NCBI RefSeq assembly: GCF_003122085.1
Contig: NZ_QEXV01000003.1
Span: 1 to 64,000 of the forward strand
DNA: 64,000 bases
Origin: Marinicauda salina
GTDB taxonomy: Bacteria; Pseudomonadota; Alphaproteobacteria; Caulobacterales; Maricaulaceae
Direction: 5' to 3'
Of this stretch, positions 1-64,000 are shown one piece after another. Both the position numbers and the translations under genes were made by a program. How positions within the stretch are numbered: the stretch's first letter is position 1; each line of letters opens with the position of its first letter. Under the pieces are notes generated by a model, which was not told where the DNA came from, did not search any database, and saw only the letters and a list, made by a program, of their open reading frames with translations.

Positions 1-95
1 CCCCCCGCCTCGCGGGGGGGGGGGCGGCCGGCGCCCCCCCCCCCGCCGGGCCCCAAGGCGGCCAGCCCCCTCCGTTCGTCGCTGCGCTCCGAACA

Positions 96-117
96 CCTCC
101 CCCGCAAGCGGGGGAGG
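96..117. repeat. Perfect 10-bp stem hairpin
   Basis: CCTCCCCCGC and GCGGGGGAGG pair around an AA loop, followed by GGAAAA. Such C-rich/G-rich hairpins are common dispersed intergenic elements in high-GC alphaproteobacteria. It could also terminate a gene to the left, but there is no T-tract. Confidence 0.5.
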
Positions 118-154
118 AAAACGGGCGGTGCGGCTGAGCAGTCGCGGCCTCTGG

Positions 155-177
155 ATGGCCGGACCGAGTCCGGCCAT
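155..177. repeat. Dispersed palindromic repeat, copy 1 (short type)
   Basis: Nine-base arms ATGGCCGGA and TCCGGCCAT flank the five-base loop CCGAG, followed by GAC. The same design (ATnnCCGGn, five bases, complement, then GAC) recurs at 9035-9057 and 10197-10219, so this belongs to a dispersed REP-like family. Confidence 0.6.
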
Positions 178-316
178 GACAGGGACAGGCTGGACCCGGA
201 GGCTGCAGGATAGCCGGATTGCAGCGCGCCTGCGTTCCGGCCGAAGAGAACCTCACCACCCGCCGCCGAATCGGGCGCGCGGGCGCGACGCATTTTGAAC
301 GAAGGGGCCGCGGGCC

Positions 317-3300
317 GTGAACGAACTCGAACAGATCGCGAAAGCCGAGGGCGCGCTCACCGTGTGCGGGGCGCCGGAAGGATATGACGCGCTCATCTTC
401 TGCGACGCGGTGCGCGCGCGCGGCGGAACCGCGCTTTTCATCGCCCGCGACGAGAGCCGGGCGATCGCCTTCGAAGCCGCCTGCGCCTTCTTCGCCCCGG
501 ACATCGCGCGGCTGCGCCTGCCGGCCTGGGACTGCCAGCCCTATGACCGCATCTCGCCCAGCCCGCGTACGGCCGCGCGGCGGGCCGGGGCGCTGCATCG
601 CCTGGCCGAGCGCGATGCGGACGAGACCGCGCCGCTCATCGTCATCGCCACCGTCAACGCGGTGGTCCAGCGCTGCGCGCCACGCGAGGCGATGGCCGAA
701 GGCGGGCTCTCCGCGAAGACGGGCGCGAGCCTCGATCTCGAGGTTTTGAAAGATCATCTCGCGCGCAACGGCTATACGCGCTCGCCGACGGTGACCGAGC
801 GCGGCGACTACGCCATCCGCGGCGGGGTGGTCGATGTCTGGCCCGCCGACGCCGGGGAGCCCGTCCGCCTCGACTTCTTCGGCGACGTGCTGGAATCGGT
901 GCGCGCCTTCGATCCGGAGACGCAGCGCACGACGCGCCAGCTCAGGGACGCCCTGTTTACGCCGGTGAGCGAGATCCTGATCGACGAGGACGCGATCTCG
1001 CGCTTCCGCGCGGGTTTCCTCAAGCGCTTCGGCGGCGGGGCCTCCGGCGATCCGATCTATGACAGCGTCAGCGCCGGGGCGCGGCCCGTCGGCGCCGAGC
1101 ACTGGCTGCCGCTGTTCCACGAGCGCATGGACACCGTGTTCGACTATGTGGGCGAGACCGCGCTCGTCGGCCTCGATCCGCTGGTCGACGACGCGCGGAC
1201 CGACCGGCTCGAGCAGATCGCCGACTATTACCAGGCGCGCAAGGACGCGCCGTCCGGAGCGACCGGAGACCTCGCCGCGCCGGCCTATCGCGCCATCGAA
1301 CCCGAGGCGCTCTACCTGACCGAGGACGAGTGGGGCGCGATCCTGCAGTCGCGTCCCCGGCGGCGCTTCACCGCGTTCCAGGAGCCCGGCGAGGGCGTCG
1401 TCGACATGGGCGGCCGCCAGGGCCGGACCTTCGCCGCCGAGCGCCAGGCCGACCAGAACGTGTTCGACGCCGCCGCCTCGCACGTCTCCGCGCTGCGCAA
1501 GTCCGGCAAGCGGGTGATGCTGGCGAGCTGGAGCGAAGGCTCCGGCGAGCGCATGGCCGGCGTGCTCGCGGAGCACGGCCTTCAGCCCATCCAGTCCGCC
1601 GAGGACTGGGCGAGCGCGACCGGCCTTCCCGCGAAGACCATCGCCAACATCGTCATGCCGCTCGAGCGCGGCTTCGAGACGGAAACCCTCGCCGTCGTCT
1701 CCGAGCAGGACATTCTCGGCGACCGGCTCGCCCGGCCGCGCAAGAAGCGCAAGGCCGCCGACGTCATCGCCGAGGCCGGCGCGCTGTCGACGAACGATCT
1801 CGTCGTCCACGCCGATCACGGGCTCGCGCGCTATCGCGGGCTGAAGACGCTGACCGTCCAGGACGCGCCCCATGACTGCCTCGAGCTCGAATACGCCGGC
1901 GAAGCCAAGCTCTACCTGCCGGTGGAGAATATCGAGCTGCTCTCACGCTACGGCGCCGACGCCGAGACCGCCCAGCTCGACCGGCTCGGCGGCGCGGCCT
2001 GGCAGGCGCGCAAGGCCAAGGCCAAGAAGCGCCTGCGCGACATGGCCGACGAGCTCATCAAGATCGCCGCGGCCAGGAACGCCCGCCAAGCCGAACGGAT
2101 CGATCCGCCGAGCGGGCTTTATGACGAGTTCGCCGCGCGCTTTCCCTTCGCCGAGACCGACGACCAGCTCTCGGCCATCGAGGACGTGTTCGAGGATCTC
2201 GCGAAGGGCCGGCCGATGGACCGGCTCATCTGCGGCGATGTCGGCTTCGGCAAGACCGAGGTCGCGCTGCGCGCGGCCTTCATCACGGCGATGTCGGGCA
2301 AGCAGGTCGCGGTGATCACGCCGACCACGCTGCTGGCGCGGCAGCACTACCAGAACTTCGTCGAACGCTTCCGCGGCTGGCCGGTGAAGATCCGCCAGCT
2401 CTCGCGCCTGGTGCCGTCGAAGGACGCCGCCCAGACCCGCAAGGAGATCGCCGACGGAACCTGCGAGATCGTCGTGGGCACCCACGCGCTGCTGGCCAAG
2501 CAGATCAAGTTCAAGGATCTGGGCCTCATGGTCGTCGACGAGGAGCAGCATTTCGGCGTGCGTCACAAGGAGCGCCTCAAGGCGATGCGCGCCGAGGTGC
2601 ACGTGCTCACGCTCACCGCCACGCCGATCCCGCGCACGCTGCAGCTGGCGATGTCGGGCATCCGGGATCTCTCGCTGATCGCCACGCCGCCCGTCGACCG
2701 GCTGGCGGTCAGGACCTACGTCTCGCCCTTCGATCCGGTCTCGATCCGCGAGGCGCTCTTGCGCGAGCGCTATCGCGGCGGGCAGAGCTTCTTCGTCGTG
2801 CCGCGCATCTCCGATCTCGAGGAGGCCGCCGCGTTCCTGCGCGAGCAGGTCCCCGAGGTGAGCTTCGTCACCGCGCACGGACAGATGGCCGCCGGACCGC
2901 TCGAGGACATCATGACGGCCTTCTACGAGGGCCGGTACGACGTGCTGCTGTGCACCTCGATCGTGGAATCCGGCATCGACATCCCGACGGCGAACACGCT
3001 CATCGTCCACCGCGCCGACCGCTTCGGGCTGGCGCAGCTCTACCAGCTGCGCGGCCGGGTGGGGCGGTCGAAGGCGCGCGCCTACGCCTATCTCACCACG
3101 CCGGCCAACCAGAAGATCACCGAAGGCGCGGAGAAGCGGCTCAAGGTGCTGCAATCGCTGGACAGCCTGGGCGCGGGTTTCACGCTGGCCAGCCACGATC
3201 TCGATCTCAGGGGCGGCGGCAATCTGCTGGGCGAGGAGCAGTCGGGTCATATCCGCGATGTCGGCGTGGAGCTCTACCAGTCGATGCTGGAAGAGGCAGT

Positions 3301-3811
3301 CGCGAGCCTGCGCGGCGATGGCGGGGAGATGGAGGATCGCGACTGGTCCCCCCAGATCAACACCGGCGCGGCGGTCCTCATTCCCGAGGAGTATGTTCCT
3401 GATCTCGACGTGCGTATGGGGCTTTACCGCCGGCTTTCGAAGCTGGACACGAAGGAAGAGCGCGAAGCCTTCGCCGCCGAGCTGATCGATCGCTTCGGCC
3501 CGCTCCCCGAGGAAGCCGAAAGCCTGATGCAGATCGTCGCCATCAAGACGCTGTGCAAGACGGCCGGGATCGAGAAGCTCGACGCCGGGCCGAAAGGCGC
3601 GGTGGCGACCTTCCGCGACAACGCCTTCGCCGATCCCGCCGCGCTCGTCGAGCTGGTGACCAAGCGGCCGGCCGACTACAAGCTCCGGCCCGACAGCACG
3701 ATGGTTCTGCGGGGCGAATTCCCGGACGTCGCCAGCCGGCTGAAAGGGGTTCAGCGCCTGCTCGGCCCGCTCGCCGACGCCGCGGCGCGTTCGCGCAGGG
3801 AAGCCGCCTAA
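317..3811 (+). CDS. mfd: Transcription-repair coupling factor Mfd
   Basis: This ATP-dependent translocase removes stalled RNA polymerase from DNA lesions and recruits UvrA. The 1164-residue length is normal for the family. In order there is a UvrB-like N-terminal module, an RNA-polymerase-interacting domain near residues 495-570, and an SF2 translocase with Walker A GDVGFGKT at about residues 640-647 and the DEEQ motif in VVDEEQHFG. The translocation region GRVGRSKARAY and a C-terminal regulatory domain follow. The start is a GTG at 317; no better in-frame start is seen. The 3' end overlaps the convergent PopA-like gene by 4 bp. Every domain expected of Mfd is present, so identification is firm. 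Confidence 0.98.
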   Translation: MNELEQIAKAEGALTVCGAPEGYDALIFCDAVRARGGTALFIARDESRAIAFEAACAFFAPDIARLRLPAWDCQPYDRISPSPRTAARRAGALHRLAERDADETAPLIVIATVNAVVQRCAPREAMAEGGLSAKTGASLDLEVLKDHLARNGYTRSPTVTERGDYAIRGGVVDVWPADAGEPVRLDFFGDVLESVRAFDPETQRTTRQLRDALFTPVSEILIDEDAISRFRAGFLKRFGGGASGDPIYDSVSAGARPVGAEHWLPLFHERMDTVFDYVGETALVGLDPLVDDARTDRLEQIADYYQARKDAPSGATGDLAAPAYRAIEPEALYLTEDEWGAILQSRPRRRFTAFQEPGEGVVDMGGRQGRTFAAERQADQNVFDAAASHVSALRKSGKRVMLASWSEGSGERMAGVLAEHGLQPIQSAEDWASATGLPAKTIANIVMPLERGFETETLAVVSEQDILGDRLARPRKKRKAADVIAEAGALSTNDLVVHADHGLARYRGLKTLTVQDAPHDCLELEYAGEAKLYLPVENIELLSRYGADAETAQLDRLGGAAWQARKAKAKKRLRDMADELIKIAAARNARQAERIDPPSGLYDEFAARFPFAETDDQLSAIEDVFEDLAKGRPMDRLICGDVGFGKTEVALRAAFITAMSGKQVAVITPTTLLARQHYQNFVERFRGWPVKIRQLSRLVPSKDAAQTRKEIADGTCEIVVGTHALLAKQIKFKDLGLMVVDEEQHFGVRHKERLKAMRAEVHVLTLTATPIPRTLQLAMSGIRDLSLIATPPVDRLAVRTYVSPFDPVSIREALLRERYRGGQSFFVVPRISDLEEAAAFLREQVPEVSFVTAHGQMAAGPLEDIMTAFYEGRYDVLLCTSIVESGIDIPTANTLIVHRADRFGLAQLYQLRGRVGRSKARAYAYLTTPANQKITEGAEKRLKVLQSLDSLGAGFTLASHDLDLRGGGNLLGEEQSGHIRDVGVELYQSMLEEAVASLRGDGGEMEDRDWSPQINTGAAVLIPEEYVPDLDVRMGLYRRLSKLDTKEEREAFAAELIDRFGPLPEEAESLMQIVAIKTLCKTAGIEKLDAGPKGAVATFRDNAFADPAALVELVTKRPADYKLRPDSTMVLRGEFPDVASRLKGVQRLLGPLADAAARSRREAA

Positions 3812-5073
3812 CCGGTCGCGCGATTCACGCCGCCGTCGCCGATCGCGGCGAAGGCGCGGCGCACGAGCGCGTCAGCGCACTCGTTGCGGTCGCGCTCGAC
3901 GACGGCGCGGCGCACGTCGATCCGGAACGGCTTGAGCGGATCGCCGCTCTCGTAGGCCGTGCATTCGGCGATGGCGCTGACGCGCGCAGCGACCGTCTCG
4001 GCCTCCTCCGCGCCCGTCGCCGGCAGCGCGAGGTAGAACGCGTTGCGGTCCGCGCGCACGGCGAGATCCTCGGCGCGGACGCAATGGCGCAGCATCGAGG
4101 CGAACTGGACGAGCGCGCTGTCGGCGTGCGCGTCGTCAGCCTCGACGGGCGTCGCCGCGCGCAGCGCCACGAGCGCGAGCGATCCGTTGCGCTCTTCATT
4201 GCGCGCGATCAGCGTGTCGAGATGCCGGCGCGCGAATCCCGGTTCGAACAGGCCGGTAGACTCGTCGAGCAGGGCCGAGAGCCGGCACGTCTCGAGCGTC
4301 GCCTTGGCGCGGCGCCGGCGGCGGCGTTCCTCGGCCAGCGCCGCCACCCGCTCGCACAGCGCCTCGGGATCGGCGTCGGCGTGGAGGATATCGGACGCGC
4401 CGCGAGCGAAGGCCTCGTCGGCGGCCGGGTATAGCTCCTTGTTCGTCAGCAGCAGCGCGGGCGTATGGTAGAGCCGGGTGTTGCGCCGCATCGCCGAACA
4501 GACGGTGTGGGCGAGGTCGGGATCGGGCTCGGCGTTGACCACGACGGCGTCGAAGGCCCGTTCGTGGAGATAGTCGAAGGCGTTGAACGTCGTGAACGCC
4601 GCGATCACCTCGATGCCGGCGTTCTCCATCGCCGCATTCAGGCGCATGAAGACCGGGTCCGGCCCGCCGATATAGAGCAGGGTGGATTCTGTCCGCCCGG
4701 GACCAGTTTCGAGGCGGGTCAGCCCCGCGGCCTCGACATCGGCCACGCGGGCCTGCGCGGTGTCCTCGAGCACGTCCAGGCGCATCACGGCGCGCAGGCG
4801 GGCGGCGATCTGGATCGGATGGGCGGGATCGACGAGGCGGGCCGAGGCCGGCGTATCGTGATCGCCGACGGCGATGTGCGTGAGCCGCTCGGGCAGCTCG
4901 ACAGAAGGCGCTTCCAGGGAGACCGCCGCATCGAAACGCTGGCGCTCGAGCGCGCGCTGCAGCGCTTCCCCGTTGCAGACATGCGTCGAGAAACCGAGGC
5001 CGGCGAGATCGGCCGCCATCTCCGCAGCGGCGTCGCCGGCGCCGATGATCAGCAGATCGGCGGCTCTTCCCAT
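3808..5073 (-). CDS. popA: PopA-like protein: two receiver-like domains plus degenerate GGDEF with intact c-di-GMP I-site
   Basis: This 421-residue protein has the REC-REC-GGDEF layout of PleD and PopA. Both receiver-like domains lack the acceptor aspartate: the expected positions read FDAAVSL near residue 52 and FDAVVVN near residue 180. The GGDEF active site is replaced by DRNAF (342-346), so it cannot be a diguanylate cyclase. The product-binding I-site RxxD is kept as RAED (333-336) at exactly the PleD spacing. In Caulobacter, PopA is a c-di-GMP receptor that brings CtrA to the polar ClpXP protease; a similar role here is inferred. ATG 5073 is chosen because GGGGGG precedes it; an ATG at 5181 would overlap the divergent gene start. 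A generic inactive GGDEF protein is the alternative. Confidence 0.75.
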
Positions 5074-5179
5074 ATCCCCCCCAGGAGCCAGGTTCGAATC
5101 ATTGTGTCTTTGGAAATTCGGCGCCACAACCCATTCCTCGATAATCGTTCGCGCGCGGGACAATGCAGACGGCTGTTTC

Positions 5180-6316
5180 ATGAAATCACACGGGCCTTTG
5201 CGCGGCGTTAAAGCCGCCGAATTCGTCGGGCTGGGACCCGCGCCTTTCGCGGCCATGCTGCTGTCGGACCTCGGCGCGGACGTAATCCGGATCGACCGGC
5301 CCGGCGCGGGCGGGGGCGGGGCGGCCGAGGTGCTCGCCCGAGGGCGCCGCTCGGCCAGCTTCGACCTCAAGCGGGCCGAAGGCGTGGAGGCCTGCCTCAG
5401 GCTGATCGAGGCCGCCGACCTGCTCATCGAAGGCTATCGCCCCGGCGTCATGGAGCGCCTCGGGCTCGGCCCCGACGTCTGCCTGAAGCGCAATCCCGCG
5501 CTCGTCTACGGGCGGATGACCGGCTGGGGCCAGCACGGCCCGCTCGCCCACGCCGCCGGCCACGACATCAACTACATCGCGCTCACCGGCGCGCTGCACG
5601 GGATCGGGCCCGCCGATCATCCCGTCCCGCCGCTCAACCTGGTGGGCGATTTCGGCGGCGGATCGCTCTATCTGGCGCTCGGCCTGCTCGCGGGCCTTCA
5701 CCATGCGAAGGCGACCGGCGAGGGCCAGGTGGTCGACGCGGCCATCGTCGACGGGACCGCCTCGCTGATGAGCGCGATCCACCAGCTCGCCGCGCTCGGA
5801 CTGTGGTCGAACGAGCGCGGCGCCAACCTGCTCGACGGCGGCGCGCCCTTCTACGGCTGCTACGAATGCGCCGACGGGAAGTTCGTCGCCATCGGCCCGC
5901 TCGAGAGCCAGTTCTACGCGCTCCTGCTGGACAAGCTCGGCCTCGCCGACGACCCGGCGATGGCCGAGCCCTACGACCAGGCCCGCTGGCCGGCCATGCG
6001 CGAAGCGTTCGCGCGCGCCTTCAAGACGAAGACGCGCGACGAATGGACGGAAATCCTTGAGGGAACGGATGTCTGCTTCGCGCCGGTGCTCGACGCCGAC
6101 GAGGCGCGCGCCCATCCCCACATGGCCGCGCGCGATGTGTTCGCCGAAATCGACGGCGTCAGCCAGGCCGCGCCCGCGCCGCGGTTTTCGAAGACGCCCG
6201 GCGCGATCCAGGGCCCGGCGCCGAAGCCCGGCGCGGACACCGAAGACGTGCTCGCCGACTGGGGCTTCTCCGCCGCCGACATCGCCCGGCTGCGCGAGGC
6301 CGGCGCGTTCGGGTGA
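5180..6316 (+). CDS. Alpha-methylacyl-CoA racemase (CaiB/BaiF family)
   Basis: This enzyme epimerises 2-methylacyl-CoA thioesters, as needed for beta-oxidation of branched acids. The 378-residue protein has the family start [11 protein letters not shown] and the AMACR-type catalytic pair, a His in [12 protein letters not shown] (H128) and an Asp in VGDFGGG (D157), matching His126 and Asp156 of the mycobacterial racemase. True formyl/oxalyl-CoA transferases carry a different active-site Asp context, so racemase is preferred. ATG 5180 places the conserved N-terminus correctly; in-frame sequence upstream is antisense to the PopA-like gene. It is divergent from that gene and stands alone. Confidence 0.88.
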
Positions 6317-6423
6317 GGGCCCTGTGCGTTCAAGCCCGGTTCAGCCGCGGCGGGTTTTGATGCTTTTCGAACGCCCCGGCGACCCGTATGTCAGTCCCTC
6401 CAGATGCCGGCGCGTTCCGGGAG

Positions 6424-6451
6424 GCGTCGACGCCGCACGCGGCGTCGACGC
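6424..6451 (+). terminator. Strong hairpin after the racemase gene (no T-tract)
   Basis: The 12-bp arms GCGTCGACGCCG and CGGCGTCGACGC surround a CACG loop. It lies 108 bp past the racemase stop and 31 bp before the YihY start. The missing T-tract makes a terminator role uncertain. Confidence 0.4.
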
Positions 6452-6481
6452 GCTTTCGGCCCGGCGCAGACGGACCGGGCG

Positions 6482-7390
6482 ATGACGCGGACCAAGCGGA
6501 TACTGGTGCGAGTGCGGCGGGCGCGCGACCTGGTCATGGGCGTCGCGCCGATCCGCGTGACGGTGCGCGCAATCAACCGGATGATGGCGCGCGAGGTGAT
6601 GCTGTTCGCCGGCGGGGCGTCCTTCTTCGCGCTGCTGGCGCTGTTTCCCGCCGTCCTCGTCGGCGTGTCGGTCTACGGCCTGCTGTTCTCCGCCGACGAC
6701 GCGCTCAACCAGCTCAGCTCGCTGCAGGTCGCCGAGGTGCTGCCGCCGACCGCCTACGGCTTCCTGCAGTCGCAGCTCTCCCAGATCGCCGGCGCGCCAA
6801 GGCTGTCGCTCGGCCTGCAGAGCACGATCGCCGTCGTCATCCTGCTGTTCGCGGCGGGGCGCGGCGCCAAGGCGCTGATCGCGGGGCTGAACCAGATCGC
6901 CGGCCGCGGCGATCTCCGCAATGTCCTGCACTTCAACCTGCTGGCGATGGCGCTGGTGCTCGCCGGCGGCGGGCTGCTCGTCGCCTCGAACCTGATCATC
7001 CTCGCCGTGCCGAACCTGGTCCGGCCCGCCCTCGACTGGCTCGGCGCGGAGGGGATCGACATCCGCTTCGTCTTCAACGAGTGGACGACCGCAACCATCG
7101 CCATGATCGTCGCGCTGATGCTGCTCTATCGCTATCTCATGCAGCGCGCGGGCGAGACCTCCTGGTCGGCGTCCTTCATCTCGGCGAGCGTCGCGACGGG
7201 GCTGTGGCTGGCGATCTCCAACGGCTTCACCTTCTACGTCTCGACGATCGTGAACCCGTCGGCCTACGGATCGCTGGGCGCGCTCATCGTGTTCCTGCTG
7301 TGGATCTACTGGGCGTCCTACGCAGTCTTTTTCGGCGGCGCGCTGGCCGTGGAGATCGACAAGCTCAGGGGCGAAACCGCGCCGCCCTGA
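6482..7390 (+). CDS. YihY/BrkB-family inner-membrane protein
   Basis: This 302-residue polytopic membrane protein shows the family hallmarks. A segment with many hydrophobic helices begins around LFAGGASFFALLALFPA (residues ~40-56), and a C-terminal helix pair contains GSLGALIVFLLWIYW. The molecular function of YihY/BrkB proteins is not firmly established; they were once annotated as RNase BN in error. ATG 6482 begins MTRTKRILVR; a longer frame back to 6404 is Arg-rich and unlikely. It has no clear operon partner. Confidence 0.88.
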   Translation: MTRTKRILVRVRRARDLVMGVAPIRVTVRAINRMMAREVMLFAGGASFFALLALFPAVLVGVSVYGLLFSADDALNQLSSLQVAEVLPPTAYGFLQSQLSQIAGAPRLSLGLQSTIAVVILLFAAGRGAKALIAGLNQIAGRGDLRNVLHFNLLAMALVLAGGGLLVASNLIILAVPNLVRPALDWLGAEGIDIRFVFNEWTTATIAMIVALMLLYRYLMQRAGETSWSASFISASVATGLWLAISNGFTFYVSTIVNPSAYGSLGALIVFLLWIYWASYAVFFGGALAVEIDKLRGETAPP

Positions 7391-7506
7391 TCCGCGTCGA
7401 ATTTTCCCGGCGCCCCCACTGGCGTTCACTGCGACAGGCGATATAACGGCGGGCGACGCGCGCCCATTCAACGGGCGTTGAAAATCCTCAGCGAGGGAGA
7501 TCGGCC

Positions 7507-8199
7507 TTGAAGAAAGTCTATCCCGACGCGGCGGCCGCGCTCGACGGCCTGCTCTTCGACGGCATGACCATCATGGCCGGCGGCTTCGGGCTGTGCGGCA
7601 TCCCGGAGAACCTGATCATCGCGATCCGCGACAGCGGGGTGACCGATCTCACGGTGATCTCGAACAACGCCGGCGTCGACGATTTCGGCCTCGGCCTGCT
7701 GCTGCACACCCGCCAGATCAAGAAGATGGTCTCGTCCTATGTCGGCGAGAACAAGACCTTCGAGACGCAGTACCTCAACGGCGAACTCGAGCTCGAATTC
7801 AACCCGCAGGGCACGCTCGCCGAGCGCATCCGCGCGGGCGGGGCGGGCATTCCCGGCTTCTACACCAAGACCGGCGTGGGCACGCTCGTCGCCGAGGGCA
7901 AGGAGCACAAGAAGTTCGACGGCGAGACCTACATCATGGAGACCGGCCTGGTCGCCGACCTGTCCATCGTGAAGGCCTGGAAGGGCGACCCGGAGGGCAA
8001 TCTCGTCTACCGGAAGACGGCGCGGAACTTCAATCCGATGATGGCCACGGCCGGCAAGACCACCGTCGCCGAGGTCGAGCATCTCGTCGAGGTCGGCGAT
8101 CTCGATCCCGACTGCGTCCACACCCCGGCGATCTTCACTCAGCGCATCATCGAAGCCGATCACGAAAAGCGCATCGAGCAGCGCACGACGCGCGGCTGA
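7507..8199 (+). CDS. scoA: 3-oxoacid CoA-transferase subunit A
   Basis: This is the alpha subunit of a two-subunit class I CoA-transferase (succinyl-CoA:3-ketoacid type), which activates acetoacetate with CoA from succinyl-CoA. The 230-residue protein contains the glycine-rich DGMTIMAGGFGLCGIPE region near the N-terminus and the RAGGAGIPGFYTKTGVGT segment. The start is TTG at 7507, with GAGGGAGA seven bases upstream and the expected MKKVYPDA N-terminus. The beta-subunit gene follows after 23 bp, and a terminator follows that, so the pair is a compact operon. Confidence 0.95.
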   Translation: MKKVYPDAAAALDGLLFDGMTIMAGGFGLCGIPENLIIAIRDSGVTDLTVISNNAGVDDFGLGLLLHTRQIKKMVSSYVGENKTFETQYLNGELELEFNPQGTLAERIRAGGAGIPGFYTKTGVGTLVAEGKEHKKFDGETYIMETGLVADLSIVKAWKGDPEGNLVYRKTARNFNPMMATAGKTTVAEVEHLVEVGDLDPDCVHTPAIFTQRIIEADHEKRIEQRTTRG

Positions 8200-8222
8200 C
8201 GCCCGAAGCGAGGAGGACCAAA

Positions 8223-8870
8223 ATGGCCTGGACACGCGGACAACTCGCCGAACGCGCCGCCGAGGAGCTCGAGGACGGCTTCTACGTCAATCTCGGCATC
8301 GGCATCCCGACGCTGGTGGCGAACTTCATCCCCGACGACATGGACGTCACGCTCCAGTCGGAGAACGGCATGCTCGGCATGGGCCCGTTCCCGGAGGACG
8401 AGCAGGTCGACCCCGACCTGATCAATGCGGGCAAGCAGACCATCACCGAGCTGAAGAAGACGAGCTATTTCAGCTCCGCCGACAGCTTCGCCATGATCCG
8501 CGGCGGGCATATCGACCTGTCGATCCTGGGCGCGATGGAGATCTCGGAAAAGGGCGACATCGCCAACTGGATGATCCCCGGCAAGATGGTGAAGGGCATG
8601 GGCGGGGCGATGGACCTCGTCGCCGGCGTCAAGCGCGTCGTCGCCATCATGGATCACACGAACAAGGCGGGCGAGCCCAAGCTTCTCAAGGAGTGCACGC
8701 TGCCGCTCACCGGCACGCAGGTCGTCGACCGCATCATCACCACGATGGGCGTGTTCGACGTGACCGAGGAGGGGCTGGTGCTGGTGGAGCTCGCGCCTGA
8801 GGTCACGCTCGACGAGATCACCGAGAAGACCGAGGCGAGCTTCAAGGTCGCCGAGGGCGTGGGCGCGTAA
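8223..8870 (+). CDS. scoB: 3-oxoacid CoA-transferase subunit B
   Basis: This 215-residue beta subunit carries the catalytic glutamate in the SENGMLG motif, which forms the gamma-glutamyl-CoA thioester in this family. LGIGIPTLVANF and GGHIDLSILGAMEI are further family blocks. The ATG follows GAGGAGG in the 23-bp gap after subunit A. Together they complete ketone-body or short-chain acid activation. Specificity for acetoacetate rather than another 3-oxoacid cannot be told from the sequence. Confidence 0.95.
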   Translation: MAWTRGQLAERAAEELEDGFYVNLGIGIPTLVANFIPDDMDVTLQSENGMLGMGPFPEDEQVDPDLINAGKQTITELKKTSYFSSADSFAMIRGGHIDLSILGAMEISEKGDIANWMIPGKMVKGMGGAMDLVAGVKRVVAIMDHTNKAGEPKLLKECTLPLTGTQVVDRIITTMGVFDVTEEGLVLVELAPEVTLDEITEKTEASFKVAEGVGA

Positions 8871-8899
8871 GCGCTTTCGCATACGCTTCTACCTGACAA

Positions 8900-8926
8900 C
8901 GGGCGCTCCGGCGGAGCGCCCGTTTT
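8900..8926 (+). terminator. Rho-independent terminator of the scoAB operon
   Basis: A perfect 10-bp stem, CGGGCGCTCC with GGAGCGCCCG, has the three-base loop GGC and is followed directly by TTTT. It lies 30 bp after the scoB stop. Confidence 0.85.
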
Positions 8927-9034
8927 CGTCTCCGCAGGTTTGTCGCCTCAATCCGTCATCGCCGGACTTGCCTGCGCCCGCGAAAGCGGGTGGTTCGGCG
9001 ATCCAGTCGGACTCGGCGCCGCCATCAGGATTGG

Positions 9035-9057
9035 ATCACCGGGACGAGCCCGGTGAT
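9035..9057. repeat. Dispersed palindromic repeat, copy 2 (short type)
   Basis: Arms ATCACCGGG and CCCGGTGAT flank the loop ACGAG, followed by GAC. It has the same architecture as 155-177. Confidence 0.65.
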
Positions 9058-9136
9058 GACAGGAAGCGCACAGAGAGATGTACCGGACGCGCAGCGACGG
9101 CGCGCAGGCTCCGTTATCATCCCGCCCCATCCTCAC

Positions 9137-9223
9137 CCCCGAGGCCGAAGGCCGTCGGGGATCCAGAGACCGAAGGGCGCCGCCCGTCCTCTCTGGGTTC
9201 CCGCATTCGCGGGAATGACGAGG
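9137..9223. repeat. Composite palindromic repeat, copy 1 (long type)
   Basis: This ~87-bp element starts CCCCGAGGCCGAAGGCCG, passes through GGGGATCCAGAGACCGAAGG and a partly complementary CTCTCTGGGTTCCC, and ends CGCATTCGCGGGAATGACG. It contains nested inverted repeats. A near-identical copy lies at 10285-10372. Confidence 0.75.
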
Positions 9224-9271
9224 ACAGGCGAGCCCCGCCGCCTAACCCGCCGCCGGAGGCAGCTGTCTCTG

Positions 9272-10081
9272 TCAGATCTCCGCGTTCACGGCAGCAAGCT
9301 GGGCGTCCTGTATGGCGCGGTAAAGCGCCTCCGAGACGCGCTCGTATTCAGCTGCCTTTTCCTCGCTCGGATAGAAATCGTTCCAACTTCCCATGCCCCC
9401 GAACACCCAAGCCATGGTCGAGGCTTCCAGCAGCGCCCGGCGCTCACTCCAAGCGAGATTCGCCTCGAACATTTCACCCTCTTGAGCGCCGCCAAGAATA
9501 TCGAGCGCAGGCTGGAAGGAGTCATCGACCCAGTGCGATAGATCGAGATCAGGCTCTGACCGGGCATAGGCGATAATGTCGACAAGCGCTTCGCGGAGAG
9601 CGACCGCGGCCGTATCCAGATTTGCCGGGCCATAGTCAGCCGGGCATTCAGTTACGGGGTCGAACCGCCAAACGGCCTGGCGCAAAATGATCTCCTCGTG
9701 CGAAGCGCCGGGAAAGTGGTCGAGGCGCGATGACCAGTAGGTCACGTCTTCCGGACTGTGCATCTCGGCCGCCCACTCGGCGCCGCCTCCTGCAAAGCCC
9801 TCCAGCATCCGTAGCTGGCCGCTGAGACCGTCGGCTTCACAGTATCCGAAGCGGACAAGCTTCACCTCCTGCACACCATCGTCGCGAAGATACTGGACCC
9901 AGCCTTCGAGATCGTCGGCGAGCATGACAGCATGGCCGCGCCAGAGTTGTGGCTCAGCCGCTTCCAGATAGACTGTCGTCTCGATGTGCCTGGAGGCGCC
10001 GGGATACTCAGGAGGCGGCGCGGCATCCCAGTTCAACACCGCCTGAACTGCGAGGATCAGTCTTACGAGCTCAGACTCCAT
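9272..10081 (-). CDS. Orphan hypothetical protein (269 aa)
   Basis: I do not recognise a family. The protein is acidic and rich in Trp, Ala and Glu, has no signal peptide or membrane helix, and reads like a folded globular protein. ATG 10081 is chosen because GGAGGGG lies five bases upstream; the frame extends 54 bases further without a comparable ribosome site. Codon use is less extreme in GC than in neighbouring genes. The gene is bracketed by two copies of a composite palindromic repeat in the same orientation, which suggests that it arrived or was duplicated as a unit. Confidence 0.7.
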   Translation of the reverse strand: MESELVRLILAVQAVLNWDAAPPPEYPGASRHIETTVYLEAAEPQLWRGHAVMLADDLEGWVQYLRDDGVQEVKLVRFGYCEADGLSGQLRMLEGFAGGGAEWAAEMHSPEDVTYWSSRLDHFPGASHEEIILRQAVWRFDPVTECPADYGPANLDTAAVALREALVDIIAYARSEPDLDLSHWVDDSFQPALDILGGAQEGEMFEANLAWSERRALLEASTMAWVFGGMGSWNDFYPSEEKAAEYERVSEALYRAIQDAQLAAVNAEI

Positions 10082-10196
10082 GCGCCCCTCCAACTCTTGG
10101 TTGGTACATGCTGAACTTTCTCGATGAAAACGCATGAAAGCAAGGTGCGTGGATCACCGGGCTCGTCCCCGCGATCCAGAGATCGGGCCTGACTCG

Positions 10197-10219
10197 ATGA
10201 CCGGATCACGTCCGGCCAT
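10197..10219. repeat. Dispersed palindromic repeat, copy 3 (short type)
   Basis: ATGACCGGA and TCCGGCCAT pair with one mismatch around TCACG, followed by GAC. It matches 155-177 and 9035-9057 in design. Confidence 0.6.
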
Positions 10220-10284
10220 GACGGACTCGCCCTTGAATCGCAGCACACGGGCGCGCCCAGCTCCCACGTGACAAAGATCGTCAT

Positions 10285-10372
10285 CCCCGAGGCCGAAGGC
10301 CGTCGGGGATCCAGAGACCGAAGGGCGCCGGCCGTCCTCTCTGGATCCCCGCATTCGCGGGAATAACGAGGG
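10285..10372. repeat. Composite palindromic repeat, copy 2 (long type)
   Basis: This is nearly identical to 9137-9223 and in the same orientation. Here the outer arms GGGGATCCAGAGA and TCTCTGGATCCCC pair perfectly, so it is the better-preserved copy. Confidence 0.78.
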
Positions 10373-10388
10373 GAGGTCGGTTCGCCGC

Positions 10389-10892
10389 CTAACCCGCCGC
10401 GGCGCGCGGCGGCTCGTCGGCGGCCAGCTCCTCGACGAAGGCGGCCACGGCGCGCTCGAGCGGTTCGCCCTTCGCGTCCTTTTGCGCCAGCGAGAAGCTC
10501 GCCTCGACGGGCCGGCCGATCAGCGTCGCGACGGTCTCCTCGGCCTTGTCGAGCGACGGATCGCCGGCGAACGTCACCAGCAGCACGACGCGTCCGGGCA
10601 GGTGCGGCTTGCTCTTGAGCCAGGCCTGAAGGGGCAAAGCGGGCCGGCCCGCCCACACCGGCGCGGCGATCACGACGCGCTCGTAGGGCGCATAGTCGAG
10701 GTGCGGCGGATGGATCGGCGCGCACGGCCTGCGGCGGCCGGCGTCCATCACCGCCTTGATCAGGCGGAGAACGCCCGGCCGGTAGGCCTCGCAACGGATC
10801 TCGGCGGTGTCGGCCCGGATGGCCCGCGCGAGCGCTTCGACGACGCGTTTCGTCGTGCCGGTGCGCGAATAGTAGACGATCAGGGTCTTCAT
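10389..10892 (-). CDS. Flavodoxin-like FMN-binding protein
   Basis: This 167-residue cytoplasmic protein has a flavodoxin fold. The N-terminal strand and phosphate-binding loop read MKTLIVYYSRTGTTKRV, and the second FMN-contact region is VVIAAPVWAGRPA near residues 75-87. This fits flavodoxin/NAD(P)H-quinone-reductase-like proteins that use FMN; the redox partner is unknown. It is last in a run of minus-strand amino-acid catabolism genes, 91 bp after serine dehydratase, and may be transcribed separately. Confidence 0.85.
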   Translation of the reverse strand: MKTLIVYYSRTGTTKRVVEALARAIRADTAEIRCEAYRPGVLRLIKAVMDAGRRRPCAPIHPPHLDYAPYERVVIAAPVWAGRPALPLQAWLKSKPHLPGRVVLLVTFAGDPSLDKAEETVATLIGRPVEASFSLAQKDAKGEPLERAVAAFVEELAADEPPRAAAG

Positions 10893-10983
10893 GGCCGCAC
10901 GCTCCGCGTGGGGAATTGCCCCATCCTACGCCTGCGGCCGGGCGCGTGACAGAACCCCTCGTAGAATCGCTAGGGCGCGCGCC

Positions 10984-12366
10984 TCAACAGTAAGGGACGT
11001 TGACCGCGAGACCCCCGGTCGAGGTCTCCTTGTACTTGTCGGACATGTCCTTGGCGGTCTGCCACATCGTCTCGATCACCTGGTCGAGGCGGACCTTGTA
11101 TTCGGCCGATCCGATCATTGCGAGGCGGGCCGCATTGATCGCCTTGATCGCGCCGATGGCGTTGCGTTCGATGCAGGGGATCTGGACCAGGCCGCCGACG
11201 GGATCGCAGGTGAGCCCGAGATTGTGCTCCATGCCGATCTCGGCGGCGTTCTCGATCTGGCGGTTGGAGCCGCCGAGCGCGGCGGCGAGCCCGCCCGCGG
11301 CCATCGAACACGCCACGCCGACCTCGCCCTGGCAGCCGGCCTCGGCGCCGGAGATCGAGGCGTTGAGCTTGTAGAGCGCGCCGATCGCCGAGGCGGTCAG
11401 GAAGAAACGCGCCATGGCGTCGTGATCGTCGGTCTTGCGGTGGTGGCGATCGAAATACCGCGCCACCGCGGGGATGATGCCCGCCGCGCCGTTGGTCGGC
11501 GCGGTGACCACCTTGCCGCCCGCGGCGTTCTCCTCGTTGACCGCCATCGCCCAGAGATTGACCCACTCCATGGCGGCGAGCGGATCGCTCTCGGCCTTCG
11601 AAGCGTCCTCCATCAGCCGGCGGCGCATGCCCGGGGCGCGGCGCCTGACCTCGAGCCCGCCGGGCAGGATCCCGTCGACGCGCGTGCCGCGCTCGATGCA
11701 GTCCTCCATCGCCGCGGCGATCCCGGCGATGCGGCCGCGGACCTCGTCCTCCGAACGGAAAGCCGTCTCGTTGGCCATCATGACCTCGGGGATGGTCAGG
11801 CCCTCGCGGTCGCAGATCGCCAGCAGCTCGTCGCAGGTGTCGAAGGGATAGGGCTCGCCGGTCAGCGCCTCGGCGGCCGAATTGCGCCCGGCCTCGGCCT
11901 CGTCGATGACGAAGCCGCCGCCGATCGAGTACCAGATTTCCTCGCGCAGCACTTCACCTTCCTCATCGAACACGCGGAATTTCATGGCGTTCGAATGGAA
12001 GGGCAGGCGGGTTTCGCCCTTGAACAGCAAATCCTGCTCGCGGTCGAAGGCGATCTCGCGCCCGCCGAGCAGCCGGATCGTCTTCTCCGCGCCGATGCGC
12101 TCGATCATGCCGGGCAGGGCGTCGGGATCGGCGTCTTCCGGCGCGACGCCCTCCAGCCCCCACAGGATCGCCTTGTCGGTGGCGTGGCCCGAGCCTGTCA
12201 GCGCCAGCGAGCCGTAGGCCTCGGCCTGCACGCGGGCGACGCGGTCGAGCGCGCCGTCAGCCTCGACGCGCTCGAGAAATATCCGCGCGGCCTTCATCGG
12301 CCCCACCGTGTGGGAGCTCGACGGCCCGACGCCGATCTTGAACAGGTCGAAGACGCCGAAATGCAT
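10984..12366 (-). CDS. sdaA: L-serine ammonia-lyase (single-chain, [4Fe-4S])
   Basis: It deaminates L-serine to pyruvate and ammonia. The 460-residue single-chain form has the beta domain first ([14 protein letters not shown] near the N-terminus) and the catalytic alpha domain after it. Cluster-ligand cysteines are visible in [11 protein letters not shown] and in [17 protein letters not shown]. The chain ends VNVPYC, the C-terminal Cys tail known to occupy the active site in bacterial serine dehydratases. The preceding gene, a stand-alone Lrp ligand-binding domain, ends 9 bp upstream, so the two are probably co-transcribed and the small protein may sense an amino acid. Confidence 0.97.
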
Positions 12367-12375
12367 GAGGCGGCC

Positions 12376-12642
12376 CTAGTCCTCGCCGAGCCCCCGGTCG
12401 GCGGTGAACGCGTTGAAGCAGATGATGGTCTGGGTGTCCTTGACCCCGGGGATGGTCTGGATCTTCCGGTTCACGAAGCGCCCGATATCGGCCTCGGCCT
12501 CGACGGCGAACTGGGCCAGCAGGTCGAACGCGCCCGAGACCGAGTGAACCTGCCGGGTCTCGGCGACCTCGTCGACGATCTGGGAGGCGACCTCGTAGGT
12601 CCGCCCGAGCTCGCACTTGATGAAGATGTAGAACTGCCGCAT
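12376..12642 (-). CDS. Stand-alone Lrp/AsnC ligand-binding (RAM) domain protein
   Basis: This 88-residue protein matches only the effector-binding/oligomerisation half of Lrp/AsnC regulators: CELGRTYEVASQIVDEV, then SGAFDLLAQ, then IQTIPGVKDTQT. No helix-turn-helix precedes it, and the upstream 31 bp to the TDO gene cannot encode one. Free-standing RAM proteins are known to bind amino acids and may modulate full-length Lrp proteins. Its place between tryptophan dioxygenase and serine dehydratase supports an amino-acid-sensing role, which is inferred. Confidence 0.88.
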   Translation of the reverse strand: MRQFYIFIKCELGRTYEVASQIVDEVAETRQVHSVSGAFDLLAQFAVEAEADIGRFVNRKIQTIPGVKDTQTIICFNAFTADRGLGED

Positions 12643-12673
12643 CGCGACCCCGCTTCGTGTTTCGCGCCCGCGC

Positions 12674-13522
12674 CTAGAGCTGCGTGCGCACCGTCCAGAG
12701 TTCCGGGAAAAGGCGCAGATCCAGCGCCTTGACCAGGTAGGAGACGCCGCCCGATCCGCCGGTGCCGCGCCGGAAACCGATAATGCGCTCGACCGTCTTC
12801 ATGTGGTTGAAGCGCCATTGCTGGAACTTCTGTTCCAGGTCGACGAGCTTCTCGGCGAATTCGTAGAGCTCCCACCAGCGCTCGGTGTCGAGATAGACCT
12901 GTTTCCACGCCGCCTCGACGGCGTCGCTGGCCTCGTAGGCCTCCGACCAGTCGCGCTCGAGCGCGGCCTCGGGAATGGCGAGCCCCTGGCGGGCGGCGAA
13001 GCGCAGCGTCTCGTCATAGAGGCTCGGCGCGTTCAGCGCCTCGAGAACCCGGGCGTGGGCGTCGGGATCGCCCTTGTGGACGCGGGCGAGCGCGGCGTTC
13101 TTGTTGCCGAGCCGGTATTCCAGCATGCGGTACTGCCAGCTCTGGAAGCCCGAACTCTGGCCGAGCGCGTCGCGGAATTTCAGGTAATCCGACGGCGTCA
13201 TCGTCGCCAGCACGGCCCAGGACTGGGTGAGCTGCTCCTGGATGCGCGCGATCCGCGCGAGCATCTTCATCGCCGGGCGGGTCTCGTCCCGCGCGACGTG
13301 CGCGATCGCGGCGTCGAGCTCGTGCAGGCAGAGCTTGAGCCACAGCTCGGAGGCCTGGTGGATGATGATGAACATCATCTCGTCGTGCTCGTCGGTTAGA
13401 GGCGATTGCGCCGACAGCACAGCGTCGAGCTTGAGATAGGAGCCGTAGGTCAGCCCCGCGTCGGGATCCCAGTGGATGTCCTCGCCGGCGAGATCGACGG
13501 AAGTCTTGAACCGGTCGCTCAT
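12674..13522 (-). CDS. kynA: Tryptophan 2,3-dioxygenase
   Basis: This heme enzyme opens the tryptophan indole ring to N-formylkynurenine, the first step of the kynurenine pathway. The 282-residue protein has the family blocks MMFIIIHQASELWLKL, SGFQSWQYRMLEYRLGNKN and RFNHMKTVERIIG (with the proximal heme His), then GTGGSGGVSYL. ATG 13522 is preceded by GGGAG and gives a normal N-terminus; the frame continues upstream only as a shadow of the peptidase gene. Formamidase and kynureninase are not in this window. Confidence 0.97.
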   Translation of the reverse strand: MSDRFKTSVDLAGEDIHWDPDAGLTYGSYLKLDAVLSAQSPLTDEHDEMMFIIIHQASELWLKLCLHELDAAIAHVARDETRPAMKMLARIARIQEQLTQSWAVLATMTPSDYLKFRDALGQSSGFQSWQYRMLEYRLGNKNAALARVHKGDPDAHARVLEALNAPSLYDETLRFAARQGLAIPEAALERDWSEAYEASDAVEAAWKQVYLDTERWWELYEFAEKLVDLEQKFQQWRFNHMKTVERIIGFRRGTGGSGGVSYLVKALDLRLFPELWTVRTQL

Positions 13523-13577
13523 GCGCACTCCCTTTCGCGGCGGTCTATCCGGGCGGGGGCGTTCCGGCAAGCCGAAG

Positions 13578-13607
13578 CGAAAAGGGCGGCCGTCGCCGGC
13601 CGCCCTT
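13578..13607 (-). terminator. Rho-independent terminator of the M2 peptidase gene
   Basis: Read on the minus strand, an 11-bp stem (AAGGGCGGCCG with CGGCCGCCCTT, loop four bases) ends in a run of T bases. It sits 25 bp past the M2 peptidase stop, so that gene and the TDO gene are probably separate transcription units. Confidence 0.75.
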
Positions 13608-13631
13608 CCGCGATCGCAACGAGGCGGGCCA

Positions 13632-15470
13632 TCACCAGCCGCATTCGCGGTCGGCGTTGGCTTCCTCGAGATGATCCATGAGCGGCTCGAAATAGGCGAT
13701 GATCGCCGAGCCGTCCATTTCGCGCGTGCCCGTGAAGCGCTCGAGCACGTCCGGCCAGGGCTCGGACGCACCGGCCTCGAGCATGGCGTTGAAGCGCTCG
13801 CCGACTTCCTCGTTTCCGTAGATCGAGCAGCGATGCAGCGGGCCTTCCCACCCGGCCATCTCGCAGGCGGCCTGGTGGAACTGGAACTGCATGATGAAGC
13901 TCAGGAAGTAGCGCAGATAGGGCGTGTTGCCCGGGATGTGGTACTTCGCGCCCGGATCGAAGGCGTCGTCGGGACGCGGCCCCGGCGGGGCGACGCCCTG
14001 GTAGCGGGTGCGCAGCTCCCACCACGCCTCGTTGTAGTTCTCGGGCGTGGTCTCGCCGCGGAACACGCTCCAGCGCCACTTGTCGACCATCAGGCCGAAG
14101 GGCAGGAAGGCGATCTTGTCGAGCGCCTGGTTCATCAGGATGCCGAGATCGGCGTCGGCGGGCGGAACCTCGTCGATGAGCCCGATCTGGCGCAGATACT
14201 CCGGCGTGATCGACAGGCCCACGAAATCGCCGATCGCCTCGTGGAAGCCGTCATGGGCGCCGGTGCGGAACAGGAAGTCCTGCTCGTTATAGGCGCGCTG
14301 GTAGTAGTTGTGCCCCAGCTCGTGGTGCACCGTCTGGAAATCCTCGGCGTTGATCTCGGTGCACATCTTGATGCGGATGTCGTCGACATTGTCGAGATTC
14401 CACGCCGACGGATGGCACACGACGTCGCGGTCCTCGGGCTCGGTGATCAGCGAGCGCTCCCAGAACGTGTCCGGCAGCGGCTCGAAGCCCAGCGAGGAGA
14501 AGAAGGCCTCGCCGGTCTCCACCATCCGGCGGGCGTCATAGCCCTGCTCGTTGAGGATGGTCGTGAGGTCATAGCCCGGATCGGAGTCCTCGGGCCCGAC
14601 GAGCGGGTAGATGTTGGACCATTGCTGGGCCCACATATTGCCCAGCAGGTCGGCGCGGATCGGCCCGTCGGCGGGCTGGACGGCGTCGCCGTACTCTTCG
14701 TTGAGCTCGGCGCGGACGGCGCAGTGGAGCTGTTCGTAGAGCGGCTCGACCTGGCCCCACAGGCGCTCGACCTCGGCCTCCATCTCGTCGGCGGGCATGT
14801 CGTAGTTCGACAGCCACATCTGGGCGAGATTGTCGAAGCCGAGATGGTTCGCGCCGTCATTGGCGATCTCGACCATGCGCGCATAGTCCTCGGCCATCAC
14901 CGGCGAGACCGTGCGCCAGCCCTCCCAGACCTCGCGCAGCTCCTCGCGATCGCGCGAGTTCTCGATAATGTTGGACAGCTCGTTGAGCGTGAGCCCCTCG
15001 CCGTCGATCTCGAAGGTTCCCGTCGAGTAGGTCGACTCCAGCCGGGTGGTGATCTCGGAGAGCTCCTCGACGATCTCGGTGTCGGCCGGCGCCGGGATCG
15101 TGATCCCCGAGCGCAGCATGTTCAGCTTGCGCTGCATCTCCTGGGGCAGGTCGAGATCGGCGTACTCGGCGGCCTCCTCGGCCAGGCGCACTGACAGCTC
15201 GGTCGACTCCGCGCCGGCGCGCGAGGCCAGCCAGTTGGTGTCGTGATTGATGTAGGTGTTCTGCACCCAGTAGACGCGCGCGGCGTATTCGCTGGTCTCG
15301 GCGAGTTCGGCCTCGGCGCGCTCGAGAAACGCCGCGGCGTCCTCCTGCGTCGGCGCGGCGGCTTCGGCGGAAGCGGCTTCGCTCTCGCCTCCGGCGTCCG
15401 GGGCGTACGCATCGCACGCCGCAAGCGCGAGCGCGGAGATCGCCGCGCCGCATAGCCACATCGTCTTCAT
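13632..15470 (-). CDS. M2-family dipeptidyl carboxypeptidase (bacterial ACE-like lipoprotein)
   Basis: This 612-residue zinc metallopeptidase resembles animal angiotensin-converting enzyme and releases C-terminal dipeptides in the periplasm. The zinc site is HHELGH (HExxH) in the middle of the protein, with the downstream glutamate in [11 protein letters not shown]. The N-terminus is a lipoprotein signal with lipobox LAAC, followed by an acidic Ala/Glu linker. A single-domain ACE has about this length. The peptidase fits the neighbouring amino-acid catabolic genes by supplying peptides, though a terminator separates it from them. Confidence 0.96.
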
Positions 15471-15543
15471 CGCCCATCCCTCCTGAAAGCGGTGGCGCGA
15501 GGGAAGCCGCTGGGTCCGGGAAGGTCAATCGTGCGGCGCAACA

Positions 15544-16224
15544 TCACCGCGCAGAGAGCGTGAACGCGAGCGGCGGCAGATCGGCGATGCGCGCCTCGAT
15601 TTTCTGACCCGCCTCCACCGCGCCGACGCCCGCGGGCGTGCCGGTGAAGACGAGGTCGCCGGCCTCCAACCGGAACAGGCGCGAGAGATGCGCAATGATC
15701 TCGCCCGATCGCCAGACCATCTGGTCGAGATCGCCGGCCTGGCGGGTCTCGCCGTCGACGGAGAGCGTGACCTCCCCGCGCTCGGGAACCGCCCCGGGCC
15801 GGATCGGCCCCATCGGCGCGGAGCCGTCGAAGCCTTTCGCGGTGGTCCAGGGGCGCCCGGCTTTTTTCGCCTGGGCCTGCAGATCCCGGCGCGTCAGGTC
15901 GACGCCGACCGCTGCGCCATAGACATGCGCCATCGCCTGTTCGACGGGAATGTCCGCGCCGCCCGACTTCAGCGCCAAGACGAGTTCGACCTCGTGATGG
16001 AGATCACGCGTCGCCGGCGGGTAGGGGATCTCGTCGGCGCAAACAGCCGCGTCGCGCGGCTTGGAAAAGAAGAACGGCGCCTCGCGGTCCGGATCGCCGC
16101 CCATCTCGCGCGCGTGATCGGCATAATTCCGGCCGACGCAGTAGATCCGGCGCACAGGGAAGGCGCCGCCGCCTTCCACGGGGATCGCGACGACGGGCGG
16201 AGGATCGATGACATAGCGGCTCAT
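15544..16224 (-). CDS. Fumarylacetoacetate hydrolase family protein
   Basis: This 226-residue FAH-fold enzyme shows the family signature YCVGRNYADHAREMG and the metal-binding glutamates in LHHEVELVLAL and further on. Its length fits the small bacterial FAHD1-like group (fumarylpyruvate hydrolase, acylpyruvase or oxaloacetate decarboxylase). It lacks the N-terminal domain of true tyrosine-pathway FAH. The substrate cannot be chosen from sequence. It ends 73 bp before the M2 peptidase start and could share its promoter region. Confidence 0.92.
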   Translation of the reverse strand: MSRYVIDPPPVVAIPVEGGGAFPVRRIYCVGRNYADHAREMGGDPDREAPFFFSKPRDAAVCADEIPYPPATRDLHHEVELVLALKSGGADIPVEQAMAHVYGAAVGVDLTRRDLQAQAKKAGRPWTTAKGFDGSAPMGPIRPGAVPERGEVTLSVDGETRQAGDLDQMVWRSGEIIAHLSRLFRLEAGDLVFTGTPAGVGAVEAGQKIEARIADLPPLAFTLSAR

Positions 16225-16360
16225 GAGGCCTCCCTGGCTGGAGCGGCGCGCACTCTTGCGCGTCGCGCCGCCGGAGACAAACGCGTCCTGCGCCTTGCCG
16301 CGCTGCGTGCGCAGCTTCTATCGTCCAGACCGGTCGAGCGGCGCGGGGAGCGCGGAGCGA
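16225..16360. other. Intergenic region between FAH and a small membrane ORF
   Basis: No gene is supported. An open frame crosses it but begins inside the FAH start and is Arg-rich. Confidence 0.4.
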
Positions 16361-16519
16361 ATGGGCGCGAGGTTTCGCAGGCGGCAGTCGCCGATCTTCC
16401 GCAAGCGCGGCGGTCTCGGGCCGATTGCGATCGCCGCGGTGTTCGTCGTCGCCGCGATCATCGCGCTGGCGGCGCTCGAGCTGACCGGAAACGGTTTTCT
16501 CGGCCTGTTCGACGGCTGA
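16361..16519 (+). CDS. Possible small single-span membrane protein (52 aa)
   Basis: ATG 16361 opens a short frame with a basic N-terminus (MGARFRRRQ) and one clear hydrophobic helix near residues 20-42 (AIAAVFVVAAIIALAAL). GGAG lies seven bases upstream. This has the usual topology of a small inner-membrane protein, but I recognise no family. It ends 36 bp before the P1 peptidase start and could be co-transcribed. Confidence 0.45.
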   Translation: MGARFRRRQSPIFRKRGGLGPIAIAAVFVVAAIIALAALELTGNGFLGLFDG

Positions 16520-16555
16520 TCCGCCGCCCCGGCGCCTCGCGCAATAAGGAGCGCC

Positions 16556-17700
<1,145 letters not shown>

Positions 17701-17704
<4 letters not shown>

Positions 17705-18423
17705 GACAGACGCCCCTCGGTCCGCAAAGCCGCGACGACGCGGTCGGCCAAGTTCGCGCACCGCGCGCCGTCGAAGGGATAAAGGCCGGAGAAGCCGGCC
17801 TCCAGCGAGCCGTCGATCGCCTCGCGGATCAGGCGTCGCGCCCGGAACAGGCGCGTCTTGACCGTCTGCGGCTTGACGCCCATCGCCTCGGCGGCTTCTT
17901 CGGTCGTCAGCCCCTGGACGTCGCGCAGGATGAAGACGAGCCGGAAGGCGGCCGGCAGACCGTTGAGGGCCTGCTCGATGAAGCGCCGCGCCTCTGCGCG
18001 CGCCGCGCTCGCTTCCGGATCGGGCGGATTCGACGGGAAGGGCAGGATCTGTCCTCCGTTCTGATTGGCGTGCATGTCGATCGCCTCGAGATCCGCGGTG
18101 GGCCGCCGTTTCCGCAGACGGCTGAGCGCCGCGTTGACCGCGATCCGCGTCAGCCACGTCGAAAGCGCCGCCCGCCCGTCGAATCCGTCGAGCCGGGTGA
18201 AAGCCTTCACATAGGCTTCCTGGACGACGTCCTCGGCCTCGTGATCGCTGTCGAGCAGGCCGCGGGCCGCTCTGAAGAGGCGTTGATTGTTGCGCCGGAT
18301 GATCTCCCGGACGGCGGCCTCGTCGCCGTTTCGCGCCCGTCTCACGAGATCGGTTTCATCCGCCGTCGACGTCGCCGCCTGCGGCTGCGACGCCGGGGCG
18401 CGATTTTCCGGATCAGCTCGCAT
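17701..18423 (-). CDS. ECF-type RNA polymerase sigma factor
   Basis: This 240-residue sigma factor has region 2 (HEAEDVVQEAYVKAF near residues 65-80, WLTRIAVNAALSRLRKR after it) and region 4 (LTTEEAAEAMGVKPQTVKTR near 175-195). A C-terminal extension contains YPFDGARC with one cysteine. ATG 18423 is preceded by GGAGAG; MERAM 12 bases upstream is the alternative. It is the last gene of a three-gene operon, 17 bp after the cupredoxin gene. No anti-sigma gene is adjacent, so control may be by the partner exported proteins or the C-terminal tail. Confidence 0.93.
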
Positions 18424-18440
18424 GGCTCTCTCCATCCGCC

Positions 18441-18965
18441 TCAGCCGGCCGGGCGCACGACGCCGGACGCCCGGATCGCATCGATGGCGGGCAGGGCGTC
18501 GGCGACCGCTCGCGGGATGCGGCCGTCCGCCGGAGCGTCGAACCCGGCATCGTCGCACGTCCCTACGAGGATGCGTCCCGCCATGCCGGCCGCCTCGTGG
18601 GGAATGCAGTAGTAATCGTACACGCCCTCCGCGGTCAGGATCGTCTCGAAGGTCTCGCCCGGCGCGAGATAGCCGGAGTCGAACGGCGCGGCGTCGACGG
18701 GGATGCGCGCGGGCTTGCCGAAATTGTCCGGGTGATAGGCGGTCGCCGTGTGCACGTTCGCCCGGTCGAGATTGGTCCAGCGCACGCGCGTTCCCGGCGC
18801 GATCAGCACGCCAACCGGATCGAACCAGACCTGCGCGCCCCCGCCGCGTCCGCCCATGACGATGTCGAACACCGCTTCCTGGCCGCGCGCGCGGCCGAGC
18901 GGGAGGAGCGGGACGGCGATCGCCGTCCCGCCCGCTTGCAGAAGAAGGCGTCGCGTCGGGGTCAT
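18441..18965 (-). CDS. Exported cupredoxin (type 1 copper) protein
   Basis: The 174-residue protein starts with a twin-arginine-like signal (TRRLLLQAGGTAIAVPLL, then an RARG cleavage region). The mature part is a plastocyanin/azurin-like fold with type 1 copper ligands visible: His in VHTATAYH, then Cys and His in YYCIPHEAAGM, with the Met last. It would bind one copper and carry electrons or copper in the periplasm. Its start overlaps the stop of the upstream secreted-protein gene by 4 bp (ATGA), so the two are translationally coupled, and the sigma factor follows. Confidence 0.9.
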   Translation of the reverse strand: MTPTRRLLLQAGGTAIAVPLLPLGRARGQEAVFDIVMGGRGGGAQVWFDPVGVLIAPGTRVRWTNLDRANVHTATAYHPDNFGKPARIPVDAAPFDSGYLAPGETFETILTAEGVYDYYCIPHEAAGMAGRILVGTCDDAGFDAPADGRIPRAVADALPAIDAIRASGVVRPAG

Positions 18966-19384
18966 TCGGCGACCCGGGCTTCGCCGGCGACGCTCACGTG
19001 CCACAGCACGACATGGGCGTGCGGCTCGTCCACGCCCGGATGGCCGGCGTTGTAGACCACGTCGACGTGGTCGACATCCGCCTCGGGCGTCGCGAGATCG
19101 TCGAAGCCGGCCGCATCGGGACCGAGGCGGCTCAGCGGGATCATGTAGATCGTGCTCACCAGCGCGCCCTCGCGGTCATAGGCGAGGAACGGCCCGGCCG
19201 GCAGCGTCGCCGGGTCGACGAAGAGCCGCCCCATGCCCGGCAGGAAGTCGGGCAGGGGGGTCAGCTCGCTCACCGCGGCGAAGTGGGCGGGCGGCGGCGC
19301 CTGGCCGACCTCGCCGTCATCGGCGTGCGCGCTTGCGCCCAGCGCCAGCGCGGCGACAAGGCCTCCGAAAAGGATCATTTTCAT
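18962..19384 (-). CDS. Secreted hypothetical protein, first gene of the ECF/cupredoxin operon
   Basis: This 140-residue protein has a clean signal peptide (MKMILFGGLVAALALGASAHA). The mature part carries a His/Asp-rich segment, DVDHVDVVYNAGHPGVDEP followed by HAHVVLWHVS, that could bind metal. I cannot name the family with confidence; it resembles short secreted proteins often annotated as hypothetical. It starts the operon, about 65-90 bases after a candidate ECF promoter, and overlaps the cupredoxin start by 4 bp. Confidence 0.82.
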   Translation of the reverse strand: MKMILFGGLVAALALGASAHADDGEVGQAPPPAHFAAVSELTPLPDFLPGMGRLFVDPATLPAGPFLAYDREGALVSTIYMIPLSRLGPDAAGFDDLATPEADVDHVDVVYNAGHPGVDEPHAHVVLWHVSVAGEARVAE

Positions 19385-19448
19385 GAACGGGTCTCCGTGT
19401 CTTCGGTTGAAACTCGATTGCCGGCGCGAACGCCGGATCGGTCCTTTG

Positions 19449-19473
19449 GACGCGGATCGCGGGTTGAGGTTCC
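19449..19473 (-). promoter_or_regulatory. Candidate ECF-type promoter of the sigma/cupredoxin operon
   Basis: On the minus strand GGAAC (19469-19473) and CGTC (19449-19452) are separated by exactly 16 bases, the usual ECF layout. It lies 65 bp upstream of the operon's first start codon. The operon encodes an ECF sigma factor, so self-recognition is plausible, but this is inferred from a motif only. Confidence 0.5.
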
Positions 19474-19579
19474 CGGGAGAGTTCGAACGGATCGCCGCTG
19501 GACGCGGAGGCGCCCCGGCTTGCCCTTCGACGCCGCCCCGTCTATGCCCAAGCGCTTTGCAGCCGACGAGGACCACTGA

Positions 19580-21136
19580 ATGGCGATCGGGACCGGCGTC
19601 GCACTCGCCGTCTATTTCATCGGGATGCTCGCGATCGGGCTCTATTCCTATCGCGAGTCCACGAGCGACGTGTCCGGCTACATGCTCGGAGGACGCAAGC
19701 TCGGCCCGGCGGTGACGTCGCTGTCGGCGGGCGCGTCCGACATGAGCGGCTGGATGCTGCTCGGCCTGCCCGGCGCGATGTACGTCTCGGGCTTCTCGGC
19801 GAGCTGGATCGCGATCGGCCTGCTGCTGGGCGCGCTGGCGAACTATCTCCTCGTCGCGCCGCGCCTGCGCGTCTACACTGAGGTCGCCCGCGACGCGATC
19901 ACCATCCCGGACTTCTTCGAGAAGCGCTTCGAGGACAATTCGCGCCTGCTGCGCGTCATCTCCTCGGTCGTCATCGTCATCTTCTTCACACTCTACACCA
20001 GCTCCGGCGTCGTCGCCGGCGGCAAGCTGTTCGACAGCGCCTTCGGGATGAACTACCAGCTCGGCCTCTACATCACCGCCGGCGTCGTCGTCGCCTATAC
20101 GCTGTTCGGCGGCTTCATGGCCGTGTCGATGACCGACTTCGTCCAGGGCTGCATCATGTTCGTCGCCCTGGTGACGGTGCCGATCGTGGCGCTCTCCGAG
20201 GTCGGCGGCGCCGCGGCGGCGGCCGAGACCGTCCGCGAGATCGACCCGACCATGCTCGACATGTTCGGCGGCATCGGCGCGGTCGGCGTGGTTTCGGCGA
20301 TGAGCTGGGGGCTCGGCTATTTCGGCCAGCCCCACATCATCGTGCGCTTCATGGCGATCCGCTCGGTGAAGGACGTCGCCGCGGCGCGCAATATCGGCAT
20401 GAGCTGGATGTTCGTCACGCTCGTCGGCGCGCTCGCCACCGGCATCGTCGGGCTCGCCTACGTCACGCGCATGGGCGTCGGCCTCGACGATCCCGAGACC
20501 ATCTTCATCGTCCTGTCCTCGGATCTGCTGTTCAATCCGTGGGTCGGCGGCTTCCTGCTCGCGGCGATCCTCGCAGCGATCATGTCGACGATCTCCTCGC
20601 AGCTGCTGGTCTCGTCGAGCTCGCTCACCGAGGACTTCTACAAGATCTTCCTGCGCCGCTCGGCCAGCCAGAAGGAGCTGGTGATGGTGGGGCGCATCTC
20701 GGTCCTGCTCGTCGCCGCCGTGGCGATCGCGCTGGCCTACAATCCCGAGAGCAACGTGCTCACTCTGGTGTCCAACGCCTGGGCGGGCTTCGGCGCGGCG
20801 TTCGGGCCGGTCGTGATCCTGTCGCTGTTCTGGCGGGGCATGACGCGCGCGGGCGCGCTGGCCGGCATGATCGCCGGCGCGGTGACGGTGCTGTTCTGGA
20901 TCTACGCGCCGATCACGATCGACGGCCGCGAACTCAGCGCGGTCCTCTACGAGATCGTGCCCGGTTTCGCGATCTGCCTGGCTGTGGTCGTCGTGGTCTC
21001 GCGTCTCGGTCCGCCGCCGCGCGAGAGCGTCATCGCGACATTCGACGAGATGGAGCGCGTGAAGGCCGAAGCCCTCGGCGAACGCGCGCCCGAACGGGCG
21101 GGGAAGGCGGGCGCCGAAACCGGCCCGGTTACGTAG
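19580..21136 (+). CDS. putP: Sodium/proline symporter
   Basis: This 518-residue inner-membrane symporter of the SSS family imports proline with Na+. It has about 13 hydrophobic helices and the family blocks YMLGGRKLGPAVTSLSAGASDMSGW, split over TM1/2, and FFTLYTSSGVVAGGKLF. The conserved SSSSLTEDFYK segment near residue 345 matches PutP specifically among SSS transporters. The start is ATG. The gene is divergent from the cupredoxin operon; the 195-bp gap holds the candidate ECF promoter of that operon. Confidence 0.96.
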   Translation: MAIGTGVALAVYFIGMLAIGLYSYRESTSDVSGYMLGGRKLGPAVTSLSAGASDMSGWMLLGLPGAMYVSGFSASWIAIGLLLGALANYLLVAPRLRVYTEVARDAITIPDFFEKRFEDNSRLLRVISSVVIVIFFTLYTSSGVVAGGKLFDSAFGMNYQLGLYITAGVVVAYTLFGGFMAVSMTDFVQGCIMFVALVTVPIVALSEVGGAAAAAETVREIDPTMLDMFGGIGAVGVVSAMSWGLGYFGQPHIIVRFMAIRSVKDVAAARNIGMSWMFVTLVGALATGIVGLAYVTRMGVGLDDPETIFIVLSSDLLFNPWVGGFLLAAILAAIMSTISSQLLVSSSSLTEDFYKIFLRRSASQKELVMVGRISVLLVAAVAIALAYNPESNVLTLVSNAWAGFGAAFGPVVILSLFWRGMTRAGALAGMIAGAVTVLFWIYAPITIDGRELSAVLYEIVPGFAICLAVVVVVSRLGPPPRESVIATFDEMERVKAEALGERAPERAGKAGAETGPVT

Positions 21137-21251
21137 GGCGCGCCTTTCTGATAGTTAATACAGGCATCGGAGCGTGAGGGGACGTGCGCGGTAGCGCGCA
21201 CCCGCTCCAATCGTGATCCGACCCGACTGCGCTGCAGAGGCGTCGCATCGC

Positions 21252-21740
21252 ATGCACGCGCCGCGCGAATACGGATGCGGATTCGACCGTCGCTTCGGCG
21301 GACGGGTGCGGATTTCGCGGGTCCGGCTTGCTTCCGCCTTCATTCTCGCAGGGGCTGCGGTCTCGACCGCGTGTGCGGCGCCGGGCGAGCAGACGGCCGG
21401 GACGCCGGGCGCCGGGACGGTCCACGCCTTCTCCGAAACCGATGACGGGCGCCGTGTGGAGCTATCGACCGGCGCGGTGTTTCAGGTGCGACTGCGCGCT
21501 ACGCCGGGCACGGGCTACGGCTGGACGGTGAGCGAGCCGGCCCCGCCCGAACTCGCACTCCTGAGCGACGAACTCGAAGGACCGGCCGAAGCCGCCCCGG
21601 GGGCGGAGGAATCCCACGTCTTCCGCTTTCGCGCCGTCGAGCCCGGAACCGCCGAGCTTCGCATGGTCTATCGCCGGCCCTGGGAGGCCGGCGTCGAGCC
21701 GCTGCGAACCTTCTCGCTCCACATCGAAATCGAAGACTGA
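21252..21740 (+). CDS. Chagasin-like (I42) cysteine-protease inhibitor, putative lipoprotein
   Basis: Family I42 inhibitors block papain-like (C1A) proteases through three loops. Two are clear here: the ATPGTGYGW loop (NPTTGY-type) and the MVYRRPWE segment, matching the RPW loop. An N-terminal signal ends VSTAC, a possible lipobox. The start is uncertain: ATG 21252 has a weak GAGG upstream, while GTG 21306 would give the most compact signal peptide. The next gene, 32 bp downstream, encodes a papain-like protease, an inhibitor-enzyme pairing that supports both calls. Confidence 0.82.
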   Translation: MHAPREYGCGFDRRFGGRVRISRVRLASAFILAGAAVSTACAAPGEQTAGTPGAGTVHAFSETDDGRRVELSTGAVFQVRLRATPGTGYGWTVSEPAPPELALLSDELEGPAEAAPGAEESHVFRFRAVEPGTAELRMVYRRPWEAGVEPLRTFSLHIEIED

Positions 21741-21772
21741 GGGACAGGCACAGCAACCAGGAGGTTGAATCT

Positions 21773-23590
21773 ATGGCTGGGATCAAATCCGTGTGGACGC
21801 GCATCGCGCGATGGCCCGGAGCGGCGACTGCCGCGGCTTTTCTCACGGCGGGGCTCGCCTTCGCGCCCGCGCACGCCCAGGAAAGCGACGATGCGGCCCG
21901 GGAGGTGATGCAGGGCCTGACCGACGCCTTGGTCGACGCCATCAACGATGACGAGGACGAGGACCAGTCGGACGACGGCTCCGGCTCGGATCAGCAGACA
22001 CAGGAAGACCCGGACGAGACGCAGGACTCGTCCAGCCCGAACCTTCAGCGCATGCCCGGCACGGTGGTCGACCCGCGCGTCCTCCAGCCGCAGGGCGAAC
22101 CCGAAGAAGAAACCGAGAGCCAGGACGAGGGCGGGTCGAGCCCGATGATCACGCCTGGCGTGATCCAGCCGACATTGCCCGCGGTCCGGCAGCCGGAGCT
22201 GTCGCCGCAGGCGATGGAGCGCCTCCAGCAGATCCGCGACTCGGTTGAAGCGGGCCGGATCCGGACGATCGGCGCGCGCCCGCGCTTCGAGGTCGCGGCC
22301 AACCCGGCGCTGGAGCTGAACATCAATCAGCTGGCGGGCACGCGCGCGCCGCGCAACCTGCCGGCGCTCGCCCGCGAGCAGAACCAGCTCGCCCGCGCGC
22401 TGCTGAGCCTCGACGCCGGCGCGGCGGAAGCCCATGTGCGGACCACGAACCAGGCGCTTTCCGAGACCGGCGCGCTGGCGCAGTGCAATCCGTCGGCGAA
22501 CGAATTCGACTGGCGCGACCACAACAAGGTCACCCCGGTGCGCAACCAGGGCGCCTGCGGCAGCTGCTGGGCCTTCGCCGCGCTCGGCGCCTACGAGGGC
22601 AACAACGCCATCCGCAACAACACGATGGTCGACGGCTCCGAGCAGCGCTTCGTCAGCTGCCCGAACGCCGGCGGCTCGTGCGGCGGCGGCTGGTACGGGA
22701 CGACCTTCGACTACATGATGCCCACGGGCACGAGCACCGAGAGCGCCTATCCCTACACGGCGTCGAACGCGACCTGCCAGCCGGCGACGCCGACGCCGCA
22801 TCACGCGGTGGCGTGGGGCTATGTCGACGACAATGGCGGAACGCCCTCGGTCAACGAGATGAAGGAGGCGCTGTGCGAGCACGGCCCGCTGGCGGTCGCC
22901 GTGCGCGTCACGAGCGCGTTCCAGGGCTATTCGAGCGGCGTCTTCAACGAGGACGCCGACGGCGACGTCAATCACGCCGTCACGATTGTCGGCTGGGATG
23001 ACGACGACGACGCCTGGATCATGAAGAACTCGTGGGGAACCGGCTGGGGCGATAACGGCTATATGCGCATCGCCTACGGCAGCAACCGGATCGGCTACGG
23101 CGCGGCGTGGGTCCATGCCCGCAATGAAAGCTATCTCCGCGAGGACTGCATCGGCTTCAACACCGACCGTGCGCGGGTCTCGCGCGAGAACGGCCGGTGG
23201 AAGATCGTCGACGGCGACAGCTGGCTGTTCGATTTCGGCGACAGCCGTTCCGAGGCTCGCGCGGCGATGCGCACGATCCGGAACTACGACATGGACCGGG
23301 TGTGCTATATCGGCCGGCCGGATCCCAGCATGACCTACCTGCTGTCCGGCGACGACGCGCCGCAAGGCGCCATGAGCGGCGCCGACTGCATCGGCTTCAA
23401 CGCCGATCAGCTCGACGTGCGCCGCGTCGACGGACGCTGGAAGGTCGTGTCGGGGAACCAGTGGCTCCTCGATTTCGGAAACAACTCCGAAGAGGCTTGG
23501 GAGGCGCTCGCCGCCATCGAGCGCTACGGCTTCACGCAGCAGTGCTTCGTCGGGCGGCCCGACCCGTCCTTCACCTACTGGCGGCGCTGA
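21773..23590 (+). CDS. Secreted papain-like (C1A) cysteine protease with tandem C-terminal domain
   Basis: This 605-residue protease has a signal peptide, a long acidic Asp/Glu/Ser/Gln linker (~45-115), a pro-like region and a C1 catalytic domain (~245-445). The oxyanion Gln259, nucleophile Cys265 (GACGSCWAF), His401 (DVNHAVTIVGW) and Asn419 (KNSWGTGWG) are all present, so it should be active. After the protease come two ~65-residue repeats, each with DCIGFN, RWK, W-L-x-DFG and C-x-x-GRPDPS. I cannot name this repeat; Cys placement suggests a disulfide-bonded periplasmic or extracellular binding module. GGAGG precedes the ATG. A terminator follows. Confidence 0.93.
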   Translation: MAGIKSVWTRIARWPGAATAAAFLTAGLAFAPAHAQESDDAAREVMQGLTDALVDAINDDEDEDQSDDGSGSDQQTQEDPDETQDSSSPNLQRMPGTVVDPRVLQPQGEPEEETESQDEGGSSPMITPGVIQPTLPAVRQPELSPQAMERLQQIRDSVEAGRIRTIGARPRFEVAANPALELNINQLAGTRAPRNLPALAREQNQLARALLSLDAGAAEAHVRTTNQALSETGALAQCNPSANEFDWRDHNKVTPVRNQGACGSCWAFAALGAYEGNNAIRNNTMVDGSEQRFVSCPNAGGSCGGGWYGTTFDYMMPTGTSTESAYPYTASNATCQPATPTPHHAVAWGYVDDNGGTPSVNEMKEALCEHGPLAVAVRVTSAFQGYSSGVFNEDADGDVNHAVTIVGWDDDDDAWIMKNSWGTGWGDNGYMRIAYGSNRIGYGAAWVHARNESYLREDCIGFNTDRARVSRENGRWKIVDGDSWLFDFGDSRSEARAAMRTIRNYDMDRVCYIGRPDPSMTYLLSGDDAPQGAMSGADCIGFNADQLDVRRVDGRWKVVSGNQWLLDFGNNSEEAWEALAAIERYGFTQQCFVGRPDPSFTYWRR

Positions 23591-23614
23591 ACGGCGCGGT
23601 CAGCCCGCACGAGG

Positions 23615-23646
23615 AAAGCCCGGCGCGATCGCGCCGGGCTTTCTTC
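23615..23646. terminator. Bidirectional terminator between convergent protease genes
   Basis: AAAGCCCGGCGC and GCGCCGGGCTTT form a perfect 12-bp stem around GATC, with T-rich sequence on the plus strand (TTTCTTC). It separates the C1 protease from the convergent metalloprotease-like gene and could serve both. Confidence 0.85.
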
Positions 23647-23678
23647 ATTGCAGCGGCCGCGCGCCGGTGTGACCGACG

Positions 23679-26318
23679 CTAGTTGGGATCGTCGCCGCCG
23701 AGCGCATTGAGCAGCGCATCGCGCAGCTCGTCGCGGACCGCGTCCTCCAGGCTGCGTTCGACCTCCTCCGCCGGCTGCTGGACCTGCTGGTTCGCGTCCA
23801 GTTGCGGGGCGACGCCGAGCGGTTGATAGGCGTGGGGATCGACCGGCCGGTCCAGCGAGAAGTCCCGGATCGGCGGAACCCGTCCGCCCTCCAGTCCGAT
23901 ATCGGCCGGCGTCAGCTCGATCTGCTGGGCGGCCGCCGAGGAGGGCTGTTGCGGCGAAGCCGCCTGCAGCCCTTCGACCGCCTGCAGGCGGATCGGCCCG
24001 ATGCGCTCGGTCATGGCCCGGGCGACTTCCGGATCGAGCTGGGCGACGATCCCGCCGCCGGCGATCTCGATCAGCGCGGCGTTGCTCATCCGGTCCCGGC
24101 GTCCGTCCGCGATGGCCCGGTTGTTGCCGAGCGCCAGCTCGTAGCGCCCCGGCGGCATGTCGTCGGGAACGGTGACGATGAGCCGCGTCGGCGCGAAACT
24201 GTCCAGCGACATGGAGCGGTGCGATCCGTCCTCGCCGAACAGCGAGACGGTGAAGCCGCCATAGGTTTCGCCGAACACCCCGTCGAGATGGAAGGTCTGA
24301 CCCGGAGCGACCCGGGTGTATTCGCCGAGCACGGCGCCGGCGACGCCGACGCGATCGATGCGCGGCCGGAACACGTCGCCGGACGACCGCCAGCTCACCG
24401 CCAGCGCCCGGCTGGTCTCCGTCATCGGTCCGACGCTGAGCGTCACGCCGGCGTCGCTTCCGTCCCACCAGGTGAGCGGAATCTCGCCGTCCCGGCTGCG
24501 CCAGTAGCGCCGGCCGCCCAGCCGGCCATCCGGGGCGCGGGCCACGGCGAGATGGAGCATGTGTCCGTCCTCAGCCGTGTCTCCCGGCCAGGCGAAGCGA
24601 TCGTCGGGATCGTCGCGCCGGCGCACGTCGGCGGGCCGCACGCTCGCCCCGTCGGTCGCCCGGTAATGCCAGACCACCAGACCGGCGTCGGACACGCCGT
24701 TGTCGGCGTAACGCGGACACGCCGAATCCGGCAGGTGGGACCCAGCACAGTCGGCCGGGTGAGGGGTCCGGAACTCGACCATGAAATACTCGTCGAGCCC
24801 GCGGGCGGGATCGTAGAAGACGATCGGCCGCGACCAGTCCCGTCCGACATCGTGGCCGGGCGAGCCGAGCAGCGTCGCGCCCGCCCCGCCGTCAATGGGC
24901 TGGAAGCGTGGACGGACCCAGCCGAAGCGCGCCTTGTGCCACGGATCGAAATGCATGAAGCGGTCGTCCCACAGCATCGCGGCCATCGGCGTGGCGCGAT
25001 AGTTCAACGCACGACGCGGCCCGTAGATGTCGACCCCGCCCCAGGCGTGCATGGTCTCGTGGACGAGACCGGCGAGCGTGGTTTCCCGGGCGACCAGCAG
25101 CACGGGTATTCGCACGCGAACCCCGTCGAGCGTCGTTTCCAGCGAGAATCCCATCTGACCGCCGATGCCGTCATCGGCGCCGAAGCGCAGGATCATCAGC
25201 TCGGAGCGGTCCACCAGCCCGTCGCCGTTGGCGTCATAGCGGGCGAAGTTGATCCGCCGGTCGAGGAGGTGGAGCACGCGCGTGCGATACTCGACCTCGT
25301 GGCGCTCGATCCCGTCGCCGTCGAGGTCGTATTCCGACATGTCGAAACCGTAGAGATCGCGAAAGCGCGCCCGGCCGTCGGCGCCGTCCCGCGACAGCGC
25401 CCACGCCCCGTCATCGCCGTCTTTCATGCCCGAGAGCTGATCGAAGCGGATATCATCGCGCACGATCGGCAGGAAGCTGGTGTCGAGCTGGTAGCGCCCG
25501 TTCGAAGTCGAGTTCAGCATGTCGCTGAAATTGCCGGGATCGTCGCCGAACAGCCGGCCGTAACGGGCCAGGTCCGTCGGGCCGAAATCCTTGTCCTCGA
25601 ACGCGATCATCGAGATCAGCAGCGGCGTGGAGACGGTGCGCTCCCGCGCCAGCGGATCGTCTGGCAACGCGCCCTCGCCGGGCGCGCGCGGGCGCCAGTC
25701 GGCGTAACCGACATCGGAAAGATTGAACCCGAAGCTCTCCGAATCCGACTGATCGGCCGCGGGCGGGAACACGAAGCCCTCGGTGCGATATCGCCGGTAG
25801 TTCGCGGCCAGCGTCGTCCCGGAGCGGTCGTTGGGCACGATGTCGCCGCGCGCGACCTGGAGACGGGCGTCGGTCGAGGCGAAGTTGTCCGCCCGCGTTC
25901 CGCTCCAGTAGCTCACCAGCGGCGCGGCGCCGGCCACCGGCCGGTCGAACACGTAGCCCTCGAGCCGGAAGCGGCGATACCCGTCGCGCGTCGCCTGCGA
26001 GGTCCACGCGGGATCGCTGGTCAGGAAGTTGTCGCCGCGGCCGGGATGCCAGAAACTCCACAGCTCGACCGTGCCCGGCGGCTGCGGCGCGTCAGGAGAG
26101 AAGATCCGGCCCTCGGACCGGATCATCCTGTAGTCCGGCGAGCGCCGGTCGCCGGGCGAGCCGGCCCAGGAGTCCTGGGTCGTCGTGAAGTGGTCGCCGC
26201 GCGACGGGCTATACCAGGTGCGCAGCTCGACGAGCGTCTGCGCCGCCGCGCCGCCGGTCACGAGCGCAAGGCCTGCGCACGCCGCGGCGAGCGCCCGCGC
26301 GAGAATACCGATAGGCAT
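23679..26318 (-). CDS. Large secreted HExxH (M6-like) metalloprotease with N-terminal repeats and EF-hand motifs
   Basis: This 879-residue protein has a signal peptide ending near AAAQ. Three ~45-residue repeats follow (W-Y/F-x-P-x-R-G-D-x-F and a closing R-x-E-G-x-x-F), similar to DUF5648-type repeats. The zinc motif is HETMH (His420, Glu421, His424) followed by WGGVD with Asp430, as in M6-type HExxHxxGxxD peptidases. Two EF-hand-like loops, YDLDGDGIERHE and YDANGDGLVDRSE, lie upstream of it. The C-terminal half is beta-rich with a low-complexity Gln/Pro tail. GGGAGGACGG precedes the ATG. It faces the C1 protease across a shared terminator. Family placement is probable, substrate unknown. 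Confidence 0.82.
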   Translation of the reverse strand: MPIGILARALAAACAGLALVTGGAAAQTLVELRTWYSPSRGDHFTTTQDSWAGSPGDRRSPDYRMIRSEGRIFSPDAPQPPGTVELWSFWHPGRGDNFLTSDPAWTSQATRDGYRRFRLEGYVFDRPVAGAAPLVSYWSGTRADNFASTDARLQVARGDIVPNDRSGTTLAANYRRYRTEGFVFPPAADQSDSESFGFNLSDVGYADWRPRAPGEGALPDDPLARERTVSTPLLISMIAFEDKDFGPTDLARYGRLFGDDPGNFSDMLNSTSNGRYQLDTSFLPIVRDDIRFDQLSGMKDGDDGAWALSRDGADGRARFRDLYGFDMSEYDLDGDGIERHEVEYRTRVLHLLDRRINFARYDANGDGLVDRSELMILRFGADDGIGGQMGFSLETTLDGVRVRIPVLLVARETTLAGLVHETMHAWGGVDIYGPRRALNYRATPMAAMLWDDRFMHFDPWHKARFGWVRPRFQPIDGGAGATLLGSPGHDVGRDWSRPIVFYDPARGLDEYFMVEFRTPHPADCAGSHLPDSACPRYADNGVSDAGLVVWHYRATDGASVRPADVRRRDDPDDRFAWPGDTAEDGHMLHLAVARAPDGRLGGRRYWRSRDGEIPLTWWDGSDAGVTLSVGPMTETSRALAVSWRSSGDVFRPRIDRVGVAGAVLGEYTRVAPGQTFHLDGVFGETYGGFTVSLFGEDGSHRSMSLDSFAPTRLIVTVPDDMPPGRYELALGNNRAIADGRRDRMSNAALIEIAGGGIVAQLDPEVARAMTERIGPIRLQAVEGLQAASPQQPSSAAAQQIELTPADIGLEGGRVPPIRDFSLDRPVDPHAYQPLGVAPQLDANQQVQQPAEEVERSLEDAVRDELRDALLNALGGDDPN

Positions 26319-26396
26319 GATCCGTCCTCCCAGCCGGAAATGATTTATTAACCATACTCCGGATCGCGGCCGGCGTCATGCCGCGCCGCGAAGGGC

Positions 26397-27467
26397 CTAT
26401 CGCCAGGGCAGTCCCGCGGCGATGCCGGGGATGGCCGCCGCCAGCCGGTCGACCGCCCCGGCGTCGAGGCTGTCTGTCTCGACCCGCTCGCTTACGGCGG
26501 GCGGACGACGCTTGCGGCTTCGGTCGTAGGCGGGATCGTAATGCGCGTCGATCAGCGCGGCGGCGAGACCCTGGTGATCGCCGGCCTCGGCGAGGGCGCG
26601 CCATTCGGCGATATCCGCCTTGGCGTGCTTGTCGACCAGCCTGTCGAGCGCGGCGTGCACGCGGTCTCGATCCGCGACCATGTCCGGATAGGCGGTGACG
26701 AGGTATGTCGCCCGCGCCGCGGCGGGCGCGACGATCTCCACGCGCGGGGCGGCCTTCATCGCCGCCCAGAGCCGGGCGGGGACCCGGCATCGGCCGACCA
26801 GGCTCGACTCCGCCTCCACGAAGACCGGCCGGTCGAGATCGAAACGGCGCAGCGCGTCCCAGATCGCCGTCTCGAACGCCTTCTGGGCGGGCTGCTCGGC
26901 GTCGGCGAAGCCGCCGAACACGGAGCCGCGATGGGCGGCGAGGCCCTCGAGATCGATGACCTGCTCGCCGCGCTCGGCCATGCGCCGCAGGACGTCGGTC
27001 TTCGCCGTCCCGGTCTGGCCGTCGATCAGCACGACGGGGAGGGGATCCTCGCTGTGGGTGAGCGCGGCGACGACCTGCCGGCGCCAGGTGCGGTAGCCGC
27101 CCTCGACCACCGAGACCTTCCAGCCGACCGAGGCCAGCACGGTCGCCATCGCGTTCGAGCGCATGCCGCCTCGCCAGCAATAGATGAGCGGCCGGAAGCG
27201 CTTGGGCCGGTCGGCCAGCGCGGTCTCCAGGTGCGCGGCGATATTGCGCGAGACGATGGCCGCGCCGAGCCGGCGCGCGACGAAGGGCGAGTCCTGAGTA
27301 TAGATCGTTCCGACCCGGGCGCGCTCGGCGTCGTCGAGGACGGGCAGGTTGATCGCGCCGGGCACATGGTCCTCGGCGAATTCCGCGGGCGAGCGGACGT
27401 CGATGATCGCGTCGTAGGCGGCGAGCGCCTGCGGAGAAAGATCGTCGATGAGGTCGAAACGCTGCAT
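26397..27467 (-). CDS. mnmH: tRNA 2-selenouridine synthase
   Basis: MnmH (SelU) exchanges sulfur for selenium at U34 of some tRNAs, through a geranylated intermediate. The 356-residue protein has the N-terminal rhodanese domain with catalytic Cys97 in YCWRGGMRSN, the same position as in E. coli. A P-loop, GQTGTAKT (150-157), follows. It is divergent from selD, whose product makes the selenophosphate it needs; the two start codons lie 68 bp apart and can share a regulatory region. Confidence 0.97.
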   Translation of the reverse strand: MQRFDLIDDLSPQALAAYDAIIDVRSPAEFAEDHVPGAINLPVLDDAERARVGTIYTQDSPFVARRLGAAIVSRNIAAHLETALADRPKRFRPLIYCWRGGMRSNAMATVLASVGWKVSVVEGGYRTWRRQVVAALTHSEDPLPVVLIDGQTGTAKTDVLRRMAERGEQVIDLEGLAAHRGSVFGGFADAEQPAQKAFETAIWDALRRFDLDRPVFVEAESSLVGRCRVPARLWAAMKAAPRVEIVAPAAARATYLVTAYPDMVADRDRVHAALDRLVDKHAKADIAEWRALAEAGDHQGLAAALIDAHYDPAYDRSRKRRPPAVSERVETDSLDAGAVDRLAAAIPGIAAGLPWR

Positions 27468-27535
27468 GGGCCTCGTATAGTCTGCGCCGTCGCCCCGGCG
27501 CCAGCCGCCCGCCAGCCTCGAACCGGATTTCGCCG

Positions 27536-28588
27536 ATGACCGACTCCCCGACCGCGCCCACGCTCACCTCGCTCGCCCGCGGCGGCGGCTGCGGCTGCAA
27601 GCTCGATCCCGGCGTGCTCGACGAAATCCTCGCGCGCACGCCGCTCGCCGGCGGGTTCCCGGACCTGATCGTCGACGCGGCCGGACGCGACGACGCGGCC
27701 GTCTACCGGCTCGGGCCCGACCAGGCGATCGTCGCCACGACCGACTTCTTCGCCCCCGTCGTCGACGACCCGGACGCCTTCGGTCGCATCGCGGCGACCA
27801 ACGCGCTGTCCGACGTCTACGCCATGGGCGGCAAGCCGATCTTCTGCCTCGCGCTCCTGGGCGTGCCGGTGGGCGAGGTGCCGGCCGAGACGATCCGCGC
27901 CATCCTCGAGGGCGGCCGGGCCGTGGCCGAGGCCGCGGGCGCGCCGATCGCCGGCGGCCACTCGATCGACGCCGCCGAGCCGTTCTACGGCCTCGTCGCG
28001 CTGGGCCTCGTCCATCCCGACCGGATCCTCGCCAACGCCGGCGCGCGCCCCGGCGACGCGCTCATTCTCGGCAAGCCGCTCGGGATCGGCGTGTTCAGCG
28101 CGGCGCTGAAGCGCGGTCTGCTTTCCGATGACGACTATGCGCGGATGATCGCCTCGACCACGCTGATGAACACGCCCGGCGCGGACCTGGCCGAACTCGA
28201 CGGCGTCCACGCCGCCACCGACGTCACCGGCTTCGGCCTGCTCGGCCATCTCAGCGAGGTCTGCCAGGCCAGCGGCGTCCGCGCCGTCGTCGAGCGCGCC
28301 GCGGTTCCCGTCTTCGACGGCGCGCGGCGCCTCGCGGGCGAGGGGGTCCGCACCGGCGCGTCCGGGCGAAACTGGACGGCGGTGAGCCCGCTCGTCGAAA
28401 CGCCGTCGGACTGGAACGATCTCGACCGGGATCTGCTCTGCGACCCCCAGACCAGCGGCGGGCTGCTGGTGAGTTGCGCGCCCGAGGCGGTCGACGCCGT
28501 GCTCGAGGTCTTCGCCCGCCACGGCCACGAGAGCGCGGCGGTAGTGGGGAAGATCGCACAAGGCGCCCCGACGATCGCGGTGACCTAG
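27536..28588 (+). CDS. selD: Selenide, water dikinase (selenophosphate synthetase)
   Basis: SelD makes selenophosphate from selenide and ATP. The catalytic Cys19 and Lys22 lie in GGGCGCK, equivalent to Cys17 and Lys20 of E. coli. The metal/ATP region TDFFAPVVDDPDAFGRIAA is intact, as is GGHSID. At 350 residues the length is normal, and the residue at position 19 is a cysteine codon rather than selenocysteine. Being divergent from mnmH suggests that the organism uses selenium for tRNA modification; selA and selB are not in the window. Confidence 0.98.
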   Translation: MTDSPTAPTLTSLARGGGCGCKLDPGVLDEILARTPLAGGFPDLIVDAAGRDDAAVYRLGPDQAIVATTDFFAPVVDDPDAFGRIAATNALSDVYAMGGKPIFCLALLGVPVGEVPAETIRAILEGGRAVAEAAGAPIAGGHSIDAAEPFYGLVALGLVHPDRILANAGARPGDALILGKPLGIGVFSAALKRGLLSDDDYARMIASTTLMNTPGADLAELDGVHAATDVTGFGLLGHLSEVCQASGVRAVVERAAVPVFDGARRLAGEGVRTGASGRNWTAVSPLVETPSDWNDLDRDLLCDPQTSGGLLVSCAPEAVDAVLEVFARHGHESAAVVGKIAQGAPTIAVT

Positions 28589-28674
28589 GCGCGCGCCGCA
28601 TTCTCCTGCGCCGCTGGCCAGACGCGCCCGGCCTCGCTTAGGGTCGGACGCGCGCGGAGACAGGGGAACGGCGC

Positions 28675-30051
28675 TTGGCGATCCTCGATCAGCTCCTGCA
28701 ATGGGTGGAGGCGCATGAACGCCTCCTGTCCGGGCTCGCCGCCCTGGTCGTCGTCCTCGGCGTGTTCGTCTCCCCGCTGGGCGCGATGCTCCGCAAAGCG
28801 CTCCGGCGGCAGCCGGAAGAGGGACGAGAGGGGTCCGGCCGACCCGCTCGACCCGATGACGCCGACCGGGCCGCTGAAAACGAGCTCGCCTCGATCGTCG
28901 TGCTGCCCTTCGACGCGCTGTCCCAGGCCCCCGAGGACGCGGTGCTCGCCGACGCGGTCACCGAGGATCTCACCACCCAGCTCGCCCGCGTGCCGCGCTA
29001 TTTCGTCATCGCGCGCACCTCGGCCTACGCCTACAAGGACCAGCCGCTCGACGTGCGAACGATCCGGGAAGAGCTCGGCGTGGCCTACGCGCTGGAGGGC
29101 AGCCTGAGGCGGGCCGGCGAGCAGATCCGCGTGACCGCCCAGCTCATCGACACGCGCTCCGGCAGCCACGTCTGGGCGGGGCATTTCGACCGCGACGCGG
29201 AGTCGCTGCTCGACCTGCAGAACGATCTCATCTCCGAGATCGTCGCCCATCTGGGCTCGCAGATTAATCTCGCCGAGGTGCGCCGGCTGGAGACGCGGCG
29301 ACGCGTGAAGCCCTCCGCGATGCAGCACTACAACCAGGCCGCCGCGGTCATCATCCGCAAGGGCCTCAACCCGGACGCCGTCGAGGAGAGCAACGCCGAG
29401 CTGCGCGAGGCGCTCGAGCTCGAACCCGAATTCGCCCCGGCGATGGCCCAGCTCGCGCTCCAGGAGGCGATCGCGATCATGACCGGGCGGATCGAGGACA
29501 CGCCCGAAGCGCGCGCCGAGATCGCGACGATGGCCGATCGCGCGGTGAGCCTCGAGCGCGACGCGCCCGACGTGCTCGGCTACGCCGGCTGCGCGCTGTG
29601 CGATATCGGCGAGGGCGAGCGCGGCCTGCCGCTGCTCGATCGCGCCCTCGAGCTCGACCCGTCGAACGCCCAGGCCCACGCCGCCAAGGGCGCGTCGCTG
29701 ATCCTTCGCGGCCGTTTCGCGGAAGGCGTCGACGAACTCGAGGCCGCCGTCCGCATCAGCCCGAAGCACCCGGCGGTCGCCTTCTGGCTGCACCAGCTGG
29801 GACTCGGGCTGCAGCAGCTCGGCCGGCTCGACGAGGCGCGCGCCGCGCTCGAGCGCGCCCGGCGCTACGACGCCGACTTCCTGCCCGCCGCGCTCCTGCT
29901 GGCGCGGATCCTTTCCGACAGCGGCGAGACCGACGCCGCGCGCGAACTGATCGCCGAAGTGCGGGCGGATCATCCCGACCTCGGGCCCGAGACGCTCAAG
30001 CGCCACGGGCTGGATTTCTCGGACCTGGCGGGGGAGGACCGCAAGGCGTAG
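28675..30051 (+). CDS. Membrane-anchored TolB/FlgO-like domain protein with TPR repeats
   Basis: The start is TTG 28675 with GGGGA seven bases upstream. One N-terminal membrane helix (near residues 18-40) leads into an integral TolB-N/FlgO-type domain marked by IVVLPFDALS, then EDLTTQLARV and LEGSLRRAGEQIRVTAQLID, then GSHVWAGHFDR. Several TPR-like repeats fill the C-terminal half. This architecture is common as the output end of adenylate-cyclase-like and regulatory proteins, but here there is no catalytic or DNA-binding domain. Function is unknown; protein-protein scaffolding is likely. Confidence 0.87.
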   Translation: MAILDQLLQWVEAHERLLSGLAALVVVLGVFVSPLGAMLRKALRRQPEEGREGSGRPARPDDADRAAENELASIVVLPFDALSQAPEDAVLADAVTEDLTTQLARVPRYFVIARTSAYAYKDQPLDVRTIREELGVAYALEGSLRRAGEQIRVTAQLIDTRSGSHVWAGHFDRDAESLLDLQNDLISEIVAHLGSQINLAEVRRLETRRRVKPSAMQHYNQAAAVIIRKGLNPDAVEESNAELREALELEPEFAPAMAQLALQEAIAIMTGRIEDTPEARAEIATMADRAVSLERDAPDVLGYAGCALCDIGEGERGLPLLDRALELDPSNAQAHAAKGASLILRGRFAEGVDELEAAVRISPKHPAVAFWLHQLGLGLQQLGRLDEARAALERARRYDADFLPAALLLARILSDSGETDAARELIAEVRADHPDLGPETLKRHGLDFSDLAGEDRKA

Positions 30052-30082
30052 ACAAGCCGTCAGCAGGCTCGATGGAGAAGAC

Positions 30083-30697
30083 ATGATCACAAGGACCCTG
30101 CTCATGGGCCTCGGCGCTGGGTTGGCGGCCGTATTCGCCGCCGCGACCGCCATGGCTCAGGAACGATCCGGGGACGCCTCGCCCTACGCCGGGCTCGAGA
30201 CCCGCGAGATCAAGAGCCTCTCGGAAGCCGACATCGAGGAGATTCGCCGTGGCGGCGGCTGGGGCCTGGCGCTGGCCGCCGAGCTCAACGGCGTTCCGGG
30301 ACCCGCCCACCTGCTGGAGCTGCGTGAAGATCTCGAGCTGACCGCGGAGCAGACCGCCGAAATCCGCGCGATATACGACGACATGCGACGCGAGGCCGTG
30401 GCCGCCGGGGAACGGCTGATCGAGGCCGAGGCGGCGATCGAGACGGCCTTCCGAGACGGGCGCCTCGACGAGGCTCGCCTGCGGTCGCTGATCGCCGAGG
30501 CCGAGGCCGCGCGCGCCGAACTGCGATTCATCCATCTGTCGCGGCATCTCGCGACCCCGCCGCTCCTGACGGACGCGCAGATCGCGCAATACCGCGAGAT
30601 CCGCGGATATGCGGCGCAAGACCCGTGCAACCGGGTCCCAACGGGTCACGACCCCCGAATGTGGCGCCGGCACAATGGCTGCCCGGAACCCGATTGA
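30083..30697 (+). CDS. Spy/CpxP-like periplasmic stress protein
   Basis: This 204-residue protein has a signal peptide ending AMAQ and a helical mature part with an LTAEQ motif (LELTAEQTAEIRAIYDDM), long amphipathic helices and a second LTDAQIAQYREI block. This is the LTXXQ pattern of Spy/CpxP/ZraP chaperones and heavy-metal sensors. The C-terminal tail carries two Cys and several His, which may bind metal. It begins 31 bp after the TPR gene with GGAGA upstream, so the two may form an operon. Confidence 0.8.
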   Translation: MITRTLLMGLGAGLAAVFAAATAMAQERSGDASPYAGLETREIKSLSEADIEEIRRGGGWGLALAAELNGVPGPAHLLELREDLELTAEQTAEIRAIYDDMRREAVAAGERLIEAEAAIETAFRDGRLDEARLRSLIAEAEAARAELRFIHLSRHLATPPLLTDAQIAQYREIRGYAAQDPCNRVPTGHDPRMWRRHNGCPEPD

Positions 30698-30743
30698 GCG
30701 GGCGGTTCGCAGCGAACTTCGGCGGGCGAAGCCGTGTTCGGAT

Positions 30744-30833
<90 letters not shown>

Positions 30834-30950
30834 GCTGAGGCCGCATGTAGCCCTCGCACGCCCGCGCCCGCAAGGCGGGCGGCGCCCGGTTGCCCGTCCG
30901 GCCCCGCCTTCCTAACGTTTCTCTCACCTGTTCGGGGGAGAGTCGGGGTC

Positions 30951-31511
30951 ATGACGATCCGGCGACATATCGGCCGCCTGGGCGCGGCTGCGCTCATGCT
31001 CGGCGTCGCGGCGTGCTCGACGGCGCGCGCCCCCGAATCGCGCCTCGCCGCCGCGCCGGACCGCGGCGCGCCCGAACGCAGCGCCCCGCAGGGACCCGGC
31101 CTGTCGACGCCCGCGCCGCGGTCGGTCGCGACGGGCGTGGCCTCCTGGTACGGGCCCGGCTTCCACGGCAATCTCACCGCCAACGGCGAGATCTTCGACC
31201 AGACGAAGCTGACCGCCGCCCACCGGACGCTGCCCCTGCCGAGCCTGGCGCGCGTGACGCGGCTCGACACCGGCGAGAGCGTGGTCGTGCGCGTCAATGA
31301 TCGCGGGCCCTACGCCGGCGATCGCATCATCGATCTCAGCCGCGCCGCCGCCGCCGCGCTCGGCTTCATCGAGGACGGGGTGACCGAGGTGCGCGTCGAG
31401 GCGCTGGGCCCCGCCGATCCGCACGACCGGGCGGCGCGCGCGCAATTCTTCGACCCCGCCGAGGGTCCGCCGCGCGGCCAGGCGCCGCTCGGCGCGTCAG
31501 CCGGCGAATAG
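30951..31511 (+). CDS. rlpA: RlpA-family septal ring lipoprotein
   Basis: The 186-residue protein has a lipoprotein signal with lipobox VAAC and a double-psi beta-barrel: GVASWYGPGFHG, TANGEIFD, LTAAHRTLPLPS and VNDRGPYAGDRIIDLS are all family hallmarks. Some RlpA proteins cleave denuded glycan strands at the septum. No SPOR domain follows, so this short form lacks the usual septal targeting module. The conserved catalytic residues in the barrel appear intact. Confidence 0.94.
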   Translation: MTIRRHIGRLGAAALMLGVAACSTARAPESRLAAAPDRGAPERSAPQGPGLSTPAPRSVATGVASWYGPGFHGNLTANGEIFDQTKLTAAHRTLPLPSLARVTRLDTGESVVVRVNDRGPYAGDRIIDLSRAAAAALGFIEDGVTEVRVEALGPADPHDRAARAQFFDPAEGPPRGQAPLGASAGE

Positions 31512-31622
31512 GCCCGCCGGGTCTGGGCGCCACGGTTCCGCCGCGTTTCGGTGTGCGATAGAAAGACGCGCGGGCGCGACGCCCGCCGCCGATTCCGTCC
31601 GTGACCCGCACCGGAGCCGCCC

Positions 31623-32768
31623 ATGCGTCCGATCCTCGCGCTTCTCGCCCTCGTCGCTTTTCCGCTCGCCGCCGCCAACGCCCAGGACGGCGCGTTCCGC
31701 ACGCGCGCCGAACACGCCGTGATCATGGATCACGACACCGGCGCGGTGCTCTATTCCAAGGCCGGCGAGGAGCCGATGTATCCCGCCTCGATGTCGAAGC
31801 TGATGACCGTGCTGATGGCGTTCGAGGCGCTGGAGGAGGGGGCCTTGTCGCTCGACGACGAGCTGCCCGTGAGCGCCCACGCCTGGCGGCGCGGCGGCTC
31901 GGCGTCGGGCTCCTCGACGATGTTCCTCGAGCCCGACACGCGGGCGCGCGTCGACGATCTGCTGCGCGGCATCATCGTCCAGTCGGGCAATGACGCCTGC
32001 ATCGTCATCGCCGAGGCGCTGGGCGGCACGGAGGAGAACTTCGCCGAGATGATGAACGAGCGCGCCGCCGAACTCGGCCTGGAGACCGCGCATTTCGTCA
32101 ATTCCACCGGCTGGCCCGACCCCGAACACGTCATTTCGGCGGAGGACCTGGCGGAGCTCGCGCGGATCATCGTTTCCGAATATCCCGATTACTATTCGAT
32201 ATTTGCGGAAGAAACCTTCACCTATAACGGAATTCGCCAGTTCAACCGCAACCCGATCCTGGGGCTGGTCGAGGGAGTCGACGGCCTCAAGACCGGCCAC
32301 ACCGAGGCCTCCGGCTACGGCCTCGTCGCCTCGGCGGAACGCGACGGCGAGCGCCGCATTGTCGTGTTCAACGGCATGGACAGCGAGAACGCGCGCGCCG
32401 ACGAGGCCGAGCGGCTTGTCCGCGCGGCCTTCCACGAGTTCGCGCTGGTCGACATCGCCGCGGCCGGCGACGTCGTCGGCGAGGCCGAGGTGTTCATGGG
32501 CGAGGGCGCGCGCGTCGGTCTGCGTCTCACCGAGGACGTCAGCCTCGGCATGCACCGCCGCGATCGCGACGACGTGACGGTCGAGGTGGTCTACGAGGGC
32601 CCGGTCCATGCGCCGGTGGCCGCCGGCGACGCGATCGGCGCGCTGGTCGTGACGATGCCCGACGGCCGAACGCACGAGTATCCGCTCGAGGCCGCCTCCG
32701 AAGTGCCCCGCAAGGGCGCGCTCGGCCGCGCGCTCACCGCGCTGGCCTCGATGATCCGCGGCGCCTGA
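31623..32768 (+). CDS. D-alanyl-D-alanine carboxypeptidase (PBP5-type)
   Basis: This 381-residue periplasmic enzyme trims the fifth residue of peptidoglycan stem peptides. All three catalytic motifs are visible: S56-M-S-K59, S121-G-N123 and K223-T-G225. A signal peptide precedes them, and a PBP5-like C-terminal beta domain follows, ending in an amphipathic anchor (ALTALASMIRG). It lies 4 bp before tmk and probably starts the tmk-holB-tatD-MBL operon, an arrangement common in alphaproteobacteria. Confidence 0.97.
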   Translation: MRPILALLALVAFPLAAANAQDGAFRTRAEHAVIMDHDTGAVLYSKAGEEPMYPASMSKLMTVLMAFEALEEGALSLDDELPVSAHAWRRGGSASGSSTMFLEPDTRARVDDLLRGIIVQSGNDACIVIAEALGGTEENFAEMMNERAAELGLETAHFVNSTGWPDPEHVISAEDLAELARIIVSEYPDYYSIFAEETFTYNGIRQFNRNPILGLVEGVDGLKTGHTEASGYGLVASAERDGERRIVVFNGMDSENARADEAERLVRAAFHEFALVDIAAAGDVVGEAEVFMGEGARVGLRLTEDVSLGMHRRDRDDVTVEVVYEGPVHAPVAAGDAIGALVVTMPDGRTHEYPLEAASEVPRKGALGRALTALASMIRGA

Positions 32769-32772
32769 CGGC

Positions 32773-33408
32773 GTGGCGCGGGGCCGCTTCATCACGCTCG
32801 AGGGCGGGGAGGGCGCCGGCAAGTCCACGCTGGCCCTCGCGCTCGCCGCCGGTCTGGCCGCGCGCGGCGTCGAGACCGATCTGACGCGCGAGCCCGGCGG
32901 CACCGCCGACGCCGAGCTGATCCGCCAGCTGCTGGTGACGGGCGAGGCCGATCGCTGGAGCCCGATCAGCGAGACGCTGCTCCTCTACGCCGCCCGCGCC
33001 GACCACGTCGAACGCCGCATCCGGCCGGCGCTGGACCGCGGCGACTGGGTGATCTGCGACCGCTTCGCCGACTCCACGCGCGCCTATCAGGGCGCGGCCG
33101 GGAAGCTGGACCCCGATCGCATCGACGCAATCCACGCCGCGACGCTGGGCGGCTTCGCCCCGGACCTCACCCTGATCGTCGATCTCGACCCGGCCGAGGG
33201 CCTGAAGCGCGCCGAAAAGCGCGGCGAGGCGCGCACGCGCTTCGAGGCGCGCGACCTGGCGTTCCACCGGGCCCTGCGTGACGGCTTTCTGGAGATCGCA
33301 CGGCGCGAGCCCGATCGCTGCGTCGTGCTGGACGGCCGGCTCGATCCCGACGCGCTCGCCGCCGCCGCGCTCGAGGTCGTCGACCAGCGGCTGGGAGCGA
33401 AGGCGTGA
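32773..33408 (+). CDS. tmk: Thymidylate kinase
   Basis: This enzyme phosphorylates dTMP to dTDP. The 211-residue protein has the P-loop EGGEGAGKST (near residues 10-19), the DR(F/Y)xxSxxAYQ motif as DRFADSTRAYQG, and the TREPGG motif. The start is GTG 32773, 4 bp after the carboxypeptidase stop, and its own stop overlaps the holB start by 4 bp, indicating translational coupling. Confidence 0.98.
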   Translation: MARGRFITLEGGEGAGKSTLALALAAGLAARGVETDLTREPGGTADAELIRQLLVTGEADRWSPISETLLLYAARADHVERRIRPALDRGDWVICDRFADSTRAYQGAAGKLDPDRIDAIHAATLGGFAPDLTLIVDLDPAEGLKRAEKRGEARTRFEARDLAFHRALRDGFLEIARREPDRCVVLDGRLDPDALAAAALEVVDQRLGAKA

Positions 33409-34448
33409 GCGAGACCGGCCAGCCCGAAGCCGACCGGGAAGGCGAGCTGCCGCACCCGCGCGCGGTCTATCAACTGTTCGGTCACGACCCGGCCGCAGCC
33501 GCCGTCGAGCAGGCATTCGCCGGCGGGCGCATGCATCACGCCTGGATGATCACCGGGCCCAAGGGGGTGGGCAAGGCGACGCTGGCCTGGCGGATCGCGC
33601 GCCGCGTCCTCGGCGCCGCGCCGGCCGGCGACGGTCCGCTGTCGGCCGACCCGGAGGATCCGGTCTGCCGGCGGCTCGAGGCGCTATCGCATCCCGATTT
33701 CCTGCTGATCCGGCGGCCCTATGATGACAAGCGCGGCCGGATCCGCGCCGAGATCACCGTCGAGGAGAGCCGCCGTGCGCCGGATTTCTTCTCGCGCAGC
33801 GCCGGCGGTCATGACGGTTGGCGGGTCTGCCTCGTCGACGCCGCCGACGAGATGAACGCCAACGCGGCCAACGCCATCCTCAAGACGCTGGAGGAGCCGC
33901 CGAAGCGCGGCCTGCTTCTCCTCGTGGTCAATGCGCCGGGCCGGCTGCCCGCGACGATCCGTTCGCGCTGCCGGCGGCTGTCGCTGCGCGCGCCGGACAT
34001 CGAGGCCACGGCGGACTGGCTGAGCGCGGCCCACGGCCTCGCGCCCGAACTCGCCGCCAAGGCCGCCGCGCTCGCCGGCGGCGCGCCGGGCCGGGCGCTG
34101 GCGCTGGCGGCGACCGACGCCCCCGCGCTCAAGGACGAACTCGACCGGGTGCTCGACGCCCTGCCGCGGCTCGACCGCGCCGCGATCGCCCGGCTCGCGG
34201 CAAAGTGCGGCCAGAAGGACGGCGACGCCTTCAGGCGCACGCTGCTCGATTTCCTCGGCGTCTACGCGCAGGGTCGCGCGCGGACCCTGGCGCTCGAGCA
34301 GGGCGGGGTCGAGGACGCCGGCCGCTGGGTCGACGCCGGCGACGCGCTGGCGCGGCTGGCGAGGGAGAGCGAAACCCTCTATCTCGACCCGAAGCAGACC
34401 ACCCACGCGGCCTTCGCCATCCTCCAGGACGCCGCCGCCGCAGACTGA
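33405..34448 (+). CDS. holB: DNA polymerase III delta' subunit
   Basis: HolB is part of the clamp-loader complex. The 347-residue protein has an AAA+-type fold with GPKGVGKATLAW (delta' usually does not hydrolyse ATP), the sequence DEMNANAANAILKTLEEPP, and the arginine-finger region RSRCRRLSLR. GTG 33405 overlaps the tmk stop. The tmk-holB pair followed by a TatD-like gene is a conserved bacterial arrangement. Confidence 0.97.
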   Translation: MSETGQPEADREGELPHPRAVYQLFGHDPAAAAVEQAFAGGRMHHAWMITGPKGVGKATLAWRIARRVLGAAPAGDGPLSADPEDPVCRRLEALSHPDFLLIRRPYDDKRGRIRAEITVEESRRAPDFFSRSAGGHDGWRVCLVDAADEMNANAANAILKTLEEPPKRGLLLLVVNAPGRLPATIRSRCRRLSLRAPDIEATADWLSAAHGLAPELAAKAAALAGGAPGRALALAATDAPALKDELDRVLDALPRLDRAAIARLAAKCGQKDGDAFRRTLLDFLGVYAQGRARTLALEQGGVEDAGRWVDAGDALARLARESETLYLDPKQTTHAAFAILQDAAAAD

Positions 34449-34462
34449 CGGACGCCGATCCC

Positions 34463-35242
34463 ATGTTCATCGACAGCCACGTGAATCTTCACGGGGACGC
34501 CTTTGAAGCGGATCTCGGCGACGTCCTCGATCGCGCGCGGGAGGCGGGCGTCTCGCCGATGATCGCCATCTGCTGCCGGCTGTCGGATTTCGACGCCGTG
34601 CGCGCGATCGCCGAGGCGAACGACGACATCTACTGCACGGTCGGCGCGCACCCGCATCACGCCAAGGATCGGCCCGACATCACGCCCGAGGAGCTGGTCG
34701 CGCTCGCCGACCACCCGCGGGTCGTCGCGATCGGCGAGACGGGGCTCGACTTTCATTACAATTACAGCCCGCCCGAGGCGCAGTATCCGAGCCTGCGCGC
34801 GCATATCGAGGCCGCCCGCCGCACCGGGCTGCCCGTCGTCCTGCACTGCCGCGACGCCGACGAGGCGATGGCCGACCTCCTGGAGGAGGAGATGGGGAAG
34901 GGGCCCTTCAAGGCGCTCCTGCACTGCTATACGGGCGGCCTCGAGCTCGCCCGCCGCGCCGCCGCGCTCGGCGCATGGTTCTCCGCATCGGGCATCATCA
35001 CCTTCAAGAAGGCCGAGGAGGTGCGCGCCGTCTTCCGCGACGTCATTCCCGAAGACCGCATCATCATCGAGACGGACTGCCCGTATCTCGCCCCGGTTCC
35101 CCACCGCGGCAAGCGCAACGAGCCGGCCTTCCTGCCCCATGTCGCCGAGAAACTCGGCGAGCTGCGCGGCTGGAGCCTCGAGGAGACGGCCGATCGCACG
35201 CGGCGCGCGACGCTGGCGCTGTTCGACCGGATCCCGCGGTGA
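34463..35242 (+). CDS. TatD-family metal-dependent hydrolase with altered first metal motif
   Basis: TatD-like proteins are metal-dependent nucleases. This 259-residue protein has the family motifs IGETGLDFHY, LHCRDADEA, HCYTGGLE and ETDCPYLAP. The N-terminal DxHxH motif, however, reads DSHVNLH rather than DSHCHLD, so the second metal-binding His is replaced by Asn. This may be a lineage variant; its effect on metal binding is unknown. ATG 34463 gives the standard N-terminus, 14 bp after holB. Its stop overlaps the next start by 4 bp. Confidence 0.92.
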   Translation: MFIDSHVNLHGDAFEADLGDVLDRAREAGVSPMIAICCRLSDFDAVRAIAEANDDIYCTVGAHPHHAKDRPDITPEELVALADHPRVVAIGETGLDFHYNYSPPEAQYPSLRAHIEAARRTGLPVVLHCRDADEAMADLLEEEMGKGPFKALLHCYTGGLELARRAAALGAWFSASGIITFKKAEEVRAVFRDVIPEDRIIIETDCPYLAPVPHRGKRNEPAFLPHVAEKLGELRGWSLEETADRTRRATLALFDRIPR

Positions 35243-36102
35243 GCGCGGCCGGGATCATCCGCGCGCGCATCCTCGGCTGCGGCTCGTCGGGCGGCGTGCC
35301 GCGCGTCGACGGCGACTGGGGCGCGTGTGATCCGAAGGAGCCGAAAAACTACCGGCTGCGCTGTAGCTTGCTGGTGGAAAAGGGCGCATCGCTTGAAGCG
35401 CTCAAGGCGGGTGAGGCGACGCGTCTGCTGATCGACACCACGCCGGATCTGCGCGCCCAGCTGCTCGCTGCCGGCTCGCCCATGATCGACGCGCTGGCTT
35501 TCACCCACGATCACGCCGACCAGACCCACGGCATCGACGACGTGCGCGCGCTGGTCTATCGCCGCGGCGCGCGGTTGCCGGCCTGGATGGACGCGGCGAC
35601 CGGCGCGGCGCTGAGGCTGCGCTTCGCCTATATCTTCGAGACGCCAGCGGGCTCGGGCTATCCGCCATTGCTGGAGCCGATGACGCTCGCTGACGGCGAG
35701 GAAGTTAGCATCGACGGAGCCGGCGGCCCGCTGGCGCTCACCAGCTTCACCGTCGGTCACGGATCGATCGATTGCGCCGGCGTCCGCGTCGGCCCGCTGG
35801 CTTACACGCCGGATGTCGATTCCATCCCGGAGACCGGGTTCGCCGCGCTGGAGGGCGTCACCGCGTGGATCGTCGACGCGCTGCGCGAAAAGCCGCACCC
35901 CAGCCACGCCCATCTCGGACGCGCGCTGGAATGGCTGGAGCGCGTGAACCCCGCGCTCGGCCTGCTGACCAATCTCCACATCGACATGGATTATCGCACG
36001 CTGCTCAAACGCTGCCCGGACGGGGTGAGGCCGGCCTATGACGGTCTCAGCCTCGTCATGGACGCCGATACGGGGGAGATCGTCCATGTCGACCGCCCTT
36101 AG
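35239..36102 (+). CDS. Metallo-beta-lactamase-fold hydrolase (PhnP-like)
   Basis: This 287-residue MBL-fold protein starts ILGCGSSGGVPR, as PhnP/RNase-Z-like phosphodiesterases do, and has the metal motif THDHADQTHGIDD. A further His occurs near VGHGS and in NLHIDMDY. It probably cleaves a small cyclic phosphodiester or nucleotide, but no phosphonate genes are near. GTG 35239 overlaps the TatD-like stop, so the two are translationally coupled; this gene usually follows tatD in alphaproteobacteria. Confidence 0.9.
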   Translation: MSAAGIIRARILGCGSSGGVPRVDGDWGACDPKEPKNYRLRCSLLVEKGASLEALKAGEATRLLIDTTPDLRAQLLAAGSPMIDALAFTHDHADQTHGIDDVRALVYRRGARLPAWMDAATGAALRLRFAYIFETPAGSGYPPLLEPMTLADGEEVSIDGAGGPLALTSFTVGHGSIDCAGVRVGPLAYTPDVDSIPETGFAALEGVTAWIVDALREKPHPSHAHLGRALEWLERVNPALGLLTNLHIDMDYRTLLKRCPDGVRPAYDGLSLVMDADTGEIVHVDRP

Positions 36103-36164
36103 CTCGGGCCCAAGGTGCGCCACGATTTCTCATAATCTTTCTTATGCGCGAAATGGATCGAGCC

Positions 36165-37028
36165 ATGAGCAAGCCTGACGCCTCCGGCGACGCGCCCGCC
36201 CCCGGGCGCGCGGACATCTCGGCCGACGACGAATCCACGCCGCCGATGGCGCGCCTGCTGGCGATCATGGCGCGGCTGCGCGACCCGGAGACCGGCTGCC
36301 CCTGGGATGTCGAACAGACGTTCGCCACCATCGCGCCGTACACCATCGAGGAAGCCTACGAGGTCGCCGACGCGATCGAGCGCGGCGACATGGAAGAGCT
36401 GCGCGGCGAACTCGGCGACCTGCTTTTCCAGGTCGTCTTCCACAGCCGCATGGCCGAGGAAGCCGGCGCGTTCGCCTTCGACGATGTCGCGCGCGCAATC
36501 GCCGACAAGATGATCCGCCGCCATCCTCACGTCTTCGGCGCGGCCGAGGAGCGCGACGCCGAAAGCCAGACGCGCGCCTGGGAGGCGCAAAAGGCCGAAG
36601 AGCGCGCCGCCCGCGGCCACGAGTCCATCCTGGAGGACGTGCCCCACGCCCTGCCCGCGCTCATGCGCGCCGAGAAACTCACCAAACGCGCCGCCCGCGT
36701 CGGCTTCGACTGGCCCGACGCCGAGCGCGTGTTCGACAAGCTCGACGAGGAGACGGACGAGCTGCGCGGGGCGATCGAGAGCGGCGACCAGGACCACGTC
36801 GCCGAGGAGCTGGGCGATCTATTGTTCGTGTGCGCCAATCTCGCCCGAACGCTCGGCGTCGACCCCGAAGACGCGCTGCGCGGGGCGAATTCAAAGTTCG
36901 AGCGCCGCTTCAAGTCGGTGGAACGGGATCTGAAATCCGCCGGCCGACGCGCCGAGGACGCCTCCCTCGACGAGATGGAGGCGCTGTGGGTCAAGGCGAA
37001 GAACGCCGAGAAGTCGAGACCGGATTGA
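36165..37028 (+). CDS. mazG: Nucleoside triphosphate pyrophosphohydrolase MazG
   Basis: MazG hydrolyses non-canonical NTPs to NMP and pyrophosphate. The 287-residue protein has two helical NTP-PPase domains. The first carries the metal motif EEAYEVADAI and ELGDLLFQVVFH; the second has EETDELRGAIESGDQDHVAEELGDLLFV, split over two helices. CPWDVEQTFATI is family-specific. ATG 36165 has a weak GGA upstream; ATG 36144 is the alternative. It ends 4 bp from the convergent hflX stop. Confidence 0.96.
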   Translation: MSKPDASGDAPAPGRADISADDESTPPMARLLAIMARLRDPETGCPWDVEQTFATIAPYTIEEAYEVADAIERGDMEELRGELGDLLFQVVFHSRMAEEAGAFAFDDVARAIADKMIRRHPHVFGAAEERDAESQTRAWEAQKAEERAARGHESILEDVPHALPALMRAEKLTKRAARVGFDWPDAERVFDKLDEETDELRGAIESGDQDHVAEELGDLLFVCANLARTLGVDPEDALRGANSKFERRFKSVERDLKSAGRRAEDASLDEMEALWVKAKNAEKSRPD

Positions 37029-37032
37029 ACCG

Positions 37033-38370
37033 TTACTCCGCCGCGGCCTTCTCGGCGCTGATCTCGAGACCGGGGAAACGCCGGCGGAAGCGTCCGGCGT
37101 CGGGCCCGGACAGCCGCGCCACGGCGAAGGTCGTCCCGCTCTCGGCGTCCACGCGCTCCTCGAGCACGTCGCCGTTCTCGTGAACCCAGGCGAGCGCCTG
37201 GGCGTCCTCGGGATCGGCGCGGAAGCGCAGCACCGTGTCGTCCATCGACAGGGCCTGCTCGACGAGCGCCATCAGCGCGTCGAGCCCCTCGCCCGTCGCC
37301 GCCGACATCACCGCGGCCGGCGGAACGCCGGGCCGTTTCGGCAGCCGCGCCCGCCATTCGATGTCGGCGCGGTCGGCTTCGGACAGCCGGTCGGCCTTGT
37401 TCCACGCCTCGATCACGCGCTGGCCGTGCTCGGCGCCGGCGTCGAGGGCGTCCAGAACCGCCTCGACATCGGCCTTGCGGCCTTCGTGGTCGGGATCGGA
37501 CACGTCGCGGACATGGACGAGGATGTCGGCCTCCCTCACCTCCTCCAGCGTGGCGCGGAACGCCGCGATCAGCTCGGTGGGCAGATCGGTGATGAAGCCC
37601 ACCGTGTCGGAGATCAGGATCTTGCGGCCCGAGGGCGAGCGGATCGCGCGCACGGTCGGGTCGAGCGTGGCGAAGGGCATGTCCTTCGCGAGCACCGCGG
37701 AATCCGCCAGGATATTGAAAATCGTGGATTTTCCGGCGTTCGTGTAACCCACGAGCGCGACCGTCGGCCAGGGCGCGGCGCGGCGGCGCTTGCGATGCAG
37801 CGCACGCGTGCGTTTGACGTCCTCGAGCTCGGCGCGGAGCTTCGCCATGCGCTCGGAGATCAGCCGCCGGTCGGTCTCGATCTGGGTCTCGCCCGGTCCG
37901 GCGAGGAAGCCGCGGCCGCCGCGCTGACGTTCAAGGTGGGTCCAGGTCCGCACCAGCCGCGAGCGCGCGTAGGTGAGACGCGCGAGTTCGACCTGGAGCC
38001 GGCCCTCCTTGGTGCTGGCCCGTTCGGCGAAGATCTCGAGGATGAGCCCGGTACGGTCGATGACCTTGGCGTTCCAGGCGCGCTCCAGATTGCGCTGCTG
38101 GACCGGCGTGAGCGCGGCGTCGATGACGACGGCGTCGGCGCCGAGCGCGACGATGCGGTCCTTGAGCATCGCCACCTTGCCGGACCCGAAATAAGTCGAC
38201 GGATCGAGCTTGCGCAGCTTCTCCTCGGCGCGGTCGACGATCTTCAGCCCGAGCGCCTCGGCGAGGCCGCACGCCTCCTCGAGGCGGGCTTCGGCGCGCG
38301 CGGGGTCGGCGTCAGGCGCGGCCGGATGAATGACCAGCGTGTTGTCAGAAGGCGCGGCGCGCTCGATCAA
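37033..38370 (-). CDS. hflX: Ribosome-associated GTPase HflX
   Basis: HflX splits stalled 70S ribosomes. The 445-residue protein has the HflX N-terminal domain ([12 protein letters not shown]), the glycine-rich linker [20 protein letters not shown] and the G domain: P-loop [15 protein letters not shown] as switch II, NKAD as G4. A short C-terminal domain follows. It overlaps the hfq stop by 4 bp, so translation is coupled; hfq-hflX is a classic alphaproteobacterial pair. Confidence 0.98.
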
Positions 38371-38630
38371 TCCTCGTTATCTCCTTCGTCTTCGTCCTTG
38401 TCGCCCTCGAAGAGCTGAACCGGCTGACCGGGCATGATCGTCGAGATGGCGTGCTTGTAGACCAGCTGGATCTGACCCTCGCGCCGCAAGAGCACGCAGA
38501 AATTGTCGAACCAGGTCACCACGCCCTGAAGCTTCACGCCGTTGACGAGGAAGATGGTCAGCGGCGTCTTGCCCTTGCGGACCGTGTTGAGGAACACGTC
38601 CTGCAGGTTCTGTTTCTTGTCGTTCGCCAT
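38367..38630 (-). CDS. hfq: RNA chaperone Hfq
   Basis: This 87-residue protein forms hexameric rings that match sRNAs to mRNAs. Sm1 ([22 protein letters not shown], shown as two adjoining blocks) and Sm2 ([10 protein letters not shown]) are intact. The C-terminal tail is short and acidic ([13 protein letters not shown]), as in alphaproteobacteria. ATG 38630 gives [11 protein letters not shown] and follows AAGAAG; sequence upstream in the frame is not Hfq-like. Confidence 0.98.
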
Positions 38631-38701
38631 GTTGTTTTCTTCTTGCAGCCCCGAAGCGCTTCCTTCCGCTAGGTAAACACAGCGCCGCCGCCCCGCAAGC
38701 T

Positions 38702-39568
38702 TCAAGCCCCTCCGTCCGCGCGCGCGGCGGCTTCGTAGAGCGCGCGCAGACGACGCGCCACGGGGCCGGGGCGGCCCTCCCCGATCGGCGCACCGTCCAG
38801 GCTCACCACCGGCGTGACGAAGCTCGTCGCCGAGGTGATGAACGCCTCCTTCGCCGCCTTCGCCTCGTCGAGGGTGAAGGCGCGCTCCTCGAAGGGTATC
38901 CCTTCGGCGTCGAGCGCCGCGCGCACCGTGCTCCGCGTGATGCCCGGCAGGATGCGCTGATCGAGATGGCGCGTCGTCAGCACGCCTTCGGCGGTGACGA
39001 TCCAGGCCGTGCTGGAGGCGCCTTCGGTGACCCGGCCCTCGTTATCGACGAACCAGGCCTCGTGGGCGCCCGCCTCCCGCGCGGCCTGCTTGGCCAGGAC
39101 GTTGGGCAGCAGCCCGACCGACTTGATGTCGCACCGCCCCCAGCGATTGTCGGGCGTCGAGACGATCCCGACGCCTTCGGCGGCCTTCTTCCCGGCGGCG
39201 GCCAGATCGGCGGACCGGGCGGTGACCACAAGCGTCGGCCGCGGCGCGGGGACCGGAAACGGATGATCCCGCGAGGCCGCGCCCCGCGTGATCTGGAGAT
39301 AGACCAGCCCGTCGCGAACCCGGTTGCGCCGCAGCGTCTCGCGCAGGACGACGTCGAGGGCGCGGGGCGTCATCGGCATCGGGATGCGAAGCTCGCCCAG
39401 CGAGCGCTCGAGACGCGCCATGTGGCCGGCGTGATCGAGGAACCGCCCGTCGCGCACCGACCAGACCTCGTAGACGCCGTCGGCGAACTGGAAGCCGCGA
39501 TCCTCGACGCCGATCGCGGGCGCGTCGACGGGCAGGTAGCGTCCGTTCACGTAGGCGATACGCGCCAT
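38702..39568 (-). CDS. dat: D-amino-acid transaminase (class IV aminotransferase)
   Basis: This PLP enzyme interconverts D-alanine and other D-amino acids with 2-oxoacids. The 288-residue protein matches the class IV fold: [22 protein letters not shown], the PLP lysine in [16 protein letters not shown], and [24 protein letters not shown] favours D-alanine aminotransferase over branched-chain or aminodeoxychorismate lyase forms. It lies 4 bp after trkH and 71 bp before hfq, a place where alphaproteobacteria often carry it. A link to D-Ala for cell wall is inferred. Confidence 0.9.
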
Positions 39569-39572
39569 GAGC

Positions 39573-40964
39573 TCACTCCGGGGCGAAGACGGCGAAGACG
39601 GCGGCGGCGGCGGCGAGCACCTCCAGCCGGCCGAGAACCATGACGACCGACAATACGGCTAGCACGCCGGCTGGCTGCGCGCTGTAGTCCACGGCCGCGA
39701 GCGGTCCGGCGTTGGCGAGCGCCGCGCCGGTCATCAGCCAGCCGTCGGCGAAATCCGCGCCGGCGATCCCGGCGGCGATCGCGCCCAGCGCCAGGGTCGC
39801 GGGAAACGCCAGCGCGTAGACCCACACGCTCACGAGCGCCTCGCTGGTGGTCGCGCGCCCGCCGAGCCGGGTGCGCACCGCCGCGGAGGGATGCGCCAGC
39901 AGGTTCAGGTCGGCGCCCGCCCGGCGCGCCAGCAGGAGCACGCGCGACATCTTCAGCCCGCCGGCCGTGGAGATCACGCCGCCCCCGACCAAGGCCGTCA
40001 GCACCAGCAGCACCGGCGGCAGCACGTCGCCGCCGCTCGCGTATCCCGCCGTGGTGATCGCGAACACGCCGTCGAGGAAGCCGCCGGCGATCGCCGCCGG
40101 CCCGGCGACGAGCCAGGCGGTCACGGCCAGCGCGCCCGCGGCGGCGAGCAGACCGCGCAGCTCGCCGATGCGGCGGCTCATCCGCCGCCGGCTCAACAGT
40201 TCGTATTCGAGCGCGATGTTCCAGCCGCCGGCCAGCGACAGGGCGGCGAGGACGACCAGCCCGCCGAACGGCGCCCACTCGCCGACCGGGCCGGACTGCG
40301 GCGCGAACCCGCCGGTCGCCGCCCCCGACAGGGCGAGACAGAGCGCGTCGAAGGGTCTCACGCCGGCGATCAGCATGGCGACCCATCCCACCGCGGTCAG
40401 CCCGGCGTACACCCCGCCGATCCGGCGGCCCGCCCGACCGAAATTGGTGAACAGGTCCTCGCCCTCGACGGTGAGCAGGCTGGTGCGGTGCAGGTCGGCG
40501 CCGCGCGAGCCGAGCGCGGCGAACACGGTCACCGCGAAGATGACGCTGGCGTAGCCGCCCAGCCATTGCAGCAGGCTGCGCCACAGCACGATGCTGCGGG
40601 GCATGTCCTCGGGCACCAGCACCGTCGCCCCGGTCGTGGTGAGTCCGGAATAGGCCTCGAACGCGCCGCCCGCCGCCGATCCCGCCGCGGCGATCAGCGG
40701 CGGCGCCGCGATCAGCGGCGTGAGCGCCCAGCCGTAGAAGACGAGCCGCATCGCATCGTGTGGACCGGCGGCGCGCCGCGAGGCCTGCGTGCCCGCCAGC
40801 GCGACGCCGCCGGTGAACAGGCCGAGCGCGGCGGTGACGGCGAATCCGCGCGAGACAGCGGCCGCGCCTTCGAGCGCGGCGAGGCCCGCGAACGGCGCGG
40901 CGCTTGCGCCGAGGATGACGAAACACCAGCCAAGGGCCCGGAACAGGCGCGGGGAAAGGCGCAT
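39573..40964 (-). CDS. trkH: TrkH-family potassium uptake membrane subunit
   Basis: This 463-residue polytopic protein forms the ion path of a Trk system. The selectivity-filter loops are recognisable: YSGLTTTGATVL, SGAATGGFAP, AGGLKMSR and later ALANAGPLA. It overlaps the trkA stop by one base (TGATG), so the cytoplasmic NAD-binding regulator TrkA and TrkH are made together. It is slightly shorter than E. coli TrkH (483). Confidence 0.93.
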   Translation of the reverse strand: MRLSPRLFRALGWCFVILGASAAPFAGLAALEGAAAVSRGFAVTAALGLFTGGVALAGTQASRRAAGPHDAMRLVFYGWALTPLIAAPPLIAAAGSAAGGAFEAYSGLTTTGATVLVPEDMPRSIVLWRSLLQWLGGYASVIFAVTVFAALGSRGADLHRTSLLTVEGEDLFTNFGRAGRRIGGVYAGLTAVGWVAMLIAGVRPFDALCLALSGAATGGFAPQSGPVGEWAPFGGLVVLAALSLAGGWNIALEYELLSRRRMSRRIGELRGLLAAAGALAVTAWLVAGPAAIAGGFLDGVFAITTAGYASGGDVLPPVLLVLTALVGGGVISTAGGLKMSRVLLLARRAGADLNLLAHPSAAVRTRLGGRATTSEALVSVWVYALAFPATLALGAIAAGIAGADFADGWLMTGAALANAGPLAAVDYSAQPAGVLAVLSVVMVLGRLEVLAAAAAVFAVFAPE

Positions 40965-42337
40965 CAGAAGTATTCGAGGCTGACGCGGAACATCTGCTCG
41001 ACCTTCGAGACCGCCGGCTTCAGCGCGAACAGGAGGATGCGATCGTTCTCCTCGATCGTCACGTCATCGCGGCGGAAATAGACGCGATCGCCCCGCACCA
41101 GCGCGCCGACGCCCACGCCGTCGGGCAGCTCCATCCGGTGCAGCGACTTGCCGATCAAGGGCGACGTCGAGAGCGCCACGCCTTCGAGCGCCTCGGCCGC
41201 GCCGCCGCCGATCGTCTGCAGCCCGGTGATCCGCCCGCGCCGGATGTGCTGGAGAATGGTCGAGACCGTCACCGCGCGCGGATCGATCATGACGTCGATG
41301 TCGAGCGCGGTCTTGATCGGCTGGAAGGTCTGATCGTTGATCAGGGTGAGCGTGCGTTCCGCGCCTTCCCGGCGCGCCATGACGGCGCTCAGCAGGTTCA
41401 CCTTGTCGTCATTGGTCAGACACAGCGCGAGTTCGGCCTCCTCCACGCCCGCCTCGCGCAGGATCTGACGGTCCAGCCCGTCGCCATGCAGGACGACCGT
41501 CCGCCTCAGCGTGTCGGCGACCTCCTCGGCGCGCGTCTTGTCGCCTTCGATCACGCGCACCTTGACCCCGGAGACGCGCTCGAGCGCCTTGGCCACGTAG
41601 AGGCCGATATTGCCCGCGCCGACGATCACCACGCGCCGCGCCCGCGGAGCCGAGCGGCCGAAGACCTCGAGCGCGCGGCCGACATGGCCCGCCGCGACGC
41701 TGAGATAGACGTCGTCGCCGGCCACCAGCGGATCGCCGCCCTCGGGAATGAACAGCGAGCCTTCGCGCTCGATCCCGACAATGTCCAGACCGAGATCCGG
41801 GAACAATTCCAATATCTGGTTCCGGGAACTTCCTGCGACGGGCGAAGTCTGCTCGATGCGAACGCCCAGCAGCTGCACCCGGCTGTTGGCGAACGGCGCG
41901 GTCGTGAAGGCGCCGGGCGTCTCGAGGCGCTGCAAAATCGAGCGGCTGACCTCGAGCTCGGGCGAGATCGTCACGTCGATGGGCAGCGCGTCAGTGGCGA
42001 ACAGGTCGCTCCAGGCCTTCTCGAGATAGCTCTGCGCGCGCACGCGCGCGATGCGCATCGGCGTCTCGAACAGCGAGTGCGCGACCTGGCAGGCGACCAT
42101 GTTGGTCTCGTCGGAATAGGTCACCGCCACGAGCAGGTCGGCGTCGCGTCCGCCCGCCCGCTCGAGCACGTCGGGGTGCGAGCCGTGGCCGATCACGCCG
42201 CGCACGTCGAGATCGGTGGTGATCTTGTCGATGAGCTCGGCCGACCAGTCGACGACCGTCACCGCGTTGCCTTCGCCGGCAAGCTCCTTGGCGATGCCGT
42301 AGCCCACGCGCCCGGCTCCGCACACGACCGCTTTCAT
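40964..42337 (-). CDS. trkA: Trk potassium uptake regulator TrkA
   Basis: TrkA gates TrkH by binding NAD(H)/nucleotides. The 457-residue protein has the double RCK layout: an N-terminal Rossmann motif (MKAVVCGAGRVGYGIA), a TrkA-C domain, then a second Rossmann (VVIVGAGNIGLYVAKAL near residue 235) and second TrkA-C domain. It lies 19 bp after ntrX and immediately before trkH, the standard position in the ntr locus. Confidence 0.98.
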   Translation of the reverse strand: MKAVVCGAGRVGYGIAKELAGEGNAVTVVDWSAELIDKITTDLDVRGVIGHGSHPDVLERAGGRDADLLVAVTYSDETNMVACQVAHSLFETPMRIARVRAQSYLEKAWSDLFATDALPIDVTISPELEVSRSILQRLETPGAFTTAPFANSRVQLLGVRIEQTSPVAGSSRNQILELFPDLGLDIVGIEREGSLFIPEGGDPLVAGDDVYLSVAAGHVGRALEVFGRSAPRARRVVIVGAGNIGLYVAKALERVSGVKVRVIEGDKTRAEEVADTLRRTVVLHGDGLDRQILREAGVEEAELALCLTNDDKVNLLSAVMARREGAERTLTLINDQTFQPIKTALDIDVMIDPRAVTVSTILQHIRRGRITGLQTIGGGAAEALEGVALSTSPLIGKSLHRMELPDGVGVGALVRGDRVYFRRDDVTIEENDRILLFALKPAVSKVEQMFRVSLEYF

Positions 42338-42356
42338 GGTCTCGCCGCTCCGTGCG

Positions 42357-43757
42357 TCAGGATGCCTGTTCCTTGTCGGGATCGCGCTCCGGGTTGGTCA
42401 CGCCGAGCGTCTTGAGCTTCCGGTGAAGCGCCGAGCGCTCCATGCCGATGAAGGAGGCCGTGCGCGAAATGTTGCCGCCGAAGCGGGAGATTTGCGCGCG
42501 CAGATATTCGCGCTCGAAGCGCTCCCGCGCGTCCCTGAGAGGGAGCGCGATCATGCGCTCGGCGTCAAGCCCGCCGCCGCTCTCCCCGCCGCCGGCGACC
42601 TCGGACGGCAGCGCGTCGAGACTGACCGGTTCGTCGGCGTCGCCCGAGGCGAGGATCAGCAGCCGCTCCACGTTATTGCGCAGCTGGCGGACATTGCCCG
42701 GCCAGTCATGCGCCTGGAGCACCGCCATCGCGTCTTCCCCGACGCGCCGGCGCGGCAGACCCGACATCGCCGTGAGACGCTCGATGAAATGGTCGACCAG
42801 CATCGGAATATCGTCGCGCCGCTCGGCGAGGCTCGGCACCTCCAGCGGCACCACGGCGAGACGATGGAACAGGTCCTCGCGGAACCGCCCCTGCGCGATG
42901 AGCTCGCGCAGATCCCGCGCCGTCGAGGACAGCACGCGCACGTCGACCTCGACATCGCCGCTGCCGCCGACGCGGTGGAATCGTTGCTCGACGAGCATGC
43001 GCAGCAGCTTGCCCTGGGTGGCGATCGGCATGTCGCCGACCTCGTCGAGGAACAGCGTGCCGCCATGGGCCTGCTCGAGCAGGCCGACGCGCTCGACGCC
43101 GCCATCGGCGCGTTCGGTGCCGAACACCTCCGCCTCGACGCGATCGGGATCCATCATCGCCGCGCTCACCGCGACGAAGGGCCCCTCCTGGCGGGTGGAG
43201 TTGGCGTGGATGAGCCGGGCGATCAGCTCCTTGCCGCTGCCGGGCGGGCCTCCGATCAGCACGCGCGAATTGGTCGCCGCGACGCGCTCGATCATCTGAC
43301 GCAGCTGAACCGCGGCGGCGGACTCGCCGATGAATTCGTTCTGCATGCCCGACTTGGCGCGCAGCTCGGCGTTCTCCCGTCGCAGGCGGCTCGCCTCGAG
43401 CGCGCGCTCGACGGTCAGGAGCAGCTTGTCCGACTTGAACGGCTTCTCGATGAAATCGTACGCGCCCTTGCGGATGGCGGCGACGGCGGTCTCGATGGTG
43501 CCGTGGCCCGAGATCACGATCACCGGCAGATCCGGGTCGCCGGCCTTCATCTCGTCGAGCAGCTCGATGCCGTCCAGCCGGCTGCCCTGCAGCCAGACAT
43601 CGAGGACGAGCAGGGACGGCTTGCGCTGGCGGACCGCAGCGAGCGCCTCGTCGGCGTCGCCGGCGTAGCGGGGCTTGTAGCCCTCGTCCTCCAGCAGGCC
43701 TCCGATCAGATCCCGGATATCGATCTCGTCGTCGACGATCAGAACATCATGCGCCAT
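42357..43757 (-). CDS. ntrX: Response regulator NtrX, without GAFTGA motif
   Basis: This 466-residue regulator has a receiver domain with Asp53 (LVLDVW), an AAA+ domain with Walker A GPPGSGKE (170-177) and Walker B LFLDE (235-239), and a Fis-type HTH (NISRTASFIGMERSALHRKL). The L1 loop that normally contains GAFTGA and contacts sigma-54 is shortened to EVFGTERADGGVERVG, so classical sigma-54 activation is unlikely. NtrX proteins lacking GAFTGA are known in other alphaproteobacteria. ATG 43757 has GGAGG upstream with 10-base spacing; GTG 43766 overlaps the ntrY stop but sits too close to the SD. Confidence 0.95.
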   Translation of the reverse strand: MAHDVLIVDDEIDIRDLIGGLLEDEGYKPRYAGDADEALAAVRQRKPSLLVLDVWLQGSRLDGIELLDEMKAGDPDLPVIVISGHGTIETAVAAIRKGAYDFIEKPFKSDKLLLTVERALEASRLRRENAELRAKSGMQNEFIGESAAAVQLRQMIERVAATNSRVLIGGPPGSGKELIARLIHANSTRQEGPFVAVSAAMMDPDRVEAEVFGTERADGGVERVGLLEQAHGGTLFLDEVGDMPIATQGKLLRMLVEQRFHRVGGSGDVEVDVRVLSSTARDLRELIAQGRFREDLFHRLAVVPLEVPSLAERRDDIPMLVDHFIERLTAMSGLPRRRVGEDAMAVLQAHDWPGNVRQLRNNVERLLILASGDADEPVSLDALPSEVAGGGESGGGLDAERMIALPLRDARERFEREYLRAQISRFGGNISRTASFIGMERSALHRKLKTLGVTNPERDPDKEQAS

Positions 43758-43762
43758 CTGTC

Positions 43763-45979
43763 TCACGCCTCCGCGCGCGCGGCCGGGTCGGATCGCCCGC
43801 CGGCCAGATCAAGCAAGGGAAAGGCCAGTCGCACGATCGCCCCGGGCCCGTCCCCGGGCGGGTCGTCCAGCTCCAGACGTCCCCCGTGGTCCTCCATCAC
43901 CCGGCGCACGATCGCCAGGCCCAGCCCCGTGCCCTTCTCCCGGGTCGTCATGTAGGGCTCGGTGAGCCGGCTTCGGTCGGGCGTCGGCCAGCCGAGCCCG
44001 TCGTCGCGCACCTCGATGATCCCGAAACCCTCCTCGCTGCGAACCTCGACATCGATGCGTCCGCCCGATTTGGCCCCCTCGCCCTCCATCCGGGCGCTGA
44101 CGCTTTCGGCGGCGTTCTTGAGAATGTTCGCGAGCGCCTGCGAGGCCAGCCGGCTGTCGCACTCGACGGTGTGCGGGCCGTCGTCGCGATCCAGATTGAC
44201 CCGGAGCTGGGGCGACGCCACGCGCTGGGCGAACACCGCGCCCTGGGCGATATCGCCCAGATCGGCGGCCTCCATCTTCGGCGCCGGCATCCGGGCGAAG
44301 GAGGAGAACTCGTCAACCATCCGGCCGATATCGCTGACCTGGCGGACGATGGTCTCCACGCAGCGATCGAACGTGTCGAGATCGTCCTCTGCGAGCTGCT
44401 TGCGGTATTTCCGCCTGAGCCGCTCCGCCGACAGCTGGATCGGCGTGAGCGGGTTCTTGATCTCGTGGGCGATGCGGCGGGCGACGTCGCGCCAGGCGGC
44501 GTTGCGCTGGGCGCTGACTAGCCGCGTGACGTCGTCGAAGGTGATCACCAGGCCGCCGTTCTCGTCGCGTCCGGCGCGCACGTTGAGGTGGGTGAGCGCG
44601 CCGTCCGAACCGGCCAGGTCGATCTGGCGCTCGGCGATCTCGGCGGGCCGGCGGGTCGCCTCCTCCACGACGGGCAGGAAGACCGGCGCGGCCTGTTCGA
44701 GATGCTCGCCCACCAGCGAGTCCGGATCGATGTCGAGCAGGCTGGCCGCCGACCGGTTCACCAGCGTGATGCGCCCGGCCTCGTCGACGCCGATCACGCC
44801 CGCGCTCACGCCGGTCAGCACCGCCTCGATGAAGGCGCGGCGGCGCTCGGCTTCGGCGTTGGCGTCGAGCAGCGCGCTGCGCTGCGAATTGAGCTGGCGG
44901 GTCATCCGGTTGAACGCCCGTCCGAGCGCGGCGATCTCGTCATCGTCGCGGGGCACGTCGACGCGCGCGTCGAGATCGCCCCGGCGCACCCGCTCGGCGG
45001 CCGAGACCAGCCGGCCCACGGGCGTGACGACCCGGTTGGCCGCGGTGAGCGCCAGCCAGATCGCACCCACAAGGATCAACGCCGACGCCTCGGCGTAGAC
45101 GAGAATGAAGACCTCCCGCATCTGGCCTTCGCGCGCGACCGCCTGGCGGTAGGACATGGTCGCCTGTTCGGCCGCGGTCAGCAGGCTGAAATCGGCGTAC
45201 CAGACGACGTAGAGATAGGCGCCGTCATAGTTCGGCAGGTCGATCAGCATGCGCACATAGTCGGGCTCGTCCTCGCGCTGCACGGGATCGCTGACGCCGA
45301 TGTCCTCGTGCGCGAGATCGAACAGGCGCAGAGACGGCGCGGCGAAGGCCGGCGCGCCCGGCGCCTCGGCGCGCGCGAGGATCGTCGCCCGCTCATCGAT
45401 GACATAGGCCGCGGCGAACCCCCGGCCGATGGCCTGGCTGCGCAGATACTCGGCATACCGGATCCGGTTCTCCTGCAGCCCCCGGATCGCCTGGGGCTGC
45501 GACAGATCGTTCACCATGCCCAGCAGCTGCAATTCCGCGAGACTGAGCGTCAGCGGCGCCTGCTCGCGGGCCATCGCCGCGGTGGTCTCGACGAGCGTGT
45601 TCACCCGCTCGCCGAACCAGAACTCGACGCCGCGGCCGAGCACGAGCGCGTGGAAGGCCGCCATGAGCGCGGCCGGCGCGACGGCGGCGAGCGCGAACAG
45701 CGCGATGAAACGGATATGCAGACGCGGCGCGGGCTCGCCGAAGCGCCGGCCCATCAGCTTGCGCGCGGCGCGCGCGACCGCCGTGCCGGCGAGAGCCGCG
45801 ATCAGGACCGCGTTGACGGCGAGCAGACCGTAGAAGACCGCCCCGCCCTCGCCGACGGCGCCGGTCTCGGAAAGCGCCAGCAGCGCGAGCGCCACCAGAA
45901 GCAGCGACGAAACCGCGAACCCGGCCGCGAACAGCGAGACCCGACCGGCCCCGGCCAGTGAAATGCGACGTGGCGCCAA
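43763..45979 (-). CDS. ntrY: Sensor histidine kinase NtrY
   Basis: This 738-residue membrane kinase phosphorylates NtrX. There are about four N-terminal helices with an extracytoplasmic segment between the third and fourth, a HAMP domain (PVGRLVSAAERVRRGDLDAR), a PAS domain and HisKA with the phospho-His in RRIAHEIKNPLTP. HATPase motifs follow (NILKNAAESV, VRDDGLGWP, KGTGLGLAIV). All kinase motifs are intact. It is coupled to ntrX. NtrY/NtrX respond to redox or nitrogen status in relatives; the signal here is unknown. Confidence 0.97.
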   Translation of the reverse strand: MAPRRISLAGAGRVSLFAAGFAVSSLLLVALALLALSETGAVGEGGAVFYGLLAVNAVLIAALAGTAVARAARKLMGRRFGEPAPRLHIRFIALFALAAVAPAALMAAFHALVLGRGVEFWFGERVNTLVETTAAMAREQAPLTLSLAELQLLGMVNDLSQPQAIRGLQENRIRYAEYLRSQAIGRGFAAAYVIDERATILARAEAPGAPAFAAPSLRLFDLAHEDIGVSDPVQREDEPDYVRMLIDLPNYDGAYLYVVWYADFSLLTAAEQATMSYRQAVAREGQMREVFILVYAEASALILVGAIWLALTAANRVVTPVGRLVSAAERVRRGDLDARVDVPRDDDEIAALGRAFNRMTRQLNSQRSALLDANAEAERRRAFIEAVLTGVSAGVIGVDEAGRITLVNRSAASLLDIDPDSLVGEHLEQAAPVFLPVVEEATRRPAEIAERQIDLAGSDGALTHLNVRAGRDENGGLVITFDDVTRLVSAQRNAAWRDVARRIAHEIKNPLTPIQLSAERLRRKYRKQLAEDDLDTFDRCVETIVRQVSDIGRMVDEFSSFARMPAPKMEAADLGDIAQGAVFAQRVASPQLRVNLDRDDGPHTVECDSRLASQALANILKNAAESVSARMEGEGAKSGGRIDVEVRSEEGFGIIEVRDDGLGWPTPDRSRLTEPYMTTREKGTGLGLAIVRRVMEDHGGRLELDDPPGDGPGAIVRLAFPLLDLAGGRSDPAARAEA

Positions 45980-46051
45980 TACCCTTACCTCACGGTCGCG
46001 CGGCGGGCATCGTGGACCGGCTGTGACAGGATTTCAACGCAGCTGTTGCGC

Positions 46052-47326
46052 CTAATCCTCACTTTCTTCATCCAGCCCGAGCGCGGCGATCCGGCGGGCG
46101 AGCGTGTTCCGGTTGAGCCCGAGGCGGTCGGCCGCCTCCCGACGCACGCCGCCCGTCGCAGCGAGCGCGGCGCGGATCATGCCGCGCTCGGCGGCCGCGC
46201 GGACGTGCTCGGCGATGTCCGTTTCGTCCGCTTCCAGCAGGTTCGCGGCATAGCGCATGGCGGCCGTCTCGATCGCCTCGTCGGCCGCCGCCTCGCCGGG
46301 CGTCGCGATCGCCGCCTTCACCGCCTCCAGCGTCACCGCGCCCGGCCCGCCCTGCGCGGCGAGCCGCCGGGCCGCGCGCTCGAGCTCGCGCACTTCGCCC
46401 GGCCACACCCGCGATCGGAGGTATCGCTCCGCCGCCGCCTCGAGCTCGGGCGGGCGGCCGGCGCCGGCTTCGAAGAAGCGCCTGAACAGGAGCAGGACGT
46501 CGTCGCCGCGCTCGTGAAGCGGCGGCAGGTCGACATGACCGACGCCCAGGCGGTCCATCAGGTCGGGGCGCACCACCCTCCCCGCGTCGGGCGAGACAGT
46601 CGCGAGGATGCGCGGCCCCGCCCCGGACGCCTCGAGACGCTCGAGCAGCCGGGCCTGGGTCTTCGGGGTCCAGGCCTCGGCGCGGCGCAGCAGCACCGCA
46701 TCGTCGGCCCCGAGCCCTTCGAAGACGCCCGCGAAATCGTCGTCGAGCGCCGCCGGGCCGGCCTCGCGCAGCATCCCGTCCCGCTCGGACGCCGCGTAGA
46801 GCGCGCGCGCCGCCGCGGCCCGACCCGACCCGTCCGGACCGGAGAAGACCACCGGCTCGCGGCGCGGGGCCAGCCGGGCGATCGCGCGAAAGGCTTCCTG
46901 CATGGCCGGCGAACGGCCCGCGAGCATGGCGAACGGATCGGCGCCGGACCGTTTCGTCTCGCCGGCCGTACCGAGCGCGCGTTCCACCGCCGCGGCCAGG
47001 TCCTCGAGATCGAAGGGTTTCGGCAGGTACTCCACCGCCCCGCCCTGCTCGGCGCGGATCGCGGTGGCCGCCGTCGTCTGCGCGCTGATCACGATCACCG
47101 GCGCGTTCGGCCGGGCCGCCCTCACCTCCTGGAGGCGCTCAAGGAAATTCTCGCGGCCGAGCAGGACATCGGCGATGAGCAAATCCGCATCGCCGCGCGC
47201 CATGCGGTCGATGGCGGCGTCCGGCGACGCGGTCGCCCGCACCTCGTAGCCCGCCCGGGACAGGGCGCGCGATATCACGAGCCGCAGCGAGTCGTCGTCT
47301 TCCAGAAGCTGGATGCGCCGGCTCAT
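46052..47326 (-). CDS. ntrC: NtrC-like regulator with degenerate AAA+ domain
   Basis: The position after ntrB and the receiver (Asp53 in LLIADVLLG, Lys103 in LPKPF) identify NtrC. The central domain is badly eroded: Walker A reads GPDGSGRA (163-170), with Arg169 in place of the catalytic Lys. The Walker B DE is replaced by VLLRR near residue 213. The stretch between them is about 20 residues short, with no GAFTGA loop. The Fis HTH (VRREAADRLGLNRNTLARRI) is intact. NtrC proteins lacking GAFTGA are known (for example Rhodobacter and Caulobacter), but loss of the ATPase too is more extreme. It probably binds DNA and acts by a sigma-70 mechanism. The 424-residue length is short. Confidence 0.9.
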   Translation of the reverse strand: MSRRIQLLEDDDSLRLVISRALSRAGYEVRATASPDAAIDRMARGDADLLIADVLLGRENFLERLQEVRAARPNAPVIVISAQTTAATAIRAEQGGAVEYLPKPFDLEDLAAAVERALGTAGETKRSGADPFAMLAGRSPAMQEAFRAIARLAPRREPVVFSGPDGSGRAAAARALYAASERDGMLREAGPAALDDDFAGVFEGLGADDAVLLRRAEAWTPKTQARLLERLEASGAGPRILATVSPDAGRVVRPDLMDRLGVGHVDLPPLHERGDDVLLLFRRFFEAGAGRPPELEAAAERYLRSRVWPGEVRELERAARRLAAQGGPGAVTLEAVKAAIATPGEAAADEAIETAAMRYAANLLEADETDIAEHVRAAAERGMIRAALAATGGVRREAADRLGLNRNTLARRIAALGLDEESED

Positions 47327-48372
47327 CGTCCCGAAGCGTCCTCGCGCAGGTAGAGATGGAACACGGTGCGGCCCGGGCGGCTCTCGTACTCGACCCCGCC
47401 TTCGTGAAGTTCGGCGACGCGGGCGACGATCGCCAGGCCCAGCCCTTCGCCGGCCGGCTTGCCGGTCACGAACGGGTTGAAGACGGCGTCGCCGAGATCA
47501 TCCGGCACACCGGCGCCGTCGTCGAGCACCGCGATCTCGAGCCGCGCATCGGGCGGCGCGCCGGCCGGGGTCGCGCTGCGATAGCGCGTGACGATCTCGA
47601 CGGTCCCGCCGCCCGCGTCGGCGACGGACTCCGCGGCGTTGGTCAGCAGGTTCAGCAACGCCTGCAGCAACAGGTCCCGGTCGCCGAAGGCCGGCGGCAG
47701 CGAAGGATCGAAGCGCTCGACGAAGCTGACGACCTCCCCCGCAGCCATGGCCGCCGAGCCGCGCGCCTCGCGGGCGAGCTCGTTGAGATTGACCGGCCCG
47801 AACGGCGCCGGGGCGATGTCGCCGACGGCGCTCCAGCGATCGGCTATGCGCCGGGCGCGATCGAGTTCGCCAACGATCACCTCGGCGAGTTCGCGCGTCT
47901 CGACGTCGTCGCTCGACGCGATCAGCTGGGCGGCGCCGCGCGCTCCGGCGATCGGGTTCTTGAGTTCGTGCGACAGCATCCGGCCGAATCCCGCCGCGGC
48001 GCTGGCGGCCCGGTCGCCGCGCGCGCTGACGCCCGCCTCCGGCCAGAGACGGAGGCCGACCACCGCGCCCTCGCCCTCCGGCGCGGCGTCGATCGCAGCC
48101 CGACGCGGCCCGTCGGCGGTCTCGATCGTCACGTCATGGCCCAGCACCTCGCGCCCCTCGGCGATCGCGCGTTCGGCGAGACGCCAGGCGGCCTCGCCCG
48201 CCGCCCCGGCGTCGACCAGCGCATGGCCCTCCAGGCGCGCGCGCGAGCGCTCGAGAACGGTCTCGGCGGCGGGATTGGCGAACAGGATGCGGCCCCGGGC
48301 ATCGATGAGCACGAGCGCCGTCGCCGCGGCTTGGGCGGCCCTTTCCGCCGGATCGCGCCCGGCCTCGCTCAC
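47323..48372 (-). CDS. ntrB: Nitrogen sensor kinase NtrB
   Basis: This 349-residue cytoplasmic kinase has an N-terminal PAS domain (ALVLIDARGRILFANPAAE), HisKA with the phospho-His in MLSHELKNPIAGARG, and HATPase motifs (LLNLLTNAAESV, VLDDGAGVP, GEGLGLAIV). GTG 48372 overlaps the dusB stop by 4 bp, and the stop overlaps the ntrC start by 4 bp, so dusB-ntrB-ntrC are coupled. Sequence upstream in the frame lies inside dusB and is not NtrB. It would respond to PII, as is standard for NtrB. Confidence 0.94.
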   Translation of the reverse strand: MSEAGRDPAERAAQAAATALVLIDARGRILFANPAAETVLERSRARLEGHALVDAGAAGEAAWRLAERAIAEGREVLGHDVTIETADGPRRAAIDAAPEGEGAVVGLRLWPEAGVSARGDRAASAAAGFGRMLSHELKNPIAGARGAAQLIASSDDVETRELAEVIVGELDRARRIADRWSAVGDIAPAPFGPVNLNELAREARGSAAMAAGEVVSFVERFDPSLPPAFGDRDLLLQALLNLLTNAAESVADAGGGTVEIVTRYRSATPAGAPPDARLEIAVLDDGAGVPDDLGDAVFNPFVTGKPAGEGLGLAIVARVAELHEGGVEYESRPGRTVFHLYLREDASGR

Positions 48373-49397
48373 GCCGCGCGCCGGACGGTCCGCCCTTCGG
48401 CGAAGGCGATCAGCCCGGCCTGCGCCTCGGCGACCGCGCCGCTGCGGCAGAGCCGCCCGCGCCAGTCCTTGCGCGCGTCCGGGTCGGGTTCGGCCCAGTC
48501 GACGAAGGAGGCGAAATGCTTGCGCATGCAGCGCACGCCCAGCTCCGCGCCGTACAGGGTCGCGGCGTCCTCGACCGCCTCGGCGAGCGACGCCGCGCCG
48601 ACGGCGGGATCGGGCTCCTCGAGCGCGCCGCCCGTTATCAGTGCGCGTCCGATCGCGCCGGGCAGCCACGGCCGGCCCTGGCTCGCGCGGCCGACCATCA
48701 CCGCGTCGGCGCCCGATTTCGCCAGCGCGGCGCGGGCGTCGTCGGCGTCAGCGATGTCGCCGTTGACGATGACCGGGACATCGACGGCGGCCTTCACTGC
48801 GGCGACGGCGGCCCAGTCGGCCGCGCCCTTGTAGAATTGCTGGCGCGTGCGGCCGTGCACGGTGATCAGGCGCACGCCGGCGTCGACGGCCCGCTTGGCC
48901 AGCTCCGGGGCGTTGAGACTGTCATGGTCCCAGCCAAGCCGCATCTTGAGCGTCACCGGCAGATCGACGGCGTTCACCGTCGCCTCGACCAGCGTCATCG
49001 CGTGGTCGAGATCGCGCATCAGCGCCGAGCCCGACAGCCCGCGCGTCACCTGGCGGGCCGGGCAGCCCATGTTGATGTCGATGATCTCCGCGCCGGCGTC
49101 GGCGGCGATGCGCGCGCCGACATCCATCCATTTCGCCTCGCGGCCGGCGAGCTGGATCACGCGCGGCGCGACATCGGCGTCGCCGGCCATGCGGCGGGCG
49201 ACGTCCGCGCGGCCCTGGGCGAGCGTTTCGCAGGCGACCATCTCGGAAACGACCATGCCCGCGCCGAAGCGCCGCGCCTGCTTGCGGAACGGGTAGTCCG
49301 TAACCCCCGACATCGGCGCGAGCACGGCCGGTGCGTCCACGACGACGTCGCCGATCGAGAAGGCTCCGGGCCGGGCGGGTGGCGGCGCGTTGCTCAT
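48369..49397 (-). CDS. dusB: tRNA-dihydrouridine synthase DusB
   Basis: This flavin enzyme reduces uridine in the tRNA D-loop. The 342-residue protein has LAPMSGVTDYPFR at the N-terminus, the catalytic-Cys region NMGCPARQVTRGLSGSALM, the substrate region LITVHGRTRQQFYKG, and the FMN-phosphate region GDIADADDARAAL with VMVGRASQGRPW. It was historically called nifR3 because of its place in front of ntrB-ntrC, as here. Confidence 0.97.
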   Translation of the reverse strand: MSNAPPPARPGAFSIGDVVVDAPAVLAPMSGVTDYPFRKQARRFGAGMVVSEMVACETLAQGRADVARRMAGDADVAPRVIQLAGREAKWMDVGARIAADAGAEIIDINMGCPARQVTRGLSGSALMRDLDHAMTLVEATVNAVDLPVTLKMRLGWDHDSLNAPELAKRAVDAGVRLITVHGRTRQQFYKGAADWAAVAAVKAAVDVPVIVNGDIADADDARAALAKSGADAVMVGRASQGRPWLPGAIGRALITGGALEEPDPAVGAASLAEAVEDAATLYGAELGVRCMRKHFASFVDWAEPDPDARKDWRGRLCRSGAVAEAQAGLIAFAEGRTVRRAA

Positions 49398-49483
49398 GGG
49401 CGGGGAGATACCGCGTCTGGACGCCCGCTTCCAGACGCCGTAACGCTTGGCGCTCTCGGAACCGAGCGAGGACGCACGCGATC

Positions 49484-50629
49484 ATGGGCTTCAGCGCCTG
49501 CATCGTCGCCGCCGGACGCGGCGAGCGCGCCGGGGGCGGAACGCCCAAGCAATACCGCGCGCTCGGCGCCAAGCCCCTTCTGGCCTGGTCGCTCGAGGCC
49601 TTCGCCGCGCATCCCGGCTGCGCGGAGGTCGTCGTCGCCGTCGCGCCCGGCGACGCCGAGCGCGTCGCAGGCATCGCCGCCGGCCTCGAAAGACCGGTTC
49701 GAACGGTCGAGGGCGGCGCGACGCGGACCGCGTCGGTCGCGGCGTGCGTCGACACGGCGACGGCCGACGCCGTCCTCATCCACGACGCGGCCCGGCCTTT
49801 CCTGTCGGCGCGGCTCATCGACCGGCTTCTCGCAGCGCTCGAGACCGCACCGGGCGCCGCACCCGCCCTGCCCGTCGCCGACGCGCTGGCGCGCCGGGAT
49901 GATCAGGGCGTCGAACCCGTCAGCCGCGAGGGGCTGGTGCGGATCCAGACCCCCCAGGCTTTCCGGACCGAGGCGATCCGGGCGGCCTTCGCCGCGGCCG
50001 GTCCCGACGCGGCGTTTCCCGACGAGGTCTCGCTGGCGCGCGCGCATGGCCTCGACGTGACGCTCGTCGACGGCGAGGAAGACAATTTCAAGATCACCTG
50101 GCCGGAGGACTTCATGCGCGCCGAGAAGTTGTTGCCGCAAGGCGCAGGTGGAACCCCTGTTACGGGTTTCGGCTATGACGTCCATCGCCTGGCCGCGGGC
50201 GACGGCGTCACCCTGTGCGGCGTGCGCATCGACTGCCCGTTCCGCCTCGTCGGGCACTCGGACGCGGACGCCGGGCTTCACGCCGTCACCGACGCCGTGC
50301 TCGGCGCGGCCGGACGCGGCGATATCGGTGAACACTTCCCGCCTTCGGACGCGCGCTGGAAGGATGCGCCGTCCGACCGCTTCCTCCGCCATGCGCTCGA
50401 CCTGGCCGCCGAGGCCGGCGTTTCGATCGTCCATGCCGACGTGACCCTGATCTGCGAGCGGCCGAAGATCGGGCCGCACCGCACGGCCATGCGCGCCCGG
50501 CTCGCCGAACTCCTCGGGCTCCCGGAGGCGCGGGTGAACGTCAAGGCGACGACGACCGAGGGCCTCGGCTTCACCGGCCGCGGCGAAGGCCTCGCCGCCC
50601 AGGCCGTCGTCACGGGGATCGCCAGATGA
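49484..50629 (+). CDS. ispDF: Bifunctional IspD/IspF (MEP pathway)
   Basis: It fuses MEP cytidylyltransferase (IspD, residues ~1-225) and MECDP synthase (IspF, ~230-381), two non-consecutive steps of isoprenoid synthesis. IspD shows AAGRGERAGGGTPKQY, LIHDAARPF and IQTPQAF. IspF shows GFGYDVHRL (zinc Asp and His), GHSDADAGLHA, GDIGEHFPP and KATTTEGLGFTGRGEG. The fusion is typical of alpha- and epsilonproteobacteria. ATG 49484 gives the conserved GFSACIVAAGRGER start. It is divergent from dusB. Confidence 0.98.
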   Translation: MGFSACIVAAGRGERAGGGTPKQYRALGAKPLLAWSLEAFAAHPGCAEVVVAVAPGDAERVAGIAAGLERPVRTVEGGATRTASVAACVDTATADAVLIHDAARPFLSARLIDRLLAALETAPGAAPALPVADALARRDDQGVEPVSREGLVRIQTPQAFRTEAIRAAFAAAGPDAAFPDEVSLARAHGLDVTLVDGEEDNFKITWPEDFMRAEKLLPQGAGGTPVTGFGYDVHRLAAGDGVTLCGVRIDCPFRLVGHSDADAGLHAVTDAVLGAAGRGDIGEHFPPSDARWKDAPSDRFLRHALDLAAEAGVSIVHADVTLICERPKIGPHRTAMRARLAELLGLPEARVNVKATTTEGLGFTGRGEGLAAQAVVTGIAR

Positions 50630-51129
50630 GCGCCCGCTTCTCGCCCGTCCGCGTGCGCGCGCGCGCTCTCGTGGAAGCCGCGACGGCGCGCGGGGTCATG
50701 CTCGCCACCGCGGAAAGCTGCACGGGCGGGCTGGTCGGCGCGGCGCTTACGGAGATCGCCGGCTCGTCGGCGGTGTTCGAGCGCGGCTTCGTGACCTATT
50801 CGAACGCGGCCAAGACCGAGATGCTGGGCGTTCCGGCCGGGACGATCGAACGCTGCGGCGCCGTCTCGCGCGAAACCGCGGCCGCCATGGCGTCTGGCGC
50901 GCTGGCGCGTTCCCGCGCCCAGATCGCCGTATCGATCACCGGGATCGCCGGGCCGGGCGGCGGCGCGCCGGGCAAGCCGGTCGGGCTCGTCTGGTTCGGG
51001 CTGGCGGCGACGCGCGGCGCGAACCTCACCGTGGCGCGCTGTTTCGGCGATGTCGGCCGGGAACGGGTCCGCGAGCTGTCGGTGCTCGAGGCGCTGCGCC
51101 TGCTCTCAGCGGGCGTCGAGCGCTTCTAG
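50626..51129 (+). CDS. CinA C-terminal-type nicotinamide-nucleotide amidase
   Basis: This 167-residue protein corresponds to the amidase half of CinA/PncC, which converts NMN to nicotinate mononucleotide. It has the blocks ATAESCTGGLVGAALTEIAGSS, in two parts, YSNAAKTEMLGVP, VSRETAAAMASGAL and SITGIAGPGGG. The MoaB-like N-terminal domain is absent, as in stand-alone PncC. It overlaps the ispDF stop by 4 bp and is thus translationally coupled. Its end overlaps the convergent COQ10/RatA gene by 24 bp. Confidence 0.94.
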   Translation: MSARFSPVRVRARALVEAATARGVMLATAESCTGGLVGAALTEIAGSSAVFERGFVTYSNAAKTEMLGVPAGTIERCGAVSRETAAAMASGALARSRAQIAVSITGIAGPGGGAPGKPVGLVWFGLAATRGANLTVARCFGDVGRERVRELSVLEALRLLSAGVERF

Positions 51130-51612
51130 CTCAGCGTCCAGGTCGAGCGTCTCTTCGCCCACCATTGGATAGCGCTTCTCCGCCTCCTCGCCGAAGGCGC
51201 GGATGAGATAGCGCACCGCCCGGCCGCGGCTGGTGTCGACCAGCGTCTGCAGCAGCGGATTGCGGAAGGCGTAGCGAATCCAGAAATCGACCAGCGTCGA
51301 ACCGTCGGACAGCTCGTGAAACCGCCAGCGATTGGCGAGATCGTGGAACGGCCCGTGAAGATATTTCACGTCGATGCGCCGGTTCGGCCGGTCGAGATGG
51401 ACGCGCGTCGAAAAGCGTTCGCGGACGAAGCGGAAGCGCACGCGCGCCTCGGCGTCGAGATCGCCGACGCCGTTCTCGACATGGTCGCGCGTAACCCGCA
51501 TCGCGCTGATGAGGTGGATGAAATCGGGATAGGCGCGCACGTCGGCGACGAGATCGAAGAGATCGTCAGGCCGAAAGCGCAGCCTGAGGCGTTCCTCGTA
51601 CTCGGCCGACAC
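51106..51612 (-). CDS. COQ10/RatA-like START-domain protein
   Basis: The 168-residue protein matches the polyketide-cyclase/START fold of Coq10/RatA: DLFDLVADVRAYPDFIH, FSTRVHLDRPNRRIDV, GPFHDLANRWRFHE and VDFWIRYAFRNPLLQTL. In mitochondria and relatives Coq10 binds ubiquinone; RatA in enterobacteria was linked to ribosomes. The bacterial role is unsettled. GTG 51612 is the start that does not run into lipA, whose stop lies 6 bp away, so the two are probably an operon. An acidic tail of ~15 residues follows the domain. Confidence 0.93.
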   Translation of the reverse strand: MSAEYEERLRLRFRPDDLFDLVADVRAYPDFIHLISAMRVTRDHVENGVGDLDAEARVRFRFVRERFSTRVHLDRPNRRIDVKYLHGPFHDLANRWRFHELSDGSTLVDFWIRYAFRNPLLQTLVDTSRGRAVRYLIRAFGEEAEKRYPMVGEETLDLDAELEALDAR

Positions 51613-51617
51613 CGGCG

Positions 51618-52586
51618 CTAGACCCGCCGGCCCGCCTTGAGCGCCGCCTCGCGCGCCTCGCGCAGGCGGACGAAATCGTCGCCGGCGTGATAGCTCGAGC
51701 GCGTCAGCGGAGTCGCCGAGACCATCAGGAAGCCCTTGGCGCGCGCGATCGTCTCGTAACCCTTGAACTCTTCGGGCGTGACGTAGCGATCGATGGCGGC
51801 GTGCTTGCGCGTCGGCTGCAGGTACTGGCCGATTGTGAGGAAGTCGACGCCGGCCGAACGCATGTCGTCCATGACCTGCATCACCTCCTCCTTGGTCTCG
51901 CCGAGCCCGACCATGATGCCGGACTTGGTGAACTGGGAGGGGGCGCGCTCCTTCACGCGCTCCAGCAGACGCAGCGAGTGGTAATAGCGCGCGCCGGGCC
52001 GGATCGAGAGATAGAGCCGCGGCACCGTCTCGAGATTGTGGTTGAAGACGTCGGCCTTGGCGTCGATGACGATCTCGGCCGCGCCCGGCTTCCTGAGGAA
52101 GTCCGGGGTCAGGATCTCGATCGTCGTGCCCGGCGCGTGCTCGCGAATGGCGCGGATCGTCTCGGCGAAGTGCTCGCCCCCGCCGTCGGAGAGGTCGTCG
52201 CGATCGACCGAGGTGATGACGACGTGCTTGAGCTCCATCGCCGCGGTCGCCTCGGCGACCCGGCGCGGCTCGTCGTGGTCGAGCGCGTTGGGCAGGCCGG
52301 TCTTGACGTTGCAGAAGCTGCACGCCCGGGTGCAGGTGTCGCCCAGGATCATGAAGGTCGCGTGCTTCTGCGACCAGCACTCGCCGATATTCGGGCAGCC
52401 CGCCTCCTCGCAGACGGTGACGAGATTGTTCTCCTTCACCACCTTGCGCGTCTCGGCGAAGGTCCCGCCCGCGGGCGCCTTCACCCGGATCCAGTCCGGC
52501 TTGCGGAGCACCGGGGAGTCGGGGCGCTTCTGCTTCTCGGGATGGCGCGCCGCGCGCGCCGCGTTGGCGTCTATCAGGGTCGTCAT
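51618..52586 (-). CDS. lipA: Lipoyl synthase
   Basis: LipA inserts two sulfurs into octanoyl chains on lipoate-dependent enzymes such as the PdhC encoded nearby. Both [4Fe-4S] motifs are present: [12 protein letters not shown] (auxiliary cluster) and [13 protein letters not shown] (CxxxCxxC, radical SAM), plus the C-terminal [10 protein letters not shown] motif. It has 322 residues from ATG 52586; ATG 52598 and a further upstream ATG are possible. It precedes the COQ10-like gene by 6 bp. Confidence 0.97.
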
Positions 52587-52663
52587 GGCGCGGAACATGG
52601 ACCGCGCCGCCCCGCGGTTCAAGGCGCGGACGCGCCGGAATCATCGGCCGTGACGCGACCGCG

Positions 52664-52701
52664 AAAAAAGACCCGGCGCGGCGCTCGGGCCGGCCGGGTC
52701 T
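52664..52701 (-). terminator. Rho-independent terminator of the beta-solenoid operon
   Basis: Read on the minus strand, AGACCCGGC pairs with GCCGGGTCT around a GC-rich loop, and six T bases follow. It lies 47 bp past the stop of the polytopic beta-solenoid gene at 52748. Confidence 0.8.
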
Positions 52702-52747
52702 GCAGCAGTCTTCGGCGTCGTCGGTGCGACGCCGCGGGGGAACGGTC

Positions 52748-54004
52748 TCAGGCGGCGGGTTCGGAGGCCGCCTCCTCGGGCAGCTGCCGGGAGAAAATGG
52801 CCATCGACCAGGCGCCGAACCCGATGCACAGGACGACCAGGCTCACGATCCAGCCGAGCACGGGCACGGCGCCCAGAGCGGCCAGCGCGAGCAGGACCAG
52901 CGCGAGTGACCCGGTCCGAAGACCCAGCCCGGCGCGTTCGCCCGAACGGTTGAAGATCATGTCGCCGATGGCGACCCCGCCGAAAGCGAACGCCAGGAAC
53001 AGGATCACCGGGAAGGCGAACAGCACCACGAGCGCCAGCGGTATGCCGATCACCGTGGCGAGCAGCAGCACGGCGAGCGTCAGCACCAGAACCGGCGACA
53101 CCGCGAACACCACCAGGCCGAGCAGTCCCGAAATCCACGGCCGCTTGCGGAACGCCATGGCGACCGCGGCGACCGATTTCGGCGCCATGAGCGAGGCCAG
53201 CAGCCCCAGCACGAAGGCGCTGGCGGCGAAGGCGCCCCCGAACGCCCAGCTCGGCGGACCGAAGTCGAGATCGAAATTGACGCCCTCGAACTCGCCGATC
53301 TGGTGCTCGTCCCATTCGGCGAACTCGTAGGTGACCTCGCCGGCGATCTCCGCGCCCTCGGCGATTTCGGGCTCGTTCGGACCGCGCACCTCGATCGGGC
53401 CGCTGATCCGCGCGCCGTCCTCGAAGGTGACGTTGCGGGCGCGGATCTCGAGCGGGCCGTCAATCTCGCCGTGAATGCGAAGATCGCGCGCGCGCGCCTC
53501 GAGCGAGCCGCCGATGCGACCGAGAAGCTGGACTTCGCGGGCGGCGAACTCGGCGTCGCCGGCGATCTCCGCGCCCTCCTCGAGCGTGATGAGCGCGCCG
53601 GCGGCTTCGACGCTCCCGCCGATCCGGCCGGTGAAGGTCACGTTCGCGCCGGCTGCGTCGACATCGCCGTCGACGTCGGATCCGATCAGCAGGTCCGCGC
53701 CGGCGAGATCCACATCGCCGCCGACGAGACCGTTGAGCGTCACGTCGGCGCCCACGATCGAAACGTCGCCGCCGATATCGGCGTCGATCGAGACGTCGCC
53801 CGCGATGCCGCGGACGTCGCCGCCGACGCGGCCGTCGAGCGTGACGTCGCCGGCGAGGAAGCGGATATCGTCATCCTCGTCGAGGCTGAGATTGAGATCC
53901 CCGCCCAGATACTGGGCCTGGGCTCCGGCGCCCGCCGCCAGCGCAAGCAGCGCGCCGAAGAGGAGTGACTTGAGATTATTCATGGGCCTGACCGTCCTGT
54001 TCAT
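52748..54004 (-). CDS. Exported bactofilin-like beta-solenoid with C-terminal membrane domain
   Basis: This 418-residue protein starts with a signal sequence (LLFGALLALAAGAGAQA). About 200 residues follow in a regular repeat of GGDV / GADV / VGG units spaced 8-12 residues, the pattern of a right-handed beta-solenoid like bactofilins. The C-terminal third has about four to five membrane helices. A solenoid that is exported and then anchored by helices differs from classical cytoplasmic bactofilins. ATG 54004 has GGGAG upstream, overlapping the end of the previous gene; ATG 53983 is an alternative. It lies 6 bp after the lipoprotein gene, with a terminator downstream. Confidence 0.88.
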   Translation of the reverse strand: MNRTVRPMNNLKSLLFGALLALAAGAGAQAQYLGGDLNLSLDEDDDIRFLAGDVTLDGRVGGDVRGIAGDVSIDADIGGDVSIVGADVTLNGLVGGDVDLAGADLLIGSDVDGDVDAAGANVTFTGRIGGSVEAAGALITLEEGAEIAGDAEFAAREVQLLGRIGGSLEARARDLRIHGEIDGPLEIRARNVTFEDGARISGPIEVRGPNEPEIAEGAEIAGEVTYEFAEWDEHQIGEFEGVNFDLDFGPPSWAFGGAFAASAFVLGLLASLMAPKSVAAVAMAFRKRPWISGLLGLVVFAVSPVLVLTLAVLLLATVIGIPLALVVLFAFPVILFLAFAFGGVAIGDMIFNRSGERAGLGLRTGSLALVLLALAALGAVPVLGWIVSLVVLCIGFGAWSMAIFSRQLPEEAASEPAA

Positions 54005-54010
54005 CTCGCT

Positions 54011-54865
54011 CTACTCCCGCTCGCATTCGCGGCCCTCGCGGGCCGTGAAGCTCACCTCGGGCGCGTCGGCGCCGGCTTCGATCGTCGCCGGTTCGTCGGC
54101 CGTCACGGCGAGCGCGCCGGTCACCGTCCCCGAGATCACGACCCGACGGGCGCAGATTTCGCCGCCGGCCGTGCGCCCGGAGATGACGACCAGGCCGTCC
54201 TCGCGGTCATGGGGGCGCCGGCCCGGATCGGCGTAGATCTCGAGCGGCCCCTCGACGATGCCGGCGATGCGCGCCGTGCGCGCCGCGGCGTCGAGCCGGC
54301 CGCTGATCAGCCCGTCGACGTCAAGCTCGGCGGCGTTGACGCGCACGTCGCCGCTGGCCTGGAAGCCGTCTTCGAGAACGAGGTCGGCGGCGTTGACGCG
54401 CACATCGGAGAACACGCCCGACAGGCGCGCATCAGCCACGTTGGCGCGGAAGCCCCCGCCGACCGATCCATCGAAGCGCAGATCGGCGGCGTTGACCTCG
54501 AAGGCGCCGCCGACCGGCCCGCTCCAGCGCATGTCGGCGACGTTCATGTCGACGTCTTCGGCGACCTCGCCGTCGAACACGACGTCGGCGGCGGCGCCCT
54601 CGAGCGAACCGAGGCTGAGATCCTCGCCGCGGAAGTCCGCGCCGGCGACGCTCAGCCGCCCGCCGACACGGCCCGACAGGCTGACATCGGCGCCGGCGAC
54701 TCGAAAGTCGCCGTCCTCGTCGAGCGTCGCGCTGACATCGCCGCCGATCAGGTTCTGCTTGCCCTTGGAGGCGTAGGCCGCCCCGCTCGTATCGACATAG
54801 ATGCATCCGCCGAGCGCCAGCGCCATCGCGCCGGCCGCCGCCGTGGTGAGAAGGAGTCGCGTCAT
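54011..54865 (-). CDS. Beta-solenoid lipoprotein
   Basis: This 284-residue protein has a lipoprotein signal ending LGGC and a repeated mature domain with units such as VAGADVSLSGRVGG, VNAADLRFDGSVGG and VNAAELDVDGLISG, spaced about 20 residues. That pattern predicts a beta-solenoid. A C-terminal domain with two conserved Cys (GGEICARR and the terminal REGRECE) resembles that of the 55056 gene, which also ends in Cys-containing tails. ATG 54865 follows GGGAG at seven bases. Three operator-like dyads lie 33 bp upstream. It is the first gene of an operon with the next beta-solenoid gene. Confidence 0.87.
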   Translation of the reverse strand: MTRLLLTTAAAGAMALALGGCIYVDTSGAAYASKGKQNLIGGDVSATLDEDGDFRVAGADVSLSGRVGGRLSVAGADFRGEDLSLGSLEGAAADVVFDGEVAEDVDMNVADMRWSGPVGGAFEVNAADLRFDGSVGGGFRANVADARLSGVFSDVRVNAADLVLEDGFQASGDVRVNAAELDVDGLISGRLDAAARTARIAGIVEGPLEIYADPGRRPHDREDGLVVISGRTAGGEICARRVVISGTVTGALAVTADEPATIEAGADAPEVSFTAREGRECERE

Positions 54866-54897
54866 CGAGCCGCTCCCGTATTGTTTTCGACCAACCA

Positions 54898-54956
54898 TAT
54901 CGAAACTCGATAACATATCGAAACTCGATAACAAAGGTTTTTTTCGAAAAACGATA
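54898..54956. promoter_or_regulatory. Three operator-like dyads upstream of the beta-solenoid operon
   Basis: TATCGAAACTCGATA occurs twice in tandem (54898-54912 and 54916-54930) inside an exact 18-bp direct repeat. A third, imperfect copy, TTTCGAAAAACGATA, is at 54942-54956. Each is a TATCGA / TCGATA dyad with a three-base centre. The block is AT-rich in a very GC-rich genome and 33 bp from the start codon, suggesting a dimeric repressor or activator site. Confidence 0.65.
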
Positions 54957-54997
54957 AATTTCTGCAGATGGGGGCCGGGATGGCGGGTCCCGAATGA

Positions 54998-55029
54998 CGA
55001 GAGGCGGCCCCGCCGGGGACCGCCTCTCG
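54998..55029. terminator. Strong hairpin downstream of the first beta-solenoid gene
   Basis: CGAGAGGCGG and CCGCCTCTCG pair, with a further CCCC/GGGG inner stem. It lies 26 bp past the stop of the 55056 gene. No T-tract follows on either strand, so termination is only likely. Confidence 0.45.
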
Positions 55030-55055
55030 CCTAAGGAATTCGAGGGTCGGGCCGT

Positions 55056-55712
55056 CTAGCAGCGCTCGTCCTCGCGCGGTTCGTAGCGCACGCCCTCCAG
55101 CGTCTCGCCGTCGACGAACTCGGGCGGCGAATCGGCGATGACGAGCAGCTCGCCGCCGACCGACGCGCCCCAGCCGAACTCGACCTCGTGGGCGCAGATC
55201 CGCCCGCCCTGTTCGAGCGGGCCGGACACCTCGACGCGCGAGCGGTCGCCGCGGCGGAACAGCCCGCCCCGGCCCTCGCCGCGGATTTCGACGGGCGCGG
55301 CGAACCGGCCTTCGAGCCGGACCGATCCCATGTTGATCTCGACCGGCCCCTCATAGACGCCGCGCAGCGTGGCGCGCCCGGCATTGACCTCGACCGGCCC
55401 GGAGAACGTTCCGTCCAGCGTCGTCCCGCCGGCGTTGACCTCGGTGCGGCCGCCCGCCGAGCCGGTGAATTCGACGCTGGCGCCGTTGAGATCGACGTCG
55501 CCGCCGACATCGGCCTCGACGTCCACGCTGGCGCCGTTGAGATCGACCCAGCCGCCGACGCGGCCGCGCACCGTCACCGATACGCCGTTCATCTCGACAT
55601 TGCCGTCGGTGTCGGTGTCGATCACGCCGGCGATGCCGTCGAAGGACTGGTTGCGCGCGTGCGCGGTCCCGAACGAGGCGGCGAGCGCCGCGGCGAGCAG
55701 AACTGTCTTCAT
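55056..55712 (-). CDS. Exported soluble beta-solenoid protein
   Basis: This 218-residue protein has a signal peptide (MKTVLLAAALAASFGTAHA) without a lipobox. The mature part is a series of short strands such as MNGVSVTVRGRVGG, LNGASVDVEADVGG and LNGASVEFTGSAGG, then EVNAGGTTLDGTFSGP, spaced about 20 residues: a predicted beta-solenoid. The C-terminal region has GGRICAHEVEFGWG and ends DERC, matching the Cys pattern of the 54011 gene. ATG 55712 is the third of three adjacent ATGs; GGGAG six bases upstream favours it. It is upstream of, and probably related to, the two other solenoid genes. Confidence 0.87.
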   Translation of the reverse strand: MKTVLLAAALAASFGTAHARNQSFDGIAGVIDTDTDGNVEMNGVSVTVRGRVGGWVDLNGASVDVEADVGGDVDLNGASVEFTGSAGGRTEVNAGGTTLDGTFSGPVEVNAGRATLRGVYEGPVEINMGSVRLEGRFAAPVEIRGEGRGGLFRRGDRSRVEVSGPLEQGGRICAHEVEFGWGASVGGELLVIADSPPEFVDGETLEGVRYEPREDERC

Positions 55713-55785
55713 CATCATCTCCCGTTGTTGCGGCCCGTCGGCCGCGGTCACGGGAGTGATGCGCCTGCTTGGCGGATCGGATGCG

Positions 55786-57204
55786 TCAGTAGTGGAGCGC
55801 GCGGTCGTACGCGTCGAGCACGCTCTCGTGCATCATCTCCGACAGCGTCGGGTGCGGGAAGATCGCGTGCATGAGCTCGGCCTCGGTCGTCTCGAGCGTC
55901 TTGCCGACGGCGTAGCCCTGGATGAGTTCGGTGACTTCGGCGCCGATCATGTGGGCGCCCAGAAGCTCGCCGGTCTTCTTGTCGAAGATCGTCTTGATCA
56001 GCCCCTGGTCCTCGCCGAGCGCGATCGCCTTGCCATTGCCCACGAAGGGGAAGCGGCCGACGCGGATGTCGTGGCCGGCGTCCTTCGCCCCCTGCTCGCT
56101 GAGGCCCACCGAGGCGATCTGGGGATGGCAGTAGGTGCAGGCGGGAATGTTCGACTTGTCGATGGGATGGACGTCCTCGCCGGCGATCTTTTCCACGCAG
56201 ATCACGCCTTCGTGGCTCGCCTTGTGGGCCAGCCAGGGCGCGCCCACGACGTCGCCGATGGCGTACAGCCCCTTCACCCCGGTGCGCCCGAAGCCGTCGG
56301 CGACGACATGGCCCTTGTCGATCTCGACGCCGAGCTCCTCGAGGCCGAGATTCTCGACATTGCCGGTGATGCCGATGGCGAGCACGACGCGGTCGACCTC
56401 GATCGTCTCGGTCTTCCCGTCCTTCTTCTTCACCGTCGCCTTCACGGTCTTCGAGCCCTTGTCGAGCTTCTCGACCTGGGCCTCGGTGAGGATGTTGAGG
56501 CCCTGCTTCCTGAACTGCTTTTCGGCCATCGCCGAGATCTCTTCGTCCTCGGCGGGCACGATACGGTCGACCATCTCCACGACCGTCACGTCGGCGCCCA
56601 TCGTGTGATAGAAGCTCGCGAACTCGATGCCGATCGCCCCCGAACCGATGACCAGCATCGATTTCGGCATCGCCTCGGGAACCATCGCCTCCTTGTAGGT
56701 CCAGATGAATTTGCCGTCGGGCTCGAGCCCGGCCTTGGGGATCGTGCGCGCCCGCGCCCCGGTGGCGAGGATGACGTGCCTGGCCTTGTAGCCCGTCTCC
56801 TTGTCCTCCTTGCCCTTCACCAGGACCTTCGGCGCGTCGCCGCCCTTCTCGAGGCGCGCCTCGCCCTCGATCACCGTGACCTTGTTCTTCTTCATGAGAT
56901 GACCGACGCCCGAGGACAGCCGCCCGGCGACTTTCCGCGAGCGCTTGACCACGGCCTCGATGTCGAACCCGACATTGTCGGCCTTCAGCCCGAATTCCTC
57001 GGCGCGCTGGAACAGGTGATAGATGTCCGAGGTGCGCAGGAGCGCCTTGGTCGGGATGCAGCCCCAGTTCAGGCACACGCCGCCGAGCTTGTCGCGCTCG
57101 ACCACTGCGGTCTTGAATCCCAGCTGGGCGGCGCGGATGGCGGCGACATAGCCGCCCGGTCCGCCGCCGATGACGATCACGTCGAATTCGGTCTCGGCCA
57201 ACAC
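55786..57204 (-). CDS. lpdA: Dihydrolipoyl dehydrogenase (E3)
   Basis: This FAD enzyme reoxidises the lipoyl groups of 2-oxoacid dehydrogenase complexes. The 472-residue protein has the FAD motif VIGGGPGGYVAAI, redox disulfide Cys44/Cys49 (GVCLNWGCIPTK), the NAD motif VIGSGAIGIEFASF and the active-site His in the C-terminal HAIFPHPTLSE. The start is GTG 57204 with GGGAGATC upstream. pdhC lies about 3 kb upstream on the same strand; in many relatives the two are adjacent, so intervening genes have probably been inserted. Confidence 0.97.
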   Translation of the reverse strand: MLAETEFDVIVIGGGPGGYVAAIRAAQLGFKTAVVERDKLGGVCLNWGCIPTKALLRTSDIYHLFQRAEEFGLKADNVGFDIEAVVKRSRKVAGRLSSGVGHLMKKNKVTVIEGEARLEKGGDAPKVLVKGKEDKETGYKARHVILATGARARTIPKAGLEPDGKFIWTYKEAMVPEAMPKSMLVIGSGAIGIEFASFYHTMGADVTVVEMVDRIVPAEDEEISAMAEKQFRKQGLNILTEAQVEKLDKGSKTVKATVKKKDGKTETIEVDRVVLAIGITGNVENLGLEELGVEIDKGHVVADGFGRTGVKGLYAIGDVVGAPWLAHKASHEGVICVEKIAGEDVHPIDKSNIPACTYCHPQIASVGLSEQGAKDAGHDIRVGRFPFVGNGKAIALGEDQGLIKTIFDKKTGELLGAHMIGAEVTELIQGYAVGKTLETTEAELMHAIFPHPTLSEMMHESVLDAYDRALHY

Positions 57205-57350
57205 GATCTCCCTGGAACAGCCGGCGGGCGGGTCCCGCGTCGGCGCCGTTCATAACGGCGCCGCGCCGCGCGCGCCACCATCGCCGCGCGGTTTGCGCTT
57301 TTCTCGCCGAAGGCGCGTCTCCATGCTGTCGACGAGACAAGGAGACGCCG

Positions 57351-58259
57351 ATGACGATAGACGCCCTGCGCACCCCCGACGACCGTTTCGCCAACCTGCC
57401 CGGCTGGGGTTTCGAGCCGGCCTATATCGACGACCTGCCCGGCTATGAGGGCCTGCGCCTGGCTTATGTCGACGAGGGGCCGAAGACGGGCGCGCCGGTC
57501 TTCCTGTGCCTGCACGGCGAACCGACCTGGGGCTATCTGTTCCGCAAGATGGCGCCGGTCTTTGTCGCCGCCGGCGCGCGCGTGGTCATTCCGGACTTCT
57601 TCGGCTTCGGCCGCTCCGACAAGCCCGTCGACGACGCGGTCTACACCTTCCACTGGCACCGGAACTATCTGAAGGCCTTCATCGAGCGGCTGAGCCTCAC
57701 CGATATCTGCCTGGTCTGCCAGGACTGGGGCGGGCTGCTCGGGCTCACCCTGCCGATGGACTATCCCGACCGCTTCACGCGGCTGATCGTGATGAACACG
57801 GGGCTCGGAACCGGCCAGAGCCCCGGCGAAGGCTTCGAGGCCTGGCGCGCCTACGCCGCGGCCAATCCCGATCTCGACGTCGCCGGGCTGATGAAGCGGG
57901 CCACGCCGATCCTCGCCGACGACGAGGCGGCCGCCTACGCCGCGCCCTTCCCCGACGAGCGCTACAAGGCCGGCGTACGCCGCTTCCCCGCCATCGTGCC
58001 GACCTCGCCGGACATGGAGGGCGTCGAGACCGGAAAGCGCGCGCTGAAATTCTGGAGCGAGGACTGGGCGGGCGACAGCCTGATGGCGATCGGCATGGAG
58101 GACCCCGTGCTCGGCGCGCCGCTGATGGAGCAGCTGCACGCCCGGATCCGCAACTGCCCCGAGCCGATGCGTCTCGCCGGGGCGGGCCATTTCGTCCAGG
58201 AATGGGGCGAACCGATCGCGCGCGAGGCGGTGAAGCGCTTCGGGCTAGCTCATGCGTAG
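57351..58259 (+). CDS. Haloalkane dehalogenase (HLD-I type)
   Basis: This 302-residue alpha/beta-hydrolase cleaves carbon-halogen bonds. Predicted catalytic residues are nucleophile Asp125 with Trp126 (CQDWGG, halide-stabilising), acid Asp251 (MEDPVLG) and base His280 (GHFVQEWGE). The oxyanion region is HGEPTWGY (55-62). These match DhlA-type dehalogenases rather than epoxide hydrolases. It is transcribed opposite to the pdhC-lpdA direction and its 3' end overlaps the AT-rich gene at 58245 by 15 bp. Confidence 0.92.
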   Translation: MTIDALRTPDDRFANLPGWGFEPAYIDDLPGYEGLRLAYVDEGPKTGAPVFLCLHGEPTWGYLFRKMAPVFVAAGARVVIPDFFGFGRSDKPVDDAVYTFHWHRNYLKAFIERLSLTDICLVCQDWGGLLGLTLPMDYPDRFTRLIVMNTGLGTGQSPGEGFEAWRAYAAANPDLDVAGLMKRATPILADDEAAAYAAPFPDERYKAGVRRFPAIVPTSPDMEGVETGKRALKFWSEDWAGDSLMAIGMEDPVLGAPLMEQLHARIRNCPEPMRLAGAGHFVQEWGEPIAREAVKRFGLAHA

Positions 58260-58760
58260 ACGATCAGTCTCGGTCAAAGCGTCTCTAAGGAATTGCTTTG
58301 CCGAGTATCGAATCTCGTTTGCTAAAATATCTGTCGTCGCATATTTCACAAGTGGTTGATCAACTAGATTACGCGAATGCTCTAGGCCATCAAAATTTGA
58401 TAACCAACGTTCACTTAATTTGTTATCGCGTACTTCTTTGATAGCAGAAACAATTGAAGCAAATTTGACCTCTGATTTATCTGCCAAAAGCAATTCAATT
58501 GTCTTATTAGGCTCTGACATATATGCAGCAAGCCAATAAACACTATCATCGATATAGTCTCCAGCATCCCTCTTCTGCAATTCATCGCCTCCATTTTCTT
58601 TACTTAACTCGTCAATAAGCTTAGCAGCAGCCATAGCGTGCAAATGAATGTATTTCCTCGCAATCAATCGCCTCGATATGAGAATACTCACTAGCAAAAA
58701 TAGTGCACAATATAAGAAGGCGGCAATTGACAATAAATCTATGACTTGAAGAGCGCTCAT
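58245..58760 (-). CDS. Hypothetical protein, one N-terminal helix plus helical cytoplasmic domain (AT-rich islet)
   Basis: This 171-residue protein has one N-terminal membrane helix (AAFLYCALFLLVSILI) followed by a Lys/Arg/Glu-rich helical domain. I recognise no family. Base composition is far more AT-rich than all neighbours, as in the gene upstream. ATG 58760 follows GGGAGCGGAGCA, and its first bases overlap the stop of the upstream gene (ATGA), so the two are translationally coupled. Together they form a foreign-looking two-gene unit. Confidence 0.72.
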   Translation of the reverse strand: MSALQVIDLLSIAAFLYCALFLLVSILISRRLIARKYIHLHAMAAAKLIDELSKENGGDELQKRDAGDYIDDSVYWLAAYMSEPNKTIELLLADKSEVKFASIVSAIKEVRDNKLSERWLSNFDGLEHSRNLVDQPLVKYATTDILANEIRYSAKQFLRDALTETDRLRMS

Positions 58761-59260
58761 TGCTCCGCTCCCGAGCGCTGTGTGTACCCAAATCTCGCGC
58801 GTGCCTCCTGAGATTTCTTTACAGTCATAGCAGCCTGCACGCCAATAGACGCAAATACAATTAACCCACATAAGACGATGAGAGGTTTCATAATTCGCAT
58901 CAAGTCTAACGAAATTGCCTCTAGCTCAGACGATAGTGATGCATAAACAGCTAGGAAAGCTACACACAAAATAAGTCCGAAACCGCATAATATTGCAATA
59001 AGATTCGTAATTATTGGAAATCGAATTTTTTGCCGTAAACAATCCCAATTCAACTCTACTGCTTCTAATACGCAAGCCATAGAAATCGCCATAACAACAA
59101 CAAATATATCATCAATTATATGTAATATAATCGGAACGTTAGACCCATTATTCTCTAAAACAAGAGCTTCAGCCCACTGAAACCCCAGAGGGATAATGAT
59201 GATCGTTGCAGCAATCATCATGAAGATAACTTTCACAATTGCATCAATGAATAGCCGCAA
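58757..59260 (-). CDS. Hypothetical four-helix membrane protein (AT-rich islet)
   Basis: This 167-residue protein has four predicted helices (VIFMMIAATIIIIPLGF, IFVVVMAISMACVL, LIAILCGFGLILCVAFLAVY and PLIVLCGLIVFASIGV) and no recognisable family motif. I chose the TTG start at 59260 because GGAGG lies six bases upstream; the frame opens with a TTG at 59281 without such a site. Codon use is AT-rich. It is co-translated with the 58245 gene. Two adjacent small membrane proteins of odd composition suggest a horizontally acquired module of unknown role. Confidence 0.7.
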   Translation of the reverse strand: MRLFIDAIVKVIFMMIAATIIIIPLGFQWAEALVLENNGSNVPIILHIIDDIFVVVMAISMACVLEAVELNWDCLRQKIRFPIITNLIAILCGFGLILCVAFLAVYASLSSELEAISLDLMRIMKPLIVLCGLIVFASIGVQAAMTVKKSQEARARFGYTQRSGAEQ

Positions 59261-59356
59261 ACGCCTCCTCCGTTCATGCAATTTAGACGCTGAGAAATTT
59301 CAATCTAAGAGCGCCCGCCAATCCCGTCAATAATTCTGATATACGAGGGATCCGCG

Positions 59357-59578
59357 ATGGGGCCCGTTGGGCTGCGGTTTGATGCTCCCAAATCTTACTC
59401 TTCGGTGCAACTGCGACGCGACAACCCAACAAGCGAAGAATCCTATCCGCTCAGCGCGGCAGTCGAAGCGGGGCGCGACCTCATCGCACCTCTCGGACTG
59501 TTGCGGTCACCTCTTGAGATGCGATTAGTACAGCTATCGCCGGATGTCCTAAGTAAGGCGGTCGGCAAGCCACTGTAA
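59357..59578 (+). CDS. Possible small protein (73 aa)
   Basis: ATG 59357 has GAGGG seven bases upstream, a good ribosome site, and the 73-residue frame ends just before a hairpin (59581-59602). The protein has no signal, membrane helix or recognisable motif. Base composition is intermediate between the AT-rich islet and the surrounding genome. It may be a real small gene or a remnant at the islet edge. Confidence 0.35.
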   Translation: MGPVGLRFDAPKSYSSVQLRRDNPTSEESYPLSAAVEAGRDLIAPLGLLRSPLEMRLVQLSPDVLSKAVGKPL

Positions 59579-59795
59579 CCGCCGTCGAGCTATTTCGACG
59601 GCGCGAGCATGCGATCGGATAGCTTGATAGCGAAGGGGCCGAACTGTTTGGCGATCCCCGTCCAGTCCTCAGCCCTGCCATCGGTCATGGCGCGAAACCT
59701 CGCGCGCGGTGCGGTCGGGTGCTGATCATCGGCAACTGCGAGACCCCCATAGCGAAAGATCAGCTTGGGGCCGGGACCCGGCTGCGGCAAGACGG
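59579..59795. other. Islet boundary region
   Basis: This stretch has no well-supported gene. A hairpin (GCCGTCGA with TCGACGGC) lies at 59581-59602. A minus-strand ATG at 59688 opens a 32-codon frame ending AIKLSDRMLAPSK, which may be a small gene fragment. GC content returns to the genome norm here. Confidence 0.4.
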
Positions 59796-60353
59796 TCAGC
59801 CGTCCCCGCCGCTGCAGTCGGCCTCGGCGCCGCCGACGAAGATCCAGCGTCCGCCGAGCCACGGAGTCTGACCGGCCGGGTCGGCGCGCTCGATGACGTA
59901 GGCGAAGGCGCCGCCGGTCGGCGCGGCCCAGGTCTCGTAGGTGATCTGCCGGCCGTCGCCGGTCTGCGCGGTGTTGGTGAAGTCGAAGCCGCCGCCCTCG
60001 ACCGGGTAGCCGACGATGTCGATCGCCTCGAAGCCCATGCCCTCCCCGGTGAAGCGGCCGGTCACGCGGGTTTCGTCGGCGGTCTCGTCGAGCACGTAGC
60101 GGCCGTCGGAAACGACGCGCCAGCCCTCGCCGTCCTCCTCGGCGAGCATCATGCAGCCCTCGACCGCCGCGCCGTCGTCGACCATGAGGAAGGCCTGCCG
60201 GATCTGACCGTCCTCCGACTCCCAGACTCCCAGGTAAGGGCCGAAGGCGCGCCTGAGCTCGGCGTTCCCGCCGCCCGACCCGCCGGGTTCGGCCGAACAC
60301 GCCGCGAGCGCGAGGGCCAGAATCGCAAAACCAAGATACCGCATCGCGCTCAT
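59796..60353 (-). CDS. Hypothetical lipoprotein (185 aa)
   Basis: The N-terminus is a lipoprotein signal with lipobox LAAC near residue 19, followed by a Gly-rich linker. The mature domain is Gly/Asp-rich and probably beta-stranded, with AFGPYLGVWES, GEGMGFEAIDIVGYP and GGRWIFVGG, reminiscent of lipocalin-like or DUF-type secreted domains. I cannot name the family. Small lipoproteins often sit beside pdhC in this lineage. It starts 42 bp after the pdhC stop and could be read from the same promoter. Confidence 0.82.
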   Translation of the reverse strand: MSAMRYLGFAILALALAACSAEPGGSGGGNAELRRAFGPYLGVWESEDGQIRQAFLMVDDGAAVEGCMMLAEEDGEGWRVVSDGRYVLDETADETRVTGRFTGEGMGFEAIDIVGYPVEGGGFDFTNTAQTGDGRQITYETWAAPTGGAFAYVIERADPAGQTPWLGGRWIFVGGAEADCSGGDG

Positions 60354-60395
60354 CCTCCCCGCAAGGCCCGCCTCAATGCAAGCCGGACGCCTCGC

Positions 60396-61802
60396 CTACA
60401 TCAGCATCGTCGTGGGATCCTCGACGAAGCCCTTGAACGCGGCGAGCCATTCCGCGCCGGTCGCGCCGTCGACGACGCGATGATCGCAGGTGAGCGTCAC
60501 CGTCATCACGGTGGCCTTGGCGAGCGCGCCGTCCTCGACGACCGGGCGCTCCTCGCCCGCGCCGACCGACAGGATCATGCCCTGCGGCGGATTGAGGATC
60601 GAGGCGAAGGACTTCACCCCGAACATGCCGAGATTGGACAGCGAGAAGGTGCCGCCCTGGTATTCCTCGGGCTTGAGCTTGCGGTCGCGGGCGCGCGCGG
60701 CGAGATCCTTCATCTCGGTCGAGATCTCGACGAGACCCTTGCGGTCGGCGTCGCGGATCACCGGCGTGATCAGTCCGCCCTCGATCGCCACGGCGACGGC
60801 GACGTCGGCGTGCTTGTGCAGGGCGATGCGGCCGTCCTCGATCCAGGAGGCGTTGGCTCTGGGGACCTGCTTGAGCGCGGTCGCGCTCGCCCGGATCAGC
60901 ACGTCGTTGACCGACACCTTCACGCCCTCGGGCGCGCGCTCGTTGACCTTCTTGCGAAAGGCCAGCAGCTCGTCGAGCCGGATATCGACGGTGAGCGGGA
61001 AGTGCGGCACGTCGCGGAAGGATTCGGTGAGCCGGCGCGCGGAGACCTTGGTGACGTTGTCGGCCTTCTCGATCTCGTAGCGCTCGGCGGGAATGCCGTG
61101 GCGCGCCAGCGGCTCGGACTCGTCGATCTCGACTTTCTCCGGCGCGGCGGCGGCCTTCGCGTCCTCCTTGGCCGGGACGCCCTTTTCCTTCGCCTCCTCG
61201 ATGTCGCGCTTGACGATGCGCCCGTGCGGGCCGGAGCCCTCGAGCGCGGCGAGATCGATGCCCGCCTCCTTCGCCAGCCGGCGCGCCAGCGGCGAGGCCT
61301 TCACGCGGTTCCCCGCGCCGTTGACCGCGGCCGGCGCCTTCGTCTGCGCGGCGTCGGCGCGCACGCCCGGGCGGTCAGAGGCTTGCTCCGCCTTTCCTGA
61401 ATCCCCGGACGCGCCTTCGGCGCGATCCGGGGCCTTTTCGGCCTTGTTCTCATCCGAGGCCCCGGATCGCTTCTTCGAAGCGTCCGGGGTTTCAGATTCG
61501 TCCTTCTTCTGCGCACCGCCCCCGCCGGGCTCGTAGCCCTCGAGCGCGCTCTCGTCCTCGCCCTCCTCGAGCAGCAGGCCGATCGGCTGATTGACCTTCA
61601 CGCCCTCGGTCCCCTCGTCGACCAGGATCTTGCCCATCACGCCCTCGTCGACGGCCTCGACCTCCATGGTCGCCTTGTCGGTCTCGATCTCGGCGATGAC
61701 GTCGCCCGCGGAGACCTCGTCGCCGGGCTTCACGGTCCACTTCGCGAGCGTGCCCTCCTCCATGGTCGGCGACAGGGCGGGCATCAGGATTTCGGTGGGC
61801 AT
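60396..61802 (-). CDS. pdhC: Pyruvate dehydrogenase E2 (dihydrolipoyllysine acetyltransferase), with palindrome insertions in the linker
   Basis: This 468-residue E2 has an N-terminal lipoyl domain with Lys43 (ETDKATMEV), an E1/E3-binding domain ([20 protein letters not shown]) and a catalytic domain with DHRVVDG (His441, Asp445). The linker between the lipoyl and binding domains is unusual: it is rich in Ala, Lys, Glu, Asp and Ser, and at DNA level two hairpins sit in frame (61403-61489). The linker can tolerate such insertions. Lipoylation by the LipA encoded 8 kb away is expected. Confidence 0.97.
61403..61489. repeat. Two palindromic elements inserted in frame within the pdhC linker
   Basis: CCCCGGACGCGCC...GGCGCGATCCGGGG (61403-61432) and CCCCGGATCGCTTC...GAAGCGTCCGGGG (61460-61489) are hairpins of nearly the same design, 27 bp apart. 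Such palindromes are common between genes in this lineage but here are read through as protein, similar in spirit to the Rickettsia palindromic elements. Confidence 0.7.
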
Positions 61803-61832
61803 CGGGGCGACCTCTCGCGAACAAACGGCGCG

Positions 61833-63263
61833 TTACGGGCTCATATCGTCCCGCGCGCGTTTCTTCAATTCATCCAGCCGCGCAATCGCGCCGGCGATGT
61901 CGTCGCGCGTCAGCCGCGGATTGATCGGGCACAGGCGCAGCACGACCCGGCCGCGCAGCTGCGTGGTGACGACGGCGTCCGGCGCCCGCTCGGCGCGCTG
62001 GCGGCGCGCGATGGCGTCGTTGAGCGCGTCGCAGGCCGCCCCGTCCCAGCCCTCGGGCGCGGCGCGGAAGGTGATCACGCCCATCCCGGCGGGCGTCACC
62101 ACCTCCCAGTCCGGCAGGCCGGCCAGGCGGTCTCCCGCGAACTCGGCCATCTCGAAACCGCGGTCGATGGCGCGCGCGATCTCCTCGGTTCCGAAGCACT
62201 GCACGGCCAGCCACAGCTTGAGCCCGCGCGCCGAGCGGGTGAGCTGCGGGCCGAATTCGCAGAAATTGATCTCGCCCGACATGGTCGCGGTGTCGCGGAG
62301 ATATTCCGGGCGCACGTCGAACGCATCGCGCAGGTGCGCCGGATCGCGGACCAGCACGCCGCCGATCTCGAAGGGCTGGAACAGCCATTTGTGGGGATCG
62401 AAGGCGATCGAGTCCGCCCGGCCCAGGCCAGTCAGCGCGTCCGCGCCGCGCGCGCAGAACGCCGCGCAGGCCCCGTAGGCGCCGTCGACATGCAGCCACA
62501 GACCCTCGGCGTCGCAGAGATCGGCGAGCGCGGGCAGCGGATCGACCGCGCCGGTATTGGTCGTTCCCGAATTGGCCACGACGCAGAACGGCGTCAGCCC
62601 GGCGCGGCGGTCTTCGTGGACGGCGCGCTCCAGGGCGGCGGGATCGAGCCGGAACCCGCCGTCGCTCTCGAGCTTGCGGTATTGCTCCGGTCGAAAACCC
62701 AGGATCCTGAGCGCGCGCTCGACGGCCGAATGCGTCTGGTCGGAGGCGTAGATCACCGCGCTCGCCATATCGCCGGCGAGCCGGACATGGCGCGCGGCGG
62801 CGAGCGCGGTGAGATTGGCCGCCGATCCGCCCGAGGTGAACAGCCCGCCCGCGCCGTCGGGAAAGCCGAAGGCCCCGGCGATCCAGGCGATCAGCTCGCG
62901 TTCGAGGCGGGCGTAACCCGCCGAGGCCATCCAGGTGCCCGCGAAGATATTGAAGCCGGACGCGTACAGATCGCCCAACGCGCCCATGAAATTCCCCGGA
63001 CCCGGCACGAAGGAGAAAAACCGCGGATGGTCGACATGGGTGATGTTGTCGAAGACGGCCGCGTCCAGTTCGGCGGCGACCGCGTCGAATTCGCGCCCCT
63101 CAGCGGGCGGCGGCGTCAGCGCCGGGAAGTTCCCGCCGAATTCGCGCCAGGGCGATCGGTCTTCGAGCTCCGCCAGATGATCGACGATGCGGTCGACGGC
63201 GGCGTAGCCGCGCCGGCGCATCTCCTCGGGCGACAGGGAAAGCAGGGGATCGTCGTCGCTCAC
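61833..63263 (-). CDS. Pyridoxal-dependent amino-acid decarboxylase (aromatic-type)
   Basis: This 476-residue PLP enzyme belongs to the aromatic-L-amino-acid/glutamate decarboxylase-like group. It has the blocks FFSFVPGPGNFMGALGDLY, GLFTSGGSAANLTAL, VANSGTTNTGAVDPL, HVDGAYGACAAF and the PLP lysine in FDPHKWLFQP. The start is GTG 63263; frames further upstream begin only with TTG and read Arg-rich. Substrate (DOPA, tryptophan, tyrosine or another) is not decided by these motifs. It is divergent from nothing nearby and precedes pdhC by 30 bp. Confidence 0.9.
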   Translation of the reverse strand: MSDDDPLLSLSPEEMRRRGYAAVDRIVDHLAELEDRSPWREFGGNFPALTPPPAEGREFDAVAAELDAAVFDNITHVDHPRFFSFVPGPGNFMGALGDLYASGFNIFAGTWMASAGYARLERELIAWIAGAFGFPDGAGGLFTSGGSAANLTALAAARHVRLAGDMASAVIYASDQTHSAVERALRILGFRPEQYRKLESDGGFRLDPAALERAVHEDRRAGLTPFCVVANSGTTNTGAVDPLPALADLCDAEGLWLHVDGAYGACAAFCARGADALTGLGRADSIAFDPHKWLFQPFEIGGVLVRDPAHLRDAFDVRPEYLRDTATMSGEINFCEFGPQLTRSARGLKLWLAVQCFGTEEIARAIDRGFEMAEFAGDRLAGLPDWEVVTPAGMGVITFRAAPEGWDGAACDALNDAIARRQRAERAPDAVVTTQLRGRVVLRLCPINPRLTRDDIAGAIARLDELKKRARDDMSP

Positions 63264-63385
63264 GATGGCGTCTCGGTCATGAGGGCGGGTCCGGTCGTCG
63301 GGAAAGACGCGCCGCAACGATCGCGGCGCGTCGGCGCAGCTTCGACGATCGGACCGGGCGGCTCAAGCGCGGCGACCGATCCCGC

Positions 63386-63712
63386 TCAGCCGTGGCCGCC
63401 GTTCGCGAGATGGCTTTCGAGGCAGCCCCGCATGGCGAGATAGGACGGCCGCCGGCCGGTCTCCTCGAACCGGTCCAGGCAGGCCTGCTCGGTTTCGTCG
63501 TCGACGCGTTCGAGCAGGACGCGCACGACCTCGCGATTGCGCGCCTCGCCGGTGAGGCAGTCCTGATACATCTGCTCCAGGTACGTCCCGTACTGGCGCG
63601 CCATCGCCTCGCACGCCGCCTCGGTGTCGAACGCCGGCGACAATTCCTCGAACTCTCCGGATTCGCCGGCCGGCTGCGCGGCAAGCGCCGCGGCCAAGAT
63701 GAGCCACGCCAT
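63386..63712 (-). CDS. Small secreted Cys-containing protein (108 aa)
   Basis: A signal peptide (MAWLILAAALAAQPA) precedes a helical, acidic domain with four Cys (EAACEAM, YQDCLTG, QACLDRF, RGCLESH), likely forming two disulfides. GAGG lies eight bases before ATG 63712; GTG 63715 adjoins it. I recognise no family. It stands between the decarboxylase gene and the partial gene at the right edge. Confidence 0.75.
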   Translation of the reverse strand: MAWLILAAALAAQPAGESGEFEELSPAFDTEAACEAMARQYGTYLEQMYQDCLTGEARNREVVRVLLERVDDETEQACLDRFEETGRRPSYLAMRGCLESHLANGGHG

Positions 63713-63824
63713 CACACCATCCTCGCGTCGCGCCCCGCGACCCCGGGGCCATCATGGCGCCATGCAGCAACGGCGCCGACGCGGTTTGTCAGATGAAGTG
63801 CAGCGGGGGCGGGATGGGGGAAAT

Positions 63825-64000
63825 CTACGGTCTTTCAGGACCTCTGGAGATCCTGACTTTCGGCGCGCCCTGACAGATGAAGCGGATATATTCCGTGGTC
63901 GCGTCGATGTGGTAGGCGCGTAGATCGTCAAGGCGCTCATAAGCTTCGCGGAAGTTTCCCGTAATTGCTCGCCGGAGTCGCTCCATAGCGGGCGCCGAGG
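63825..64000 (-). CDS. Partial gene running off the right edge (C-terminal part)
   Basis: A minus-strand frame is open from the window end to a TAG at 63825-63827. The visible ~58 residues include ERLRRAITGNFREAYERLDD, YHIDATTEYIRFICQG and a basic end. The open frame continues beyond the window, so this is the C-terminus of a longer protein or, if ATG 63988 is the start, a short gene of about 53 codons. No family can be named. Confidence 0.4.
   Translation of the reverse strand, partial: SAPAMERLRRAITGNFREAYERLDDLRAYHIDATTEYIRFICQGAPKVRISRGPERP

Follow-up and report, generated by a model that had tools for sequence, protein, structure and literature searches.

Bactofilins are known as cytoplasmic cytoskeletal proteins, the canonical ones forming filaments independently of nucleotide, and membrane-stress systems of the Lia/Psp type consist of a membrane sensor, a small regulator and an exported beta-repeat effector (DUF4097, the 'toastrack'). 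In the canonical bactofilin BacA, a phenylalanine (F130) is placed at the C-terminal polymer interface by PMC12448750, and haloarchaeal halofilins are described, in PMC12186497, as paired bactofilin homologues that act on cell shape. The locus of Marinicauda salina described here, in a relative of Maricaulis, encodes three proteins (P1, P2 and P3) that resemble each of these in part. The fold and profile likeness of P1 is to the canonical bactofilins (Caulobacter BacA, 2n3d; Thermus, 6rib; PF04519), whereas P1-P3 are longer, have signal peptides and are predicted to be anchored by membrane helices or lipid, where canonical bactofilins use an N-terminal amphipathic peptide. The interface phenylalanine is not kept in P1 either: at the position aligned to F130, taken from a low-scoring HMMER alignment, 17 of 18 P1 sequences have Ile (14) or Leu (3) and one has Phe. 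Halofilins, likened here by description only, also come as multiple bactofilin homologues but are archaeal. The arrangement proposed below, in which a DUF2975-HTH pair would control P1 and P2, has a logic similar to that of the Lia/Psp-type systems; DUF4097 itself gave no match to P1-P3 of the window at E 1, and DUF2807 matched weakly in one of 15 aligned P3 members (E 0.002).

Locus and gene layout

In the window, that is, the whole stretch of 64,000 nucleotides analysed, P1, P2 and P3 are consecutive minus-strand open reading frames for related short-repeat proteins with predicted export signals (Table 1), as a preliminary description of this DNA had stated. Homology, predicted folds, export signals, charge-based topology, and the conservation and occurrence of the operator were computed. 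Profile comparison gave E 4.8e-25 for P1 against P3 and, with hhalign, 3.4e-43 for P2 against P3; by these profiles the three proteins are related beyond chance. The flanking genes are presumably lpdA and lipA, named from their families. An lpdA-like homologue is found no more than 7 kb away, in the same orientation, at 48 of 51 P1 loci; this holds for a lipA-like one, inside the fetched stretch, at 27 of 51, a count bounded by the length of the fetched stretches.

Table 1. Features of the P1-P3 locus, in window coordinates
Feature	Coordinates	Strand	Description
lipA-like gene (lipoyl synthase)	51618..52586	-	downstream neighbour
Hairpin and T run after P1, intrinsic-terminator-like	52663..52701	-	dG -34.7 for 61-nt stretch, z -2.73
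P1	52748..53980	-	Sec-type signal peptide, predicted bactofilin-fold beta-solenoid (residues 24-220), C-terminal helical membrane domain
P1 membrane domain	52790..53251	-	residues 244-397; six helices in AF2 model
P2	54011..54865	-	lipoprotein (lipobox Cys21), predicted beta-solenoid, C-terminal Cys pair C238/C281
Operator copy nearer P2, TATCGAGTTTCGATA	54898..54912	-	exact 15-bp copy
Second operator copy, TATCGAGTTTCGATA	54916..54930	-	exact 15-bp copy; 18 bp from first
Third, operator-like copy, TATCGTTTTTCGAAA	54942..54956	-	one mismatch; 26 bp from second
Strong hairpin between P3 and operator	54996..55031	-	no T run; dG -40.9 for 66-nt stretch, z -4.00
P3	55056..55712	-	exported P2 paralogue, Sec-type signal peptide, C-terminal Cys pair C173/C218
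lpdA-like gene (dihydrolipoamide dehydrogenase)	55786..57204	-	upstream neighbour, conserved

The genome also encodes a separate canonical-type bactofilin, beside an open reading frame that we take to be an M23 peptidase; a six-frame scan of the genome with the Pfam Bactofilin model returned the canonical-type gene only. The cytoplasmic layout of the canonical proteins is not the one predicted for P1-P3: simple sequence patterns find signal peptides or lipoboxes in all three and in nearly all relatives.

P1, a predicted exported solenoid with a membrane domain

The start of P1 is likelier, from the sequence, to lie at 53980 than at 54004. The signal peptide ends in AQA followed by Q, and the repeats come next, then the hydrophobic helices. 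Five of the six helices in the AF2 model (pLDDT 84.5, pTM 0.58) are read as membrane-crossing, and a charge count over 18 P1 sequences fits a solenoid outside the cytoplasm. The Pfam Bactofilin model scores the P1 of the window at 41.2 bits, above the curated cutoff of 27.9, and matches 15 of 18 aligned P1 members at E 0.01. The P1 profile reaches the solved bactofilins 6ria (E 0.0033) and 2n3d (E 0.031).

The likeness of P1 to bactofilins in structure is taken from the VIA comparison, in which residues 113-219, half of the solenoid, superpose on 6rib over 96 of 101 residues at 1.4 Å (Z 10.8, 25% identity) and on 2n3d over 99 residues at 2.3 Å (Z 9.1). However, the non-bactofilin beta-helix EtpA (8vbb) aligns over 201 residues at 2.2 Å (Z 19.0); non-bactofilin beta-helices thus cover more of P1 at higher Z, and bactofilins are not set apart by their fold alone. 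Neither of the two AF2 models made for this locus found a significant match in a Foldseek search of the PDB (best E 0.12 and 0.63). The bactofilin likeness suggested at the outset holds for P1 in its fold and Pfam match but not at the polymer interface, and P1 is predicted to be an exported, membrane-anchored, bactofilin-related beta-solenoid protein.

P2 and P3, lipoboxes and the cysteine pair

The lipobox of P2 reads LGGC, with the Cys at residue 21, and the signal peptide of P3 ends in AHA. A simple lipobox pattern matches 36 of 38 P2 copies, 31 of 42 P3 copies and 2 of 55 P1 copies; a few lipoprotein assignments may therefore be false. The three anchoring states first proposed (membrane, lipoprotein and signal peptide only) are predicted in the window, but the soluble state of P3 is not conserved. 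The Cys-bearing C-terminal region said to be shared by two of the proteins is common to P2 and P3: all 38 P2 and all 42 P3 copies scored have two Cys in the last 45% of the protein. This region could cap the end of the solenoid.

The AF2 model of P2 (pLDDT 88.9, pTM 0.82) has strands throughout and predicts a beta-solenoid; the single-chain models of both P1 and P2 are solenoidal, in keeping with the preliminary description, and the solenoid kinship of P3 would rest on its profile matching P2 and P1. More than 200 residues of P2 superpose on solved beta-helices at about 3 Å; the best low-rmsd matches listed are those to EtpA (3.0 Å over 218 residues) and to an antifreeze protein (3.2 Å over 229), while many others have an rmsd near 10 Å, and no closer fold family was assigned to P2. 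No bactofilin was found among the 50 structural matches listed for the P2 model. Against 6rib, Foldseek gave the P2 model E 5.5 with TMt 0.50.

By sequence, the P2 profile reaches 6ria at E 0.0082, and P2 scores 24.9 bits with the Pfam Bactofilin model, under the cutoff of 27.9. At E 0.01 this model matches 11 of 13 aligned P2 and 9 of 15 aligned P3 members; the P3 of the window itself has no Pfam match, and the P3 profile reached no bactofilin among solved structures. The P2 profile also matched a phage tail fibre (E 9.6e-6), which was put down to likeness of the repeats.

Operator and transcription unit

The operator consensus is TATCG-N5-CGATA, often doubled. Six sites with up to three mismatches occur in the window against 0.46 expected: a single one at 58306 and the other five in the operator block, where two copies are counted in both orientations. 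P2-P1 is preceded by the operator, whereas P3 is not. This placement, together with the strong hairpin that separates the operator from P3, delimits P2-P1 as the dedicated unit. A consensus terminator scan did not pick the hairpin after P1, its two regional matches (1.5 expected) lying elsewhere. The regulated unit with operator block and terminator that was first described is therefore retained for P2-P1 and given up for P3, and a generic three-gene scaffold operon was discarded, since the operator unit excludes P3 and module genomes differ in which of the genes they carry.

An exact operator copy is present in 50 of 51 module loci, although the P1 proteins of relatives are only about 34-55% identical to that of the window. 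In 56 loci there are 73 exact copies, 72 of them within 400 bp upstream of the P2 or P1 start, against 0 to 6 occurrences for eight control patterns; with one mismatch allowed the separation is less clear (115 matches against 5 to 76). The order operator-P2-P1 is kept across genera. The position of the operator relative to promoter elements, read by eye, differs between genera, and repression is not rested on promoter elements.

Occurrence of the module

Module loci were found in 51 of 137 family genomes (Maricaulis/Oceanicaulis relatives). A P1 match occurs in 55 family genomes, four of which stay outside the module counts: G085 and G129 (115 and 111 bits), whose loci were read, and G020 and G055, with E 3.7e-4 and 7.1e-4. 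G032, which belongs to another family and scores 104 bits, was likewise read and not counted. In G060 and G109 the locus falls on two contigs, and in G057 a contig end cuts P1. Across the 51 module genomes P1 is constant, full-length P2 is present in 38 (missing in 13) and P3 in 37. A conserved trio had been anticipated; all three genes are full length in 31 genomes, but the set is not obligate, P1 lacking both partners in seven.

At E 1e-10, P1-type proteins occur in 36 of 289 alphaproteobacterial genomes, M. salina included. These other membrane-anchored bactofilin-domain proteins share the solenoid-membrane domain layout of P1, and of the 24 loci read in other families 20 have a signal-peptide-like start; they differ in that no P2 or P3 partner gene was found in the 1.5-kb flanks of those 24. 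The only exact operator match in these loci lies inside the P1 gene itself. The membrane-anchored part of the layout, at first considered new if confirmed, is therefore not unique to this locus.

These distributions bear on how the three proteins may work together. That they polymerise together, end to end, as a periplasmic filament joining inner and outer membrane, which is a form of the co-assembly first suggested, would accord with the bactofilin fold of P1, the adjacency of three differently anchored paralogues and the 31 genomes that retain all three; we consider it quite unlikely, given the seven genomes with P1 alone, the 24 partnerless loci of other families, the Ile or Leu at the F130 position in 17 of 18 P1 sequences, and a Cys-pair region in P2 and P3 that could cap the solenoid end. 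Independent envelope factors, for example lipid- or glycan-binding beta-solenoids that make no contact and are clustered by duplication only, are in our judgement somewhat unlikely: P3 is closer to P2 than to P1, P2 and P3 vary in presence and P3 lies outside the operator unit, all of which would suit such factors, but the operator-P2-P1 order is maintained across genera, and P3, where found in the stretches covered, is in the same cluster as the others, except in G060, where the pieces are on two contigs.

The DUF2975-HTH_26 operon

HTH_26 and DUF2975 genes lie side by side in the loci examined, and the pair of M. salina scores well above the Pfam cutoffs (HTH_26, 79.3 bits against 22; DUF2975, 45.6 bits against 27). 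Of 22 module genomes examined, 20 have the exact operator box 5' of this operon; for G118, G017 and G011 the sites are at least those among the matches listed. The exceptions are G014, with one mismatch, and G105, where none was found with the A/T-centred pattern, which would miss a G/C-centred site. Among 12 more divergent DUF2975 loci, whose open reading frame starts are first-start guesses, five have a related box before the operon (0.12 expected); the other seven have no box within one mismatch. These 12 derive from 15 DUF2975 regions, G014 and G010, as module carriers, being counted elsewhere and G016 dropped for its missing upstream part. The box before the operon in module genomes and in the five divergent loci makes the HTH_26 protein, judged on sequence, the likely regulator of P2-P1. 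Of the 137 family genomes 126 have DUF2975, and since most of these lack the module the regulator has other work as well.

An unrelated regulator encoded elsewhere might instead bind the operator, with the DUF2975-HTH operon a mere further target. The pairing of HTH_26 with the box is indeed putative, drawn from box co-occurrence, and no regulator gene is seen beside P2-P1 in the window, but related boxes stand at the HTH gene's own promoter even in divergent genomes that lack the module, and small HTH proteins usually regulate their own genes. We regard an unrelated regulator as unlikely and keep the HTH_26 protein as the candidate. The regulon would also include a superinfection-immunity-like small membrane protein, one of which (L172) scores 70.2 bits with Imm_superinfect of Pfam, the likeness of the other nine being judged from sequence by eye. 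A one-mismatch site before a NodT-like lipoprotein gene, seen in the M. salina genome only, was left out of the regulon.

Proposed working

In the arrangement we propose, P1 would be held in the inner membrane, its solenoid projecting into the periplasm, and lipid would anchor P2, as a rule, and P3, in most relatives, probably at the outer membrane. A DNA-binding protein at the TATCG-N5-CGATA boxes, most likely the HTH_26 protein, would switch P2-P1; the DUF2975 membrane protein would sense the state of the inner membrane and pass it on, and the HTH protein would then release (or activate) the promoters, so that P1 and P2 are produced as membrane-tethered periplasmic braces and the envelope is protected. 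Here the HTH protein as binder, the direction of control, the stress role, the outer-membrane placing and any assembly are what we infer. That P1-P3 are extracytoplasmic bactofilin-fold proteins, and that P2-P1 is switched through the box by a DUF2975-linked HTH_26 protein to protect the envelope, is to us an evenly balanced proposition. The bolder form, a periplasmic bactofilin-fold scaffold that ties the inner membrane (P1) to the outer (P2, P3) and is deployed under stress by a DUF2975-HTH membrane-state switch, we think very doubtful.

Meaning

No paper on the function of the exported bactofilin branch was found in the literature searched, judged largely by titles and abstracts, and the two papers brought up by a whole-word search for DUF2975 do not carry the term in title or abstract. 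Of 289 alphaproteobacterial genomes searched, 36 carry this exported, membrane-helix branch. The regulon suggests a function for the DUF2975/HTH_26 pair, likely in envelope homeostasis, and the conserved motif before P2-P1 and before the DUF2975-HTH operon points to an uncharacterised envelope-maintenance system. With its operator, DUF2975-HTH pair, exported solenoids and superinfection-immunity-like protein, the putative regulon offers a concrete handle on such a system: one regulator gene and one box.

Gene content, export and folds

The three neighbouring minus-strand genes of the preliminary description, encoding exported repeat proteins with membrane (P1), lipid (P2) and signal-peptide-only (P3) forms, are present in the window as claimed, flanked by an lpdA-like gene on one side and a lipA-like gene on the other, names which we assume from their families. 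P1 matches Pfam Bactofilin (41.2 bits, cutoff 27.9), P2 falls slightly under that cutoff (24.9 bits) and the window's P3 has no Pfam match; among aligned members, Bactofilin matches at E 0.01 were obtained for 15/18 P1, 11/13 P2 and 9/15 P3. Because their profiles match each other (P2-P3 E 3.4e-43; P1-P3 E 4.8e-25), P1, P2 and P3 are, judged from sequence, of common origin. A profile search of solved structures gave weak bactofilin matches for P1 (E 0.0033) and P2 (E 0.0082), and reached no bactofilin for P3.

Positions of the features discussed (P1-P3 in the window; others by locus, L, with contigs C1-C3 of the Marinicauda salina genome)
Feature	Position	Strand	Remarks
P3	55056-55712	minus	signal peptide only
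P2	54011-54865	minus	lipobox
P1	52748-53980	minus	Sec-type signal peptide, short repeats, hydrophobic C-terminal helices
DUF2975 and HTH_26 genes	L173:1413-2221 (C1)		
Imm_superinfect small membrane protein	L172:2329-2526 (C2)		box directly 5'; Pfam 70.2 bits
Canonical-type bactofilin	L233:1411-1995 (C3:180422)		94.4 bits
AMP-binding enzyme	L043:7658-9421		
AMP-binding enzyme	L045:7839-9491		

The proposed β-solenoid fold is borne out by predicted models of P1 and P2, and for P3 it would follow by homology. The P2 model is composed of strands nearly throughout (pLDDT 88.9, pTM 0.82) and aligns to solved β-helices, for example EtpA (3.0 Å over 218 residues). In the P1 model (pLDDT 84.5, pTM 0.58) residues 24-220 form a solenoid, and six helices come after it; residues 113-219 superpose in VIA-align on Thermus bactofilin (Z 10.8, 1.4 Å, 96/101 residues) and Caulobacter BacA (Z 9.1, 2.3 Å, 99 residues), with higher P1 scores from longer solenoids of unrelated function (EtpA, Z 19.0, 2.2 Å, 201 residues). 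Foldseek by itself returned nothing significant for either model. That P1 polymerizes as BacA does is disfavored by replacement of the interface Phe, known from BacA (PMC12448750), by Ile or Leu in 17/18 P1.

Across 18 P1 sequences, Lys/Arg average 3.9 behind the first helix vs 0.5 ahead of it, and the second inner loop averages 1.8. Both outer loops are short, at 3-4 residues each, and have zero Lys/Arg, while the C-tail averages 2.5 Asp/Glu against 1.9 Lys/Arg. By the positive-inside rule, these charges are consistent with a solenoid placed outside the cytoplasm. P3 had been called soluble, yet this label does not extend beyond the window copy and its like: by a simple pattern rather than a trained predictor, one that also fires on 2/55 P1, a lipobox is assigned in 31/42 P3 copies (the window's being among the 11/42 without a match) and 36/38 P2 copies. 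A C-terminal Cys pair occurs in all P2 (38/38) and P3 (42/42).

Bactofilins with membrane helices are already acknowledged as a small subset (PMC12448750). The literature searched, which excluded most subscription papers, showed no study of exported bactofilins that have lipoprotein paralogues. The M. salina genome also encodes a separate canonical-type bactofilin, adjoining an ORF which we take to be M23-peptidase-like.

Distribution

P1 homologues occur in 55/137 Maricaulaceae genomes, 51 of which carry the module by bit-score cut; the genera at 18 P1 loci are mostly Maricaulis, Oceanicaulis, Glycocaulis, Marinicauda and Hyphobacterium. Gene sets among the 51 are P3+P2+P1 (27), P2+P1 (7), P1 alone (6, and a further genome that is split), two P3 copies+P2+P1 (4), P3+P1 (4), P3+short P2+P1 (1) and two P3 copies+P1 (1). 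Full-length P2 is thus found in 38/51, P3 in 37/51 and all three in just 31/51, so that the expected conserved trio did not hold up, and such variable gene sets argue against an obligate three-protein complex. In two P3+P1 genomes, G105 and G113, the P2 position behind the operator is occupied by short ORFs (57 and 83 residues) that look lipoprotein-like. Same-strand neighbors within 7 kb of the 51 P1 loci include an lpdA homologue (48), lipA (27) or both (25). Class-wide, P1 occurs in 36/289 Alphaproteobacteria genomes, M. salina counted, and neither P2 nor P3 was found in the 1.5-kb flanks of 24 such loci.

In two loci tested (L043, L045), an AMP-binding enzyme lies on the opposite strand between P3 and the operator; it resembles the C-terminal half of acyl-ACP--phospholipid O-acyltransferase, scoring under the model cutoff.

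A shared operator

The operator, TATCG-N5-CGATA, stands 5' of P2; in loci that lack P2 it precedes P1. Exact copies are present in 50/51 module genomes, the exception (G010) having TATTG-N5-CGATA, and 23 have two copies offset by 18 bp. In all, 73 exact copies occur in the 56 loci (775 kb). Of these, 72 lie no more than 400 bp 5' of the start of P2 or P1, and the remaining one is in G058, where the beginning of P2 is uncertain; counts for eight control patterns in the same loci range from 0 to 6. Many P2-P1 leaders of Maricaulis and Hyphobacterium type (e.g., L089, L042) have a CGCTGGGGAGCG stem-loop-like element 3' of the operator.

Two of four exact copies in the M. salina genome are at P2-P1. 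The third precedes genes for a small single-helix peptide, DUF2975 and HTH_26, divergent from an rdgB-like gene, and the fourth is immediately 5' of the Imm_superinfect (superinfection-immunity-like) gene. This three-part set recurs: the box precedes DUF2975 in at least 12/14 module genomes (20/22 after adding G010 and 7/8 further genomes) and the Imm-like gene in at least 10/14, those beyond L172 identified by eye. The DUF2975-HTH_26 pair often follows a ~50-aa single-helix peptide and has the divergent rdgB-like gene in 11/12 loci; it is a probable autoregulated membrane regulon. In 12 more distantly related DUF2975 loci, all from module-free genomes, a box with at most one mismatch occurs in 5 (0.12 expected from mononucleotide shuffling), with zero matches in 14,166 bases farther along. 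Most simply, the box would be an ancestral feature of the DUF2975-HTH operon, with P2-P1 a later addition.

In two Oceanicaulis-type genomes (L158, L161) the box is also 5' of a second ~50-aa single-helix peptide gene, and a one-mismatch box (L011, C1:952918 in M. salina) lies upstream of a gene presumably encoding a NodT-like efflux outer-membrane lipoprotein.

Proposed working

The HTH_26 protein is the probable regulator of three targets, namely its own operon, the Imm-like gene and P2-P1, and DUF2975 would be its partner in the membrane; we infer HTH_26 binding to the box, the direction of control, the inducer and any assembly. P1 and P2 would be membrane-tethered periplasmic proteins, supplied upon membrane need.
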